DNA of 55,889 nucleotides from Pseudobacteriovorax antillogorgiicola (GTDB lineage: Bacteria > Bdellovibrionota_B > Oligoflexia > Oligoflexales > Oligoflexaceae), in the NCBI RefSeq assembly GCF_900177345.1, contig NZ_FWZT01000035.1:1-55889 (forward strand), given 5' to 3'. The first letter of the stretch is position 1, and each line of letters starts with the position of its first letter. Of the stretch, positions 1 through 55,889 are shown piece by piece. The notes beneath the pieces were generated by a model. That model saw nothing but the letters and a program-made list of their open reading frames with translations, was not told the DNA's origin and made no database searches. The translations under genes and the position numbers were made by a program.

Positions 1-480
1 TGGAAACCAAAAGCCGGCTGCTAACCGATGGCTCGATGGTCGCACCTGTATTCGTCAGGAGGAAAAAAAAGTTACAGACGCGCCACCAGGGCTTATCATG
101 TTACTTTCACCAGAAGGATTTCAAAAAATCAATTTCCCTCTCATAGCCTGATCTGCGACAATCCACCAATCTCATAATATCACCCAAGATTTCGAGGATT
201 CAAGGATGAACCCTCCGGTCTCATCTGTGCCTTCGGCAAGGAAGCTATGACGATCTACGGATTCACTTGAACCTATAAAACAAGCTACTTTTCTGCTATC
301 CTGATATCATTGGGAATGGTGGTGTGCGCTCAGATTTCTAGTTGAGTGCTGGTTTCGGACCAAAACTAGCAGCATATCGAGACCCCCACCACTGATCGAT
401 TGAAAACAGATTTTTTCTCAAGCTTCTCGATCAAAAGTGGAATTTCTAATGGTGAATCTCAGAAATAAGGTTCTAGTTCA
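1..480. other. Non-coding stretch at left edge
   Basis: I see no convincing gene in this stretch. It contains the first copy of a direct repeat (119-181) that recurs at 832-893 on the other side of the small gene at 481-792. Nothing matches the last bases of the window, so there is no sign that the window is a closed circle. Confidence 0.5.
119..181. repeat. Direct repeat, copy 1 (~62 bp)
   Basis: This segment aligns with 832-893 with about a dozen differences, mostly transitions, and ends in the same TCATAATATC. A looser match extends upstream (GTTACAG...CACCAG). The two copies bracket the gene at 481-792. Read on the minus strand both copies encode a short similar peptide, but most of the substitutions change amino acids, so coding is not supported. 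Confidence 0.7.
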
Positions 481-792
481 ATGATAACACTTTTTAGAAA
501 GAAGCTTTCTCCTAGCTCTATCAGGGAGCTGAGCGAAATCTTTGATACTTGTATTCAACATCTTGAGTCATCTACGGATTCAGATTGGTCAGAGCTGGGC
601 GTTAAAGAAATTATTAAACTAGTACACAAGTCAAAGAAGATTCTTGCAAAAGGCAAAGCACCTTCTATGTCATCAATAAACTACCTATTCATGCCCACAG
701 GTCCTCTGCAAGAAACAGCAATGCAGAACGGCTGGGTTGACGAATACCTAGCTCTAGCAGGTAAAGTTGACTCAATTGTTGAAAAGATCTAG
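481..792 (+). CDS. Small protein of unknown function
   Basis: A 103-residue, mostly helical, Lys/Ser-rich protein with no signal peptide or membrane segment and no family that I recognise. It stands alone between two direct repeats and is followed by no clear terminator. Codon use resembles the neighbouring genes, and no competing longer frame overlaps it, which is why I keep it. Its position between repeats suggests a gained cassette, but that is inference. Confidence 0.5.
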   Translation: MITLFRKKLSPSSIRELSEIFDTCIQHLESSTDSDWSELGVKEIIKLVHKSKKILAKGKAPSMSSINYLFMPTGPLQETAMQNGWVDEYLALAGKVDSIVEKI

Positions 793-831
793 CATAGGTC
801 GAGGTAGTAATAGTTACAGTCACCAGTTCGG

Positions 832-893
832 TTTCAAAAATCGATGTTCCTCTCCCAGCCTGATCTGTGATAATCCACCAATTTCATAATATC
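832..893. repeat. Direct repeat, copy 2
   Basis: Second copy of the repeat at 119-181, in the same orientation. It ends 12 bases before the stop codon of the minus-strand zinc-ribbon gene at 905. Confidence 0.7.
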
Positions 894-904
894 GCTTAAA
901 CGAG

Positions 905-1138
905 CTAGCGATCAGAGTTCAATTCTAGAAGATTTGGAGTGGGTTTCACCCAGTTCATCTCGCACCAAGATTCATTCATCTCATAAATTGAGCTGTAGTA
1001 GGTCCTTCGCTCGACTTCGCAAGCAAAGCTAGTCTTGCATAGTGGGCAAACCACAATCTTGAAGATGATGCCTTCGTGGTCAAATTCTTGTCTAATCTCT
1101 GTGTCGCATATAGGGCAATTAGTATCAGCGTAGTCCAT
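905..1138 (-). CDS. Small zinc-ribbon protein
   Basis: A 77-residue protein with two CPxC knuckles (CPIC near residue 8 and CPLC near residue 33), the usual layout of a zinc ribbon that could bind DNA or protein. I start it at the ATG at 1138 because GAGGTG lies just upstream; the frame remains open to 1180 but has no ribosome site there. The rest of the chain is short and aromatic-rich. No specific family is recognised. Confidence 0.55.
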   Translation of the reverse strand: MDYADTNCPICDTEIRQEFDHEGIIFKIVVCPLCKTSFACEVERRTYYSSIYEMNESWCEMNWVKPTPNLLELNSDR

Positions 1139-1461
1139 ATTCACCTCAGAGGAAGAAATCAGCCGTAGCTGCATCATCACATAACCGGCTGCCTTTCACC
1201 ATATATGGATACGCCGCCGTTACAAGCAAAATCGATGAGGGGTGTGTGGTTACTACCATTTATCCGGCCTTCAGTGTGAATCGTCACTCCTATCGCTCCG
1301 GATTCACTTTTCAGAAGTGATCACTAAACAGATGTTATTTGGAAGCCAAGGCGACACGCTAGACGATCAGCAGCGAGTAAGCCCTCCCGCCTTTCGACCA
1401 AGAAAATCTGGCTAAGTTCTCAAAATATCTTGACAAATAGTGGAATCTATATTGACAAAAC
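1139..1461. other. Intergenic, no gene seen
   Basis: No supported gene. Two TTGACA-like boxes (1430 and 1452) are not correctly spaced from a -10 element, so I do not call a promoter. Confidence 0.4.
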
Positions 1462-2310
1462 TCAGTTTAAAGACTCTAGTAAATCTGAAGACCACTTGCC
1501 TTCCTCAATGAAAAATCTATTTGTATATCTATCTTCGTAGGTCGGATGTTTTTCAAAGTGCTTTGAGTGCCCAAAAATAAACTGCCATTTCATTGTTCTA
1601 GAGAAGAGACAAGCACCAACGACATCAATCTCATCAACTCGATAAAATCTTTGTTTTTTGGTATCACCGTCTTCATCTGTGGAATTGCGAGTTCTCTGAA
1701 AATCAATCGAAAGCTGGTGAGAATCAAATTGTGAGATAAAGGTATCGGTGTGAATGTTATTCACATTAGATTCCTTGACTAGAGATGCGCTAAATTCATA
1801 TCGAGGAACACCAGACTCTCTATATTCCTGGGGTAAGCATTTGTAAAATTCAGTGGATATTTTTGCTTTCCCTTTACGTATTGCTTCTAAAAGCCCTTGC
1901 AAGGAATCTACTGTATTCTCGGGTACAAGTCCTTTCTGAGTTAAACTCTTAAAAGAGTCAAGTAACCATTCCTCTTCTAAATATCCAGAGTCTACTAGAA
2001 AGCTAATGTACTCAGGTAAAACCCCTTTTGTCTTCGTGTTCAAGACTTGGACATTTTTACATTCCAAAGACACTTCTTGATTACTATTAAGAGTGACGTA
2101 AAAGTCTTTTTCGAAGTCTCCGGAAGCTGCTCTAAAGCCTGCTATCCTCCCATCTCTACAATAAGACTTTAGTAGTAGCTCTAAATGTTTCTCAGCAACT
2201 GCACCTTTTACAGCCATATAAGCTCTTGGGTTTTTAGAAAAAACGTCCGCTAAATCTTTATCATCTAAACCCGTCAGCTTCTCTAGTGTAATCATTTCCA
2301 GAATTTCCAT
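1462..2310 (-). CDS. Probable type II restriction endonuclease
   Basis: A 282-residue protein with no membrane segment. Residues 65-90 hold an acidic residue (D69) followed by E-C-K (83-85) in a beta-strand context, which fits the D...ExK core of PD-(D/E)XK nucleases. It is encoded next to, and divergently from, a DNA cytosine methyltransferase, with a small HTH protein between them, the classic layout of a C-protein-controlled type II system. I infer it cuts the sequence protected by the methyltransferase. I do not recognise a named REase family, so the function rests mainly on context. A second in-frame ATG five codons in is an alternative start. Confidence 0.55.
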   Translation of the reverse strand: MEILEMITLEKLTGLDDKDLADVFSKNPRAYMAVKGAVAEKHLELLLKSYCRDGRIAGFRAASGDFEKDFYVTLNSNQEVSLECKNVQVLNTKTKGVLPEYISFLVDSGYLEEEWLLDSFKSLTQKGLVPENTVDSLQGLLEAIRKGKAKISTEFYKCLPQEYRESGVPRYEFSASLVKESNVNNIHTDTFISQFDSHQLSIDFQRTRNSTDEDGDTKKQRFYRVDEIDVVGACLFSRTMKWQFIFGHSKHFEKHPTYEDRYTNRFFIEEGKWSSDLLESLN

Positions 2311-2411
2311 GTTTTTGTCTAAATGGTCGTAGTAGCACAGCGATATCTTTCTGCTTCCTGCTTGCTCATCATACTAGGTAGGTCGAAAAATATAGTTTAC
2401 GAAGCATCACT

Positions 2412-2630
2412 TCAATCATCGTCAAGCTCCAGAAGTTCCTCAATGCGGACGCCCAATGTTTTGCATATGATCTCAACTTTATCCAAGGTTGCGTTGTAGC
2501 CTTTTCTACTCGACATTGAATCGAGCACACTCTTCGATATGCCTGTAAGATCAGATAACTCTGATACAGTGATTTTATTGCCAGTTCTGGCTTTATACAT
2601 TTGAATGCAGCTTTTTAGGTGAATCTTCAC
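2412..2630 (-). CDS. XRE-type HTH regulator, candidate C protein
   Basis: A 72-residue helix-turn-helix protein: helices around residues 20-60 with the 'TVSELSDLTGISKSVLDSM' recognition pattern and a Leu/Asp-rich tail typical of small XRE/Cro proteins. It starts with GTG at 2630 and has no evident Shine-Dalgarno, so a leaderless message is possible, as in many controller proteins. It lies upstream of the putative endonuclease on the same strand and faces the methyltransferase promoter. I infer that it times expression of the restriction-modification genes. Confidence 0.65.
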   Translation of the reverse strand: MKIHLKSCIQMYKARTGNKITVSELSDLTGISKSVLDSMSSRKGYNATLDKVEIICKTLGVRIEELLELDDD

Positions 2631-2638
2631 TTTTTGTA

Positions 2639-2667
2639 TTGACAGTACAATTACTGAGGTCTATTAT
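2639..2667 (+). promoter_or_regulatory. Methyltransferase promoter with overlapping operator
   Basis: TTGACA (2639-2644), 17-bp spacer, TATTAT (2662-2667) form a strong sigma70-type promoter reading to the methyltransferase. An inverted repeat, CAGTA-CAAT-TACTG (2643-2656), begins inside the -35 box and runs into the spacer, a position where the neighbouring HTH protein could repress. It also lies just upstream of the start of the HTH gene on the other strand. Confidence 0.6.
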
Positions 2668-2739
2668 TTATATAATGCGGGTGTAGTATATTCTATGTTT
2701 TCATAACTTCAAGAAGATTCAATATATGTGGTTGTCAAA

Positions 2740-3966
2740 ATGCTAAAAGCTATTAGCTTGTTTTCTGGCGTAGGCGGTTTGGACTTCGGATTCGAAGCTG
2801 CAGGCTTCAAGACTTCAGTTGCTGTAGAAATGGATAAGTACTGTTGTCAGAACATGAGGGAAAACCAAGGCTGGGTAGTCCTGGAAGAAGCAATCGAAAA
2901 TGTTTCAACAGAAGACCTACTCAAAGCAGCCGATCTCAAGGTAGGAGAAGCTGATGTCTTAATCGGCGGCCCACCATGTCAACCTTTCTCAAAGATGGGC
3001 TATTGGTCTACTGGAGATTCCAAAAGGCTGTCTGACCCCCGAGCCAATACTTTGATTGAGTACCTCCGGGTCCTTGAAGAAGCACAGCCAAAAGCTTTCT
3101 TGTTGGAAAATGTGCAAGGCATGACCTTTTCTAATAAAGACGATGGCTTTAAATTTCTATTGGACGGAATCGAGGAGATTAATCAGCGTGCTGGAACCAA
3201 CTACTCTAGCAACTTTAAGGTACTCAATGCAGCAGAGTATGGTGTGCCCCAGCATAGAAGTCGTTTCTTCTTGATTGGCTGTAGAGAGGGAACAGAGTTC
3301 TCGTTTCCCGAGATTACACATAAAGATCAATCTAAAGGAGAAAATGAGCTTCTTTTTGAGGGAAAGAATTTGAAGCCTTTCAATACAGCTTGGGATGCGA
3401 TTGGCGACTTGCCTGATCCAAAAGACCCTACTTTAAATTTGGGAGGCAAATGGGCTGATTTACTTCCTAGTATTCCTGAGGGTGAAAATTATCTTTGGCA
3501 TACCGATAGAAAAGGTGGTTTGCCAATCTTTGGTTGGAGAACTAGATATTGGAACTTCCTACTAAAGCTTTCAAAAAAACTACCTTCTTGGACAATTGCA
3601 GCTCAACCAGGTTCCGCTACCGGGCCTTTTCACTGGAATAATAGAAGACTTAGCCCTGAGGAGATGGGAAGGCTTCAAACCTTTCCAGATGGATTAACTT
3701 ACTCATGCCACCTTAGAGAAGTCCAAAGAATGATTGGTAATGCGGTTCCATCTCTAATGGCAGAGATATTAGCATCAGAGATCAAATATCAGTTTTTTGG
3801 AATGAGCAAGCGTAGAAAGTACAAGTTAATGCCGAAGAAAAATGAAAAGAGGGCTATATCTACAGCCGTCCAACCTGTAGATCAGAAGTATCAAGATCTA
3901 GTGGGTTGTCATAAAGCTCATCCAGGAACTGGAAAAGGCCCAGGTGCTATTAGGCAAAGCTCTTGA
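2740..3966 (+). CDS. DNA (cytosine-5) methyltransferase
   Basis: Transfers a methyl group from S-adenosylmethionine to cytosine C5. The C5-methylase motifs appear in order: SAM-binding FSGVGG (about residues 8-13), catalytic PCQ (about 80), ENV in 'LLENVQG', QHRSRFF (motif VIII) and GNAVP (motif X). The target recognition region lies between motifs VIII and X. The 408-residue length is normal. I start it at ATG 2740; a GTG at 2728 is in frame. It is divergent from the putative controller and endonuclease, so it should protect the host from that nuclease. The last ~50 residues are low-complexity and lysine-rich and overlap a possible remnant on the other strand. Confidence 0.9.
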   Translation: MLKAISLFSGVGGLDFGFEAAGFKTSVAVEMDKYCCQNMRENQGWVVLEEAIENVSTEDLLKAADLKVGEADVLIGGPPCQPFSKMGYWSTGDSKRLSDPRANTLIEYLRVLEEAQPKAFLLENVQGMTFSNKDDGFKFLLDGIEEINQRAGTNYSSNFKVLNAAEYGVPQHRSRFFLIGCREGTEFSFPEITHKDQSKGENELLFEGKNLKPFNTAWDAIGDLPDPKDPTLNLGGKWADLLPSIPEGENYLWHTDRKGGLPIFGWRTRYWNFLLKLSKKLPSWTIAAQPGSATGPFHWNNRRLSPEEMGRLQTFPDGLTYSCHLREVQRMIGNAVPSLMAEILASEIKYQFFGMSKRRKYKLMPKKNEKRAISTAVQPVDQKYQDLVGCHKAHPGTGKGPGAIRQSS

Positions 3967-4206
3967 AAAAGATACTAGTTGCAAGGCTTGTGAAGTGAGA
4001 TAGAACTCTATCTCGAACTCCTTACTGGTGGATTCTTCTTTTATGGCTCCTTCTTTAAAGGTATTTCTCCTCAGCTCTTGAAGATTTGTTTGAGGAGAAA
4101 GCCCGCTAATAATCTTGCCAATCTCCAATGTCTTTGTAGGATCACCCTGCGTCTTTAATTTTTCGACCTCACCCCATTGGACAACCAGCCTATAAGGTAT
4201 TAGGAT
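3898..4206 (-). pseudogene. Possible gene remnant downstream of the GmrSD-like gene
   Basis: On the minus strand a frame stays open from 4206 to 3898 and reads like a real protein over its first ~70 codons, but it has no ATG/GTG start (only an internal TTG at 4128) and it overlaps the end of the methyltransferase. It follows the GmrSD-like gene on the same strand. I cannot identify it. It could be a truncated companion gene or chance. Confidence 0.25.
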
Positions 4207-4226
4207 TTAAATAGTCTAGTAGATGA

Positions 4227-5909
4227 TCATTCTAGCTTACCGTATACCCACTTTTCTAAAATTCTACACAGGGTATCAGATCGCTTCTCAATATCGAATG
4301 TACTCACTTCCCCTTTCAGCGAGGGATCTAGGAACTCAGGAAATGAACTCAAGGATGTGAGTTTGTCCCTGATAGGCTTATTACCCAGATTCTCGTTGTT
4401 TAGCTTTGCCGGGAGCAAAAGCAGATTACCTATACTCTGAAATCCTTGCATTTTTCGAGATTCCGGGAATAAGTGTTCTATAGTCATCGATTCAAAATCA
4501 AAACATGATTCCGGTCGTAATTCAGTAAGTACTTTTTGGAGAATATATCTGACAGTCTTTTTTTGTTTAGTATTTGCTGAAGAGTACTCCAGATCTTTAA
4601 ATCTAGACCTAAACTCCTCCCTTGAGGGAAGCTTCTCAAGAAGCTTTTCTTCTAGCTTTGAAACAATGACACCTTTCGAATTCGTTCCTTCTGCATCCCT
4701 AAATGCTTTTGCCTGGGATGCGTACATCTTTGATACCCCACCTGACGATTTTACCGAACAAAGTGCCGTTGAAGCAAAGTGATATCTTTCAATCAAGGAG
4801 ATCGATTTTTTTGCTAGTTTTGATTTGATGTTTCTACGCTCATACTCAGCCAACACAGCCAACACAAATGGATGAGGTTGAGTAACATTAAACACATTTA
4901 CTAACCCATTTAGAGATTCTTTAATTGATGAGTCTTCTTTACTCCACTCTACTGACTCAGGATTAGAAATTTTCTTGTAGATTTTTGATTCATATTCTAG
5001 ACGATTCAAAAGGTCCCTTGCAGTCTCGAAGCAGCTAATTTTGTCCTGAACAGCCTTAAAAAGTTTCTTACCAGTTAAGTACGGATTGGATGATATCCAA
5101 AAATGCAACACAAAGGAGTTCACATCAAGTTTTAGTTTTGAGATTTCAGTATTGCTCTTGATAGTATTCCAAGCATCCTTAACCTCATCAAGCTTCGGAT
5201 TCTGATTTGAAAGATATCGAGTTAGGTGGTTTTTTACCAAGTCTGCTGCGTCTAGAGGCATTCCTCTCGCATTTAGCGTCTCAAATATCAAATAAGCATC
5301 ACCAATAGAATCTAACTCAATAAATATTACTGTGGCGTTAAGAAATTTATCTCTAATACTCTTTAAGACATTTTCTTCTTCTTCTCGATTGAAGCCCGGC
5401 ATTTCTATTTGACTATCCAAATATTCACCAAGCAGCTCTACAATAAGTTCAAAGGCAATTTTTACTGTACCTTCCTCTTTTCCCAACCTTCCAGAGAAAT
5501 TTGGGCTACCAAATCTCTGAATATGCTGTTGGAAATAAGGATACGATGTTTCAGTTTGCACAACAAAAGTTAAAACATTATCGATGTCTGGCTTTTCTAT
5601 TAAATTATGGACACCTTTTGCAAGATTTTCATTTCTATTAGAGTTGAGCCTATTTCGAATCGCTGCCAGCATCATAGTGATTGTAGTAAGCCTTTGCTGA
5701 CCATCAACAATTCCATATCTATTCCTACCGTCTCGATATACGACCATAGTACCTAGAAAATAGTTCTCCTCACCATTCCCCAGGACATCGTTCCACAGCT
5801 CCTTTATATTTTCCTTACTCCAAGAATACGGCCTCTGAAATGTCGGTATATGATAAAAGGCACTATTGAGTATTTTAGAAATCTGTCTATCCTCACCTTT
5901 GATATACAA
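4227..5909 (-). CDS. DUF262/DUF1524 (GmrSD-like) defence protein
   Basis: A 560-residue soluble protein with the two-domain plan of GmrSD-type modification-dependent restriction enzymes. The N-terminal DUF262 part has IPTFQRPYSW (residues 21-30) and the DGQQR nucleotide-binding motif (69-73). The C-terminal DUF1524 part has an HNH-like 'TIEHLFPES' in the last 90 residues. Known relatives degrade phage DNA with modified bases or act in other anti-phage systems. It starts with TTG at 5909 after GGGGG. Lying beside a type II restriction-modification set, it makes this part of the element a small defence cluster. Confidence 0.8.
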   Translation of the reverse strand: MYIKGEDRQISKILNSAFYHIPTFQRPYSWSKENIKELWNDVLGNGEENYFLGTMVVYRDGRNRYGIVDGQQRLTTITMMLAAIRNRLNSNRNENLAKGVHNLIEKPDIDNVLTFVVQTETSYPYFQQHIQRFGSPNFSGRLGKEEGTVKIAFELIVELLGEYLDSQIEMPGFNREEEENVLKSIRDKFLNATVIFIELDSIGDAYLIFETLNARGMPLDAADLVKNHLTRYLSNQNPKLDEVKDAWNTIKSNTEISKLKLDVNSFVLHFWISSNPYLTGKKLFKAVQDKISCFETARDLLNRLEYESKIYKKISNPESVEWSKEDSSIKESLNGLVNVFNVTQPHPFVLAVLAEYERRNIKSKLAKKSISLIERYHFASTALCSVKSSGGVSKMYASQAKAFRDAEGTNSKGVIVSKLEEKLLEKLPSREEFRSRFKDLEYSSANTKQKKTVRYILQKVLTELRPESCFDFESMTIEHLFPESRKMQGFQSIGNLLLLPAKLNNENLGNKPIRDKLTSLSSFPEFLDPSLKGEVSTFDIEKRSDTLCRILEKWVYGKLE

Positions 5910-6141
5910 ACTAACCCCCAGTATCGGTATTAAACAGAGATATTAGGCCATCTGCTTCTCATCTACCATTATCATCAGATAACTAGAAAAAGATTATATT
6001 CAATGTTCGGGTCCTAATATCTAATTCTAAAAATGCTAGTTTCCCAATCCACACAAAGATGAGTCAATAACTTTATGATTAATAGATTTCAAAAGTTGGC
6101 CTTTTCTGACTTTATCTGGACCGCGCCACCTACTTTTCTAA

Positions 6142-6744
6142 TCACAGCGAATTCATAAAGGCGGCCTCCACCTCGCTGTCCTGGATACCAAGATAGGAAA
6201 GCGTCTGTTTCTGACTCGAATGATTGAAAGCTACCATCAAAATCGGAAGCTCGGTTTTGAAAGTTACTCGCTGATGATAACCAAACGTCTTGCGAAGGGT
6301 GTGGCTTCCGTAGTTTCCCCGAAGTCCAATCTCATGGCACCACCCCTTGACGAGTCGATGGAGAGACTGGACCGTGAGCCCAGAACTGCTTCCTTTCCGA
6401 GAAAGAAAGAGCGGTTCCTTTTTCGAGGTGGATCGCCTGACGGCAAGATACTTTGTGAGCGCATCGAGAACAGATTCGTTCATCGTCACATGCCGTAGCT
6501 TACCAGTTTTTTTTTCACGAATTTCAAACGAGTCACCAACGCCGAGACTCTCAACTTTACCAACTGGAATCTCAAGAAGGTCCGAAGCCCTTAGAGCACT
6601 GTTGATACCGAGAGTGAATAGAGCGAGGTCTCGTGGGCTGTCTTGGAGCAGCGATTTTATCTTAGTAATGTTACTCAAAGAGCGAATCGGGTCGACTTTG
6701 ATCTGACTGCCGAGCTTCGGGTGGTTCTGATTGAAGTTACTCAT
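6142..6744 (-). CDS. Small tyrosine recombinase (catalytic domain only)
   Basis: A 200-residue site-specific recombinase that consists essentially of the catalytic domain. The active-site set is visible: R52 (in ALRASDLL), K79, H148-x-x-R151 (SHTLRKTFGYH), H175 and nucleophile Y184 (LSYLG). The long N-terminal core-binding domain of phage integrases is absent. Stand-alone catalytic-domain recombinases of this size occur on plasmids and in fimbrial switches. Here it could resolve replicon multimers or move the neighbouring defence genes. The start is supported by AGGT upstream of the ATG. It ends about 140 bp outside the transposon, whose insertion may have separated it from upstream sequence. 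Confidence 0.85.
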   Translation of the reverse strand: MSNFNQNHPKLGSQIKVDPIRSLSNITKIKSLLQDSPRDLALFTLGINSALRASDLLEIPVGKVESLGVGDSFEIREKKTGKLRHVTMNESVLDALTKYLAVRRSTSKKEPLFLSRKGSSSGLTVQSLHRLVKGWCHEIGLRGNYGSHTLRKTFGYHQRVTFKTELPILMVAFNHSSQKQTLSYLGIQDSEVEAAFMNSL

Positions 6745-6880
6745 AAGCGATACCTGCTGATAGAATCGATAAGCGAGAACAGCTATTTTTTATTACCTGA
6801 TTTAGGAACGTTATTTCAATAATTACCCTCCTAGAATCAACGCAAGCCTTGACGCCCTAGTGGTGTTATCACATCATAGT

Positions 6881-6926
6881 GGGGTATTTTGAGCTAGGCT
6901 GCTCTCAGCGGAAAGATAAGACGTAA
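6881..6926 (+). repeat. Tn3-type terminal inverted repeat, left (IRL)
   Basis: Perfect 46-bp match to the reverse complement of 11651-11696. The outer GGGG and the inner ACGTAA resemble other Tn3-family ends. A second perfect inverted segment lies further inside (6977-6998 against 11573-11594), with partial similarity between, so the symmetry of the ends extends about 118 bp. Confidence 0.95.
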
Positions 6927-6976
6927 GTCACCGTATTCAAGACTAAAATGAGCCACACCCCAACCCCTAAATAAGT

Positions 6977-6998
6977 ATCCAAATATATTAGTATGTTA
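6977..6998. repeat. Inner inverted repeat of the transposon, left
   Basis: A 22-bp segment (ATCCAAATATATTAG...) that is the exact reverse complement of 11573-11594 near the other end. It lies just downstream of the stop of the cargo gene and may be part of an extended transposase-binding site. Confidence 0.8.
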
Positions 6999-7012
6999 CC
7001 TAGCCTGTAATT

Positions 7013-7825
7013 TCAATTTCGCCTTTTGGATAGATTCAAAATTTGTACAGCCCCCCTCATTACTATTGCACTAATGATCGAGCCCATAATGAGGTCAGGA
7101 TAGTTCGACCCAGTCCAGCTAACTAGAGATCCAGCTACAATAACACCGATGTTTGCTAGAACATCATTAGCTGAAAAAATCCAACTAGCTCTCATATGCA
7201 CTTCACCTTTTCTATGGTTCATTAATAGAAAGAGACACAAAATGTTCACACAAAGGGCAACTATAGCAACACTAGAAATGATGCTACCTATCGGCTCACT
7301 TCCGTAAAGAAATCTTCTCACCACTTCTACTAGTAGTCCCGCAGCCATAATAAATTGCAGATATCCACTTAATCGAGCGACGTGCTGTTTGGATGTTTTA
7401 GCTTTTCCGACTGCCATGAGACTTAGGCCGTACACACTTGCATCTGCGAGCATATCCAATCCATCAGCAATCAAACCCGCTGAACGCGAGAAGTAACCAC
7501 TTCCTAATTCTACGAAAAACATAATCAGGTTAAGGAGGAGAAGTTGCTTTAGAACTTTTGACTCTTTCGCATTTTCCGACGTGAGCTCAATATTCTCAGA
7601 TTCCACACTTACAGAGTCCAAAATAGTCGCTCCAAACTTTAAAGGGAGCAGTCGGTCAAGAATAATTTGAGGATCTCCACGATGAATTACCATAAGGGTG
7701 CGATTACCTAAATCGAAAACCATTTGTTCTAATTGTGTACATTCTTCGAGAGCCATTCTGATAATCTGTTCTTCTGAAGGACAGTCCATCTTTGGTATGC
7801 CAAATTTTGTCCTAAATAGATCCAT
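7013..7825 (-). CDS. Cation diffusion facilitator-type efflux protein
   Basis: An inner-membrane transporter of the CDF superfamily expected to export divalent metal cations by proton antiport. The N-terminal ~90 residues form an HMA-like domain with a metal-binding MDCPSEE motif near residue 13. The rest holds about six membrane segments with the acidic sites DGLDMLAD and ANDVLANIG that replace the usual HxxxD/DxxxD pairs. No C-terminal cytoplasmic domain is seen. I start it at ATG 7825 because AAAGGA precedes it. It is the only cargo gene of the transposon, so it is probably a metal-tolerance determinant. Confidence 0.8.
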   Translation of the reverse strand: MDLFRTKFGIPKMDCPSEEQIIRMALEECTQLEQMVFDLGNRTLMVIHRGDPQIILDRLLPLKFGATILDSVSVESENIELTSENAKESKVLKQLLLLNLIMFFVELGSGYFSRSAGLIADGLDMLADASVYGLSLMAVGKAKTSKQHVARLSGYLQFIMAAGLLVEVVRRFLYGSEPIGSIISSVAIVALCVNILCLFLLMNHRKGEVHMRASWIFSANDVLANIGVIVAGSLVSWTGSNYPDLIMGSIISAIVMRGAVQILNLSKRRN

Positions 7826-7923
7826 CTCTATCCTTTGAATTATTAAGGTGGCCAAGGAGCTGTTAAGTAAGCTTGAGGGATTGATGTGTGAGTAGCAGAA
7901 ACTCTCATCTGTTTTTTATTGGC

Positions 7924-8523
7924 TTAGCCAATACCTCTTGTTTTTATAAAGTTATGTACCGTCCGCCTATGTACTTCAAAAATTTTAGCAATCGATGCTA
8001 TGGGAACTTTTTTCTGAAGAAGAGTACGGATTTCATTTTCTTTTCCTGATAGCTTCACGACCTTTGATAGACGACCTTTTGGACGACCAAGTTTCTTACC
8101 CTCACTCTTTTTCCTGGCAAGAGCTTCTTTGGTTCTCATTGAGATCATATTCCGTTCTATCTCCCCTGAAATCCCAAAAGCAAAGGCAAGAACTTTGGAA
8201 TTGATATTATCCCCTAACTCATAACCTTCTTTGGTAGTCAGGACCCTAATATCTTTCTTCATCAGAATATTGAGGATTGCCATGACTTCGTAGAGGCTTC
8301 TCCCAAAACGGCTTAATTCAGTAGCAATGAGACTATCACCTTTTTTTAGCGAGTCAATCAACTCACCGAGCTCTCGTTCGCTTGATGGAGTCGATCCGCT
8401 AACAGCCTCTTCGACCCATTGGTCAATAGTGAGCTTTCTCTCATCCGCAAATCGCAAAATCTCGAACCTTTGGTTTTCGACGCTCTGCTTGTCGGAACTT
8501 ATTCTGATATAAGCACAAATCAT
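7924..8523 (-). CDS. tnpR: Tn3-family serine resolvase
   Basis: Serine recombinase of the resolvase/invertase family that resolves transposon cointegrates at the adjacent res site. The catalytic domain has YIRISSDKQS with nucleophile S9, followed by ELSRFGRS and the helix E signature near 'EIERNMISMRTKEAL'. The C-terminal HTH ends in 'HRRTVHNFI'. The ATG at 8523 is preferred over an in-frame TTG at 8532. Divergent from tnpA, as in the Tn3 subgroup. Confidence 0.92.
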   Translation of the reverse strand: MICAYIRISSDKQSVENQRFEILRFADERKLTIDQWVEEAVSGSTPSSERELGELIDSLKKGDSLIATELSRFGRSLYEVMAILNILMKKDIRVLTTKEGYELGDNINSKVLAFAFGISGEIERNMISMRTKEALARKKSEGKKLGRPKGRLSKVVKLSGKENEIRTLLQKKVPIASIAKIFEVHRRTVHNFIKTRGIG

Positions 8524-8532
8524 TTTTTGCAA

Positions 8533-8665
8533 ATTCTCAACTAAATTGATTGAATCTTCGATTGCTCAAGTAAACCTATCAGAACTAGTTTTTTACGCCA
8601 TATATAGTATAAATTTAAGGCTATTTTTTTGAGCATATAGTTGCTAGTTTAATCGAACATTTTCT
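8533..8665. promoter_or_regulatory. Putative res site and divergent promoters
   Basis: The AT-rich interval between the divergent resolvase and transposase genes holds several imperfect inverted motifs (for example around 8600-8620, CATATATAG). In Tn3 elements this interval contains the three resolvase-binding subsites and both promoters. I infer the same here from position; the subsites are not individually assigned. Confidence 0.5.
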
Positions 8666-8698
8666 TTGATCATTTTTTCCATAAAATCAGGCGCTTAT

Positions 8699-11575
8699 AT
8701 GTCGAGTGGACTACATTTATCTGATCAGGAACTTCGACTGGTTAATTCTAATAAGAAGCCAGACAGCAAATTAGGCTTCAGCATACTACTTAAATTCCTC
8801 CAGCTAAGAGGTTACTTTCCTCAAGATCACCATGACGTTCCGTTGGAAGTCGTAAGCAATATCGCTGACCAACTTGATATCAATGGAAAGCTGTTTAAGA
8901 AATATGATATTGGCAGTCGGTCCTGTCGTAACCATAAGGCCCAGATTAAGAAGTTCCTTGGCTTTCGGGATATCACAAAGCCTGATTACACTGCTCTAAA
9001 TAAATGGCTCTGCAAAGAACTAAGTTTTGAACACGGTATCAATGATTTTGTCTCCGAAGCAAACAATAGGCTACTAAAGCTTAAAATCGTTGCCTCCAAC
9101 CAAGATCAAATAATTAGAACAGCTAAATCTTCTCTCAATAGTTGCGAAGACGCCTTCTTTAATAAGATACATCGTAAGATTCCTAAAAGATCAAAATCTG
9201 CCATCGATGAGATTCTATCTGCAAACAGTGAGCTATCCTTGACTGAAATCAAATCTGATCCTGGAAAAGTAGGTATAGAAAGCTTGATTAAGGAATCCAA
9301 AAAATTAGCAGTTCTTCGTGAGATAGACTTACCCGATAGTCTATTCACTCAATCTATTTCCAAAAAGCATTTGATCAAATTAAAGCGCAGGCTCTCATCA
9401 GAGAGTTTGCACGAGATTACTCGTCATCCACCAAATATCAAATACAGTCTTTTTGCTGCCTTTACCCATGTTAGAATCCAGGAAATCACCGATGGCCTAG
9501 TGGACCTTCTCATTCAGATCATACACAAAATCGGTGCTAGAGCAGAGAATAAGGTTACCAAAGAGCTAGTTCGAGACTTCAAAAAAGTTAGGAACAAAGA
9601 TTCCATCTTTTGTAGGGTCGCCGAGGCTGCGGTGAGCAACCCGAAAGGAAAGGTTGAACAGGTAATTTTTCCTGTCGCTAATGAAAATGTACTGAAAGAC
9701 ATCGTCAAAGAGCTTAAAGCTACAGGACCATTTTATAGATATAAGGTCCAAAATGTCATGAGGGCATCCTATGTTCATCATTATAGAAAGATGGTTCCTG
9801 TAATCCTCGATTGCTTAGACTTTTGTTCCAACAATAGCCGCCACAAGCCGGTAATAGATGGCATAGAGTTAATCAAGATTTATCAAGATAGTACCAAACA
9901 GATGTACTCTGATTCTGATGATGTACCGATAAACGGAGTCGTGAAAAATGAATGGATGTCGTTTGTATTGCAAGGTAATCGTATTAACAGAGCCAACTAT
10001 GAATTAGCGTTGCTAGATTCCCTTAGAAGTCGGCTTAGGTGCAAAGAAATCTGGGTTCCAGGATCGTTCAAATATTGTAATCCAGATGAGGACTTACCCC
10101 AAGACTTTCATAAGAAAAGGGTTGCCTACTTTGACAAGCTTAAGCTTGACCTAGACCCAAAGGTCTTTGTAAAAGACCTTGAAAATCAGATGAGATCATC
10201 ATTAACCAAGCTTAATCAGCAGATGCCCAATAACGATAGCGTAAAGATTCATAACAAAAAAGGAGGCTGGATCTCTGTCTCTCCCCTGGTTGCACAGGAA
10301 GAACCACCAAACATACTTAATCTCAAAAGAGACGTCATGGCTAACTGGCCTATGACTAATCTCCTAGACATTTTAAAGGAGACAGAGCTTAGAGTTGGCT
10401 TCACCGAAAAGTTTGAAACCGTGGGTGTCAGGGAAAGAATGGGCAAGGAAACCTTGCAGAGAAGACTGCTTCTCTCACTTTTCGGACTTGGGACCAACAT
10501 GGGGTTAAAGAGGGTCTGCACAACAACGTCAATGGAGAATTTTCAAGACCTCTCATATATCAAGAAAAAGTTCATCAATCGTGACAACCTTCGGAATGCC
10601 ATATCATCGGTCGCCAATGCCATCTTCGATATTAGAATGGCTGATATATGGGGTGAAGGAAGCACAGCTTGCGCCTCTGACTCCAAAAAGTTTGGTTCTT
10701 GGGACCAGAATCTCATGACCGAGTGGCACATAAGATATGGTGGGCGTGGAGTTATGATCTATTGGCATGTTGAAAAGAAGTCTACCTGTATCTATTCCCA
10801 GCTAAAAGCCTGCTCGTCATCCGAAGTAGCATCCATGATCGAAGGCATCCTAAAGCACAATACGGCTATGGAAATTGACAAGAACTACGTGGACTCCCAT
10901 GGGCAAAGCGAAGTAGCCTTTGCGTTTTGCCATTTGTTGGGTTTTAAGCTGATGCCAAGGCTAAAGGCTATCAATCGTCAAAAGCTTTACCTTCCAGGGA
11001 CAGGGGAGTCCGGTAACTACAAAAACTTGAAAGAAGTTCTAACACGTCCGATCAGGTGGGACTTGATTGTCAACCAATACGATGAAATGATCAAGCACAT
11101 TGCAGCACTTAAGCTAGGCTTCGCCGATGCGGAAACTATCCTAAAAAGGTTTACTAGGAACAATCTGAAGCACCCGACCTACCTTGCATTTTGTGAGCTT
11201 GGAAAAGCGATCAAGACAATTTTCCTCTGCGAATATCTTGGGTCTATGGAGCTGAGGCGAGAAATTAATGAAGGACTGAATGTTGTAGAGAACTGGAACA
11301 GTGCTAATGGCTTCCTTTTCTTTGGCAAGAACAGCGAAATCGCCTCCAACTGCATTGCTGATCAGGAAATTTCTATCCTAGCCTTGCACCTGCTTCAAAT
11401 ATCAATGGTCTATGTGAATACGATTATGATCCAGCAAGTTCTGGCCACTCCACAATGGAATGATATAATGACTAAGGAAGATTATCGGGCATTAACACCG
11501 CTTATCTACACTCACATCAATCCCTATGGCTCGTTCCATCTCGATATGGGAAAACGAATAGCTCTGGCTGCTTAA
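8699..11575 (+). CDS. tnpA: Tn3-family transposase
   Basis: A 958-residue DDE transposase that makes replicative transposition of the element. It has the N-terminal DUF4158-like DNA-binding region ('[11 protein letters not shown]') and the C-terminal Tn3 catalytic domain, including '[16 protein letters not shown]', '[14 protein letters not shown]' and the late '[17 protein letters not shown]' segment. The length is normal and no frameshift is seen, so it should be active. ATG 8699 is preferred over a TTG at 8666. Its stop codon lies inside the inner inverted repeat at the transposon end. Confidence 0.95.
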
Positions 11576-11594
11576 CATACTAATATATTTGGAT
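11573..11594. repeat. Inner inverted repeat of the transposon, right
   Basis: Exact reverse complement of 6977-6998. Its first three bases are the TAA stop codon of tnpA. Confidence 0.8.
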
Positions 11595-11650
11595 ATCTAT
11601 TTAGGGAGTAAAGTCAGGGTGTGGCTGATTACAGTAGTAAATACATGATG

Positions 11651-11696
11651 TTACGTCTTATCTTTCCGCTGAGAGCAGCCTAGCTCAAAATACCCC
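11651..11696 (-). repeat. Tn3-type terminal inverted repeat, right (IRR)
   Basis: Perfect 46-bp inverted match to 6881-6926. It ends CCCC at 11696 and is followed by AATTA, which does not repeat the left flank. Confidence 0.95.
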
Positions 11697-11871
11697 AATT
11701 ACAACATGTTACTGATCATTAAACAGTAGTTTTTTGTCCACCCAAAAACCCGAATATTATTCAGGACTTACGCATAAGCAAAAAACCAAGCATGCCTAGT
11801 GATTTCAGTGGGTTACAGCTACAGCAATTGCCTAAAAATCAAGCAACTTGCTCAATGCTGGTTTCCTAGTA

Positions 11872-11935
11872 TTTACAGAAAAAATCTATAAGTATATGAT
11901 TATATATAATATATAGATATTTCACCCCCGGGGGT
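11872..11935 (+). promoter_or_regulatory. Promoter and GC palindrome before the KorB-like gene
   Basis: TTTACA (11872-11877), 17-bp spacer, TATGAT (11895-11900) make a plausible promoter. The expected leader contains a perfect 12-bp palindrome ACCCCCGGGGGT (11924-11935) that overlaps the ribosome-binding purines before the GTG start at 11939. It could be an operator for the encoded DNA-binding protein or an RNA hairpin that limits translation. Confidence 0.5.
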
Positions 11936-11938
11936 AAA

Positions 11939-12601
11939 GTGGACGGAATCGAGCTTATTGCAGCAGCCAACCAGATCAGATTTGAGCCCAGAAAGCTAAC
12001 CCAAGCCCAGCTCGCTGAGGAGTATGGACTCTCGCAGCAGTGGATCTCGCGTTTAAGATTCATCGGCAAGGCAGACCTCAGAACCAGAAACCTACTCCAG
12101 GCTATGACTAAGTCCACCATCAAGCGGCTTGTCGATTTCGTTCGAGGAAAGACCAAAGGCAGAACCCTCAAGACCAAGCTCGCCCTACTCGCTAGAGTTG
12201 TCCAACGGCCGAGGTCCATATCTATATATAATAGGGGGACCAAAACGCTGCAGAGATCACTACAGTCAGCACGAAACAAGCTAGCCGAAGCCATTACCGA
12301 CAGGCAGTCCGCAAAGGTAGATGCTGTAGCAGCGCGAAGGGAGACTGAAGAACTGGGGCAGAAGTATCGCAAGGTCGCACGATACGCGAAGCACCTGAAG
12401 GTGTCTCTTCACAATGCACTGAAAGGTGTCGGTAGGCCTTCAGAGAAACCTTCATCTCCTCCCGACCCTAACCTACTTCGGTATGTCGATACTCTTCGAC
12501 AGAAGTTTGGAGTCAGAGTTGAGCTTATCGAAAATCAAATCATTTTTGACTGCATGAAGCCAGACACTACGTTTGGGACATTAGAGAGGCTGTCTTTGTG
12601 A
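11939..12601 (+). CDS. KorB/ParB-like DNA-binding protein
   Basis: A 220-residue protein whose N-terminal ~60 residues resemble the HTH of ParB/KorB proteins (LTQAQLAEEYGLSQQWISRL). A basic linker follows (residues 60-110), then a coiled segment (110-155) and a C-terminal ~50-residue domain with the alternating hydrophobic pattern of the ParB dimerisation domain. The ParB nuclease/CTPase N-domain with GxxRR is missing, so this is not a full ParB. It probably acts as a plasmid transcription regulator or a partition accessory. Starts with GTG. Stands alone, 1 kb before parA. Confidence 0.55.
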   Translation: MDGIELIAAANQIRFEPRKLTQAQLAEEYGLSQQWISRLRFIGKADLRTRNLLQAMTKSTIKRLVDFVRGKTKGRTLKTKLALLARVVQRPRSISIYNRGTKTLQRSLQSARNKLAEAITDRQSAKVDAVAARRETEELGQKYRKVARYAKHLKVSLHNALKGVGRPSEKPSSPPDPNLLRYVDTLRQKFGVRVELIENQIIFDCMKPDTTFGTLERLSL

Positions 12602-12651
12602 AAGAGTGGTTTGACAATAGACCTTCTTTCATATCTCCAAGTATGAAACGC

Positions 12652-12990
12652 CTACTCGGGCAATGTCCTGTCGCTTCCTGGGTGTGCAGAGAACCACGCT
12701 CTCCCTTTTCTCCAGGCCTCCTGTCTTGATCGATTGTCTGGATACTTTGCATAGATTCTTTTGGCCGTCTCATCTATGAGTTCAGGAAGTAAAAGCTCTG
12801 GGTCTATTGTTGGGTCCATCATGAGTAAGTCGAAAGCGTGGTTGAACCACCTTTGGTACTCACTTGACTCAATATCAATCGCGTACGGTGCTGTATCCAA
12901 GGTTTCATCCATGACTTCAAGAAACCTTCTCTGAAGCCTACGTCGTTCTTTAACTTTCTTCTGCCTCATTCCTTGATCTCCAAATGTCAT
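12652..12990 (-). CDS. Hypothetical acidic/basic soluble protein
   Basis: A 112-residue protein with a strongly basic N-terminus (MRQKKVKERRRLQRRF region) and an acidic, Pro-rich centre. No family recognised, no signal peptide and no membrane segment. It converges on the KorB-like gene. The second Met (residue 8) is an alternative start. Confidence 0.5.
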   Translation of the reverse strand: MTFGDQGMRQKKVKERRRLQRRFLEVMDETLDTAPYAIDIESSEYQRWFNHAFDLLMMDPTIDPELLLPELIDETAKRIYAKYPDNRSRQEAWRKGRAWFSAHPGSDRTLPE

Positions 12991-13410
12991 TTGAGCTTCC
13001 TACACAAACCATATTCTACCATAGCGGATAGGGTGTTCTGATAGATAATCTTCTTGTTTGAAGGAAAGAATGGGAGGTCATGCATCTGGAATCTAGTCCG
13101 AAGCATAATTATCTCTTCCGGCTGGCTCTATGGAGGAGAACTAGGGTCGCTAATCTAAAGGAGGTCGTATTAAAGCAACCATCGATTTCATCTTTTGTTC
13201 GTGTATATAGCCTCATGACAGCAGGGACAGCCCAACTTACTCGTATCATCCGACCTACAGATGTTCACCTTTCAATCACCTAGCTCCTTATGTTCGCTGT
13301 TGATTTGCATAGTGTTTTAAGCGCTCCGTTAACCCTATGCAGCGATTGTGATGCATTGATTGAAACCAATTGGATTTTTACATGCAGATTCAGGCCAGCA
13401 CTACCTAAGA

Positions 13411-13430
13411 GTTGGTACACGGTATACCAC
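13411..13430. promoter_or_regulatory. parS: parS-like centromere site 1
   Basis: GTTGGTACACGGTATACCAC is a near-perfect inverted repeat centred on G/C, about 175 bp before parA. The same sequence in its perfect form occurs at the end of parB. Two matching palindromes flanking a parAB operon are what ParB-binding centromere sites look like. Confidence 0.7.
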
Positions 13431-13543
13431 TTGTCAAATTGGCAACTATCTGCGGTTTGGCTCAACATATATAAGGGATATATGAGATGGGAATAGGAAC
13501 TTGAGACAACTCACTATTTGAGTGCAAATAACTCGAAGTTATA

Positions 13544-13580
13544 TTGAACTAGCTCGTTGTTTAGTTTACACTAGAAACTA
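13544..13580 (+). promoter_or_regulatory. parA promoter with overlapping inverted repeat
   Basis: TTGAAC (13544-13549), 17-bp spacer, TACACT (13567-13572). An inverted repeat TAGTTT-ACACTAG-AAACTA (13562-13580) covers the -10 box, which suits autoregulation by ParA or ParB. Confidence 0.45.
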
Positions 13581-13604
13581 TCTTAAAAACTATAGGGATA
13601 GCCC

Positions 13605-14495
13605 ATGAAAACTAGCATTATAGCGATTACGAATCAAAAGGGGGGAGTGGGCAAGACGGCTACTACGGTAAACGGCGCCGCAGCTTTTACCGAGATTGGT
13701 CTTAAGGTCTTATTGATCGACCTAGACTATCAGGCCAACGCAACTTCTTATCTCGGGTTGAAACACAAAGCCAAACAGAAAGGCCGTACAGCAAGCCAAG
13801 CTCTTCTAAAAGACCTACCCTTAGATAGAGTTGTATCGACCACCTCAAATCCAAACCTAGATGTAATAGCCGGCGATATGGGGCTTTCAAAATTATCTAG
13901 GGAGAAAATCTTGGATCCCGGTGCTGCTATGCTGTTAAAGCAGTGGCTAGAATCGAACTCAATTAGCAAGTATGACATTATTCTTATCGATACACACCCT
14001 AGCTTGGATTTGCTTTTCCAAATGGCAATGACAGCGTCGCACTATTACCTCGTTCCAATGTTTGCTGAAGCCGATCCATTTGATGGTTTGGAGTATATGT
14101 TTAACGAGATATCCCAGATCAAGATGGGGCTCAATAAGCAGCTTTTCTTCCTAGGCCTTGTGATCACAAAGTTTGATAAGGCAAATGCAACTCATAAGAA
14201 GTTTCTTTCCCTTCTAGAGGATTTTTGTAAGGAACATAAAATCAAGATTCGAGGGATTATTCCAGACTCAAAAGCAGTTGCAAGCAGTTCGAGCCTACAG
14301 AAGCCTCTTGTATGGTCAAACCCGAAGCTTCCCATAGCAAAGTCCCATATTCAACTTGCAAGAGAGCTTAAGCCGGAGATGAAAGGCGTAAGAATGGGTA
14401 GAACGCAAAAAACTCCTGCTATTGTAGAAACACCAGAGCACATTGTTGCACTCTTCGACGAAGAGCCCGTTAGCCGAAATGTGGAGGTATTTTAA
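13605..14495 (+). CDS. parA: ParA-type partition ATPase
   Basis: A 296-residue Walker-type ATPase that positions plasmid copies before division by forming ATP-dependent gradients on the nucleoid. Visible motifs are the deviant Walker A KGGVGKT (residues 12-18), 'LLIDLDYQANAT' (A') and 'ILIDTHPSLD' (Walker B). There is no N-terminal HTH extension, so it is of the short ParA/Soj form. It overlaps parB by one base and carries AGGGA before the ATG. Flanked by parS-like palindromes. Confidence 0.93.
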   Translation: MKTSIIAITNQKGGVGKTATTVNGAAAFTEIGLKVLLIDLDYQANATSYLGLKHKAKQKGRTASQALLKDLPLDRVVSTTSNPNLDVIAGDMGLSKLSREKILDPGAAMLLKQWLESNSISKYDIILIDTHPSLDLLFQMAMTASHYYLVPMFAEADPFDGLEYMFNEISQIKMGLNKQLFFLGLVITKFDKANATHKKFLSLLEDFCKEHKIKIRGIIPDSKAVASSSSLQKPLVWSNPKLPIAKSHIQLARELKPEMKGVRMGRTQKTPAIVETPEHIVALFDEEPVSRNVEVF

Positions 14496-15322
14496 TGAGC
14501 GAACGCTTTAACAGCACTGCCTCGGCAATTAAGTTGTCACAGGCGATAGAAAAACTTTCGAAACTCGACTCAGGGACAGTAGTTCCCATTCCATTAGAGT
14601 ACATTGATCGTTCCGAAAATATTAGACGAGAGCTGGATACTGACACAATCGAGTTTTCACAGCTTGTCGAGTCAATTAAGGAAGTTGGACTACTACAAAA
14701 CCCAGTTGTCACTGTTAGCTCAGGTAAGATTTTGTGCGTATCTGGCCACCGGCGTATAGCTGCCATCGAACACTTGGGGCATAAGAAAGTTGAATGCACA
14801 CTGGTCCACTTCGAGAATCTTGAGTTGAAGGACGTAGCCCAGATTGTAGAGAACACTGCTAGGAAGGGCCTTGAACCCTTCGACTTGGCAGATCAACTTC
14901 TTAACCTAAAGAACAGAGGATACTCACAAGTTAAACTCCAATCACTAATTGGAAAAAACCGGCAGGTAGTCGGACGTTACCAAAAACTAGCTCTATGGCC
15001 GAAAGAACTAAAAGAGATGGCTAAGAGCAACCGTGAAAAGTTTAATGTCAAAGCATTAATGCAGCTTTCAAGTATTAATGACCATGATGAACTCAGAGCC
15101 AGAATTGAAGAGATATTAGGAACTAAAAAAGCTTCTACTAACAAAAAGGCCAGAGTGCAAAGACTGAACGAAAGCGGTGTCCTGGACTATTGCCAAAGCC
15201 AGTCATTTTCTGAGAGTCAGACAGAGTTCCTGTTTTCCGCTCTTAGAGATCTCGGCATTATAAAGAGTAAAGCGACCGACGGAAAGTCACAAAAAGTGGT
15301 ACACGGTGTACCACTTCAATGA
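14495..15322 (+). CDS. parB: ParB-family centromere-binding protein
   Basis: A 275-residue ParB/Spo0J protein that binds parS and works with ParA in segregation. The N-domain has 'RSENIRRELD' and a GHRR box (SGHRRIAAIEHLG), followed by 'IVENTARKGLEPFDLADQL' and an HTH region (SQVKLQSLIGKNRQVVGRY). The C-terminal part is basic and shorter than in chromosomal ParB. GGAGGT precedes the ATG, and the gene overlaps the parA stop. A perfect parS-like palindrome is embedded in its last codons. Confidence 0.92.
   Translation: MSERFNSTASAIKLSQAIEKLSKLDSGTVVPIPLEYIDRSENIRRELDTDTIEFSQLVESIKEVGLLQNPVVTVSSGKILCVSGHRRIAAIEHLGHKKVECTLVHFENLELKDVAQIVENTARKGLEPFDLADQLLNLKNRGYSQVKLQSLIGKNRQVVGRYQKLALWPKELKEMAKSNREKFNVKALMQLSSINDHDELRARIEEILGTKKASTNKKARVQRLNESGVLDYCQSQSFSESQTEFLFSALRDLGIIKSKATDGKSQKVVHGVPLQ
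15294..15316. promoter_or_regulatory. parS: parS-like centromere site 2
   Basis: A 23-bp perfect palindrome: half-site AAGTGGTACAC, central G, then its reverse complement. It lies within the last nine codons of parB. Site 1 differs at only a few positions. Confidence 0.75.
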
Positions 15323-15334
15323 TCAGAAATGGCA

Positions 15335-15375
15335 TCTCTGGCTAGGTTTGCCTTCGAAACTTCCCTAGCCAGAGA
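15335..15375 (+). terminator. Stem-loop after parB
   Basis: A 12-bp perfect stem (TCTCTGGCTAGG / CCTAGCCAGAGA) with a 17-base loop lies between parB and the membrane-protein gene. There is no run of T after it, so it may be an attenuator or RNA-processing hairpin rather than a full terminator. Confidence 0.5.
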
Positions 15376-15411
15376 ATATGTAAAACCCTCAAGGATGAGG
15401 ATGAATACAGA

Positions 15412-16449
15412 ATGAGTTTACACAATACAGAGTCGACATATCCAGTAGATTTTCAAAACCTCTATAGATCTGCGGACGAAAAGACAAGAGGTCGGTTCCG
15501 AGCAAGAAAGTCTTACTGGCTAAATAAGAACCACTCGGAAGAGGAAGCAATATCAAAAGCGCTAGAAGTTTTCCAGACTTCAACCACTGTGGAGATCAAG
15601 CCTATCACTTCCAAGTACGAACCAACTGAATCTGAAGTGAAAGCTGTTGTAAAACAACTCATGAGCATTCAAAACTCTGCGAAGGTGATCGACTTCCCTT
15701 CGAAGGATCAAAATGAGCAAGAGCTTCCTTCGAATCACTTTTCACTATCAAAAATACTTTCGAAGGTCACCCGATACACATTCATTAAGCTTGCTCTATA
15801 TTCACTCATTGTTCCTGTGACAGCTGTAATGATTCAAGAAGCTCTAAGGTCGGCCTCGCTAGAAGAAAACTTCCTTACTTTGGTCTCTTGGGTGCTAGCA
15901 ATAGTTACCGACTATATTGCTCTCGACCACTTCTCCAAGGCGAAGGAACCAATGAAGAGAGGGGAAGACCTTCTCAATCTCTCTATCGCATCGCTTATCC
16001 TTATTGCTAACTTGGTTGGGGCTTACCTTCTCTTTGGCAAGCAACTTAACCTTGAAAGTACAGCTCTCAAGTCTTCAGAAATTTCCGCTGTAGAAGCTGA
16101 CCTTCAAAAAGCCGAAGGTGAAGCATCGCAGGCTGAAGCAAACTACCTTGTTAAAAAATGGCCGAAGGCAGTAGATCCTAAAACCTGCGAAGCCGGATCT
16201 TCATCGAACTGTGGGCCTATGTACGCCGCTGGCTCCAAGCAGGAAAAAGTTGCCTACATTGCTGCCAAGTCTCAGTTGGAAAAACTAAAACAAAAGCAAG
16301 CTAGCTTAATCAATTCCCACCCTAATAACTCTACCAAGACAGACTTCTGGTGGCACCTAGGCTACTACGCATTCATCTGGTTCCTTCTGTTATCTGTCAT
16401 TCGACTAGAAAAGATTTCTCGTAGACGTTCCAACGCTGTTGCTGCTTGA
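15412..16449 (+). CDS. Membrane protein linked to partition/replication
   Basis: A 345-residue protein with a cytoplasmic ~115-residue head, then about three hydrophobic segments (roughly residues 120-220), a Lys/Glu/Ala-rich coiled region with one CxxxxxxxxC pair (220-310), and a final membrane segment (315-335) followed by a basic tail. I recognise no family. It lies between parB and the first replication gene and just overlaps the open frame of that gene, so it is probably co-transcribed. It could tether or sense something at the membrane, but that is speculative. Confidence 0.6.
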   Translation: MSLHNTESTYPVDFQNLYRSADEKTRGRFRARKSYWLNKNHSEEEAISKALEVFQTSTTVEIKPITSKYEPTESEVKAVVKQLMSIQNSAKVIDFPSKDQNEQELPSNHFSLSKILSKVTRYTFIKLALYSLIVPVTAVMIQEALRSASLEENFLTLVSWVLAIVTDYIALDHFSKAKEPMKRGEDLLNLSIASLILIANLVGAYLLFGKQLNLESTALKSSEISAVEADLQKAEGEASQAEANYLVKKWPKAVDPKTCEAGSSSNCGPMYAAGSKQEKVAYIAAKSQLEKLKQKQASLINSHPNNSTKTDFWWHLGYYAFIWFLLLSVIRLEKISRRRSNAVAA

Positions 16450-16456
16450 GGTTACT

Positions 16457-17620
16457 ATGTCTGATGAAATTCAGTTTACAAGTATAGACTTCGCTAAAGC
16501 TTATGGAATACTTTTAGATCGTACAGGCTTGCCCCACGCGATGACGACTGGCTTCCTTTTGCAATTTCTGCAAAATCCTCGCAACTATCGCGGTCGAGGC
16601 TATTCGGTAGATAGCTGCTGGGAGATATCAAATGCAAAGCTCGCAGCAGAGCTTCATCGCCGGGCCGCTTCAACTGGCTCCAACTATAAAGATGCTTGGC
16701 TGGCATTCAACTTTGTTGAACTGAACGACAAGGACTATAGCTCCTCAGTCTATATGCAAAACGGTGAGTACTTCAAGCACGGCTGTTCCAATACACATCA
16801 GATTCGGATTACCAAAGCTTTCCGTGATTTTCTCATTGCCGTGAAGAACGGTGAGGAAATCCAAGATGAAATGCTAGAGGCTTTCATACCGGGCAAAGAA
16901 TATGGCAAGCGCCATTATAGAAAAAGGCGGATGAACAATGCTAATGCCAGGACATCGACTCAACGCAGATACGCGCAAGAAAATGGAACAGAGGTTCCCC
17001 CCGATTGCCTGCTTCTGACTCCTGAAGAGAGGAGGAAAAGGCTTTACAAGCGTCCTGATATTTACATTGAAAATCTGAAGCAAACCCGTCGCCCCACTCG
17101 TCGTCAGCGCAGGGAAATCAAAGGTTGGAAGCATAAGTTTCTAATTGACTACAACGTTTATGGTCTCGAAGAAGCTCTTCGAAGGCTGAAGAGATCTATG
17201 AAAGCTGCAGGCTGGGCTAGGGAGGACTATATTATCGCGGTCCTCAATATGCTTAGCAAACGTGGTACCGAGAATGATCAGCTTTTTGCGATAAACTTTG
17301 TTTTCAATAAGCCCTTCATCGACCTTGTCGATACTCTCACAGAAGAGCCTAATAAGTTGCCCGCTGCACTATCAAATCACGTTGATATGCTTCAAAGTGC
17401 AAACATTCCATCGATGGTGATCCCAAAGGTATTCTCATACTGGCTATCAAAGGTTGCGTATTCGTCCCAGCTTAAAGCTTCGATCAAAGGCTTTGTGAAT
17501 CAGCTGATTCATCAAGGGCAAGCCAACCAATGGACCGAGGAGGAGCCAACGCCTCAGGCTCCAACAACTGCTCCAGCTCTCGATTTCGGTGACCTCGAAT
17601 CAGGAATCCCCGACCCTTGA
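16457..17620 (+). CDS. Putative replication initiator 1
   Basis: A 387-residue basic protein with no known domain that I recognise. It is clearly paralogous to 20381-21550 along its whole length: both share GSNYKDxW, 'GKRxRRKRR', 'KxSMKxAGWAREDYI', 'KRGxxEND' and an acidic 'ALDFxDL' near the C-terminus. Each copy is followed directly by a six-iteron array and an AT-rich stretch, which is what makes me call it a Rep protein. I start it at ATG 16457, with GAGG upstream. Internally it could be two winged-helix domains joined by a basic linker, but I cannot show that. Confidence 0.65.
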   Translation: MSDEIQFTSIDFAKAYGILLDRTGLPHAMTTGFLLQFLQNPRNYRGRGYSVDSCWEISNAKLAAELHRRAASTGSNYKDAWLAFNFVELNDKDYSSSVYMQNGEYFKHGCSNTHQIRITKAFRDFLIAVKNGEEIQDEMLEAFIPGKEYGKRHYRKRRMNNANARTSTQRRYAQENGTEVPPDCLLLTPEERRKRLYKRPDIYIENLKQTRRPTRRQRREIKGWKHKFLIDYNVYGLEEALRRLKRSMKAAGWAREDYIIAVLNMLSKRGTENDQLFAINFVFNKPFIDLVDTLTEEPNKLPAALSNHVDMLQSANIPSMVIPKVFSYWLSKVAYSSQLKASIKGFVNQLIHQGQANQWTEEEPTPQAPTTAPALDFGDLESGIPDP

Positions 17621-17639
17621 CCAAACCGAAATCTTGCCT

Positions 17640-18010
17640 TTCTTTTAACTGACATGTCGTCAGCTCCGCTTCCTATTGCCTTTTTCAGACTCAGCTCTCC
17701 ATAAACAATAATTTAACCCTCAAAAAGTGCCTAAGAAGCACAAAAAATCTAGCCTTGTCTCGATACCTATCAATTAACTGACAGGATCTATCAAATAGCT
17801 GATAGAAACTAAGACAGCTAACTGATAAGAAGCCATCAATTAACGGATAGGCTATGGTCAGATAAGCGATAGATTTCTATCAACTAACTGTTAGATCGAT
17901 CACGTGAAAGTGTTGTGTGGTGGGGCTTTTGCAACAGTACTAAATGGTAAAGCTCGATTAAAGGCTAAATATCCGTGTAAATGATATTAAAAGCTAAATA
18001 TCTCATTGCG
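17640..18010. other. Putative replication origin 1
   Basis: Laid out like origin 2 (21560-21955): an isolated iteron core just after the rep stop (TAACTGACA, 17646), the shared TCCTATTGCCT (17671), six iterons (17767-17895), then an AT-rich tract with TAAATGGTA and GATATTAAA. I found no exact DnaA box here. Confidence 0.65.
17767..17895 (+). repeat. Six iterons, array 1 (consensus CTATCAATTAACTGATAG)
   Basis: Core TAACTG or a variant starts at 17775, 17796, 17819, 17841, 17863 and 17885, that is every 21-23 bp (two helical turns). Flanks are CTATCAA on the left and GATAG on the right, making each unit partly palindromic. The third and fifth units are the most degenerate. Confidence 0.85.
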
Positions 18011-18116
18011 ACTGGCTGGTTTCTAAATCTAGAATTATATCTCTAACAACATTTTGTCAATGGAGAGAATTCTATGACACAAGCGGAGCTTATCCAGGAT
18101 ATCGCATGCTACAGGT

Positions 18117-18368
18117 ATGACCAAAACGGATGTCAAAAAAGTTTTCGATAGCTACAAGGAGATTGGCTATGCTCATATGAAAAAACTGAAAACAGACGCT
18201 GACTTTGCTCTTCCTGGGTTTGGTAAATTCAAAATTTCACAGAGGGCGGCAAGGAAGGGGATTAACCCTCAGACTGGCGAGGCTGTAAAGATTCCAGCAC
18301 GGAAGGTTCCAGTCTTTAAACCTGGTACTGAACTTAAAGAGCATATTCAGCCAAAGAATAAAAAATAG
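18117..18368 (+). CDS. HU/IHF-family protein, 5' end frameshifted
   Basis: HU-type nucleoid protein that bends DNA; the body (TKTDVKKVFDSY..., GFGKFKISQRAARKGINPQTGE, the RxxRKGxNPxTGE arm) is intact. The natural start is ATG 18074, with GGAGAG just upstream, which encodes MTQAELIQDIA, the normal HU N-terminus, but in another frame. The frames join near 18104-18108. Either one to two bases have been lost or gained, or the ATG at 18117 is used, giving a protein lacking about 15 residues. It lies downstream of origin 1 and could help origin opening. Confidence 0.8.
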   Translation: MTKTDVKKVFDSYKEIGYAHMKKLKTDADFALPGFGKFKISQRAARKGINPQTGEAVKIPARKVPVFKPGTELKEHIQPKNKK

Positions 18369-18373
18369 TGGAG

Positions 18374-18389
18374 GCCAGCTTTTGCTGGC
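18374..18389. terminator. Hairpin between converging genes
   Basis: GCCAGC-TTTT-GCTGGC directly after the HU stop codon and before the end of the minus-strand gene at 18398; probably serves both directions. Confidence 0.5.
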
Positions 18390-18397
18390 ATTCGTTG

Positions 18398-18715
18398 TTA
18401 CATAGCTTTCAGTTGATCTACTTTTTTACGTAGATTGACCATCGCCTTAACATCTTGGGGTCGTTCGTGACCCTTAGCTACGACTAGCTTATCTTCGTCT
18501 ACTGTTCGAATTTCTGTATCTAACCTGTGAGCAAGGATGTTTGTTCCTGGAATGGTAGCCTTTGCCTCTCCTGTAGCCGCTCTGAGTGTCAGCCGTCTGT
18601 CAAGGTCTCGGTATTTCTGGATACTTACCGAGAACTCCCCACCACCTACATCGCCCGCAATTGCTGCGGAACAAATACAGGATAGAATTAATGAATACAG
18701 AACAAGTAGCCTCAT
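18398..18715 (-). CDS. Exported protein of unknown function
   Basis: A 105-residue protein with a clear Sec signal peptide (MRLLVLYSLILSCICSAAIA, cleavage after AIA). The mature part is basic and short, with no family recognised. It overlaps the upstream regulator gene by four bases, so the two form an operon. Likely periplasmic. Confidence 0.6.
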   Translation of the reverse strand: MRLLVLYSLILSCICSAAIAGDVGGGEFSVSIQKYRDLDRRLTLRAATGEAKATIPGTNILAHRLDTEIRTVDEDKLVVAKGHERPQDVKAMVNLRKKVDQLKAM

Positions 18716-19506
18716 ATGTTTTCCTTATCTCTTAGGGTTTTTATTTCATCTTTTTGTTCTTTGCTAAGGCCAAAGGCTATACACATCAAACTCATCGAAA
18801 GATCAATTCCATCTCTAGACTCATGTAACAAGGCAATATCTGTAGCTTCGTCAAAGGCCTTCCAGATAATCTTTCGGATCTTGAGAAAGCCCTCTAAATC
18901 TACCCTTTCTACCATATCCAATACTGGGCCTGAAATATTACGTTTTTCGTAAGCTAGAAAAACATCAAGCCTGGCCTTGGCAAGTTTCATACTTACTAAA
19001 GGATCTTTCCGGTCATAAAATGGACAAACAAGGATACCTTCTTCGTTCGACTTTTCAAGAACTCCGCTTTCATAAAGGAGATCTACAGTCTCACTATGAT
19101 TAGGAAAGCGCTTTAGATAAGAGTCTACTTTTAAACCGCTAAATGAATACATCAGTATATGCTGAAATACTGGATCATAGAAATCTTCATTGGGGGTCCG
19201 CACAGGTCTATCCTTAGCGAAAGCCTTTGCTTTTTCTACAAGTTTTGTTAGTGATTTTGTCGAAAAAAACTTCCTGGCGATGTCCCATGCTAAGGTAGGG
19301 CATTCCAATCCTGCAATTATTGAATATATAGTTTCTTCTGATGTGTCAAAGTCTTGTCTCTCAACTGATCTCAGTGTGTTTATTGCCAACCCTGTCCTTG
19401 TTGAAAGCTTAGCCCAAGAATTGGTCTCTTTTTCTCGATGAACCAGTTCAATAGCCAACTCCAGAGGAGTCTTTTCCATAATCAGATTCCAATCCATTTT
19501 TTTCAT
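18712..19506 (-). CDS. HTH regulator-like protein, TIGR02147/DUF4423-like
   Basis: A 264-residue soluble protein. Residues 15-60 fit an XRE-type HTH (WAKLSTRTGLAINTLRSVER), and the long helical C-terminal part vaguely recalls the TIGR02147/DUF4423 family that is frequent in Bdellovibrionota and Fibrobacteres; the match is by general pattern only. It is co-transcribed with the small exported protein downstream and lies between the two rep units. It may control replication or a surface trait, but nothing shows which. Confidence 0.5.
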   Translation of the reverse strand: MKKMDWNLIMEKTPLELAIELVHREKETNSWAKLSTRTGLAINTLRSVERQDFDTSEETIYSIIAGLECPTLAWDIARKFFSTKSLTKLVEKAKAFAKDRPVRTPNEDFYDPVFQHILMYSFSGLKVDSYLKRFPNHSETVDLLYESGVLEKSNEEGILVCPFYDRKDPLVSMKLAKARLDVFLAYEKRNISGPVLDMVERVDLEGFLKIRKIIWKAFDEATDIALLHESRDGIDLSMSLMCIAFGLSKEQKDEIKTLRDKENI

Positions 19507-20114
19507 ATCAATAAAGCCTAAGTTCCCAAGGGATCGATAGCATCTTCTCTACAAAATGGCCAGGTTAATGTATCAATGGTGGGAAAATCGTGAGGTCGTT
19601 GATATAAATAGCCATATAGCCGTATTGCAAAGACTCTTCTTGCTCTCTAGAGTAGCGAAAGATAATGGGATTTTGCAGCTGTTGAAGTGAAATCTCAGGA
19701 AATCTTTGAGAAGCTCAAGCGGCGGAAAGCAGAACGAGTTGTTACTTTGGCGAGTCACTTCGAATTGCCTTCCACATGCCGCTTCCTAGGACGCTCTGGC
19801 GAGCGTTCGGAAAAGCACAAGAGATGTGCTTTCCTGAACACACACTAGTGCCGTCCGGCTGAAAATACAATCCGTCAAACAGGTTACAGACATAGTTTGA
19901 CATGCGTAGTGAATACTTTTGGAGTTGTTTTACATTGCCCGTTATTCACCATGAGCAATGACGACCCGTTCTGGTTGCATGAAACGTCGCTATAGTGGGT
20001 TAAGTTCCCTCTTTGGCGTAAATCCAAAGCGCTCACCCTGATGACATTTATTTTCAGTCAAAAAATTTTTTGTTTCTCGAAAGAGTCACTCAAACTTTAT
20101 GGCACGAGGCCCCT
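19507..20114. other. Intergenic region before the second rep unit
   Basis: No supported gene. It contains a strong hairpin at 19809-19834 (AAAGCACA-AGAGA-TGTGCTTT, flanked by GG/CC). Confidence 0.5.
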
Positions 20115-20360
20115 ATGCAATTGATTGAGAAAATCAAATCTTGGAAAGAGTCCCACCCGTCCCGTTCACTAGCTGTTCTCGAAAGACGCACCAACGTGTC
20201 GAAAGAAAGTCTCTCGAAGCTCTTGAACGGCAAGCGTCAGGCGAGGCTTGGAACTGCAATTACGATATTAGTCGCTATCTGCGAAACCCGAACTGAGGCT
20301 GATGAAATCCTTCGCTCTGACTACGAAGAATTCGACGCGCTACACAATCTATCTGCTTAA
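20115..20360 (+). CDS. Small HTH protein upstream of rep2
   Basis: An 81-residue XRE-type DNA-binding protein: 'LAVLERRTNVSKESLSKLLNGKRQ' (about residues 17-40) is a helix-turn-helix. The start is ATG 20115, with GAGG five bases upstream. It is only 20 bp before rep2, so it is probably co-transcribed and could act as its copy-number repressor. rep1 has no such partner. Confidence 0.65.
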   Translation: MQLIEKIKSWKESHPSRSLAVLERRTNVSKESLSKLLNGKRQARLGTAITILVAICETRTEADEILRSDYEEFDALHNLSA

Positions 20361-20380
20361 TTCCCACCACCGGAGACCCT

Positions 20381-21550
20381 ATGGCTGCTGTTGCCACTAC
20401 TGACACCCAGGCGCAAACCTTATACACCAACATTGATTTTATGAAAGCCTATGCACTTCTTTCTGAGAGGACTGCTATCTCAGATGCTGTTCTTATGAAC
20501 TTCTTTTTAAAGTTCCTTCCAAGGTCGGAAAACTATAGGGGCAAAGGCTACGCCATCGCAACTAGTTGGCATATCTCAAACTCTAAAATGGCTAGTATCT
20601 TAAACAAGAGCTCTCCTACCACGGGTTCGAATTATAAGGATCAATGGCAGGCCTATGGCTTCATTCTTCTAAATGGCCTTAGCTACGAAGAGTCGGTGTA
20701 TGAGCATAATGGGGAAGTCTATAAATATGGCTCTTTTGCTGCCCACAATGTTCAGCTTTCAGCTGGCTTTTTGAATTTTATGGAGAAGATCAAGGCTGGT
20801 GAAGATATTAGTGATGACGAGCTGGAGGTGTTCTTCTCAGCTCCCTCCTACGGCAAAAGAATTAGGCGTAAGCGAAGGCTTAACGTAGTTAACGCGACGA
20901 ACTCCATGATCAGAAGGCGGCATGAGCAAGACGGTAGTGAGATACCAAGCAACGTTCGCTATCTTTCTCATGAAGAGCGAAAAGCTAAGCAGTTTGTGAG
21001 GCCAGACTCCTACAAGAAAAATCTCAAAGAAACCAAGAAACCAGGCCGAAGGCAGCGCCTTGCACAGGATAATTGGGAAGTTCGCTTTGCTGAGCACCTT
21101 AACGTCTACGGCACTGAGGGAGCCCTTAAAAGGCTTAAAAAGTCGATGAAGGATGCCGGCTGGGCGAGGGAAGACTACATCATCCCCGTGCTCAATATGA
21201 TCAAAAAGCGCGGCGGTAGCGAGAACGATCGATCCTTCGCCATAAACTTTATCTATAGTAAGCCCCTAATCGAGATCTTTGAGACTGTTGCCGAGAAGCG
21301 AAGTGAGGCGAGTGGGGTCCTCGCGGGCTACCTTGATACGATGACACTGGCGAATATCCCAAAACCTATCATCTCAAATGCATTTTCCTACTGGCTTGAA
21401 AAGATGCCATTTAAAAGAGACGAACAGACTTACATCTCAAACTTCGTGTCTAGAAAGCTCGAAGCTGAACCTAGCCCCAAGTCTGATAGTATGCCTTCCG
21501 ATCTAGTGAAAGCTCTAGACTTCAGTGATCTTGGTGTTCCGGACTTCTGA
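20381..21550 (+). CDS. Putative replication initiator 2
   Basis: A 389-residue full-length paralogue of the protein at 16457-17620, with the same blocks (GSNYKDxW, 'YGKRIRRKRRLN', 'KKSMKDAGWAREDYI', ALDFSDL at the end). GGAG precedes the ATG. It is followed by its own six-iteron array with different outer half-sites and by a perfect DnaA box. The two proteins differ enough that they may recognise different iterons, so the element would carry two compatible replicons. No characterised Rep family is recognised. Confidence 0.65.
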   Translation: MAAVATTDTQAQTLYTNIDFMKAYALLSERTAISDAVLMNFFLKFLPRSENYRGKGYAIATSWHISNSKMASILNKSSPTTGSNYKDQWQAYGFILLNGLSYEESVYEHNGEVYKYGSFAAHNVQLSAGFLNFMEKIKAGEDISDDELEVFFSAPSYGKRIRRKRRLNVVNATNSMIRRRHEQDGSEIPSNVRYLSHEERKAKQFVRPDSYKKNLKETKKPGRRQRLAQDNWEVRFAEHLNVYGTEGALKRLKKSMKDAGWAREDYIIPVLNMIKKRGGSENDRSFAINFIYSKPLIEIFETVAEKRSEASGVLAGYLDTMTLANIPKPIISNAFSYWLEKMPFKRDEQTYISNFVSRKLEAEPSPKSDSMPSDLVKALDFSDLGVPDF

Positions 21551-21559
21551 TCAACCTAA

Positions 21560-21955
21560 AAAATGAATAGCTTTCCTGTCACTGGCATCCGCCGGCTACC
21601 TCTCCTATTGCCTAAAACATAATCCAAGCCTAAAATTTCCATAAGATCCGTCTGCCATGTGGATAAGTCTGCAATTTGTACTCGGTTTCACTGTTCTCCT
21701 TGCCAATTAACTGGCAAGTCCTTAGGACTTAACTGACAAGCCCCTATCAGTTAGGTGGCAACTGACCTAACACTTAACTGTCAATCCTAAGCCAACTAAG
21801 TGGCAAGTTCATAACAGTTAACTGGCAAAGTCATCGACCAAACCCCATAGTCAGTAAGGACTTTGTTCTCCACTAAATCTCTAAATCACCTAAATGGTAT
21901 AAATTCTCTCTAAAAGATATTAAATGCTTCTCCAATATCTCTTGAGGGTAACAAG
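21560..21955. other. Putative replication origin 2
   Basis: Parallel to origin 1: stray iteron core after the rep stop (TCACTGGCA, 21579), shared TCCTATTGCCT (21603), a perfect DnaA box TGTGGATAA (21658-21666), six iterons (21700-21829), then an AT-rich part with TAAATGGTA and GATATTAAA. Confidence 0.7.
21700..21829 (+). repeat. Six iterons, array 2 (consensus TTGCCAATTAACTGGCAAG)
   Basis: Core TAACTG or a variant starts at 21708, 21730, 21752, 21775, 21797 and 21819, a 22-23 bp period. The core equals that of array 1, but the right flank is GGCAAG instead of GATAG and the left flank is TGCCAA instead of TATCAA. Confidence 0.87.
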
Positions 21956-22105
21956 GTGATTCTCTTTTTTTGATAACAGCATTGTGCTTGCGCGAAAGGT
22001 TGTTGGGCAGGAATAGGGAATCTCAAGTTGTTCGCACTTCAACCAAATTCCGCTACCAAGTGCATGTTCGCCACTCTTCATAAAACTACTGCGACCAAAT
22101 CTATA

Positions 22106-22177
22106 GAACCAGGGTCAACAGAAATACAGATAGTAAAAGGGTTTGAGCTTTTCAACTAAACCATTAGCTCGTATCTT
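22106..22177 (+). promoter_or_regulatory. Recombination-operon promoter with shared upstream element
   Basis: GAACCAGGGTCAACAG (22106-22121) lies exactly 66 bp upstream of TATCTT (22172-22177), preceded by TAGCTCG. The same element at the same distance occurs before the capsid operon (49515-49586). The -35 region here is poor (TTTTCA), which fits a need for an activator. Confidence 0.65.
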
Positions 22178-22230
22178 CGATGAGCCATGACATTTTCTTT
22201 CTTACTTACTTTATCGAAGGAGCGTATCAA

Positions 22231-23133
22231 TTGAGTAAACTGAGTAATTTGAAAGTCTCAAACAGCGATGTTGATACGCTTTCTCGAATACGTATGAAGG
22301 AAGGCGTCTATCGGGATCTACCCATTGAAAGCTATCATCAATCGCCAGGCTATTCAAAAACCAGCCTTTGCCAGATTGATAAAGCTCCCATCTATCTCAA
22401 AACAAAAGTCCCGCAAAAATCGACAAAGTCCCTGAATATCGGAACTGCTTTCCATGAAGCTATGGAAGGCGTTTTCAAAGATAAATATGTTGTCCATCCA
22501 GATCCTGGTGTGAATAAGACAACCAAGAGCTGGAAGGATTTTGTAAAGCGCTACCCAAAGCATATGCCTCTTAAAAGGTCCGAATACGATCAAGTCCTAG
22601 CGATGTACGATGCAGCGCGAAGCTACCGTCCATTCCAAAAGTATCATCTATCCCGAGGCTTCTATGAGTCTTCTTTCTACTGGCATGACGCTGTTACTAA
22701 CTCTCTGATTAAGTGCCGTCCGGACTATATCACTCCGGACGGTATGTCTGTCATCGACTTTAAAACTACGGTTGATCCAAGTCCTAAGGGTTTTCAATAC
22801 CAAGCCTATAAATATCACTACTATGTCTCAGCAGCCTTGACCCTTGAAGGAATCGAGGCTGTCACGGGCATCCGTCCGAAAGAGTATCTTTTTCTCGCCG
22901 TGTCTAACTCCGCCCCCTATCTCACCGCATTGTATCGGGCCTCGGAAAAGGAGATTGCTCTTGGCGATCACTTTATCCGGCGGTCCCTACTCACATTGAA
23001 AACTTGCCTTGAAAGCGGCAAGTGGCCGGGGCTTCAGGAAGAGATCCTGGAGCTCGGGCTTCCCTTTTCTGGACTGAAAGAGCTTCGGGAGGAGCAGGAA
23101 GTGGAAGATGAATTTATGGAATTAGTGGGGTAG
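22231..23133 (+). CDS. RecE-like PD-(D/E)XK exonuclease
   Basis: A 300-residue member of the phage exonuclease VIII/DUF3799 group that resects double-stranded ends to give 3' single strands for the partner annealing protein. Active-site features are 'GTAFHEAME' (H motif), 'KCRPDYI' and 'VIDFKTT' (D...D-x-K) and the QxxxY in 'YQAYKYHYY'. TTG at 22231 is favoured because AAGGAG lies eight bases upstream and the promoter -10 ends at 22177; the earlier ATG at 22180 would be leaderless. Three bases separate it from bet. The codons of the conserved CRPDYITPDG also form a 9-bp stem hairpin. Confidence 0.8.
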   Translation: MSKLSNLKVSNSDVDTLSRIRMKEGVYRDLPIESYHQSPGYSKTSLCQIDKAPIYLKTKVPQKSTKSLNIGTAFHEAMEGVFKDKYVVHPDPGVNKTTKSWKDFVKRYPKHMPLKRSEYDQVLAMYDAARSYRPFQKYHLSRGFYESSFYWHDAVTNSLIKCRPDYITPDGMSVIDFKTTVDPSPKGFQYQAYKYHYYVSAALTLEGIEAVTGIRPKEYLFLAVSNSAPYLTALYRASEKEIALGDHFIRRSLLTLKTCLESGKWPGLQEEILELGLPFSGLKELREEQEVEDEFMELVG

Positions 23134-23135
23134 CG

Positions 23136-23864
23136 ATGGGGCATTTAGTATCTAAAACAGAGCAAGACTACATCAAGCAGCACTATGCAAAGGGGGCGAC
23201 GGACCAAGAGTTTGAACACTTTATTGGTGTTTGCAGGGCGCGAGGCCTGAACCCAGCAGCAAATCAGATCTATTTTGTGAAGTATCGGAGCAAAGACGGA
23301 CCTGCAAAGCCCGCCTTTATTCTCTCGATTGACTCCTTAAGACTCATTGCTCATCGAACGGGTGACTATGCTGGTTGCTCGGAGCCAATCTTTACCGATG
23401 GTGGCAAGGCCTGTACGGTTACGGTCCGCCGGAACCTAAAGAGTGGTGAGACTGGAAACTTCTCTGGCATGGCCTTTTATGACGAGCAGGTTCAGCAAAA
23501 AAACGGCAGGCCCACAAGCTTTTGGCAATCCAAACCAAGGACCATGCTCGAAAAGTGCGCCGAGGCTAAAGCCCTTCGCAAAGCCTTTCCCCAGGACCTA
23601 GGCCAGTTCTATATCAGAGAGGAGATGCCTCCTCAGTATGATGAACCAATCCAGGTCCATAAACCAAAAGCTCTAGAAGAGCCAAGGTTTAGCAAAAGCG
23701 ACCTCAGTCGCAGGAAGGGTCTCAATAGAAAGCTTTCAGCCCTTGGTGTCGATCCTAGCCGCTTTGATGAAGTGGCTACCTTCCTCGATGGAACCCCTGA
23801 CCGTGAACTAGGACAAAAACTAAAACTTTGGCTAAAGGAGGCCGGCTATGGCGTCAATCAATAA
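23136..23864 (+). CDS. bet: Bet/RecT-type single-strand annealing protein
   Basis: A 242-residue phage recombinase that anneals complementary strands made by the exonuclease. The N-terminal ~160 residues match the Bet family: '[22 protein letters not shown]', '[18 protein letters not shown]', '[16 protein letters not shown]'. The variable C-terminal ~70 residues are basic and probably contact SSB or DNA. Overlaps ssb by 17 bases; part of one operon with the exonuclease and ssb. Confidence 0.92.
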
Positions 23865-24264
23865 GGCAATCATTCTTGGCAATCTGGGTCAAGATCCAGA
23901 TTTAAACTACACCGCATCGGGAGCTCCGGTGTGTACTCTAAGCATTGCAACCAATGAGACGCGCACCGATGCTGCAGGCAACCGCAAAGAAGCTAGCCAA
24001 TGGCACAGGGTTATCGTCTGGAATAAGCAGGCTGAAAACTGCGCAAAGTACCTGGCTAAGGGCCGCACCGTCTATGTCGAGGGTAGAATCCAAACCAGAA
24101 GCTGGCAGGATAAGCATGGTCAGAAGCGTTACTCGACCGAAGTCATAGCTCAGACGGTTCAATTTATTGGAGGAGGGCAAGCGGAGGCTAAAGACACTGC
24201 AGCGAACTTTAATCCGCCAGCTGATGTTGCTCCAGGCGGCTACGATATGGATGTACCGTTTTGA
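23848..24264 (+). CDS. ssb: Single-stranded DNA-binding protein
   Basis: A 138-residue OB-fold SSB. The core is complete ('[18 protein letters not shown]', '[18 protein letters not shown]', '[15 protein letters not shown]'), and the chain ends in the acidic-hydrophobic tip DMDVPF that recruits partner proteins. The linker is short. Overlaps bet by 17 bases and the next small gene by four. Confidence 0.95.
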
Positions 24265-24524
24265 GAAAATACTACTACTATCACTACAAGTATCTAGATA
24301 AGGTCAACGCCGCAGTTAGTGCTGAAGGATATGGTATCAGAGCCTCAGAGGGTGACTTCCCATTTGCTGATGTTCTAGGTGATTTGATGAAGCGGAAACA
24401 AGGTGGTGGCTATCCAATCGTTTGCTTCTTCTCTAAGATTTCAGAGGATGAAGCGGTGCGGATGGATTCACTTATAAGAAGTCACCAAGAAAGCAAAGTC
24501 GTTAATACTTGGTCGAATAGATAG
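24261..24524 (+). CDS. Small protein co-transcribed with ssb
   Basis: An 87-residue Tyr-rich protein starting with TTG that overlaps the ssb stop codon (TTGA), a typical coupled start. No family recognised, no membrane segment. The position suggests a role in phage recombination or replication. Confidence 0.5.
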
Positions 24525-24584
24525 AATAATCTAATGCAATAATAGAATAATTAAAAATCCAATGCGTGATTTGGGAGCGTAACT

Positions 24585-24860
24585 ATGATCAGCTACGAGA
24601 AAATATGCGAGCTTAACGATGACTTTAAGCAGATCAGCGAAGAAACTATTTACGATTTCAACGAAGACGAAATCAAGGATCACATTGTTTCCATCGATGG
24701 GCAGATACAAATTATCACTCGGATCAAGAAAACCATTGGCGATGAATTCACTTCGTATATTAAGAAGCTGCGAAAGCAGAAAGAGAATATTCAGGCTGAG
24801 AACCTTCGTAGGAAAAAAGAAGAGGATAACGTCGAGATCCTAGAACTGAAAGCCTCTTGA
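24585..24860 (+). CDS. Small coiled-coil protein
   Basis: A 91-residue acidic/basic helical protein; the last 50 residues form a continuous charged coiled coil. GGGAG lies shortly before the ATG. No family recognised. Lies between ssb and the first antirepressor-like gene. Confidence 0.55.
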   Translation: MISYEKICELNDDFKQISEETIYDFNEDEIKDHIVSIDGQIQIITRIKKTIGDEFTSYIKKLRKQKENIQAENLRRKKEEDNVEILELKAS

Positions 24861-24920
24861 TGGGCCTATTGCGTAAGAAACAAGGCCTCGGCCTCACTAT
24901 TTTAAAGGATTAGGATAGCT

Positions 24921-25721
24921 ATGAGTATTATTGAAGTTAACGCCAAGTCAGTGCAGGTAGAAAACGAGAATCTACTCGTTGACCTAATCAAGCTGGGCGA
25001 TGAAGAAGGAATGCTATTAACAGAGGCAGCGAGAATCTTCGAAGTTCAAGAGACTGCGATTTGGCAACACCTCAAAAGACACAATTTGGAATCCTCACAG
25101 ATTGTCAGGACCAAGCTAAAAGAGTTGAGAAATCTAGGGGTTATAGGGCAAAGGATCAACCGCGCGACCTTTCTCCCCAAGGAAACCATAAGGGCGTTAG
25201 CTAAGGTCATCCATTCCGATTCGGCCTGGGCAATTTACAATCAACTGTGGGCCGTGGCAGAAAAAGCCTACGAGTTTCATACAAGACCGACAAACAATAT
25301 TGAAGTCCTCAGGGGAATGCTTGATGAGATATCTAGCCAGAACCAACGCCTCTCCAATGTAGAGCATAGAGTCGAGGTCGAGACTCCAAGATTGGTTGAG
25401 TCTAGGATCGAGCAAGCACTAACTGACCATCAGACTTTTCCTGATGACTGCATAAGAGTTGGTGAGATCTTAACCGACTATTTTCCTGGGGTGGCAAGGG
25501 CTAAGGTCATGACCTATCTCAATGCTCTTGGCCATCCGAGGGGCAGCCATGTCCATATTGATGACAATGGCCTGCGCACGGTTTCCCACCCTTGGAAGGA
25601 GAGCGGTCTAGGTGCAGCTGCGGATAAGCTTTTCTCTGAGCGAAAGGTCTTAAAAGAAACCGCCAAAACCATCATATGGCATCACCCTCTGGCGGGGACG
25701 ATGCGAGAATACAAGTATTAG
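24921..25721 (+). CDS. Antirepressor-like protein, paralogue 1
   Basis: A 266-residue protein with an N-terminal HTH-like half (LLTEAARIFEVQETAIWQHL, residues 31-50) and a C-terminal domain shared with 26489-27295 and, more distantly, 27394-28263: 'FPDDCIRVGEILTDYFPG', 'LNALGHPRGSHVH', 'KESGLGAAADKLFSE', 'KETAKTIIWHHPLAGTMR'. Phage genes of this plan commonly control lysogeny by blocking a repressor; that role is inferred. A fragment of a fourth copy lies at 32065-32226. Unlike the paralogues, I see no strong internal hairpin. Confidence 0.6.
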   Translation: MSIIEVNAKSVQVENENLLVDLIKLGDEEGMLLTEAARIFEVQETAIWQHLKRHNLESSQIVRTKLKELRNLGVIGQRINRATFLPKETIRALAKVIHSDSAWAIYNQLWAVAEKAYEFHTRPTNNIEVLRGMLDEISSQNQRLSNVEHRVEVETPRLVESRIEQALTDHQTFPDDCIRVGEILTDYFPGVARAKVMTYLNALGHPRGSHVHIDDNGLRTVSHPWKESGLGAAADKLFSERKVLKETAKTIIWHHPLAGTMREYKY

Positions 25722-25747
25722 AGTCAAAAACCTATTTGAGGAACCTG

Positions 25748-26137
25748 TTGCCTGATATCTCATTTACTGTTCCTGTCGAACCAACCCCGAAGAACTCCAC
25801 CAAGTGGGGTAGGGGAAGGGCCTACACTCCAGCAAAGGTCCGAAACGCGGCGCAAGCCATTAGAGATTACATCAAAGAGAACTACCGCGGAGCCCCACTA
25901 GACGGGCCCCTTGGCTTAGATGTTGTTTATTACCGTCGTAGGCCTGCTTCGAAAAGAAAGTCCAAGGTTTGGGCAGATACCAAACCCGACGAGGATAACT
26001 ATACGAAGCTCTTCAAAGATGCACTAGAGGGGATTTTATGGACGAACGATTCGCGTATCTCAGATGGGCGGTACCGAAAGATGTTTACCGATGGACCGGG
26101 AAGGATTGAGTTTAGACTATGGCAGCTTCAGGAATAG
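25748..26137 (+). CDS. rusA: RusA-family Holliday junction resolvase
   Basis: A 129-residue endonuclease that cuts four-way junctions. The RusA signature is present: 'RPASKRKSKVWADTKPDEDN' and 'YTKLFKDALEGILWTNDSRI', with the acidic residues of the D-x-D-N and DALxG..W.DD-type motif. TTG 25748, with GAGGAA upstream, gives the normal family length and removes the overlap with the preceding gene; the frame is open back to 25676. Completes the exonuclease/Bet/SSB recombination set. Confidence 0.85.
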   Translation: MPDISFTVPVEPTPKNSTKWGRGRAYTPAKVRNAAQAIRDYIKENYRGAPLDGPLGLDVVYYRRRPASKRKSKVWADTKPDEDNYTKLFKDALEGILWTNDSRISDGRYRKMFTDGPGRIEFRLWQLQE

Positions 26138-26409
26138 AGACGTTTCTTTCTACCATTCCCGGTGGAGTTTTCACTCTCGGCACGACGGGTCTTGGGACTG
26201 TGGTCCTAGTATCGCGGCTTGTTGTTCAGGATGTTCTCAGACGTGAGATCGATGAGGTAACCGAAGAGATCAGTGCGCTCAAGCAAAAGATCGCCGCTGC
26301 TGAACCAGTCTTCAATGCGATGGCTGGTGTGATCGAGTCTCTTCAGACCCTCAATGTTCAGGTTGCTGAAATTCGCCGCGAGATGGCTGTTCGGAATGAG
26401 CGGCGATAG
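26119..26409 (+). CDS. Small membrane-anchored coiled-coil protein
   Basis: A 96-residue protein with one hydrophobic segment (about residues 13-37, GGVFTLGTTGLGTVVLVSRL) and a coiled coil (38-90). It overlaps rusA by 19 bases. The size and plan resemble phage inner-membrane proteins such as holin-like or spanin-like products, but no endolysin is nearby, so I leave the function open. Confidence 0.55.
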   Translation: MAASGIETFLSTIPGGVFTLGTTGLGTVVLVSRLVVQDVLRREIDEVTEEISALKQKIAAAEPVFNAMAGVIESLQTLNVQVAEIRREMAVRNERR

Positions 26410-26421
26410 ATACGCCTTATG

Positions 26422-26442
26422 TTCACAACCACTGGTTGTGAA
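26422..26442. promoter_or_regulatory. Palindrome TTCACAACC-ACT-GGTTGTGAA
   Basis: A 9-bp perfect stem with a 3-base loop in the gap before antirepressor paralogue 2. A shorter copy of the same sequence is at 28640-28654. Candidate operator for a dimeric regulator, or an RNA hairpin. Confidence 0.55.
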
Positions 26443-26488
26443 GTTCCTAAAAAACTTTAAAAAACTTTAACTTACAGTGAGAAGAAAC

Positions 26489-27295
26489 ATGACAAGTTTA
26501 GAAAAATCATCATTTATCGAACCCAGCCCCAAGCCTGAGCTTGATGGGAAGCTTGGCCTTTATGCTAGTGAGATTGCAGCTAGCCTAGGAATTTCAAACT
26601 CAGACTTGCGAAGGAAGCTAACTAAAAGAGGGCTTCTAGATGAGCTGGAGTTGAATAATTTGACAGCCCTGACATTTGTCAGGGCTAATGATATTAATGG
26701 CTTGCCCTTCCAAGAGTATGTCTTCACTGTGGACGCGGCGAGATTTATTGTCGCTCGTTGGAACAATGCTTTGGGCAGTGCTTATCTTTCTTTTCTGGTC
26801 CGAACACATAGTCAAGTAGAAGCTTTGGAAGAGCAAGCACGGCATGATCCGGTCTCGGCACAGCTAGCAGCTATGCTTCAAATGCGAAAGCATCAGCTGG
26901 AGCAAGATGAAAAGATCAAGCAAATCCAGCTGAACACATCGGACGAGGCCATTGATGTTAAAGTCAGAGCGGCTCTCTCCAAGGAAGACGAATTTCCTAG
27001 CGACTGCATGACGATTTCCGAAATAGCTGCAACTCACTTTCCTGGGATATCGAAAGAGATCGTTCGAGGTGTATTAAGCGGTGCGCACCATCCAAAAGGT
27101 CATTTCCAGCATAAAAATGAGAAGGGTGAGACCAATATGTCTCGGCCCTATAAAAAGGCTGGGCTTGAGTTTGTGGCTAAGCGTTTTTTCGATGAGGCGA
27201 AGATTGTCGAGGAAACACCAAAAACAATTATCAGAGTTCATCCAAGGGTGGGCGGTAGGATCTTTCAGTCAAAGGCGAAAATGAGAGCTGGTTGA
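26489..27295 (+). CDS. Antirepressor-like protein, paralogue 2
   Basis: A 268-residue protein. Its N-terminal ~110 residues look like an AntA/KilA-type antirepressor domain ('GLYASEIAASLGISNSDLRR', 'EYVFTVDAARFIVARWNN'), followed by a helical linker and the C-terminal domain shared with paralogue 1 ('FPSDCMTISEIAATHFPGIS', 'VEETPKTIIRVHPRVGG'). ATG 26489 is preferred over GTG 26477, which supplies the GAGAAG ribosome site. A perfect 10-bp hairpin is embedded in the codons at 26665-26686, at the position equivalent to the hairpin of paralogue 3. Confidence 0.6.
   Translation: MTSLEKSSFIEPSPKPELDGKLGLYASEIAASLGISNSDLRRKLTKRGLLDELELNNLTALTFVRANDINGLPFQEYVFTVDAARFIVARWNNALGSAYLSFLVRTHSQVEALEEQARHDPVSAQLAAMLQMRKHQLEQDEKIKQIQLNTSDEAIDVKVRAALSKEDEFPSDCMTISEIAATHFPGISKEIVRGVLSGAHHPKGHFQHKNEKGETNMSRPYKKAGLEFVAKRFFDEAKIVEETPKTIIRVHPRVGGRIFQSKAKMRAG
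26665..26686 (+). other. Coding-sequence hairpin in paralogue 2
   Basis: AGCCCTGACA-TT-TGTCAGGGCT: a 10-bp perfect stem with a 2-base loop inside the gene, encoding ALTFVRA. It falls between the same flanking protein blocks as the hairpin at 27572-27605. Confidence 0.75.
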
Positions 27296-27393
27296 ACCGA
27301 CAAGTCTCTCAATATGGCAGCGGAAGCATTTGGTGCCCTGACTGAAAACCGACATCAACCCTAAGCAGAAATATATTAATCAAAGGAAAAGCA

Positions 27394-28263
27394 ATGGAAG
27401 CAGAAATAGTATCGGTAGATTTTGTGAATTCAAAGCCAATCAATCTTGACGACAAAGTCAACCTTAGGGACATCTATCAAACTCTAGCAGAGAAAGGTGG
27501 AATAGCGACAAGTATCGACTTCAACAAGTGGGCTCACAGGAAGCTTCAATACTATACTGAAAACATTGATTATTTCTCGTTCGACAAAAATGTCGAACGA
27601 GAAATTGGAGCCTCTTATCGAAAGGAAATTTCTACCACAGTTCAAGTTGCAATGGAGATCATTGCCAACGGCCATAAGGAAGCAGGGCATGAGATGCGCC
27701 GATTTTTGACTGAGTGTATCAAGCTATCGATGAAGGAGAGAAACGGTAGTTCACTCATCGACTCGGACTTGCTGTTAGACCTTGAGAAAGAGTTAAAAGG
27801 CCACTCTGTTCCTGTGGAAAGCATTTCAGAACTATTGTCTTGCTACAATGCCAAGAAAACCGCCGAGAAGAATCTTAAGCTTGTCCTGGCTTCACTCCCT
27901 TTGTCGCCTGTTCTAGACGGTTACATCAAACCCAGGCTATCTAAAGGATCGAGCGGATCAGGAAAGCCGATGACTATTGGTGCGATTTCGAGAATGTATT
28001 TTGAGGGCTTGCCAGAGTTTGTTGTTGGCGCCTTTCTTCGCGAGAGCAATCAACCCAAAGCCTCAGATGGCCCGAAGGCTCGGTATCTAGATCTGGATCT
28101 TGGCGAGGCAGCTAGTGTCTTCTTTGATGATGTCACCTACCTAAAGGAGCACAAGGGCAGGCACTACTACTTTAGCAGCTGGATCGGCAATTTCAGTGCT
28201 CCTATCAGAGTTAGTAGAACATGTGACCGCGATCCCGTTTGGGCTTCTGAACAAAAACGATAG
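27394..28263 (+). CDS. Antirepressor-like protein (AntA type), paralogue 3
   Basis: A 289-residue protein with an AntA/AntB-type N-terminal domain ('VNLRDIYQTLAEKGGIATSI', 'DFNKWAHRKLQYYTENIDYF', then TTVQVAMEIIANGHKEAGHEM). The C-terminal part is a divergent version of the domain in paralogues 1 and 2 (MTIGAISRMYFEGLPEFVV, and HYYFSSWIG near the end). AAAGGA precedes the ATG. Codons at 27572-27605 form a 15-bp perfect hairpin. Fragments of the same region recur at 31798-32226. Probably modulates the lysogeny repressor. Confidence 0.65.
   Translation: MEAEIVSVDFVNSKPINLDDKVNLRDIYQTLAEKGGIATSIDFNKWAHRKLQYYTENIDYFSFDKNVEREIGASYRKEISTTVQVAMEIIANGHKEAGHEMRRFLTECIKLSMKERNGSSLIDSDLLLDLEKELKGHSVPVESISELLSCYNAKKTAEKNLKLVLASLPLSPVLDGYIKPRLSKGSSGSGKPMTIGAISRMYFEGLPEFVVGAFLRESNQPKASDGPKARYLDLDLGEAASVFFDDVTYLKEHKGRHYYFSSWIGNFSAPIRVSRTCDRDPVWASEQKR
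27572..27605 (+). other. 15-bp hairpin in the AntA-like coding sequence
   Basis: Left arm ATTTCTCGTTCGACA (27572-27586), loop AAAA, right arm TGTCGAACGAGAAAT (27591-27605). The stem is perfect. It encodes FSFDKNVERE, the variable turn of the AntA-like domain. Confidence 0.85.
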
Positions 28264-28426
28264 CTTAGCGTCTACTGGAGTCCATGCCATCAGTACGGGA
28301 CAGATTGTCCTGTCCACCCGAAAAGAGCTATTAGAACATCATGTTATCCATCCAAAGTCAGTCATGACTGCGGGACAAATTGTCTCGAAGTCCCAGTAAA
28401 TAAGCTTAATAACAAAGGAAAAAGCA
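28264..28426. other. Gap with three palindromes and a 25-bp imperfect direct repeat
   Basis: GGACA-GAT-TGTCC (28298-28310), CAGTCATGACTG (28359-28370) and CGGGACA-AAT-TGTCTCG (28371-28387). The first and third lie in a repeated context (CGGGACA.ATTGTC). A frame is open across it (28196-28399) but starts inside the previous gene, so I take it as a remnant or a regulatory region. Confidence 0.5.
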
Positions 28427-28621
28427 ATGAATAGTCTGATGCAGTTTTTCACATACGATCACCTTCCAACACGATTGCAGAGAATCTCTAAACCGTTCTG
28501 CGATCTCGCCCAGGAGCTGGAAAAGTTACCTCGCAATCCTGAATCGACGGCTGCACTTCGAAAGCTTCTTGAAGCTAAAGACTGCGCGGTTCGGGCAACT
28601 CTCTTTGTAGAAACCAAATAG
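28427..28621 (+). CDS. Acb2-like anti-CBASS candidate
   Basis: A 64-residue all-helical protein. The spacing FFTYDHLP...Q...I...FCDLAQELEKLPRNPESTAALRKLLEAKD-like positions matches the small phage proteins of the Acb2/Tad1 hairpin family (F-Y-x-P...Q...R..A..LA..I....P.S.E...A...L..A....N.A.A), which bind and hide cyclic nucleotides made by CBASS defence. The tail here ends AVRATLFVETK rather than the usual WANAAIA. AAGGA precedes the ATG. It lies just before the acr/aca genes, so an anti-defence role fits. I compared from memory, not by search. Confidence 0.5.
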   Translation: MNSLMQFFTYDHLPTRLQRISKPFCDLAQELEKLPRNPESTAALRKLLEAKDCAVRATLFVETK

Positions 28622-28639
28622 GAGGCGCGTCGTCTGGTC

Positions 28640-28654
28640 ACAACCATTGGTTGT
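28640..28654. promoter_or_regulatory. Palindrome ACAACC-ATT-GGTTGT
   Basis: Second copy of the palindrome found at 26422-26442, here 19 bases after the Acb2-like gene. The shared core suggests one regulator acts at both places. Confidence 0.5.
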
Positions 28655-28712
28655 TAGCAAGCGAAAATACCCTAAAAAACAGAATGTTATATCGAGTAAG
28701 GAAAGAGAAGTA

Positions 28713-28808
28713 ATGACAATGCCACCCAAGAATTTCCCAGCCCCAAAGCTGGCTTTTAATAACAACATGGAGAAAAAATGGTTCAGAAACACGGAACAAA
28801 GGAGTTAA
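28713..28808 (+). CDS. Possible 31-residue leader peptide
   Basis: ATG after AAGGAAAGAGAAG opens a 31-codon frame that ends inside the next gene (31-base overlap). No family. It could be a translated leader coupled to the next gene, or chance. Confidence 0.25.
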   Translation: MTMPPKNFPAPKLAFNNNMEKKWFRNTEQRS

Positions 28809-29062
28809 CCGAAATGCTATCACTGGTTGCTGCGATTACAAAGTTCATCTACGAGGAGGCAAGGGGCGACGGTCTAAGCTACACCGATATCGCAAAGCTC
28901 TTGCTGGATGGTGACTTCCAAAGAAAGCTTGCCGTTGCTGTTTCGGGAATTACACTAGTAGATGATGAGATTCTTGACCTTGATGGGATCGAGGGTATCG
29001 GCTTAGCCAGATTCCTGCTCGATACTGCTGAAGACATCATTTCCACACCAATCGCAGCTTAA
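28778..29062 (+). CDS. Small acidic phage protein
   Basis: A 94-residue acidic helical protein with no family that I recognise; GGAG lies five bases before the ATG. First of a run of closely spaced genes (28778, 29079, 29225) that lead to the acr/aca locus. Candidate for an uncharacterised anti-defence protein by position only. Confidence 0.55.
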   Translation: MVQKHGTKELTEMLSLVAAITKFIYEEARGDGLSYTDIAKLLLDGDFQRKLAVAVSGITLVDDEILDLDGIEGIGLARFLLDTAEDIISTPIAA

Positions 29063-29078
29063 CCTAAGGAGCTACCAG

Positions 29079-29228
29079 ATGCTGTCACCCATTCACAAAT
29101 CCTATCGATCCAAACGTAAGTTTGCAGCACTGACACCATTTGCCTGGAAGATGTTTGGCTTTGGTCTTGCGATTGGAGTGGCAGCATCCTTAGCCCTTTT
29201 CAATGTGTTCATGGGAGAAAGTAATTGA
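29079..29228 (+). CDS. 49-residue single-pass membrane peptide
   Basis: Basic N-terminus (SYRSKRKF) followed by one membrane segment (about residues 25-45, FGFGLAIGVAASLALFNVFM). AAGGAG lies seven bases before the ATG, and its stop overlaps the TTG start of the next gene (TTGA), so translation is coupled. No family recognised. Confidence 0.6.
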   Translation: MLSPIHKSYRSKRKFAALTPFAWKMFGFGLAIGVAASLALFNVFMGESN

Positions 29229-29497
29229 ACCCAATCATCGCGGGGATCGACCCTGACGAGGAGTTTGACCTGGTGGAGCGATTCACTAGCCGCTTTGGGC
29301 TTAGCGGTTACCATCGACTCGTTCTGGAGTATCTGCTCCATGGGTATCAAGACACCGAAATCTCGAAGGCTCACGATGTCCCTCGACGTAGAGTTCGTGA
29401 GTGTATCAGGGAGGTCCGGCAGAGGGTTGGGGCAAAGAACCGGGCAAGGATCATTGAGAAGTTTCGGCGGTTTGCTTTGAATCAAGTCTGGATCTAG
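29225..29497 (+). CDS. LuxR-type (GerE-like) HTH protein
   Basis: A 90-residue stand-alone HTH: 'RLVLEYLLHGYQDTEISKAH' and 'VPRRRVRECIREVRQRVGAKNRA' follow the GerE/sigma-70 region 4 pattern. No sensor domain. Starts with TTG overlapping the previous stop. Possibly a phage transcription activator. Confidence 0.65.
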   Translation: MNPIIAGIDPDEEFDLVERFTSRFGLSGYHRLVLEYLLHGYQDTEISKAHDVPRRRVRECIREVRQRVGAKNRARIIEKFRRFALNQVWI

Positions 29498-29553
29498 CCA
29501 GACCCTTCAAACACCATAAATATACGTAGTCTCGAACTTTTCTCAGAAATGAC

Positions 29554-29582
29554 TTGCAAATGGTCGCAATTGCGACCATGAT
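29554..29582 (+). promoter_or_regulatory. acr-aca promoter with a 20-bp palindrome in its spacer
   Basis: -35 TTGCAA (29554-29559), 17-bp spacer, -10 CATGAT (29577-29582). The perfect palindrome ATGGTCGCAATTGCGACCAT occupies 29560-29579, so a bound dimer would block RNA polymerase. It is 33 bp before the candidate anti-CRISPR gene, and the second gene of the operon encodes an Aca2-like repressor, the expected ligand. Confidence 0.75.
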
Positions 29583-29612
29583 GGTCTGTAGGTTCTCAAT
29601 ACCGGAGAGAAT

Positions 29613-30089
29613 ATGGAAGTCCTTCACACATCGCCACAGGTAATCGAAGAGTTTCACAGTAAAGGCCTATTTGGTGAATTTCTATGCTTTTCACAAGATG
29701 AATATCTTATGGGCGATGTCAAAGCTGTTTACTCAGTGGAGCTTGACGACTCTGACGTTATAAGAGCAAGGTCTTTGTTCTATGTCGATGAAGCAGATAA
29801 GCTTGATGCTATCGTCAAGAAGGTCATTGATGCTTGTCCAATCGAAATAGACGAAGAAGAAGCTCAAGACCTACTCGACGAATCTTCTAGCTATTACGAT
29901 TTAATCTCAGAGAAGTCAGAATCGCAAGACTATGAAAGTACCGCCGAGTTTAGCTGGTGGTTACAACTAATGACGGCGCAGTGTGCCAAAGCATTGGGTT
30001 ATAAAGCTTGTTTAATGGAAGATGAGCAAGGCGCAGTGTATTTTGTGGACGTGACTCAGGTGCAGCCAACATTAAAAGAGCTTCGGTAG
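29613..30089 (+). CDS. AcrIF11-like candidate anti-CRISPR (ADP-ribosyltransferase type)
   Basis: A 158-residue acidic protein. The N-terminus 'VLHTSPQVIEEFHSKGLFGE', the middle 'SLFYVDEADKLDAIV' and the end 'AKALGYKACLMEDEQGAVYF' follow the order of blocks in AcrIF11 and its relatives (H-x-S...GxFG...W.LQ...A..LGY...EM.DE.G), which ADP-ribosylate Cas8f to stop type I-F surveillance complexes. GGAGAGA precedes the ATG. The next gene encodes an Aca2-like repressor, the usual partner of acr genes. The similarity is by eye; it may act on another target. Confidence 0.6.
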   Translation: MEVLHTSPQVIEEFHSKGLFGEFLCFSQDEYLMGDVKAVYSVELDDSDVIRARSLFYVDEADKLDAIVKKVIDACPIEIDEEEAQDLLDESSSYYDLISEKSESQDYESTAEFSWWLQLMTAQCAKALGYKACLMEDEQGAVYFVDVTQVQPTLKELR

Positions 30090-30124
30090 TAATCCCCCGA
30101 AATCAACTCTAATACGGAGATCCA

Positions 30125-30493
30125 GTGACTAATTTAGAACTAAAACAGATAAGAAAGTTGCTATTCCTCGAAGTTAACGAAGCTGCAGAGATAGTTGGTA
30201 AATGTGAACCTAGAACGTGGCAGCGCTGGGAGAAGGGTGATCGCAAGATACCTCTCCATGTTATTGAACACATGCAACAATTAGCTTTGATTCGCCAGGA
30301 TCTGCTCGAAGTAGAATATGAAGAAGGCGATCCTATGTATACCTACTTTGAAGACTTTTCTGAGTTTAGAAAGAAGACTAAAGCCGGTCCTCTGAAATGG
30401 AAGATTGCTCAATCGGTTTCTGCGCAGATTGCAGCTGAAGATAATGCGCTCCGCTGGAAGGAAACTGAGATAATTGAGCAAGATCAAACTTAG
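30125..30493 (+). CDS. aca2: Aca2-like anti-CRISPR-associated repressor
   Basis: A 122-residue HTH repressor. The start MTNxELxxIRKLLxL, then EAAE..G, RTWQRWEKGDRKIP and, late in the chain, LKWKIAQSVSAQIA correspond position by position to Aca2 of phage ZF40 as I remember it. Aca2 shuts off acr-aca transcription by binding palindromic operators and can also bind the mRNA. Starts with GTG after GGAG, 35 bp after the acr candidate. The operator is probably the palindrome at 29560-29579. Confidence 0.8.
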   Translation: MTNLELKQIRKLLFLEVNEAAEIVGKCEPRTWQRWEKGDRKIPLHVIEHMQQLALIRQDLLEVEYEEGDPMYTYFEDFSEFRKKTKAGPLKWKIAQSVSAQIAAEDNALRWKETEIIEQDQT

Positions 30494-30505
30494 AGAGGAT
30501 GTTCT

Positions 30506-31171
30506 ATGCCAGTACCTGGAGATACTTATTCAAGCTTAACTCTGATTAGGGAAGTTGGTTCGGTCAAACATGGTCGAAACAACGTAAAGGTATGGCTATG
30601 TCAATGCACTTGCGGAAGGCAGCTTGATGTCAATCAAGCCTCTCTAGTAAAGGGAGAGGTCCCTGCATGTAAAGTCTGCCGTCGGGGACCTTGTGTGATA
30701 TGTGGATCAGAGATCGAGAATGAATCATTCAGTGTTAAGCGAAATACGTGCTCTGAGGAATGTCGAAAAGAGCAAGCTCGACGAAAGTCTCTTAAGGCCT
30801 ATTCGAAAAAGGTATTAAAAGCTCCAGCTCACAACCGAGAGATTTACCAGAGACGCCTCGAAAATGACCCAGCTCATAACAAAGAGCGTTACGCCCGTAT
30901 GAAGGAGCGAGAAAAAGATCTCTCCCAAGAAGCAAGGGACGCTATCCGAACTAAAAGGAACCGCGATAGCAATAATTGGAGGAGATTGTGGCTAGAGGAA
31001 ATTAAAGAGAAAGACCCTAAGAAGTATCAGGAGTGGCTAAGATCGAGCCGCAAGCGCAGAAATGAGCACTATAAGAAGAAAGAGCTTCTGTCTTTTATGG
31101 CGTTGTCAGAAAAACTAAAAAGCAAAGTAAAAGGAGATCAAGATGAAAATGACGTTACGGAAAGTCGGTAA
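30506..31171 (+). CDS. Zinc-finger protein with a basic helical tail
   Basis: A 221-residue protein. Residues 1-60 resemble the N-terminal module common in phage HNH/AP2 proteins (LTLIREVG...WLCQCTCGRQ, V..ASL..G), followed by three Cys pairs (CKVC, CVIC, CSEEC) and a long, strongly basic coiled region. No HNH catalytic triad is evident. GAGAGGA precedes the ATG. Same operon as aca2. May be a nucleic-acid binding protein that helps the phage programme. Confidence 0.55.
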   Translation: MPVPGDTYSSLTLIREVGSVKHGRNNVKVWLCQCTCGRQLDVNQASLVKGEVPACKVCRRGPCVICGSEIENESFSVKRNTCSEECRKEQARRKSLKAYSKKVLKAPAHNREIYQRRLENDPAHNKERYARMKEREKDLSQEARDAIRTKRNRDSNNWRRLWLEEIKEKDPKKYQEWLRSSRKRRNEHYKKKELLSFMALSEKLKSKVKGDQDENDVTESR

Positions 31172-31778
31172 AGCTAGGCTTGCATCAATGTCTACTGATG
31201 ACCTCAAGAAGCATTTTTCTAGGGCCCTTGAGGTAACTGCTGATCATCTGAATTATTTAGCATCTATCTGGCAGGAGCTTGAGACAAGAGGCGAGGATCT
31301 TAGTGATTTAAGGTCCAGCTTATCAGTCTACATTAAAATGATTGCCCATAAGAAGATTGACGCTCATGCTGTCGTTGAATTTGCTGGACAGAAAACACTT
31401 TTGAATGCTCTATCGGGCCTGCCACTTGATCAACAAAAAAGCCTCCTCGAAACCAAAAGGGTGGATGTCCTCAATCGCGAGACCCTTACCAAGGAAAAAG
31501 TACCTTTAGCTGAGCTTTCATCTGCTGATGTTAATATGGTTTTTGGCGGCGGCAAGATTCGATCAATAGCCGAGCAGAAAAGTCTTGTAACCTCTATCGC
31601 GAAACCTGCTAAAAAAGGTCGTCGACAACCTAGAAAAATTACCAAGGTGGGAATGGACATCGAGAGGAATGTAATCGAGGTCAATGAAGGCAGGACAAGA
31701 ATAGATCTAGATGCGATTTGTAGCACTCTCAAACATAACTTGACGAGAAGCGAACTAAAGGATCGGTTAGGGATCTAG
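31143..31778 (+). CDS. Soluble protein of unknown function
   Basis: A 211-residue basic helical protein with no recognised family; AAAGGAG lies six bases before the ATG, and it overlaps the preceding gene by 29 bases. The C-terminal ~50 residues (KKGRRQPRKITK...) are basic and could bind nucleic acid. Last intact gene of the operon before the antirepressor fragments. Confidence 0.55.
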   Translation: MKMTLRKVGKARLASMSTDDLKKHFSRALEVTADHLNYLASIWQELETRGEDLSDLRSSLSVYIKMIAHKKIDAHAVVEFAGQKTLLNALSGLPLDQQKSLLETKRVDVLNRETLTKEKVPLAELSSADVNMVFGGGKIRSIAEQKSLVTSIAKPAKKGRRQPRKITKVGMDIERNVIEVNEGRTRIDLDAICSTLKHNLTRSELKDRLGI

Positions 31779-31800
31779 GGGGTAATATCGTGAGTGGATC

Positions 31801-31826
31801 CTCATTCGACAAAAAAGTCGAACGAG
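31801..31826 (+). other. Fragment hairpin A
   Basis: CTCATTCGAC-AAAAAA-GTCGAACGAG: CTC/GAG and TTCGAC/GTCGAA pair around one A-C mismatch. Homologous position to the hairpin at 27572-27605. Confidence 0.75.
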
Positions 31827-31994
31827 CAGACTCTAAGAACGCTAACAGGGGAGCTTCTTACGAGTGCTAAAAGAAACACGCGTAACAGAGACGCTTCTTA
31901 CGATTACCAAAAATGATAATTGTAAATTCTGCCAACAAGAGACTCCAAAATGTCTTCCCTAAAATTAAAGTATTGTTCTGAAAATATTGACTGT

Positions 31995-32023
31995 TTTACG
32001 ATCCACAAAAAAGTGGACGTAAA
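31995..32023 (+). other. Fragment hairpin B
   Basis: TTTACG-A-TCCAC-AAAAAA-GTGGA-CGTAAA: an 11-bp stem with one bulged A. Stem sequence quite unlike hairpin A, though the flanking protein-coding text (SENID...) is homologous. Confidence 0.72.
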
Positions 32024-32050
32024 TTATCACCGGGTTTAGGCAACATAATC

Positions 32051-32076
32051 CTCATTCCGCAAAAATGCGGAACGAG
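32051..32076 (+). other. Fragment hairpin C
   Basis: CTCATTCCGCA-AAAA-TGCGGAACGAG. Compared with hairpin A, the inner pairs changed from CGAC/GTCG to CCGC/GCGG on both arms. Confidence 0.78.
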
Positions 32077-32226
32077 CAACCTGACAGTTCAGATGGACTT
32101 GAGGATGCTGCCAAGAATTTTTTTGACGAACTAACGCTACTGAAGGAAACCCCGAAATGCTACTTCTGGCATCACCCAAAGGTCGGGACGATGCGAAAGG
32201 ATAAGAGCTTGGCTGTTGTTGGGTAG

Positions 32227-32583
32227 TCGGAGGCCAGCTCCTATTGTGACTAGCAATAGTATGAACTCGAATGGTTCCCATCGCAATCTTTTTGCACAAA
32301 CCTTCGGCTGTATGGTGTCTTGAGTTGGGATTGTTCGATAAAAAATGGAGGCCAGATAGCCTCCACTCGTGAATCATCTTGGTAAATGATTGGTAATGAC
32401 GCCTCATTAATCGAAATCTGTCTAAAGAAATTTAGACTTTAGTTCTTACTTTAGAGTAAAAATGCTAGAAAAAGGAGGCTTGAGAAACCTCCAAGAACTA
32501 GCCTGATGACCATGAGCAGGGTTCGTCGGTCTTCTCCTACAACAAATTTATTCTTGAATTATTGTGATATAGTAAGGTGATAA
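32227..32583. other. Intergenic with two GC-rich hairpins
   Basis: No supported gene. TGGAGGC-CAGATA-GCCTCCA (32346-32365) and GGAGG-CTTGAGAAA-CCTCC (32474-32492) could end transcription from the upstream region. Confidence 0.45.
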
Positions 32584-32709
32584 GTGATTAAAATCACACC
32601 TCAAACCGATGATCTATCAGACATCAAAGAAGACATCACCAAGGACACCGTCTCAGCCCTTTCAAGGGAGGCAGCCGATGCTGCTTGCTGTAAGGAGGAG
32701 ACTCTCTAA
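32584..32709 (+). pseudogene. Truncated copy of the tail-completion gene
   Basis: GTG at 32584 (AAGGTG upstream) opens 41 codons that match the first ~40 residues of the protein at 33202 (LxDIKEDITKDTVSALSREAADAA against LNELKEEITRDTAKALSKAAADAA, given here in part). It then hits a stop. A 5' duplicate left from recombination. Confidence 0.65.
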
Positions 32710-33201
32710 AAACGGTGAGATGCTAGAGCGAACGTTTTTAAAACATTTATCTCTAACCTTAAGTCATAACACTGTGCATCTCTAGCAACAATTCATAGGT
32801 CTTATCCACCATAATAGAAATGCAACTGTTGCATCAGAAAGCGTATATTAACAGATCGAATCTATAGTACCAAGAATACTAGAAAGCATCTTTCACTATT
32901 CACTCGTGGCTTTGATGATGAAAATGCGATAGTTTTCTATGTATCTGAAATATTTGGTAGGTACGAAAGTTGCTTACAATATAAGTAAGAAAGCTAGTCC
33001 CCTATCGAGCTGAGCTAATCTCATATTCGCCCTAATAGTAAACTCTAGGCATCAAGTCCCAAATGTTCTAGAGTTTGCTCAATCTCTACTTTGACCTCTA
33101 TCACTGCGCACAATCTCCGATCGAATGTCATCACCTGAAACGAAATATCAAAGTAATATACCTTCTCAAGTCCGCTGAATCTTGAATACTAAGGAAAACC
33201 A
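32710..33201. other. Intergenic, nothing recognised
   Basis: AT-rich stretch with stops in all frames; I see no RNA gene, repeat or promoter that I would defend. Confidence 0.4.
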
Positions 33202-33762
33202 TTGGTAGTTGATACTCCAAATCTTAACGAACTCAAGGAAGAAATCACCCGCGACACAGCCAAAGCCCTTTCAAAAGCAGCAGCTGATGCCGCGCTTGCA
33301 GTCAGAGAAGAACTCCCTAAGAAGTTCACCCTCCGCAATGGCTATGTGAAACGAGGCATTCGCTACCGCAAGGCCTATCCTGATCGCCCCTTTGCTGAGG
33401 TCTATTCTCGTGATGCCTTCATGACAAAACAGGAGGATGGTGGAGCGTTCTCCAAAGGTAGCCACCGCTTTGCGATTCCTAAGGGGGTGCGGAGTTCTGA
33501 AAAGTCACTGGTCCCAAGAGCTAAGAAACCGCGCTATATCCTCAATAACAAGGACCGGATCTTCAAATCCTCGAAGAATGATCCAAGGAACCCCAATCCT
33601 GGGACTGAAGGCATCTATATGAGGATCAGGAACAACAAACGTCTGAAGCTTCTCTATCTGCTCACAGGTAAGAAAAGCTACAAGCCTCACTGGGAGTTTG
33701 AGGAGACGGTTGAGAAGGAAGCGATGAAGGGCTTTCGCGAGTATATGGAGTGGGGAGTCTAA
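33202..33762 (+). CDS. Phage tail-completion/minor tail-like protein
   Basis: A 186-residue basic protein whose pattern (VKRGIRYRKA, AEVYSRDAFMTKQEDGG, IPKGVR, GIYMRIRNNKRLKLLYLLTG, then HWEFEE...FREYM) fits the minor tail protein Z / gp10-like families that cap or join phage tails. TTG start after AAGGA. It is 10 kb from the main late operon, so either the structural genes are scattered or this is a relic of another phage; a truncated copy lies just upstream. Confidence 0.55.
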   Translation: MVVDTPNLNELKEEITRDTAKALSKAAADAALAVREELPKKFTLRNGYVKRGIRYRKAYPDRPFAEVYSRDAFMTKQEDGGAFSKGSHRFAIPKGVRSSEKSLVPRAKKPRYILNNKDRIFKSSKNDPRNPNPGTEGIYMRIRNNKRLKLLYLLTGKKSYKPHWEFEETVEKEAMKGFREYMEWGV

Positions 33763-33850
33763 ATTTTGAGGATTCAAAACCTATTGCATCCCTTTCGCAG
33801 AAAGTATAATCATCCTCACTCTAGGCGATCAACCACCACGAGGATTATGG

Positions 33851-34090
33851 ATGGATCTGAAGTATCATGATGAAGTCGCAGTTTTTTCTACCAAGTATTC
33901 ATTAACTAGGCGTGAAAAAGATGTGCTACTACATCTTGTCAATGGGGTGTGCAGCGGAGAGGAAGTTTCTGAAAGCCTTGGTCTTTCGCCGAATACCGTT
34001 AGGATTCATTTTAAGAACTTGTTCTTAAAGCTTGACGTTAATTCTAAGCCCGAGGTTCTTGTCAAGTTTTTGCACTTCGTTGTACGTTAG
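33851..34090 (+). CDS. LuxR-type HTH protein without receiver domain
   Basis: A 79-residue GerE-type DNA-binding domain: 'SLTRREKDVLLHLVNGVCSG' followed by EEVSESLGLSPNTVRIHFKN. There is no N-terminal sensor. GAGGA precedes the ATG. A stand-alone receiver domain is encoded 180 bp downstream, so the two may be halves of one response regulator. Confidence 0.8.
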   Translation: MDLKYHDEVAVFSTKYSLTRREKDVLLHLVNGVCSGEEVSESLGLSPNTVRIHFKNLFLKLDVNSKPEVLVKFLHFVVR

Positions 34091-34267
34091 AACTCACCAT
34101 AACCAAGCCAGATCAGGCCAGCAACCTCACTTCGAAAGCTTGCTTGAGAAGAACCGAGACGAATCATTACCCCGTAAACCTATAATCTCAATGTATGCTA
34201 AAATTCCCAAAGAGTCTAACGTACTACATGAAAACTATATTTAAGAACTCATAAGGAGTCCTCTGCA

Positions 34268-34669
34268 ATGAATTTTCTTGTCGTAGACGATGATGAGGAA
34301 GTTGCGCTAGTCATCTCTGAGATGTTTAGAGATTTAGGTCATGATACATATATTGTTGCCACTGGTATGGAAGCTATCCAGGTTTTAGGGGATGAGTCTT
34401 GTTTCTTTACGGTTGATGCAGTATATACAGACATCATGATGCTTGAAATGAACGGAATTGATCTAGCACATGAAATAGTGGCTATAGATCCACATATGCC
34501 AGTGATAGCTGTCTCAGGGGCTAGCTTAGAATCAATTGAAAAATTCGAATTGAACAACGATTTGTTTTTTCATCTACTGAGAAAACCACTATCAGAAAGT
34601 GACCTGAAAACTTCGATCCAGAAATTAGTGGCCTTTTACCCCTTGACCCAAAAAAAAGATAAACGTTGA
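34268..34669 (+). CDS. Single-domain response regulator (receiver)
   Basis: A 133-residue CheY-like receiver: acidic cluster DDDEE (residues 7-11), phosphoacceptor D in VYTDIMM, switch Ser in VSGAS and Lys in RKPL. No output domain. AAGGAG precedes the ATG. It could take phosphate from a host kinase and pass a signal to the neighbouring HTH protein or to the chemotaxis system (a chemoreceptor is encoded 7 kb away). Confidence 0.85.
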   Translation: MNFLVVDDDEEVALVISEMFRDLGHDTYIVATGMEAIQVLGDESCFFTVDAVYTDIMMLEMNGIDLAHEIVAIDPHMPVIAVSGASLESIEKFELNNDLFFHLLRKPLSESDLKTSIQKLVAFYPLTQKKDKR

Positions 34670-35074
34670 GATCAGTAGTCTATTAGGTGGAGATTGACGA
34701 TGTAGAGAGTGGCTTTTTGGAGCGTCAATACCCTCTTTAAGGCTAGTTGCTACCTCAAGTGACCTACTGAGCGACTCAGAGCGTCGGTGACTTTAGAAAC
34801 CTACTAAGTTAGCTTGACCATTCAAACCGGTACTACGTCTAGTGCCCGATGAGCTAATCTCCTCGACATCACCGTCATCTCCTGACCTAGCATTGGTTTA
34901 GAAAAGTTATCCCTAGTTACTCTCAATCAAAAGATAGTCAATATAATCAGTTGCATGCCAAATTCTCACCATAATGGTTTGTTTTTGAGACATACCAAAT
35001 TCCCCTAATTGCTCTCGTAGCTTGATTCTATTATGCCTCGTTTAGAAATTCTGGTTCTACTTAACGAGGATAAG
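34670..35074. other. Intergenic, no gene seen
   Basis: No supported gene or RNA. Stops occur in all frames. Confidence 0.4.
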
Positions 35075-36466
35075 ATGTCCAAGTCTCTCATACTGCTAGG
35101 AAGCATGTTGTTTAGTGGGTCCTTGATGGCTTCAGTTGGCACCATCAGTAGCGAGCTTCGCTGTACGGCCTTTGCGGTCTCTAACAACGAAGTCATGACA
35201 GCAAAGCACTGCTGGAGCCCAGACGTTGGTGGGGTCTTCACCTACGACGAATACGAACATCGTATTGTGGGAGTTACAGAAGATTACCCGGAGTCTGATG
35301 TAGTGCGGCTTGAGGTCGATGGCTACATCTGGGAGTACCTAGAGCTCGAAACTGAAGTTCTGACTGTAGATAATCAAATCTCTATGATTGATCGGCATGG
35401 CAATGTTCAACAGTCAGAGAAATACGGTTTCCTTAATGTTGATGTAGATGGTGAGGTCACCGTTCAGGATGGTGTCTTTGCTCACGGTATTCCAGCCGTT
35501 CCTGGCAATAGTGGATCTCCCATTTTGAAGGACGGAAAAGTTGTAGGCGTTCACCTTGGCAAGGTCGGGCAGGGCATGTTTTATGCTGCCGATGTGTCAA
35601 CGCTTGGGTATGTGGAACATAAGTTTGCTGCTGATAAGCAGGCGATTCAGGTGATTCCCTTCATACTTAAAGCCGGTAGGGCATGTTATTCAGCCCCGCA
35701 ATGTTGGGGAGCTGTCGCTGGCGCAGCGGGCTATATTGCTGGTTTAACGAATACAATGATTGATAACTATCAGCAAACACAAAGAGAGCTAATTCTTCAG
35801 CAAATGAAGAATGAGGAAGGTCAAAAAAATAGGGATCACGAACTTTTGAAACTTGAGAAACAACACGGTTACGATCTCCAAAAAGAGATTTTAAAGGCTC
35901 AGTTGGCTCAGAAAAACGGTAAAGGTAAAGATAAGGCAGATATTAAGCTCGATAAGCCGATACCAGGGCAAAATGGTCACACAATTTTTATCGTGCCTCG
36001 CGGTGGTGGCAGTGCAGGTAATGAACCTATTGGACCTATTAATGGCGGGCCCGGGACGATCGTCTACGAATGCGGATCTCAAAGATCAATTTGGAATGGT
36101 AAGAATCCAACAGTCTACTACGACCGCGATTGGTGTGTAGTGATTCACGGCGAATCCGAATACTCATTAAGCAATGACGAATTTCTAGCATCTCTGATGG
36201 GCGGCTCTATTATGAAAATATGGGGCGATAATTGGCGTGTGCATGGGATACCAGTTGTACCTGGTCAGCAAGAATGGCCTAAAATCGAGGCTTATCTGAG
36301 AAAGGCAGGTTTATACAAATACAATCTAAAAAGATTGAGAGCGAAAATTTTAGAACATCAGGGTCAAGTAGTTCAGGAATATTATAGACCCACGCCCCCT
36401 GGCAGTGGCGGTGGTATCGTTTCACCGCCGCCCAATCCAGACCCTGGAAAAGTAGCTATTCCATAG
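35075..36466 (+). CDS. Exported trypsin-like serine protease with C-terminal extension
   Basis: A 463-residue protein with a signal peptide (MSKSLILLGSMLFSGSLMA). Residues ~20-185 form a chymotrypsin-fold protease: His in TAKHCWS, Asp in ESDVVRLEV, Ser in PGNSGSPI. Then come a Cys-flanked hydrophobic segment (CYSAPQCWGAVAGAAGYIAG), a Gln/Glu-rich helix, and a ~150-residue C-terminal domain with Gly/Pro-rich linkers and a proline-rich end. ATG 35075 is chosen because the signal peptide starts there. Secreted to periplasm or surface. Followed 14 bp later by a small membrane protein. Confidence 0.8.
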   Translation: MSKSLILLGSMLFSGSLMASVGTISSELRCTAFAVSNNEVMTAKHCWSPDVGGVFTYDEYEHRIVGVTEDYPESDVVRLEVDGYIWEYLELETEVLTVDNQISMIDRHGNVQQSEKYGFLNVDVDGEVTVQDGVFAHGIPAVPGNSGSPILKDGKVVGVHLGKVGQGMFYAADVSTLGYVEHKFAADKQAIQVIPFILKAGRACYSAPQCWGAVAGAAGYIAGLTNTMIDNYQQTQRELILQQMKNEEGQKNRDHELLKLEKQHGYDLQKEILKAQLAQKNGKGKDKADIKLDKPIPGQNGHTIFIVPRGGGSAGNEPIGPINGGPGTIVYECGSQRSIWNGKNPTVYYDRDWCVVIHGESEYSLSNDEFLASLMGGSIMKIWGDNWRVHGIPVVPGQQEWPKIEAYLRKAGLYKYNLKRLRAKILEHQGQVVQEYYRPTPPGSGGGIVSPPPNPDPGKVAIP

Positions 36467-36480
36467 GAGATTCTTAAGAA

Positions 36481-36735
36481 GTGAAAAAGAACCGTAAGAA
36501 GATCAGAAAAGTATACATCGAAGGGCCGATCTACATCATCGGCTTTGGATTGATTTTTTCATTGTTTTCAGACGCCTATTCATGGTTTGAGAGCCTTACA
36601 TCTTCGTTGCTAGTCATTCTTGGCTTGTTTATTGGCTACACAGGACGCGATATAGAGGTTCTCGATGGCGATACCGATCCAGTCTTGGGCGATCTGTTCA
36701 AGAAAGGCGAAACAGTTCCTGAAGAGTCCAGATAG
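36481..36735 (+). CDS. Small membrane protein
   Basis: An 84-residue protein with a basic N-terminus and two hydrophobic segments (about residues 13-28 and 38-55), then an acidic tail. Starts with GTG; AGGAG lies 10 bases upstream. In operon with the exported protease, perhaps as an anchor or immunity partner. Confidence 0.55.
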   Translation: MKKNRKKIRKVYIEGPIYIIGFGLIFSLFSDAYSWFESLTSSLLVILGLFIGYTGRDIEVLDGDTDPVLGDLFKKGETVPEESR

Positions 36736-36775
36736 ACCATGATAGAATAGTTCAAAAAAGCACTTAGAGGTCTAG

Positions 36776-37735
36776 GTGAAACTATTCAATCGCTTCCTAA
36801 CAAAATTCTCAAAAGACACCGCTCCCGGCCAAGACTCTCTAGATGAGAGCGATGGCGAGGAGCTTCTTCTTTTCTATCTCCGCACCAAGAGCGGTTTCGC
36901 TTCTGCAAGAAAATATGTAACCGCTCTTGATAGACCACGCCTTGTCGCTATTCAGTTCCTAGTTATTCCAGGGGCGCCATATGCCTCTATAGTTTTCGAT
37001 CGTGCGATTCTTCTGATCGGCAAGCTTGATGAGCAGGCGAGACGTCACTACAAAGAACTTAGGTTTGCAGACGCCTCTGACGGAGAGAGCTTCATGAGTT
37101 CCCTAGAGGTCTTTATCGAAGTCATTGGGTGGACTGATGAGAAGTTACCTAGTGAGCACGAAAAGGCTCTTTTATATCGAGCATGGAGGGCCCACAGAAA
37201 AATGGGACGGGTTAGTTTACGTCGTCCCATTGATGATCTAGATGGCAAGAACCGCATCTTAAGCTTTGGTAGCCCTGGCATGTTCCCATTCACATTTTCG
37301 GAACTCAAGAAGCAGTTTGACCTAGAAAAACGGTGGTTCATTGCTGGTCGCTATCTGATGTTTACTTTTGCAGCCCAGAAGGATGGAAAGGTCTTATACT
37401 ACACTGTACTTACGATCACCGGAAATGACCTGTTCGTGCTGAACTGCTTTAGCAACGATCGAGAAGTAATGGTTCATCGGGGTATTCTAAACGATATTTT
37501 CGAGAGCTTGACCCCAAATGGGTTCAAAAAGATATCTGATTACATGGTGCACTACGGTCGAAAGTTTCAGCTTTCTGGGCCTGAGAAGGCTTATTTGGTA
37601 AGCTACGTGGGAGATCTTTTCGATGTGGCCCGTGACGACCTTCTACTGAATCAAGCCAATAAAGCTGATGAATCGATGCTAGAAGAGTTGCGAGGGCTTC
37701 AGAAGGAAACCTCTTGGGAGCCGCTTATAGGATAG
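36776..37735 (+). CDS. Soluble protein of unknown function
   Basis: A 319-residue protein with no signal peptide, GTG start. Mixed alpha/beta, rich in aromatic residues in the second half (RWFIAGRYLMFTFAAQKDGK region). No family recognised. Same strand and close spacing as the two preceding genes, so probably the same operon. Confidence 0.55.
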   Translation: MKLFNRFLTKFSKDTAPGQDSLDESDGEELLLFYLRTKSGFASARKYVTALDRPRLVAIQFLVIPGAPYASIVFDRAILLIGKLDEQARRHYKELRFADASDGESFMSSLEVFIEVIGWTDEKLPSEHEKALLYRAWRAHRKMGRVSLRRPIDDLDGKNRILSFGSPGMFPFTFSELKKQFDLEKRWFIAGRYLMFTFAAQKDGKVLYYTVLTITGNDLFVLNCFSNDREVMVHRGILNDIFESLTPNGFKKISDYMVHYGRKFQLSGPEKAYLVSYVGDLFDVARDDLLLNQANKADESMLEELRGLQKETSWEPLIG

Positions 37736-38027
37736 GGTGCTCCATAGTTGAAAGGTTTCCCCTCAGGAAGGTTGAGATTTAGCGAAGTACTTATGAAGTG
37801 AAGCTTTGGTTCGTTGCATACAATCCAAATCAGTAGTTTCTCAATTCTTGAATTTACGTTTCTAGCCATTCCGTTGACCCCCCTAAAACTTATAAGGGTG
37901 CTTACTTGGCATCTTATTGCAGTACATCTGAAACAACACGCCAAAACCTCCCCATAACAACCCACCGAACCCCCTAGGATCAACTAGCCCTCAAGCCAGT
38001 CTCCACCGGCCTTTCACGACAAAAGCC
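37736..38027. other. Gap before kfrA
   Basis: A minus-strand frame from ATG 37869 to 37699 (56 codons, preceded by AGGGGGG) overlaps the end of the upstream gene; I do not accept it as a gene without a homologue. Otherwise nothing is seen. Confidence 0.35.
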
Positions 38028-38072
38028 TTGACAATTCTGCATACTTATATCATAACATAACGTATCGTTATG
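38028..38072 (+). promoter_or_regulatory. kfrA promoter with palindromic operator
   Basis: TTGACA (38028-38033), 17-bp spacer, CATAAC (38051-38056). CATAACG-TAT-CGTTATG (38056-38072) covers the start region and is preceded by another CATAAC. KfrA proteins repress their own promoter, so this is the likely operator. Confidence 0.6.
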
Positions 38073-38096
38073 AAACATTATTGAGTTACGTTACAT

Positions 38097-38735
38097 ATGA
38101 GAACCGGAATCAGCTTTGAAGACGTGGCAGCCGTCGCAGCTCAATTACGCAACAAGGGCATCAACCCAACCGTGAGACTGGTCAGAGCCGAGCTCGGCAC
38201 CGGATCTTTTGGGACAATCACCGCCCACCTCAACGCCTGGCGTCACGGCGAAGACAACAAGGCCGACGCCAGCTATGTGGATACGCTCTCGGCGGGTCTT
38301 AAAAATGCCATCGCCAACGAGATCAAAGTCGCACTGGCGAAAGCCAAGGAAGATCTAAAAGCCCGGATCGAAGAACTCGAAAGCCATCTCGAACAATCAG
38401 CGGATGAAATCTCGCGCCTTGAAGATGAGCTTGATGGGGAAAAGAGAAAGCGCGGCGAGCTTGAAGTGGGGCTTAAAACCACCCAAGGGCAGCTCACAGC
38501 CCAGCAAGAGGAAAACCATAAGCTCCGCGATCGCATCGAAACGGCTACCGATGTCGCATCATCAGCAAAGATCGAAGCAGCAGAATCAAATGCTAGGTTC
38601 GAGACGCTTAAGGAGAATCATGATCGCTTATTAACGGAGAATGGCGAGCTGAAGGGTGAAGTCAAGGAGTTAGCCAAGGATGTATCGCGCCTTGAGCGAG
38701 AAAAGGCTGTGGTTGAGGCTAGTGCTAGAAGCTAA
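38097..38735 (+). CDS. kfrA: KfrA-like plasmid protein
   Basis: A 212-residue protein with the KfrA N-terminal DNA-binding domain (residues 5-55: VAAVAAQLRNKGINPTVRLV, then LGTGSFGTITAHLNAW) and a long charged coiled coil (60-212). KfrA acts as an autorepressor and builds filamentous structures that aid plasmid stability. The Ala/Glu-rich, GC-richer codon use differs from its AT-rich surroundings. Confidence 0.85.
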   Translation: MRTGISFEDVAAVAAQLRNKGINPTVRLVRAELGTGSFGTITAHLNAWRHGEDNKADASYVDTLSAGLKNAIANEIKVALAKAKEDLKARIEELESHLEQSADEISRLEDELDGEKRKRGELEVGLKTTQGQLTAQQEENHKLRDRIETATDVASSAKIEAAESNARFETLKENHDRLLTENGELKGEVKELAKDVSRLEREKAVVEASARS

Positions 38736-38997
38736 CCGGGCTCTAAGATGCATAATTCATCTTTGCACTTAATCCTGATAATTTTGATCGAGAGTTTCGA
38801 TTGTAACTCACAGTCAAAAGTCCAATAGATTAAATGATTAAAGACCTAATCATATGCCATATTTGCTTGTGAGGGAAATATCTCAAACCAACTCTCGAAT
38901 TTCCTTGCCTTGCTCGTCCCTTTAGATTAGAAAGCCTTCACCTGCCCATTCTGACGGGTAACAGCAATGTATTTCTTAGATCCAAAAAGGAATGATA

Positions 38998-40782
38998 ATG
39001 AAACGAGCTATGGCAAGCGCACTTGCTTATCTTATTTTCTTTGAGCCAGTTGTTCGGGCTGCACCAAATTTTAGACTAGCAGAGGAAAAACTTAAAAAGT
39101 TTAATCTTGGGGATCTTGATATTCATAGAAAACTGAACGTGCCAGGCGATAAGAGCCTGCGTATCGAAGGTTCATTCATCGGCACAAAGTCTTCAGGCAT
39201 TGGCGGAGGACGAGGGCAACCCAATATCATCAATATCGGCGGTGGCTTTCCATCTGATGGACTCCCTGATTGGAGAAAACAGCCAAAGATATACAATAAA
39301 GGCTATAATCTAGGGAAAAGTGTGCTGGACGCCCTATACGAGGGGAAAGATCCTACTATCGCTTGTAATGCTCGACTAAAAGCAGTGGACCCCAAGAGAT
39401 TTGAAAGGCTCGAATGGGAACTAGGAAAGAGTCTTCCAACTGTTGCTCCTTCACAACTTCCACTTGCTAGTTTAGGGTTGACGGCAGTAAAAGCTCCAGT
39501 GATGCGAGATGTAGGACAATGCTCAAACACTCACAAGAATGCTTGCCAAGAACTTCTCCAGAAGTCCTTGAACAACCCAAAGCAGATGGCTCTCCACTCA
39601 AAGTGCGATTCGAGAACAGTATCAAAGTTTGATAAACTGGTCGAAAAGTACGGCAAGGAAGTCGACGTATCCGACAAGATTGAATATCTTGAGCCATACA
39701 TTCAGGACAATATAGAAGAGTACAATGATCTTGTAATTGATTCAGAAGGCAAGTTTCATTCCTATGAGACCTGTGATAATCAGTTAGAAATGACTAGGGA
39801 TCTCATCGACGCTTTAGATGGAAATCCCAGCGCAAAGCTGGCTGATGTCGACTCCGACAAACTTTTGAGTATGCTCAAAGAGGTAAACCCCTCAGCCCAC
39901 GAAGCCGTTTCTTGTCTTTCAAATCAGGATGGAAATCAGCCAATCGACTTAAAAGGCCACAAGGAGCCGACGGGTAGTATTACAGGCTCTTTGACTGGGA
40001 TCGTCTATAGAGAAGACCACAAGAAAGAGGGCGGAATTTTCGCTGCCGGCGCAGCTTTTTGTGCTGCCAATGCAACTGCGTGCCTTGCGGCAGGAACTGC
40101 CATTGCTACCGCTTTGATTGGTGGGGCCACTCATATTTGGGGGGTTTATGTTAACAGAAACGAGGCACGAGCTGACCGAGAAATGCGTGACCAGCAGTTT
40201 CGATTTTCGAACGGGCTGGACTCAATCTACGGAAATAAGAAAGACTTGAACAAAGCATCTGATAACAAAACATCTGATAACAAAACATCTGATAACAAAA
40301 CATCTGATAACAAAACATCTGATAACAAAACATCTGATAACAAAACATCTGACAAGAAGGCTAATAATCCTACCGATACCAAAGACACAACCGTTATAAC
40401 GTTCGATCATCCCGATTACAGCAAACCGAGCGATGATACAGCCGTTAATTTGCGACAGCCAAAAATTAATCCCGCTGATCCTGGATATGATCCTCAGAAT
40501 GATCGACCAATTAATAATAACCCGAACAACCTGCACTTTGCTAAAGGCACTACGAAAAAGGTTTGTGAAAGCGTCTACAGTGATTACTCAAACTCTAAAT
40601 TCAAAGACATAAACATAGGCATAAGCGCTGTGGGACTTAAAAACGCGACTTTTAATAAAGAGTATTACCGCTCTATTGGGTTAGAGTCTGCCCCCGATGA
40701 TTTCAAGTCTAATAGCTTTAAGTCTAAAAAATCATTCAACAATAAAAGTGCCTGTAAAAAGATAAGGACAACTCGTGGATAA
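38998..40782 (+). CDS. Large exported protein with SDNKT repeats
   Basis: A 594-residue protein with a signal peptide (MKRAMASALAYLIFFEPVVRA). The mature part has many Cys, a Gly-rich stretch, a Cys/Ala-rich hydrophobic segment (FCAANATACLAAGTAIATAL), a charged helix, then a low-complexity linker of six exact SDNKT pentapeptides plus a variant, and a basic C-terminus. The hydrophobic segment and following helix recall those of the exported protease at 35075. No family recognised. Surface or periplasmic. Confidence 0.65.
   Translation: MKRAMASALAYLIFFEPVVRAAPNFRLAEEKLKKFNLGDLDIHRKLNVPGDKSLRIEGSFIGTKSSGIGGGRGQPNIINIGGGFPSDGLPDWRKQPKIYNKGYNLGKSVLDALYEGKDPTIACNARLKAVDPKRFERLEWELGKSLPTVAPSQLPLASLGLTAVKAPVMRDVGQCSNTHKNACQELLQKSLNNPKQMALHSKCDSRTVSKFDKLVEKYGKEVDVSDKIEYLEPYIQDNIEEYNDLVIDSEGKFHSYETCDNQLEMTRDLIDALDGNPSAKLADVDSDKLLSMLKEVNPSAHEAVSCLSNQDGNQPIDLKGHKEPTGSITGSLTGIVYREDHKKEGGIFAAGAAFCAANATACLAAGTAIATALIGGATHIWGVYVNRNEARADREMRDQQFRFSNGLDSIYGNKKDLNKASDNKTSDNKTSDNKTSDNKTSDNKTSDNKTSDKKANNPTDTKDTTVITFDHPDYSKPSDDTAVNLRQPKINPADPGYDPQNDRPINNNPNNLHFAKGTTKKVCESVYSDYSNSKFKDINIGISAVGLKNATFNKEYYRSIGLESAPDDFKSNSFKSKKSFNNKSACKKIRTTRG
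40256..40360 (+). repeat. 15-bp tandem repeat (CATCTGATAACAAAA)
   Basis: Six exact in-frame copies from 40256 to 40345 and a seventh degenerate copy to 40360, encoding SDNKT. The copies are identical at DNA level, so copy number may vary by slippage without a frameshift. Confidence 0.95.
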
Positions 40783-40975
40783 AGCGATTGTTTTAATTGG
40801 CGTACTTGTTGCGACAAACATAATATTGGTCTCTTGTCTTATTGGCAAGAATATGGAAATTGCTTCTCTGGAAGCTGACAAGTCTCAGCTAGAGCAGGAG
40901 TCTCTTTGGGAGAAGGGGTATGATTCAAAGTACGGCATCAAGCCAGGCTGTGATGGAAAAGGTAACTGCAAGTAG
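40775..40975 (+). CDS. Small lipoprotein-like membrane protein
   Basis: A 66-residue protein, GTG start overlapping the previous gene by eight bases. One hydrophobic N-terminal segment ending in LVSC, a possible lipobox, then a helical charged part and two C-terminal Cys. Probably co-expressed with the exported repeat protein. Confidence 0.55.
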   Translation: MDKAIVLIGVLVATNIILVSCLIGKNMEIASLEADKSQLEQESLWEKGYDSKYGIKPGCDGKGNCK

Positions 40976-40985
40976 ATAGTTTACG

Positions 40986-41012
40986 CTCGATGGGAACTTC
41001 CCATCGAGTTTT
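40986..41012 (+). terminator. Rho-independent terminator
   Basis: CTCGATGGGAA-C-TTCCCATCGAG followed by TTTT, 11 bases after the preceding stop codon. Ends the 38998-40975 operon. Confidence 0.85.
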
Positions 41013-41371
41013 CTTTCCAGGTTAATTTTGTATCGAAACTTCACTCCCACTACTCCCCCAAAACCTCCACATCAATAGCTTCAAGAAGCTGACGCAACTC
41101 TTTCTCTCCAAGGTCACGAAGCTTGTGATCCTAAAATAGAATATGGATTTTGTTGGACAGGATTGTCTATGACAATCAAAAATGACGTCTGATACTGTTA
41201 GCGAATGATATTCTACCTGTTGCTACCCGTTCAATGTCGCTTTCTTAGTGATAGAGGCAATTTGAGCTGAGGAATCCCTGTTGAATCTGTACACAGCTAG
41301 CTTCTTTCTCTAACAAGGCTTTGGCAGGCTGGCAGGCTGGGGTGATCTACTACCCCCCCGCATCAACAGCA
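41013..41371. other. Intergenic between operons
   Basis: No supported gene. It contains a short direct repeat (TGGCAGGCTGGCAGGCTGGG near 41322-41341). Confidence 0.4.
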
Positions 41372-43090
41372 TTACGCCGCTTCTTGGGAAGGGTTCAGAT
41401 CACCAGATACCTTTTCTTCATTCGGGTTGTCAGATCTGTTTTTAGCTGCAATCAGGCTTGCGATATTCTTATTGGCTTCTTGCAATTTTATATAACTACT
41501 GGTTACACTTTCCGAGACTTTATCGACTTCAAGAGACAGATCAATTTCTCGAGATGCAATCAGATTCATTTCTTGAAACGACGCTTCAACAGACTTTACT
41601 CCAACATTTTGTTCCTCTAGCGCCTGAAAAGCATCGTCAGTTGAGGATACCAGGGCTGAAATCTCCGCATTCATATTTCCAAACAACTCAGCGGCTGCTT
41701 GGGTAACACTTACGCCTCGGTCGATACTATTTAGGATTCTTTGAGAAATATTTTCAACATGCCTTGTACTCTCGCTCAGCAAGTCATCAATAGACTCGGT
41801 GCAACTGCTGCTAAGGTTAGCTAGTTTCGATATCTCATCCGCAACGACGCTAAAACCTTTTCCTAGCTCTCCAGCTTGCGACGCTTCAATCGAAGCATTT
41901 ACCGATAACAGTTGAGTTTTAAAAACAATCTCGTGGATAGCTTTAGTCTCTTTGTCGACCTTGTTCATAATCTCACTAACGTTTCTGATCTCGCTAGCTG
42001 CGCTTTGAATCGTCTCAATAGCAGAAAGTAAGCTATCGATATTTCTATTTGATTCGGTGACCTTTACTTTGAGACTTTCAGCTCTGGTCTGCATATCTTT
42101 AAATTTTTCGAAGTTACATTTATTAATGGAGCTTATTTCAGCCATAGCACTGGTCGTATGGGAAAGTGCAGCCTTTGTGTCGTTGGACACGTTTCTTAGA
42201 GAGCTACTAGAATTAACCAGAGAATCAATAGCGCCCCCCATTTGCACCGTAGTTTCATCAAGATATCTTGCATTTACTTCAAGTCGTGTATTCAGAATGG
42301 AGGAGGATATTTTTACTATACCTATGGCCATCAGTAGAGATCCAAAGGCAATGACCATGATTTTCATTTCAGCCTTCTTCTCGTAGTTTCTAATTTTTAT
42401 GCCAGTCTGTAAAGTATAGGTCTCAATGTCAAAAAGTATGTTTTTTGCAAGCTTACTAAACTCCCCTTGGGATGCGTCAAATCTATCTAGATCCTCTCGA
42501 TTTAATGACTTACGCTGAGATAGGCTCTCATATATCTTTTCAAGTTCTCTTTTTGAAGCACCTAAAACTTCACCTAAGTTCGATAACTTTTTAACCAACC
42601 CGCTATATTCTGCCAGTGCAGCTTCGTTGTGAGCAAGTTCAACTCCTTCTTTTGAAAGCTCCAAAGCTGCTAGTATCAATTCCTCTATTTCGCTAGATAG
42701 CCTTTTGGATTCAGCTACCGCTTTTGAAAGGCTTGTCTCGTCTCCCAACGATTGATAGATGATTGCTCTCTCCAACCAGACAACTTTTTCCAAGTGCTTG
42801 AGTTCCATGTCCGATATTTTCTTGATTAAAGGAATATCTTCTGTAACGAGTTCGTTGATCTGGATGCCTAGGCGATTCATGTAGAATTCTGAAACTATAC
42901 TTGTGGCAACAAGAGCCATCAAGAGGCAGGTTGCGATCAATGAAAGGTTAAACTGTACCGACTTCTCGACTAGATACAGTTTTATCCTAGCCCTTTTTAG
43001 AAAAAGCCCAACTAAAATCGCCACGATTGGAATTAGGACAACCGCTAAGTCTTTGAGAATATTCCAGGTAGAGAGATCTTCCATCATCAT
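41372..43090 (-). CDS. Methyl-accepting chemotaxis protein
   Basis: A 572-residue inner-membrane chemoreceptor. Two N-terminal hydrophobic segments (about residues 11-28 and 47-67) precede a helical sensor-like region (70-235), a third membrane segment (~240-260) and the cytoplasmic signalling hairpin with the kinase-contact tip (KTQLLSVNASIEASQAGE, then GKGFSVVADEISKLA). There is no HAMP domain that I can see. SD AAGGA lies before a run of three ATGs. A cargo gene with its own direction; it would plug into host CheA/CheW. Confidence 0.85.
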   Translation of the reverse strand: MMMEDLSTWNILKDLAVVLIPIVAILVGLFLKRARIKLYLVEKSVQFNLSLIATCLLMALVATSIVSEFYMNRLGIQINELVTEDIPLIKKISDMELKHLEKVVWLERAIIYQSLGDETSLSKAVAESKRLSSEIEELILAALELSKEGVELAHNEAALAEYSGLVKKLSNLGEVLGASKRELEKIYESLSQRKSLNREDLDRFDASQGEFSKLAKNILFDIETYTLQTGIKIRNYEKKAEMKIMVIAFGSLLMAIGIVKISSSILNTRLEVNARYLDETTVQMGGAIDSLVNSSSSLRNVSNDTKAALSHTTSAMAEISSINKCNFEKFKDMQTRAESLKVKVTESNRNIDSLLSAIETIQSAASEIRNVSEIMNKVDKETKAIHEIVFKTQLLSVNASIEASQAGELGKGFSVVADEISKLANLSSSCTESIDDLLSESTRHVENISQRILNSIDRGVSVTQAAAELFGNMNAEISALVSSTDDAFQALEEQNVGVKSVEASFQEMNLIASREIDLSLEVDKVSESVTSSYIKLQEANKNIASLIAAKNRSDNPNEEKVSGDLNPSQEAA

Positions 43091-43652
43091 TTTCCTTTTA
43101 TTCGCTGATAAACAATCAATCCAAAAATAAATGATCTTTGATCGTTATCAGCGATTTCTTCAGAAGTTGTTTGCGTGTATATAGAAAAAAGTTGATGGCA
43201 AATTCTATATCAACGAGTCTCCGCTAGACTAAGTGAAAGCGTATGATATCGATCAACAATACCATCGGTAATAATCTTTAAATGTTTATAGTTGGAAGAT
43301 GCGTCTATTATTGGTGGCTCCATTTCTCTGCTGCACGCGCTGCAAGCTAGACAACTCTAGATCATAGGTAAAATTCCGAAAAACATATTATTTTATTCCA
43401 ATCGCTTGACTTCCAATATACCCTATACTATAAATGCTATTGGGTCCTTCTATGATGCCTGCCTCTTGGGTGGATGGCCAACTCAATCCTCTCTCTCAAC
43501 AAGCAAAAAATTTTGACTTAACTACTTAACAAATCGAAACATGCATATTTTGCGAAACCCTTTCTACGACTGTGCATATCTCGTTTTTTCTACACTGAAA
43601 AAAGTTAAGTAGAGAGTGTTTTGCCTTAACCTTTTTGAGAGGACATTTCTTA
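43091..43652. other. Intergenic upstream of the packaging genes
   Basis: No protein gene. It holds the late promoter at 43405 and short inverted motifs (TTAACTACTTAAC at 43516 and GTTAAGTAG at 43607) just before the terminase small subunit. In lambda-type phages the cos site and terminase-binding sites lie here, so this is where I would look for the packaging site. Confidence 0.4.
43405..43433 (+). promoter_or_regulatory. Promoter before the terminase genes
   Basis: TTGACT, 17-bp spacer, TATAAA: a near-consensus sigma70 promoter reading into the packaging operon. Confidence 0.65.
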
Positions 43653-44243
43653 TTGCAGAGGGACGTAAGTCAGGCCGAATTTGCCAAGCTTATTGGTGTT
43701 TCTAAAGCTGCTATTACCCAGCAGATATCCAGCGGTAAAAGGCTCAATAAATCGATCAGCAGATCCAATGGCAAAGTATCAATTGATATTGTGAAAGGTA
43801 TTTTAGAGTGGTTCGGCAATGCCGATCAAACCAAGTATCGCAAGGGACAGCAAAACCATTCCGATCTAACCAAGCTCTCCGAAGGCATCATGGATCCTAA
43901 GGACTCCAATGCCATGAAGATTCACTATTCCGCACTTAACGAAAAGCTCGAATACGAATCCGAAGCGAAAATTCTAATGCCCAAAGAAAAAATTAGGAAC
44001 GAGGTGTTTCAAAGCTTCAGAGGTCTGAGGGACAATCTCCTCAACACACCCAATGAAATCAGTGGTGACCTTCGTCGCTCTATCGATCGTTTTCTTGATG
44101 ATGAGTTCGGAGATAACACATCGACCAGGCTATCGAAGGATGTGGAGACGATTATCACTGAAGCTCGTCGGTCCATGGCTGGAGAGATTAAAAAACTCCT
44201 ATCAAGTCTTTCAGATGCGATTGAGGAGGTGAGTCGTGCTTGA
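43653..44243 (+). CDS. Terminase small subunit (Nu1-like)
   Basis: A 196-residue protein with an N-terminal winged HTH (VSQAEFAKLIGVSKAAITQQ), a middle region (KYRKGQQNHSDLTKLSEGIM) and helical oligomerisation part, as in lambda Nu1. It recognises phage DNA and recruits the large subunit. TTG 43653 is favoured over TTG 43635, whose codons supply the AGAGG ribosome site. Overlaps the large subunit by eight bases. Confidence 0.75.
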   Translation: MQRDVSQAEFAKLIGVSKAAITQQISSGKRLNKSISRSNGKVSIDIVKGILEWFGNADQTKYRKGQQNHSDLTKLSEGIMDPKDSNAMKIHYSALNEKLEYESEAKILMPKEKIRNEVFQSFRGLRDNLLNTPNEISGDLRRSIDRFLDDEFGDNTSTRLSKDVETIITEARRSMAGEIKKLLSSLSDAIEEVSRA

Positions 44244-46107
44244 TCTCAACTTCAAATTTAAGAGCGACGAATACGGTTCAATCCTACCTGATATCGCTTA
44301 TGCCCTAAGACCCAATCCCGACATCACCATTGCCGAGCATGCTGAGAAGAACTTATACTTGATCCCTGGCAAGAACCCCTTTCCAGGTCTTGTGGACTTT
44401 GACCGAACTCCATATCTGTACGAGATCCTTTCAGCTCTGATGCCTGATAACGGCATTGAAAAAGTTGTTCTCATGAAGGGCTGGCAAACTGGTGGTACCT
44501 TAGCAGGTTTGGCCTGGATGCTGTGGGTTATGGATGCCGCTCCTGCGCCGATGCTAATCGTCCAGCCTAATGATGAACTTCGAAACAAGTTCTCAAAGCA
44601 AAGAATCAGCCCGATTGTGAGCAACTGCAAATCACTGCAGGGAAAGATCGAAGAGCTTGAACGTTACTCAAGTAAGAAAGAGGCCAAGGACACCCTGATT
44701 ACCAAGCAGTTTCCAGGTGGATTTTTAAACCTAGGGACTGCGAAATCGGAGGTTTCTCTCCGATCTGATACGGTTCAGTTTGTGATGTTTGACGAGGTGT
44801 CGGCCTACGATGATGATTGCCAGGGACATGGCGATCCGTGTGGCATCGCCCTTGGCCGCACCTCTCATTATGATGGTCGAAAAAAGATCTTCTACATCTC
44901 AACTCCCACCATTCATGGCTCTTGCCGGATTGAAGAGGAGTATAACTTTTCAGACAAGCGCAAATACTTCATTAAATGCCTTAGCTGTGGGGAACCTCAG
45001 ATTTTTGAATGGAAAAGGTTCTTCTTTGGCGAAGAAAGAGTCCACTATCGCTGCATAAAGTGTGAATACAAGCATTATGAGGAAGATAAGCCCGAACTAC
45101 TAAAGCGGGGAAACGCCTCATGGCAGGCGACCGCTAACCCTGTAAACCCCAAGTCTGTGGGCTTTCATCTGCCTGCCCTCTATGCCCCCCTCGGAGCATG
45201 GTCTTGGGAGAGTTCTGTTGAGCAGTTCAAAAAGGGAAAAACCAACCCCCAAGAGCTGAAGGTCTTCGTCAATAACGTCCTAGGCGAAACCTGGGAAGAT
45301 CGAAACATCAAAACCATCGATCCAGAAGACATCATGACCCTTGCCGAAGACTATAGCTTTGGTCCAGATGATCCACTGCCCCAAGGCATTGGAGCCATCA
45401 CAGCAGGTGTTGATACCCATCCGAGTCACGTAGATATCGTGGTCCGCGGTTGGGGGCGGGATCTTGAAAACTGGATCTTAGACCATGTGGTCATCGAGGG
45501 CGATTCCAATAAGGATGAGATCTGGAGTCAGGTCTACCGCGTCCTTAGCCAGACCTATACCCACCACACCGGAGTCAAACTTAGGATCGCTGTAACCTGT
45601 GTCGATACGGGCGGCCACAACACCGAGGCCGTCTATAACTTCTGCCGGGGACGGCTTCCGGAGTTTATCTTGGCCATCAAGGGATCGAGAAACCCTTCAG
45701 CCCCCGTCATTGGCAACTCGACCAAGGTCAAGGAGCGGACGGTTGATCTTTTTCCTGTGGGAAAACTGGCAACCCATGGTCGTCTTTACTCCTCGATCAA
45801 CCAGTCCATCGATAAAGCCAAAGAGATCAAGGAGGCCTTAAAAAATGGCAATCAGCTTATTTCCTATTCCGGGCCACAGGTTATGCACTTTCATAAGGGG
45901 CTTCGCGAGAGCTTTTATCGCCAGCTCACAGCCCCAAAGGCCAAGTGGGTAAGACAGGAGGGACAGATGATAAGAACCTATGTCACAACCGATCATGTGG
46001 CTGACCATGCCCACGATGCCATGCGCTATGCAGATGCGGCGTTTTGTTTCTGGGCTCAGGATATCAATTCCGTCTGCGATGATCTCGATGGGAGGGCCCA
46101 ATCATGA
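44236..46107 (+). CDS. Terminase large subunit, GpA family
   Basis: A 623-residue packaging ATPase/nuclease of the lambda GpA type. The ATPase half has a Walker A-like 'MKGWQTGGT' and Walker B 'FVMFDEVSAYD'; a zinc site (CLSCGE...CIKCEY) lies mid-protein; the nuclease half starts at 'GVDTHPSHVDIVVRGWG' and ends with DHAHDAMRYADA. GTG start with GAGGAGGT five bases upstream. Full length, so packaging should be functional. Confidence 0.93.
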   Translation: MLDLNFKFKSDEYGSILPDIAYALRPNPDITIAEHAEKNLYLIPGKNPFPGLVDFDRTPYLYEILSALMPDNGIEKVVLMKGWQTGGTLAGLAWMLWVMDAAPAPMLIVQPNDELRNKFSKQRISPIVSNCKSLQGKIEELERYSSKKEAKDTLITKQFPGGFLNLGTAKSEVSLRSDTVQFVMFDEVSAYDDDCQGHGDPCGIALGRTSHYDGRKKIFYISTPTIHGSCRIEEEYNFSDKRKYFIKCLSCGEPQIFEWKRFFFGEERVHYRCIKCEYKHYEEDKPELLKRGNASWQATANPVNPKSVGFHLPALYAPLGAWSWESSVEQFKKGKTNPQELKVFVNNVLGETWEDRNIKTIDPEDIMTLAEDYSFGPDDPLPQGIGAITAGVDTHPSHVDIVVRGWGRDLENWILDHVVIEGDSNKDEIWSQVYRVLSQTYTHHTGVKLRIAVTCVDTGGHNTEAVYNFCRGRLPEFILAIKGSRNPSAPVIGNSTKVKERTVDLFPVGKLATHGRLYSSINQSIDKAKEIKEALKNGNQLISYSGPQVMHFHKGLRESFYRQLTAPKAKWVRQEGQMIRTYVTTDHVADHAHDAMRYADAAFCFWAQDINSVCDDLDGRAQS

Positions 46108-46310
46108 AAAGCTATCGGGAGCAGCTAGAAGCTGTTGAGAAGGCTATAGAGGCTGCAGAAAAGAATCAGGAGTTTGAAATCGAAGTTGGCGGCAATCGAA
46201 GGCGGCACAAGAAAGCCAATCTTGCTGACCTCTACAAACGCGAGACCTTCCTAAGGCGCATGGTTGCAAGAGAAGGTGGCCGTGACATCATCTTAGGAGT
46301 GCCCGAGTGA
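46104..46310 (+). CDS. gpW-like head-tail joining protein
   Basis: A 68-residue charged protein that sits between terminase and portal exactly where lambda gpW does, and has the 'LADLYKRETFLRRMVAREGG' helix typical of that family. It would stabilise packaged DNA at the portal. Overlaps both neighbours by four bases. Confidence 0.75.
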   Translation: MKSYREQLEAVEKAIEAAEKNQEFEIEVGGNRRRHKKANLADLYKRETFLRRMVAREGGRDIILGVPE

Positions 46311-47764
46311 ACTACGAAGAAAGCCCATCAGGGCTGCTGCTGCCTCAATCCATGAGTCATAGCTATAAGACTGCCAATCCCTTCAATCGGATCGTAGAGA
46401 ACTGGATGCCAGCCTCAGGGGATACCGACGAGGCTCTTCTTCCATCTCTTGAAGTGCTCCGGGATCAGTCCCGCGATCTTGACCGCAATGAATCCATTGC
46501 TCGGGGCGCCATCGAAAACATCACCAGCAACGTCGTGGGTGAGGGGCTTTGGCCTCAGGCAAAGCTAAATCATGAGATCCTTGAAATCTCTGAAAAGGAG
46601 GCTCGGGGATTTGAGGCGCGGGCTGAGAACCTCTTTAGGCTCCACGCAGAATCCACAGCCCTTGACTTTACAGGTAGGTCCACATTCCCCGAGCTCCTGG
46701 ATCAGGTGCTTAGAAGTCAGTTCGTTGATGGCGACATTCTTGGGGTTCGTAGGGTCAAGGAGGTGCGAAAGCATGGCCTTCTCGCAACTGCCGTCCAGCT
46801 CATCCCGGGTGCTAGGCTTACTGATCCGCTCGACTATCAGGGGCGGCAGGATCTAAGGGAAGGCGTTGAGCTTGACCTTAATGGCGAGCCCATTGCCTAT
46901 CACATCTTAAATCGCGGCAAATACCTTGGCGATCGCTATGCAGAGCTCAAGACTATGAGAGTTCCCCGCTACTCGAAAAGTGATGATATCCAGGTGCTTC
47001 ACGTTTTCCATAGAAGAATGTCAGATCAAACCCGCGGCGAACCACTCCTTGCCCCAGCCCTTGAAAAGTTTAAGCAGCTCAGCCGCTACGCTGAGGCAGA
47101 GATTGCTGCCGCCGTGATCAATGCCTTCTATACGACATTTATCACGACCGAGGGCGTGAGCGTCCTCGACCAAAGAAGCTATGCCAATGAATACAGCGCC
47201 AAGGCTCCAAAGCAAGAAAGGTCAAGGGCTAAGCTTGGTCCCATGACCATGCTGAATCTTCTTCCTGGAGAAAAGGTCGAGTCACCGACGCCAGGCAGGC
47301 CTTCGCCCCAGTTCGAGGCCTTCTTTCAGTCAGTACTAAAGCAGATCGGGCCATCGATCGGTCTACCGTATGAAGTGTTGCTTCAGCATTTTTCAGCCTC
47401 CTACTCGGCAGCCCGAGCTTCACTGCTTCAGGCCTGGCGATTCTTTAAAATCCGCCGAAAGTGGCTTGAAATCCAGTTCTGTCAGCCTGTCTATGAGTGG
47501 GTGATTGAAGAGGCGATCCTTAAGGGGTTGCTTGATGCTCCGGGGTTTGAGGATCCACTTAAGAGAGCTACCTACCTAAAAGCTACGTGGATCGGACAGG
47601 AGATGCCGAGCATTGATCGCCTTAAGGATGCCAAGGCTGATGAGGTGGAGCTCGCGAATGGGACGACGACTCGTCGGGAGATTGTTGAGAGTAAGGGGAA
47701 GGATTATGATAAAATCGGTATTGAGACAGCAAAAGATTCAGCTCACTCAGAAAGGTTAGACTGA
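46307..47764 (+). CDS. Portal protein, lambda gpB family
   Basis: A 485-residue dodecameric portal at the capsid vertex through which DNA passes. Family features are 'DRNESIARGAIENITSNVVG', QLIPGARLTDP, VLHVFHRRMSDQTRGEPLLA and 'YSAARASLLQAWRFFKIRRK'. GTG start overlapping the stop of gpW. Followed by a converging two-gene cassette rather than directly by the capsid protease. Confidence 0.92.
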   Translation: MNYEESPSGLLLPQSMSHSYKTANPFNRIVENWMPASGDTDEALLPSLEVLRDQSRDLDRNESIARGAIENITSNVVGEGLWPQAKLNHEILEISEKEARGFEARAENLFRLHAESTALDFTGRSTFPELLDQVLRSQFVDGDILGVRRVKEVRKHGLLATAVQLIPGARLTDPLDYQGRQDLREGVELDLNGEPIAYHILNRGKYLGDRYAELKTMRVPRYSKSDDIQVLHVFHRRMSDQTRGEPLLAPALEKFKQLSRYAEAEIAAAVINAFYTTFITTEGVSVLDQRSYANEYSAKAPKQERSRAKLGPMTMLNLLPGEKVESPTPGRPSPQFEAFFQSVLKQIGPSIGLPYEVLLQHFSASYSAARASLLQAWRFFKIRRKWLEIQFCQPVYEWVIEEAILKGLLDAPGFEDPLKRATYLKATWIGQEMPSIDRLKDAKADEVELANGTTTRREIVESKGKDYDKIGIETAKDSAHSERLD

Positions 47765-47801
47765 GAAGTATTGATCGCCTACTATAGTTTGCTCTTATGA
47801 A

Positions 47802-48350
47802 CTAAGAGTCTAAAGTAAAGTAGGCTTTGCTAATTTCTAGATACTGCTCTTCCCCACCAACTCTAGCTTTTCCGCGCAAAGAAAATCGAATCTCAGATTG
47901 AGAAGCGCCAGTGACAGCAGCTTGAATCATTTCAAAGAAAAGTTGAAATACACGAAAGAATAGAAATATCGAAGCAATAAAGAAAAGGTTTGGGACAAAT
48001 ATCAGATAAGCTTGTTGGGTTTCCGAGAAAAAAAGTAGTGTTACATAGCAAACCATCGATACTATAAGTAACGCTTCAAGAATAATGTAGTGACTAATAA
48101 TCTGCTGGGCGATTTCGGGGTTACCAAAAATCTGTGACAACCTTCTATTGTTCATCCCGACCATTGTGGTTAAGGGAGTAATGCCGAAAGCAAATAGGGT
48201 TGCTGAAATTCCGGCACATAAAGTGGCTATCGTTGAAAGAGTTTTTAGATGCGCTGCCGATGCGTAGTGAGCAAAAAGCAAGTTTAAAGGCGCCAAAAAA
48301 ACGGCAATAAGCAATAGAGGCTTAACTATGGATACCAAAGTTTTCTTCAT
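47802..48350 (-). CDS. Four-helix membrane protein, RexB-like by architecture
   Basis: A 182-residue inner-membrane protein with four hydrophobic segments (about residues 6-27, 35-58, 87-110 and 116-140 from the ATG at 48350), a soluble C-terminal tail, and no family that I recognise. It overlaps the upstream soluble gene by 29 bases, so they are translated together. Together they resemble lambda RexA-RexB: a soluble DNA-binding sensor followed by a four-pass ion channel that aborts superinfection. The frame is open back to 48392. Confidence 0.55.
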   Translation of the reverse strand: MKKTLVSIVKPLLLIAVFLAPLNLLFAHYASAAHLKTLSTIATLCAGISATLFAFGITPLTTMVGMNNRRLSQIFGNPEIAQQIISHYIILEALLIVSMVCYVTLLFFSETQQAYLIFVPNLFFIASIFLFFRVFQLFFEMIQAAVTGASQSEIRFSLRGKARVGGEEQYLEISKAYFTLDS

Positions 48351-49263
48351 GCTGATCACCTTTCCTTGACGAGGAAAAAAGTAACGAAACAATTCGTTCT
48401 CTTATGTCATCATCGTCAAATTGATCATCAGTTATCAGAATCTCTTCATCTTTGAACAGATGTCCTTTGAGAAGATCAATTACCTGAGGAACCTTATCAT
48501 AAACAACGTCTACTACTAAACGATTTTCTTTCTGATTAAGAATGGATTTCATGATGTAGCAATCGGTTCCTGTTATGTTTTTTAGCTCTCGTTCAAAATC
48601 CATGATTGTCTCTTTAGCTAATCCAAAACTGAGGTCAATATAGTCAGGAGCATGATCAGTAGAGAACCTACGAATGACTTCTAGGAGAGGAAGGCTTCTT
48701 TCAAACATGGAACGATCTTGTATCTGATTGCGAAATACCTTTACTCGAAGATTGATAAAGCGAGTATCTTTACTGCTAAGAATATTATGGATATCATGCC
48801 GGAGAATGGGGTGGAGTTCTATATAGACATCTTCTTTTTCTACCTGCTTTACTATATGGCTAAATAGTTTTCTGACCTGGCGTAGTGATGGCCCTCCTGA
48901 AACTTGCTGAATTATTACATCTGTGTGCTCGGAGGACTGACGTATACCAAAATACGACTTCTGAATGACTCCTTCACCACTCTCAAACTCAATTGGTTCC
49001 TCTGGAATTCTCGGCTTTCCCCGATAAAGGTTTGGATCAAGCTCGCCTTTCCTGATAGTTCCTGTGATTGAAGTTCGGTGGTCTTTGAGCTGATGTAAGT
49101 CCAGCCATCTTTTCTTCTGTGAAATGTAGGGAATATCAAATTTGAAGTTGATATATCGATCAAGGTATTGCTCAAAGGATCGGTACTCAGTATTGACTGC
49201 CAACGTTAATCTATAGAACTCAAAACGAACTTTCTTTGTAGTTTCAGTCATCGCATTTACCAT
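48322..49263 (-). CDS. Soluble partner protein, RexA/DUF6731-like candidate
   Basis: A 313-residue soluble protein. The general order (N-terminal RFEFYRLTL strand, 'SYFGIRQSSEHTDVIIQQVS', 'VYIELHPILRHDIHNILSSK', then RFINLRVKV and a final acidic helix) is similar to RexA-type proteins, but I judge this by pattern only. First gene of a two-gene unit on the opposite strand to the late operon, followed by a four-helix membrane protein. Such inserted cassettes in head operons are usually superinfection-exclusion or defence genes expressed in the lysogen. Confidence 0.5.
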   Translation of the reverse strand: MVNAMTETTKKVRFEFYRLTLAVNTEYRSFEQYLDRYINFKFDIPYISQKKRWLDLHQLKDHRTSITGTIRKGELDPNLYRGKPRIPEEPIEFESGEGVIQKSYFGIRQSSEHTDVIIQQVSGGPSLRQVRKLFSHIVKQVEKEDVYIELHPILRHDIHNILSSKDTRFINLRVKVFRNQIQDRSMFERSLPLLEVIRRFSTDHAPDYIDLSFGLAKETIMDFERELKNITGTDCYIMKSILNQKENRLVVDVVYDKVPQVIDLLKGHLFKDEEILITDDQFDDDDIRERIVSLLFSSSRKGDQHEENFGIHS

Positions 49264-49776
49264 TATGATAATTGATTTTTCGGTGACTTTTATCGTGATT
49301 GCCTATCTGTCTCAATACCAAACTTCTAGTTTTAAAAGATAGTGTTCGCACTTGATCGAAGAACTCAGAGGTTATGTGTATCAATAAAGCATAATCCTAA
49401 TGCAGTCTCTTAAAAACGTAACTTAGGATCAAAAATCGCTGTTGTAATTTCACCCTATCTGCCTTATCGGCATTGATATCAATTGGTGCCTTGAGCTATA
49501 CGCCACAATCAGTTGAACCAGGGTCAACAGTAATTGCCTCTCACCCCTTCCTTGGGCTTGAATATAAATCACTAGCTCGCTATCTTAGATCTGTATCGAG
49601 AAGGCTTGAGTTGATCATAGAAGACCCCGTGATCAAGATTTGAAATTTCAACAACAAAATCACTCCAACTAAAATTCGTGGCTCAACTTTGAACCACAAA
49701 TTTCAAAACGAGCGTATTATCTCTTGAAAGAAAAACCATTCATAGTCTATCGTTAGAAGCGTTGAGAGGAGAAGCT
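49264..49776. other. Intergenic before the capsid genes
   Basis: No gene seen. It contains the shared promoter element described at 49515-49586; an 11-base TGTTCGCACTT (49343) also occurs upstream of the recombination operon (22029). Confidence 0.5.
49515..49586 (+). promoter_or_regulatory. Capsid-operon promoter with shared upstream element
   Basis: GAACCAGGGTCAACAG (49515-49530) lies 66 bp upstream of TATCTT (49581-49586), with -35 TTGAAT (49558-49563) and a 17-bp spacer. The same 16-mer, the TAGCTCG before the -10 and the same 66-bp spacing occur at 22106-22177. Confidence 0.7.
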
Positions 49777-50937
49777 TTGATCTTAAAAAAAGCGATTGAG
49801 TCTTCTTACTGGGCTATGAGAGAGGAAGGACTATCGGCTCTTATAGCTTCAGTAAACGGAGAAGGCGATTTTAAAGCCCTAGAGAAACGTCTAGGCGAAA
49901 AACCAAAGTATACATATAAAGCAACGGTAAGAGATGGAATTGGAGTCATTCCCATTGCTGGCCCCCTATTTAAAAGGGCCAATCTTCTTACAGAGGTCTG
50001 CGGCGCCACAAGCTACGAACTGGTTCTAAGAGATCTTCACGGCTTTTTAGAAGACGATAGCATCTCGTCTATCGTTTTCAATATCGATAGCCAAGGCGGC
50101 GAAGTTAGCGGCTGCCAGGAACTTTCAGAACATATCTATAGGGCAAGGCAAAAAAAGCCCATCCTTGCCTATATCGATGGAACGGGAGCCTCGGCTGCCT
50201 ACTGGATTGCAAGTGCAGCAGATAAGATCTTTGCCTCTAAAACTGCCATCATTGGTAGCATTGGTGTCCAATCAGTTCTAAGTGCTGATCGAGCTGAGGG
50301 CGAATTCAGATTCATTAGCTCTCAGTCGCCCTTGAAGAATGTGGACCCAGCAACGGAGGAAGGACGAAGCGAAACCCAAAGACTTATTGATGACCTTGCT
50401 GGAGTCTTTATTTCAAGTGTTGCAAGGAACCGGGGCGTTACAGACGAAACCGTTTTAGCTGACTTTGGAAGAGGAGCTGTATTTATTTCAGGAAACGCAA
50501 AACATAGGGGAATGATTGATGAGATTGCAACTTTTGAGGATGTTATGAGCGAGCATAAAAAAGAAAAGGAGGCTTCCAAGCTTGGGGAAACTAGGGGTGT
50601 AAAAGCCGCTAAAGAAGCCTCTAGGTCCGAAAGTACTGATCATATTCTAGCAAGAGGTGTAGCCCAAGAAAGAGCAAGAGTTACCGAGCTGTTCAAAACC
50701 TGCAGGGCTCACGTCGATGATCAAACCCTCCTAGCCTTTATTGAGGGCGGAAAAAATGCCAAAGATGCTGCCTTTGACATCCTGGCGAGCGGGAGCATTG
50801 CCCCTAAAAGCCCAACCCCCTACAAAGAGGATGAGAGCCTTAAGGGCCTAAGCTCAGTTCCTATCGACTCTCCAAGCAGCAACGAAGATCTTGTGGCCTT
50901 GGCCCGAGCTGGTGGATGGGGGGAGAATGAGCTATAA
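49777..50937 (+). CDS. S49-family capsid protease/scaffold (lambda gpC-like)
   Basis: A 386-residue protein. The N-terminal ~260 residues form an SppA-like serine peptidase ('FNIDSQGGEVSG', catalytic Ser in GTGASAAYWIA, 'IIGSIGV'), which matures the prohead. The Lys/Glu-rich C-terminal ~110 residues look like the scaffold part. TTG 49777 with GGAG five bases upstream is preferred to TTG 49762. Overlaps the decoration gene by 11 bases. Confidence 0.88.
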   Translation: MILKKAIESSYWAMREEGLSALIASVNGEGDFKALEKRLGEKPKYTYKATVRDGIGVIPIAGPLFKRANLLTEVCGATSYELVLRDLHGFLEDDSISSIVFNIDSQGGEVSGCQELSEHIYRARQKKPILAYIDGTGASAAYWIASAADKIFASKTAIIGSIGVQSVLSADRAEGEFRFISSQSPLKNVDPATEEGRSETQRLIDDLAGVFISSVARNRGVTDETVLADFGRGAVFISGNAKHRGMIDEIATFEDVMSEHKKEKEASKLGETRGVKAAKEASRSESTDHILARGVAQERARVTELFKTCRAHVDDQTLLAFIEGGKNAKDAAFDILASGSIAPKSPTPYKEDESLKGLSSVPIDSPSSNEDLVALARAGGWGENEL

Positions 50938-51337
50938 GTTTGATCCCCACTATAAAGAAATCGCAAGCTGGGAACCCGACCATTTTCTAGGTCGACAGTT
51001 TCCGGTCCGTATGCCGGCCGAAGTCATCATCGAAAAGGGCCAGAACCTAGCTGAAGGCTCAATCCTTGGCAAAAAGCCAAACGGCAAGTATGTGCTCTCC
51101 GCGAAATCTGTGACCCAAGAGGATGGCACCGAAGCACCGGTCGATGACGGTAGCGAGATTCCAAGCAGGATACTTTCCTGCCCCGTTGATGCAAGAGCAA
51201 GTGATATGAAGGCTGTGGCCTATCGGACAGGCTCATACATCAAAAGCGGCCTAACCATTGGTGAAGGTCATACCCTTGACGATATGGAAGAGGGCCTTGA
51301 GCTAAGAAATATCTACTTTGAGGAGGACACCGACTAG
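50927..51337 (+). CDS. Head decoration protein (lambda gpD-like)
   Basis: A 136-residue protein whose beta-rich pattern ('GQNLAEGSILGKKPNGKYVL', 'VDARASDMKAVAYRTG', 'LEELRNIYFEE'-like end) fits the phage head decoration family that stabilises the expanded capsid. ATG 50927, with GGGGAGA upstream, is chosen over the longer open frame. Directly followed by the major capsid gene. Confidence 0.78.
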   Translation: MSYKFDPHYKEIASWEPDHFLGRQFPVRMPAEVIIEKGQNLAEGSILGKKPNGKYVLSAKSVTQEDGTEAPVDDGSEIPSRILSCPVDARASDMKAVAYRTGSYIKSGLTIGEGHTLDDMEEGLELRNIYFEEDTD

Positions 51338-52390
51338 ATGCCCACCGTTACGGGAAGCCTTCCCCTCTGGAAGGACGTTAAAAAGCTGAACCTTCTGGCA
51401 AGAGATCTCTCAAAAGCCATTCAGCCACTCTATTTCTCATCGAATTACTTTACAAAAAAGCTCTTTCACAATACCGATGAGATTCACTTTAATAAGGAAG
51501 ATTTGACCGAGGGGGTATCGGCCTTCTCTCATCCACTGCTACCTGGAAAGCTTATCAAGCGTCAGGGGCTAAAGGTCAATTCTATGAAGCCTGCCTATGT
51601 CAAGGAATCCATGGTCCATAATTCCATTGATAACCTTGAAGTCCTCCCCACAGAGGATTACCTAGGCTCTATGAGTCCAGCAGCTAGGGAGCGGATGATC
51701 ATTGGTCAAAACCTTGTTCGGCTTAGGACGAGGCTTAGGAACCGAATCGAGCTCATGGCGATTGAAGCCATCAAGTTTGGCCGAGCTACCATCGAAGGCG
51801 AAGGGGTTTCTGTCCTCCTCGAATTTGAGCGGCACAAAGACCTTGTGAGAAAAACGGCTAAGGAGGATGAAAAATGGTCCAACCTTGATCATTCGATCCT
51901 CTCTCAGCTTGAAGACTATAAGATGAAGATCAAAGATCACTCTCGGGTTGGCGCCATCGCTCGGACGGTTCACCTTAATCACAAGACCTTTAGCCACCTT
52001 CGGCAGAACAAAGAGATCCGCGAGATGTATGACATCCGCCGGGGCGTAAGGCTTGGCATTGAGCTGACGCCGTTTCAAGACTTTAAGGATGTCGAGTATG
52101 CCGGAAACATCGGCGGTTTTCAGTTCTATATCCACTCAGGCCGCTACCGGGAAAAGGGCGTTGAAAAGCCAATCCTAGAAGATGGCGAAGTCCTCCTTAC
52201 AGCTGATAGTATTGGCGGCACCCGCCACTATGGGCGTATCATCAGTGAGATGGCAGGCTATCGGGCTATGGAATACTTTATTCGTCCCTATCGCAACGAG
52301 CACCTTGAGTCAAAAAACTACGAGCTCCACTCAGCTCCTCTTTTGATTCCCCACGATGTCAATGCCACAGCCTACTTTAAGGCCCTGTAG
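51338..52390 (+). CDS. Major capsid protein (lambda gpE-like)
   Basis: A 350-residue HK97-fold capsid protein of the lambda E type, by order and by segments such as 'YVKESMVHNSIDNLEVLPTE', 'ERMIIGQNLVRLRTRLRNRI', 'MEAIEAIKFG'-like and 'YAGNIGGFQFYIHSG'. No delta domain, consistent with a separate protease/scaffold gene. Starts immediately after the decoration gene. Confidence 0.85.
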   Translation: MPTVTGSLPLWKDVKKLNLLARDLSKAIQPLYFSSNYFTKKLFHNTDEIHFNKEDLTEGVSAFSHPLLPGKLIKRQGLKVNSMKPAYVKESMVHNSIDNLEVLPTEDYLGSMSPAARERMIIGQNLVRLRTRLRNRIELMAIEAIKFGRATIEGEGVSVLLEFERHKDLVRKTAKEDEKWSNLDHSILSQLEDYKMKIKDHSRVGAIARTVHLNHKTFSHLRQNKEIREMYDIRRGVRLGIELTPFQDFKDVEYAGNIGGFQFYIHSGRYREKGVEKPILEDGEVLLTADSIGGTRHYGRIISEMAGYRAMEYFIRPYRNEHLESKNYELHSAPLLIPHDVNATAYFKAL

Positions 52391-52681
52391 TTGGATGACT
52401 TAGAGTTAGAAGATAGGATCACCCTGGAAAGCGGTGATGAAGTCCCGTGTTGGCTGACAGAATACACCGTCATCGATGGTGCTATCGATCATGATGTCGA
52501 AAGCCTAAGAGCAGAGGTGTTTTTAGAAGACAGCGTTCAGCTTAAAAAAGGCGACAAAATTAAGAACAAAGATAAGACCTACTATGTCGATCGCGTGATC
52601 GATACAGGTATCGGTGTGACCGAGGTGCGTTTAAAGTGCGTGAGAGAACAAAAATCAGAAACATCGCTCGGAAGGTTCTAA
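52391..52681 (+). CDS. Head completion-like protein
   Basis: A 96-residue beta-rich acidic protein, TTG start with AAGG eight bases upstream. It lies where head-closure proteins (FII-like) lie, after the capsid gene. No clear family. Overlaps the next gene by 46 bases. Confidence 0.5.
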   Translation: MDDLELEDRITLESGDEVPCWLTEYTVIDGAIDHDVESLRAEVFLEDSVQLKKGDKIKNKDKTYYVDRVIDTGIGVTEVRLKCVREQKSETSLGRF

Positions 52682-53094
52682 AGGATCTATCTTTAAACGC
52701 ATTCTCGGGCCGCACCAGCGGCATTCATATCCAAGACCTACCGGCTGCTCTGATCACATCAGAGCGCGATGAGGTGACCCTCGATTCTGGAAATCACCTA
52801 GAGCATGAGCTTGAACTAAAGATTGAACTGATCATCATTCCCAAAGCAGATGCTGAGACCGAGATCGAGCAGCTATCGGAAGACGTCGCCAGAGCCCTTT
52901 GGCGCTCAGAAGAGCTTCGGGCTGCAATATCAGACCTTAAGTTCGTAGGCGAAGAGTTTGTGATTGAATCCCACGGGGAGTATGTGATCGCAGCTTCCGA
53001 AATTACCTTTATGATTCACTACTGGTCCCTAGACCAGGAACCTGACGGACAAACACCTGAAAAGATTTATGCAAATCGAACGAGAATTGATTGA
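52636..53094 (+). CDS. Tail terminator/completion-like protein
   Basis: A 152-residue alpha/beta protein ('HLEHELELKIELIIIPKADA', 'IEQLSEDVARALWRSEELRA', then HYWSLDQEPDGQTPE) resembling the tail completion proteins that end the tail tube (gpU/gpZ-like, with final YRTREDNP-type strands). GTG start inside the preceding gene. Overlaps the baseplate gene by 26 bases. Confidence 0.5.
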   Translation: MRERTKIRNIARKVLKDLSLNAFSGRTSGIHIQDLPAALITSERDEVTLDSGNHLEHELELKIELIIIPKADAETEIEQLSEDVARALWRSEELRAAISDLKFVGEEFVIESHGEYVIAASEITFMIHYWSLDQEPDGQTPEKIYANRTRID

Positions 53095-53629
53095 AATAAA
53101 GAGGCGAACTGCCAATGCAATCCGCCCTGGAAAAGTCGAGGCCGTAGATCTCGAAAATGCGTTCGTAAGAGTCAAGTCTGGGGATATTTTAACAGATTGG
53201 CGGCCCTATTTTACAGCTCATTCTGGTAATCGAAGAGACTGGTCCCCTCCAGCAGTTGGGGAAAGCTGCCTATTGCTGGCCCCAGGAGGAGACTTAAGTC
53301 TATGTTTTGTGCTCCGTGGCCTGTATTCAGATGCGTTCACACCGCCCTCTGATAAACCAGCTCAGCATATTAGCGAATTCGTCGATGGGACCAAATTAAT
53401 CTTTGATGAAGACGAAAGTCGCTGGAGCATCAAGACCAAGGAGATTGTGATCGACGCTGAGAAAGTCTCGATCACCGGCAAGAAAGGTGAGCTGATTAAA
53501 GCCATCTCTGACGCCTTAGCCATCATAGCCGAATCAAAGACCCCAACCATGATGGGTCCACGAGAAGCCTTAGAAGATAAGACAAAACTGCCAGAGATCA
53601 AATCCATCCTAGATTCATTTTTGGAGTAG
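53069..53629 (+). CDS. Baseplate assembly protein V (P2-like)
   Basis: A 186-residue OB-fold/spike protein of the contractile tail: 'VKSGDILTDWRPYFTAHSGN' and 'WSPPAVGESCLLLAPGGDLS' are typical of gpV, followed by a C-terminal repeat region (DESRWSIKTKEIVIDAEKVS). Marks the change from lambda-type head to P2-type tail genes. Confidence 0.82.
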   Translation: MQIERELIEIKRRTANAIRPGKVEAVDLENAFVRVKSGDILTDWRPYFTAHSGNRRDWSPPAVGESCLLLAPGGDLSLCFVLRGLYSDAFTPPSDKPAQHISEFVDGTKLIFDEDESRWSIKTKEIVIDAEKVSITGKKGELIKAISDALAIIAESKTPTMMGPREALEDKTKLPEIKSILDSFLE

Positions 53630-53632
53630 CCA

Positions 53633-53821
53633 TTGCCCCTAGCTGGAACAGAAAAAGCCCTAGCGAGTGAAATTGCTGGAGCCATTAAGAGTGCGCAAAA
53701 TGAGACGGAAGGTTGGGAGATGGTGATCACCAAAATCCTTCAGCACATCACAAAAAACGCCCTTGTCACAGGGGTGTGCCCATCTAATGGAGGACCACTT
53801 ACAGGCGGCAAGATCACATGA
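53633..53821 (+). CDS. Small baseplate-region protein
   Basis: A 62-residue protein, TTG start after GGAG, ending in a GGPLTGGKIT motif that I have seen at the ends of small phage proteins between V and W, but I cannot name the family. Overlaps the gp25-like gene by four bases. Confidence 0.55.
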   Translation: MPLAGTEKALASEIAGAIKSAQNETEGWEMVITKILQHITKNALVTGVCPSNGGPLTGGKIT

Positions 53822-54138
53822 TCGGCACAGACGAAAGGACCGGAAAACTTATCCGGGGGGCGCCGTATCTTCGCCAATCCATAAGGCGAGTCATTCGCAC
53901 CCCTAGAAAATCGATGCCCATGCATCGCTGGTTTGGGACCGATCTTCTAGCCTTTCTGGGAGAAGTGATCACAGAAGAAGCGCTCCTTGATTTGACAAGT
54001 GCCGTGACGGACTCCCTATCAAAAGCCCTTCCAGGGCTAAGGCTTGAAACCCTAAGCGAGGTTACTGAAGAGGGCCTCACAACATTTACCCTTAGCGGAA
54101 ACTACCAAAACCAACCCTTTACCATAGAAGGAATTTAA
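53818..54138 (+). CDS. Baseplate wedge protein, gp25/W-like
   Basis: A 106-residue lysozyme-like-fold baseplate protein: 'SIRRVIRTPRKSMPMHRWFG' followed by the short helix-strand end match the P2 gpW / T4 gp25 family (I..IL.TP.GEr...P.yG). Confidence 0.82.
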   Translation: MIGTDERTGKLIRGAPYLRQSIRRVIRTPRKSMPMHRWFGTDLLAFLGEVITEEALLDLTSAVTDSLSKALPGLRLETLSEVTEEGLTTFTLSGNYQNQPFTIEGI

Positions 54139-54956
54139 TGACAGAACCAAAAATCTACGAAGATCTAAACTACGAGCAGATCCTAGGTGAAAAGCTTGAT
54201 CGGCTGACAAGAGCCTATCGAAGGGAGGTGCCTGACTTTGAAAGGCCAACCGTGGTGGATCCGATCTACCACGCGATGGCAGAAGTAACACTTACAGAAA
54301 TTGTCACTAGAGAGCGGGTAAATTACGCAGCCCTCCAGCAACTTCTAGGGTTTTCGGAAGAGCTCGACTTTATTTTACAGGGTAAGCGGCGGGATGGCGA
54401 GAGTGACGAGAAGTTTCGCCTTCGCATCGCTGCTGATATTGCCTCAGCCTCCTCAGCGGGAAGCCTTGCCATGTATGAGGGGCTAGCCTTTGCTGCAGGT
54501 CAGCTTGATGAGGTTAAAGTCCTAGATACCAAGGCCCGAAGTGAAAACGGTAAAGTCGCGGTCTACCTTCAAGTGGGTAGCGATAGCGAAGAGCTAAAGG
54601 CTAAGGCTGTCACGGCGGTAAGCGATTACCTAAACCGAAAAGACGTGAAACCCGCCCTCGATGAGGTTGAGGTAAAACTTGCTAGCCCCCTCGACCTTAA
54701 AGTCACGGCAACCCTTGTCCTTGAGCCCTTCACCTCGATTAGTGTGGTCTCAAAGATCAAGTCAGCCTTTGAAAAGGCCCTTAAAGAAAGGGCAAGACTT
54801 GGCTGGGGACCATCCATGAGCTGGATTACGGCTAAGCTCCAGGGGCAAGGGGTCTACTCAGTCCGGCTAAGCTCACCCACCCAAGACATCGATCCTGAAG
54901 ACTATCAGTATGTGAGTCTTTCAAGCGTTACATTAACGCCGGAGGTGAAGCAGTGA
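54138..54956 (+). CDS. Baseplate assembly protein J-like
   Basis: A 272-residue baseplate wedge component, P2 gpJ family: 'PTVVDPIYHAMAEVTLTEIV', GSLAMYEGLAFAAGQLDEVKV, 'AVYLQVGSDSEELK' and the late 'GWGPSMSWITAKLQGQGVYS'. Overlaps its neighbours by one and four bases. Confidence 0.87.
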   Translation: MTEPKIYEDLNYEQILGEKLDRLTRAYRREVPDFERPTVVDPIYHAMAEVTLTEIVTRERVNYAALQQLLGFSEELDFILQGKRRDGESDEKFRLRIAADIASASSAGSLAMYEGLAFAAGQLDEVKVLDTKARSENGKVAVYLQVGSDSEELKAKAVTAVSDYLNRKDVKPALDEVEVKLASPLDLKVTATLVLEPFTSISVVSKIKSAFEKALKERARLGWGPSMSWITAKLQGQGVYSVRLSSPTQDIDPEDYQYVSLSSVTLTPEVKQ

Positions 54957-55357
54957 TTGCGTCCTATATTTCAGATCAAGCCCCATCTCTATCTCCTGAG
55001 CGTGTGCTTGATGTTCGCCTTAATCCAAGCCCTGCCTTTGCAGGGGCAATTCTAAAAGAGTATGGCCTAGAAGCTATTACAGCATATGCCTCAGACTTTA
55101 AAAAGATAGTCTCTGAGGCTCCAGACTTTCTTAAGATTCGTGGGACCGTAGCTTCAATCGAAAAGGCCCTCGAATGGGTTGGGCTTTCGGATGCCAAGTT
55201 CATCCGCCTTTCCAACTGGGAGTACGAACTAGACCCTGGCCTTAGGCCCAGTGAGCTTGACGTTAAAAAGATCCTGGCGGCACTTTCTATCTCTGCTCCC
55301 GCTCGGGGAAGGCTCAGCCGAATCTTCCACGGCGACTATGAAAGGGTCTTTTCGTGA
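54953..55357 (+). CDS. Tail protein I-like
   Basis: A 134-residue baseplate protein; 'FLKIRGTVASIEKALEWVGL' is the recognisable piece of the P2 gpI family. Shorter than the usual ~175-200 residues, with a short C-terminus. GTG start coupled to the J stop; overlaps the sheath start by four bases. Confidence 0.75.
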   Translation: MIASYISDQAPSLSPERVLDVRLNPSPAFAGAILKEYGLEAITAYASDFKKIVSEAPDFLKIRGTVASIEKALEWVGLSDAKFIRLSNWEYELDPGLRPSELDVKKILAALSISAPARGRLSRIFHGDYERVFS

Positions 55358-55830
55358 GCGAATACGTTAACGGGATCGTCATCGAGGAATCCTCTGGTGA
55401 GATCAGAACTATTACCACTGGCTCTCAAAGCGTGATCGGATTGGTTGGAACAGCCCCCCATGCTGCAGCTAGCCTTGAGGCAAACGTCCCGAAGGCCTTT
55501 CGCTCAAGAGCCAAGGCTCTAGCTGACGTGCTGCCCCCAGGAAAAGAGGGGGAGACGGATAAAGGGACCCTTTACGGGAGCCTTCTTCAAATCTATGAGC
55601 AGGGCGGCGCATCAGTCGTTGTCGTAAGGGCGGCCTCTGATAGCAATAGCGATGTCATGACAGCCATCGAGGCCCTTCTTACAGCTGAAAGCGCGACGGG
55701 GCTTAAGCCAAAGATTCTGGCAGCTCCCGGTCATAGCGGGATCATTCCAGCGGCAGTCAATGAGCGTCTTGGTAATCCAGAAAGGATCAAGCCAAAACCA
55801 CCAGCAAACAGCCTTACAAAGGAGTCTTGA
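55354..55830 (+). CDS. Tail sheath protein, N-terminal part only
   Basis: A 158-residue frame that matches the first ~140 residues of P2 FI-like sheaths: 'VNGIVIEESSGEIRTITTGS', SVIGLVGTAP, a LTAESATGLKPKILAAPGHS segment (given in part), after which an unrelated ~30-residue tail (GIIPAAVN...) runs to a stop. The rest of a sheath continues in another frame in the next gene. GTG start. Confidence 0.78.
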   Translation: MSEYVNGIVIEESSGEIRTITTGSQSVIGLVGTAPHAAASLEANVPKAFRSRAKALADVLPPGKEGETDKGTLYGSLLQIYEQGGASVVVVRAASDSNSDVMTAIEALLTAESATGLKPKILAAPGHSGIIPAAVNERLGNPERIKPKPPANSLTKES

Positions 55831-55889
55831 TGGCCATTCTAAAAGATCCAGTTCTTGAGAAGCTAAGAGTCGTCGCTGAACGGCTTAAC
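55830..55889 (+). CDS. Tail sheath protein, second part (cut by window end)
   Basis: ATG 55830 overlaps the stop of the previous frame (TGATG) and has AAAGGAG five bases upstream. It opens DPVLEKLRVVAERLN, which is what follows APGHS in P2-like sheaths (…EV...L..V...LRA). So this looks like the missing continuation of the sheath, translated as a separate, coupled gene. The end is outside the window. Confidence 0.6.
   Translation, partial: MAILKDPVLEKLRVVAERLN

Follow-up and report, generated by a model that had tools for sequence, protein, structure and literature searches.

The window analysed here, a stretch of 55,889 nt from Pseudobacteriovorax antillogorgiicola (NZ_FWZT01000035.1), carries a series of hairpins between positions 26665 and 32076, and raises the question of why a palindrome should be kept inside antirepressor coding sequence while the encoded amino acids change. 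All hairpin sequences quoted in the preliminary description were found at their positions. The palindrome ATTTCTCGTTCGACA-AAAA-TGTCGAACGAGAAAT (27572–27605; this and the other palindromes are given without strand), a candidate intragenic operator, has a perfect 15-bp stem around a 4-nt AAAA centre. When synonymous codons were randomised with the protein kept, the expected longest stem was 4.3 bp, and 15 bp was reached in 0 of 200 randomisations (P-value = 0.005, the minimum attainable with this number). The hairpins had been assigned to the same place in an AntA-like domain; of them, only the one at 27580 is located in an intact AntA-like ORF (27394–28263, + strand). The 10-bp palindrome AGCCCTGACA-TT-TGTCAGGGCT (26665–26686), described as the site of an AntA-like paralogue, lies directly after the predicted HTH of a second antirepressor-like gene (26477–27295, + strand; an ORF with a weak HTH match), which belongs to a different family. 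The hairpin pattern occurs four times in the 7.3-Mb genome, three of them inside the window, and a genome-wide palindromic repeat was ruled out by this low number.

The hairpins at 31805, 32002 and 32055, with stems of 6, 5 and 7 bp, are in a stretch (about 31779–32200) with no + strand ORF of at least 60 aa. The non-coding copy CTCATTCGAC-AAAAAA-GTCGAACGAG (31801–31826, one mismatch) is probably part of an AntA-wing fragment, and TTTACGATCCAC-AAAAAA-GTGGACGTAAA (31995–32023) is part of another (KYCSENIDCFTIHKKVDV). The copy CTCATTCCGCA-AAAA-TGCGGAACGAG (32051–32076, one mismatch) runs on into a fragment of the C-terminal domain found in the 26477 family; the peptide FRKNAE quoted for it is not the homologous frame, because the sequence continues in another frame (HNPHSAKMRNEQPD...) into this domain. 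Two weaker, previously unlisted hairpins are found within the same array, namely the imperfect copies TTACGAGTG...CACGCGTAA (31858–31885, with the wing-like fragment LTSAKRNTRNRDASYDYQK, from sequence and translation) and TTACGATTA...TAATTGTAA (31898–31925, from sequence).

The product of 27394–28263 (289 aa) is a divergent AntA relative. It matches PHROG 5817 (anti-repressor Ant, E = 2e-5) and is homologous to PF08346-positive AntA proteins; its own score against Pfam AntA (PF08346) is below the curated cut-off (15.9 bits against 27, E = 0.02), while representatives of the homologues behind the statistics below pass it. The AntA core ARxLH...F..W...R...Y.F.E..D[YF]...G and the helix-helix-wing layout are present, and alignments with AntA homologues show that the R, L, W46, D59 and C-terminal R/E positions are kept. 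The protein has extra residues in the HTH turn, and its clade is confined to two genera. In an AlphaFold2 model (pLDDT 91) helices span residues 24–33 and 43–50, and strands 60–68 and 73–82. The turn and recognition helix (codons 41–50, model helix 43–50) are thus encoded at 27514–27543 (+ strand), with residues that carry the code in AntA homologues according to mutual information, and the beta-hairpin wing (codons 60–82) at 27571–27639 (+ strand), overlapping the palindrome. A PDB search with this model gave no useful match and no solved structure alike, and initial searches in which the window protein was the sole query found nothing in genome contigs, viral contigs or plasmids. In three copies from the other genus of the clade the A-run is A8, A7 and A6 long; two of these look like broken genes, so that a programmed frameshift at the A-run is kept as an observation alone.

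The survey was based on a non-redundant set of 146 AntA genes drawn from many phyla, with the palindrome scored as two 9-bp arms around an A/T-rich 6-bp spacer with at least 8/9 pairs. The wing codons contain such a palindrome, inside the regulator's own ORF, in 114/146 genes, compared with 28/1583 windows of equal size in other parts of these genes; a clear wing palindrome is absent from 22/146. The mean stem is 7.7 bp, against 4.5 bp with synonymous codons. The geometry is fixed at 9-6-9, with pairing near background beyond 12–13 bp from the centre, and the element occurs in three reading frames. The arms vary widely in sequence with complementarity kept: 94% of cells are paired (59% when shuffled), double changes outnumber single ones 110 to 2, and at 10–15% flank divergence arm changes are 242 double versus 26 single. 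The earlier claim that pairing is kept while amino acids change is thus strongly confirmed in stem length, geometry and covariation, and the same set, examined for missing covariation or palindrome-free homologues as the preliminary description had proposed, did not overturn it. Each of four complete phage genomes has a single site. Second promoter-proximal sites were seen at three loci (L140, L272, L224) and were dropped as a general rule.

The bases of the palindrome depend on the protein encoded around it, a dependence that the preliminary description missed, together with its recurrence in Rha, ORF6N and KilA-N genes. Mutual information between bases and residues links helix residues 41, 42, 44, 45 and 49 with bases -4 to -7 in both arms and is low outside. 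The resulting AntA code is near-deterministic, with chemically familiar residue-base pairs: Lys or Arg at 41 goes with C-4 in 74/74 genes, and at residue 44 Ala goes with T (41/41), Ser with C and Asn with A. After phylogeny control the code remained significant (P-value = 1.2e-8, 5.7e-7 and 1.2e-4), and it is obeyed between paralogues within one phage. Leave-one-out prediction, trained on genes less than 60% identical, recovered 75–87% of bases, and prediction from the nearest relative 42–57% at -7 to -5 and 81% at -4. In L224, which has no wing palindrome, the domain is preceded, about 116 nt upstream, by a perfect palindrome that matches the predicted core at 4/4 positions; the upstream palindrome of L227 does not match its predicted core. 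When the code is applied to the divergent window gene, Asn44 predicts A at -7 and the palindrome carries C, for which reason the code is unverified for this gene.

The proteins concerned have AntA/AntB, Rha, ORF6N or KilA-N domains (PF08346, PF09669, PF10543, PF04383). The palindrome is inside the ORF of about 39/47 Rha genes (21/47 at P-value ≤ 0.05) and 98/104 ORF6N genes, and both families have codes of their own, that of ORF6N (P-value = 7e-13) pairing Gln with A (51/52), Glu with G (20/20) and Lys/Arg with C (23/24). Element length, spacer and position are precise within each of AntA, Rha and ORF6N. KilA-N genes also show a palindrome, as in phage P1 kilA (GAAACTATGCA-gaat-TGCATAGTTTC, NC_005856.1, about 50121–50146); single-protein searches with Rha and KilA-N returned few homologues. 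These statistics strongly indicate that AntA, Rha and ORF6N proteins recognise the palindrome of their own gene.

We consider it likely that the palindrome is a DNA operator in the wing codons of a phage antirepressor-class regulator gene, read by the same protein, probably for autorepression by roadblock; among the roles listed in the preliminary description, a diverging operator was the right direction. The regulator would bind the palindrome as a dimer and would stop RNA polymerase inside the gene, and so would limit its own synthesis whatever the promoter. The precedent is C.Kpn2I, the controller of the Kpn2I restriction-modification system, which binds within its own coding region and blocks elongating RNA polymerase; its authors predicted relatives and regarded such a gene as promoter-independent and suited to horizontal transfer (PMC6237814). 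The likeness is a site inside the regulator's own gene, which in the antirepressor families is a predicted binding site. C.Kpn2I belongs to the XRE/C-protein family, has its site at or near the ORF start and has few relatives, whereas at least three antirepressor families have the site among the codons for their DNA-binding wing, with a statistical recognition code.

Binding to the own gene might also serve another purpose, such as kin exclusion or homotypic immunity of co-infecting phages, activation, looping, or marking of the gene for wing-cassette exchange. Tandem paralogues in one phage carry different sites, one locus (L294) has tandem wing duplications bearing two different palindromes, and the window has its non-coding array, all of which would fit; the precedent of C.Kpn2I (PMC6237814) speaks for roadblock autoregulation, and we regard the other purposes as unlikely. 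A recombination site as such was not supported. By analogy, promoter-independent autorepression is the most likely purpose.

It is more doubtful still that the element, located as it is in the antirepressor gene, is an operator for another phage protein, e.g. an immunity repressor. A DNA palindrome of fixed size that differs between phages would be expected of such a site, but the four complete phages have no second copy, repressor regions included, where several per genome would be expected for an immunity repressor, and the neighbourhood shows no enrichment of own cores (4 versus about 6 expected). Moreover, the bases follow the helix of the encoded protein and the geometry is family-specific.

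An RNA hairpin in the mRNA, acting as a C4-type antisense target, a translational brake or an RNase site, is highly improbable and already largely refuted. Hairpins with A-rich loops do form from the stems, and the C4 antisense RNA of P1/P7 (RF01695) is likewise tied to ant genes, which it regulates: RF01695 matches upstream of one antA gene of E. coli, related RF02221 at others, and in several E. coli loci C4-clan RNAs and isrK directly precede antA. However, C4 RNA is a separate upstream element, these Rfam matches are outside the hairpin, and the Rfam search gave none within the window. In the AntA arms G.T cells number 16 and A.C cells 22, where shuffling expects about 106–110 each, and G.U accounts for 2/315 cells in the covariation set; G.U is as rare as A.C in ORF6N too. 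Because G.T is as rare as A.C, the constraint is on DNA and not on an RNA stem, as is also argued by bases that track recognition-helix residues. Of the selection for DNA or RNA structure proposed earlier, the DNA part therefore stands, and neither the antisense target nor the brake is supported. Least probable is a functionless product of template switching between quasi-palindrome arms in a tolerant loop, which would account for the paired arm changes and for stems persisting in the non-coding fragments but leaves the fixed length and spacer, the three reading frames and the dependence on helix residues whose codons are in another part of the gene unexplained, so that the recognition code and fixed geometry disfavour it.

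The sequence comparisons thus show, for AntA, Rha and ORF6N, a DNA-constrained element whose bases are predicted by the gene's own recognition helix, and the self-read operator remains the preferred reading. No earlier description of a palindrome in AntA/AntB, Rha, ORF6N or KilA-N genes, or of self-recognition, was found in the literature. Inverted repeats within protein-coding sequence are known from mitochondrial genes of Nematomorpha; these differ in being mitochondrial and up to 284 bp long, and as far as that account goes no cognate DNA-binding protein is described (PMC6649704).

AntA, Rha, ORF6N, KilA-N and probably more families seem likely to form a broad class of self-recognising genes, with the operator in their own wing codons and a readable code per family. 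With the operator placed there, reader and site would stay together, as a single promoter-independent unit, through inheritance, exchange and diversification. If this is true, the DNA target and regulatory logic of several very common uncharacterised phage regulator families would be available from sequence, and the amino-acid-to-base codes are directly testable. The high variability of the wing segments would be explained, because they have to specify a protein loop and serve as a DNA site simultaneously, and the arrangement suggests a simple self-regulation for a mobile gene behind any promoter.

The window corresponds to contig 35 in a genome of 7.28 Mb, and its strongest palindrome, with 15 perfect pairs flanking AAAA (27572-27605), lies inside an AntA-like ORF (27394-28263, forward strand; PHROG anti-repressor Ant match, E = 2e-5; Pfam AntA score under the Pfam cut-off). 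Another palindrome (26665-26686) is within a second antirepressor-like gene of a different family (26477-27295, forward strand), and the three remaining ones are in gene fragments at 31779-32200, where no sizeable ORF is found. The pattern TTCNNCAAAAANGNNGAA occurs four times genome-wide, three of them in the window. The palindromes are present in the sequence as the preliminary description gave them, while the AntA frame it used at 32055 was wrong, since the fragment is not in that frame (ORF and translation check). The 31779-32200 region is an array of five short wing-coding fragments, each with its own palindrome and none with an intact ORF, possibly debris of genes or else an array of cassettes or decoys. 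The clade of the window AntA-like gene is small, comprising L002, a remnant at another site of this genome, and four copies from a single other genus; several copies again have a palindrome at the same codons with different stems. Among the other-genus copies (G001), L015 has an A-run of 8 in the middle of its palindrome, L018 one of 7 and L017 one of 6, with L018 and L017 out of frame at the A-run.

Near these genes, an operator-like palindrome, TCACAACCAYTGGTTGT, was detected in two window copies, one just upstream of the 26477 gene (26422-26442) and one after gene 28427-28621 (28637-28657). GGGACARATTGTC motifs are repeated between genes (28296-28320 and 28365-28390). At 29613-30493, an Aca2/YdiL-like HTH gene (E = 2.8e-18) adjoins a PHROG 11282 protein (158 aa); Aca genes are frequent companions of anti-CRISPRs.

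That the feature might be general was first suggested by an AntA gene of an E. coli phage, in which TTTTCGCCAA-at-TTGGCGAAAA occupies the corresponding position. Viral contigs and GTDB genomes were then scanned and named phages added, yielding a non-redundant set of 146 AntA genes whose sources include enterobacteria, Bartonella, Bacteroidota, Firmicutes and cyanophages. The longest wing stem of these genes averages 7.7 bp, against 4.5 after synonymous codons were redrawn from the same ORF (P ≤ 0.01 in 47 genes; smallest attainable P = 0.005). The pooled element has two 9-bp arms around an A/T-rich 6-bp spacer, with 90-97% pairing over most of each arm, 83% in the outermost position and near-background values beyond it. 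At least 8 of 9 pairs were found in the wing of 114 genes, compared with 28 of the 1583 windows of equal size taken from other parts of those genes; a clear wing palindrome is absent from 22. Covariation was detected at every arm position (z 8 to 15), and a separate count on 35 sequences gave 94% paired versus 59% when shuffled, with 110 double changes versus 2 single ones. The centre is strongly preferred to be even and occupies three different reading frames with respect to the protein; because the geometry is fixed across these frames, the conserved unit is the DNA palindrome and not the peptide. Tandem double wings with differing palindromes occur in L294 (3911-4508), L334, L327, L311, L302 and L326; in our reading, the first palindrome of L294 suits its present helix residues and the second suits Asn44-type proteins. 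Just upstream of antA in the E. coli loci L026, L027, L085 and L094 are matches to C4-clan antisense RNA (RF01695), sRNA-Xcc1 (RF02221) and isrK.

An RNA stem tolerates G.U but not A.C. Among AntA arm cells, G.T was found 16 times and A.C 22 times (about 106 and 110 with shuffled partners), and among 1078 ORF6N arm cells 12 and 18 times. As G.T is as scarce as A.C in both families, sense-strand RNA structure is not what is kept, and an RNA-stem constraint was rejected. Selection for nucleic-acid structure had been correctly proposed, the structure being that of DNA.

Protein columns outside the wing were queried for information about arm bases in the AntA alignment. The most informative were residues 41, 42, 44, 45 and 49 (window numbering), and the spacing within 41-49 fits one face of helix 43-50, just ahead of the wing (AlphaFold2 model of the window protein). 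Helix residues are linked to bases -7, -6, -5 and -4 and their opposite-arm partners, hardly to adjacent bases; wing-end residues (alignment columns 151 and 152) are also linked to outer bases. The residue-base pairs are near-deterministic (Ala44-T 41/41, Ser44-C 44/51, Asn44-A 11/12, Lys/Arg44-G 5/7; Lys/Arg41 with C-4 74/74, Gln41 with A-5 12/13; Asp45-C 35/36) and resemble familiar residue-base contact chemistry. With 62 disjoint nearest-relative pairs as phylogeny control, changes were paired for 44 with -7 (P = 1.2e-8), 41 with -5 (P = 5.7e-7) and 45 with -6 (P = 1.2e-4), control columns and offsets being mostly null with a few weaker secondary signals. Trained exclusively on genes less than 60% identical, residues predicted -7, -5, -6 and -4 in 85, 87, 75 and 87% of cases, versus 49, 57, 42 and 81% for the nearest relative. 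Same-phage paralogues differing at residue 44 also differ in their palindromes, in most cases in the way the residue predicts (in E. coli phages, for example, Ser/CGCC and Ala/TCCC). In L224, which is without a wing palindrome, the predicted core ACTA sits in a perfect palindrome ~116 nt upstream of the domain. The window protein is divergent and its Asn44 fails to predict the base in its palindrome, so that self-recognition for this gene would be supported by homology, by position and by the palindrome itself rather than by the code. Of the roles first suggested, a diverging operator appears to be right, its probable reader being the encoded protein, judging from the code in homologues.

Palindrome geometry varies between families and is constant inside each, the pattern to be expected of a site read by the domain of its own family. 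In Rha, the palindrome (up to 15 bp) is centred between conserved Asn and Phe codons, 21 of 47 genes are beyond the synonymous null at 0.05, and the family has a code of its own in segment GKRHKDVLRAIR; the most frequent combinations at base -7 include Asp-C (9), Lys-G (9), Arg-G (6) and Ser-A (6). In ORF6N, 98 of the 104 non-redundant genes have an odd palindrome of 25-27 bp at a single location, and base -4 of this palindrome tracks one helix residue (Gln-A 51/52, Glu-G 20/20, Lys/Arg-C 23/24; nearest-pair table [[28,1],[0,20]], P = 7e-13). The same pattern was found in a few KilA-N cases, phage P1 kilA included. Two 26477-family paralogues (L013; contig C10, about 229.3 and 233.7 kb) share the location but not the sequence of the palindrome (CTTGGT-att-ACCAAG in one, CTCGGT-aat-ACCGAG in the other), which suggests that this family obeys the same rule. 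A palindrome between window genes (29560-29579, ATGGTCGCAATTGCGACCAT) resembles the inner part of ORF6N-type sites.

No second copy of the site was found in four complete phage genomes, the surroundings of the repressor included; with a single site per phage genome, the simplest interpretation is that each gene contains a dedicated target for its own product. Self-binding may, with lower probability, serve kin exclusion or wing exchange rather than autorepression. Most likely, the regulator would bind the palindrome as a dimer and stall RNA polymerase inside its own gene, giving autorepression by roadblock. A precedent is C.Kpn2I, whose binding site is within its own ORF and which halts RNA polymerase; such a gene was described as promoter-independent and suited to horizontal transfer (PMC6237814). 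The intragenic palindrome is a real and general phenomenon, and the statistics indicate that AntA, Rha and ORF6N proteins would each recognize the site within their own gene.
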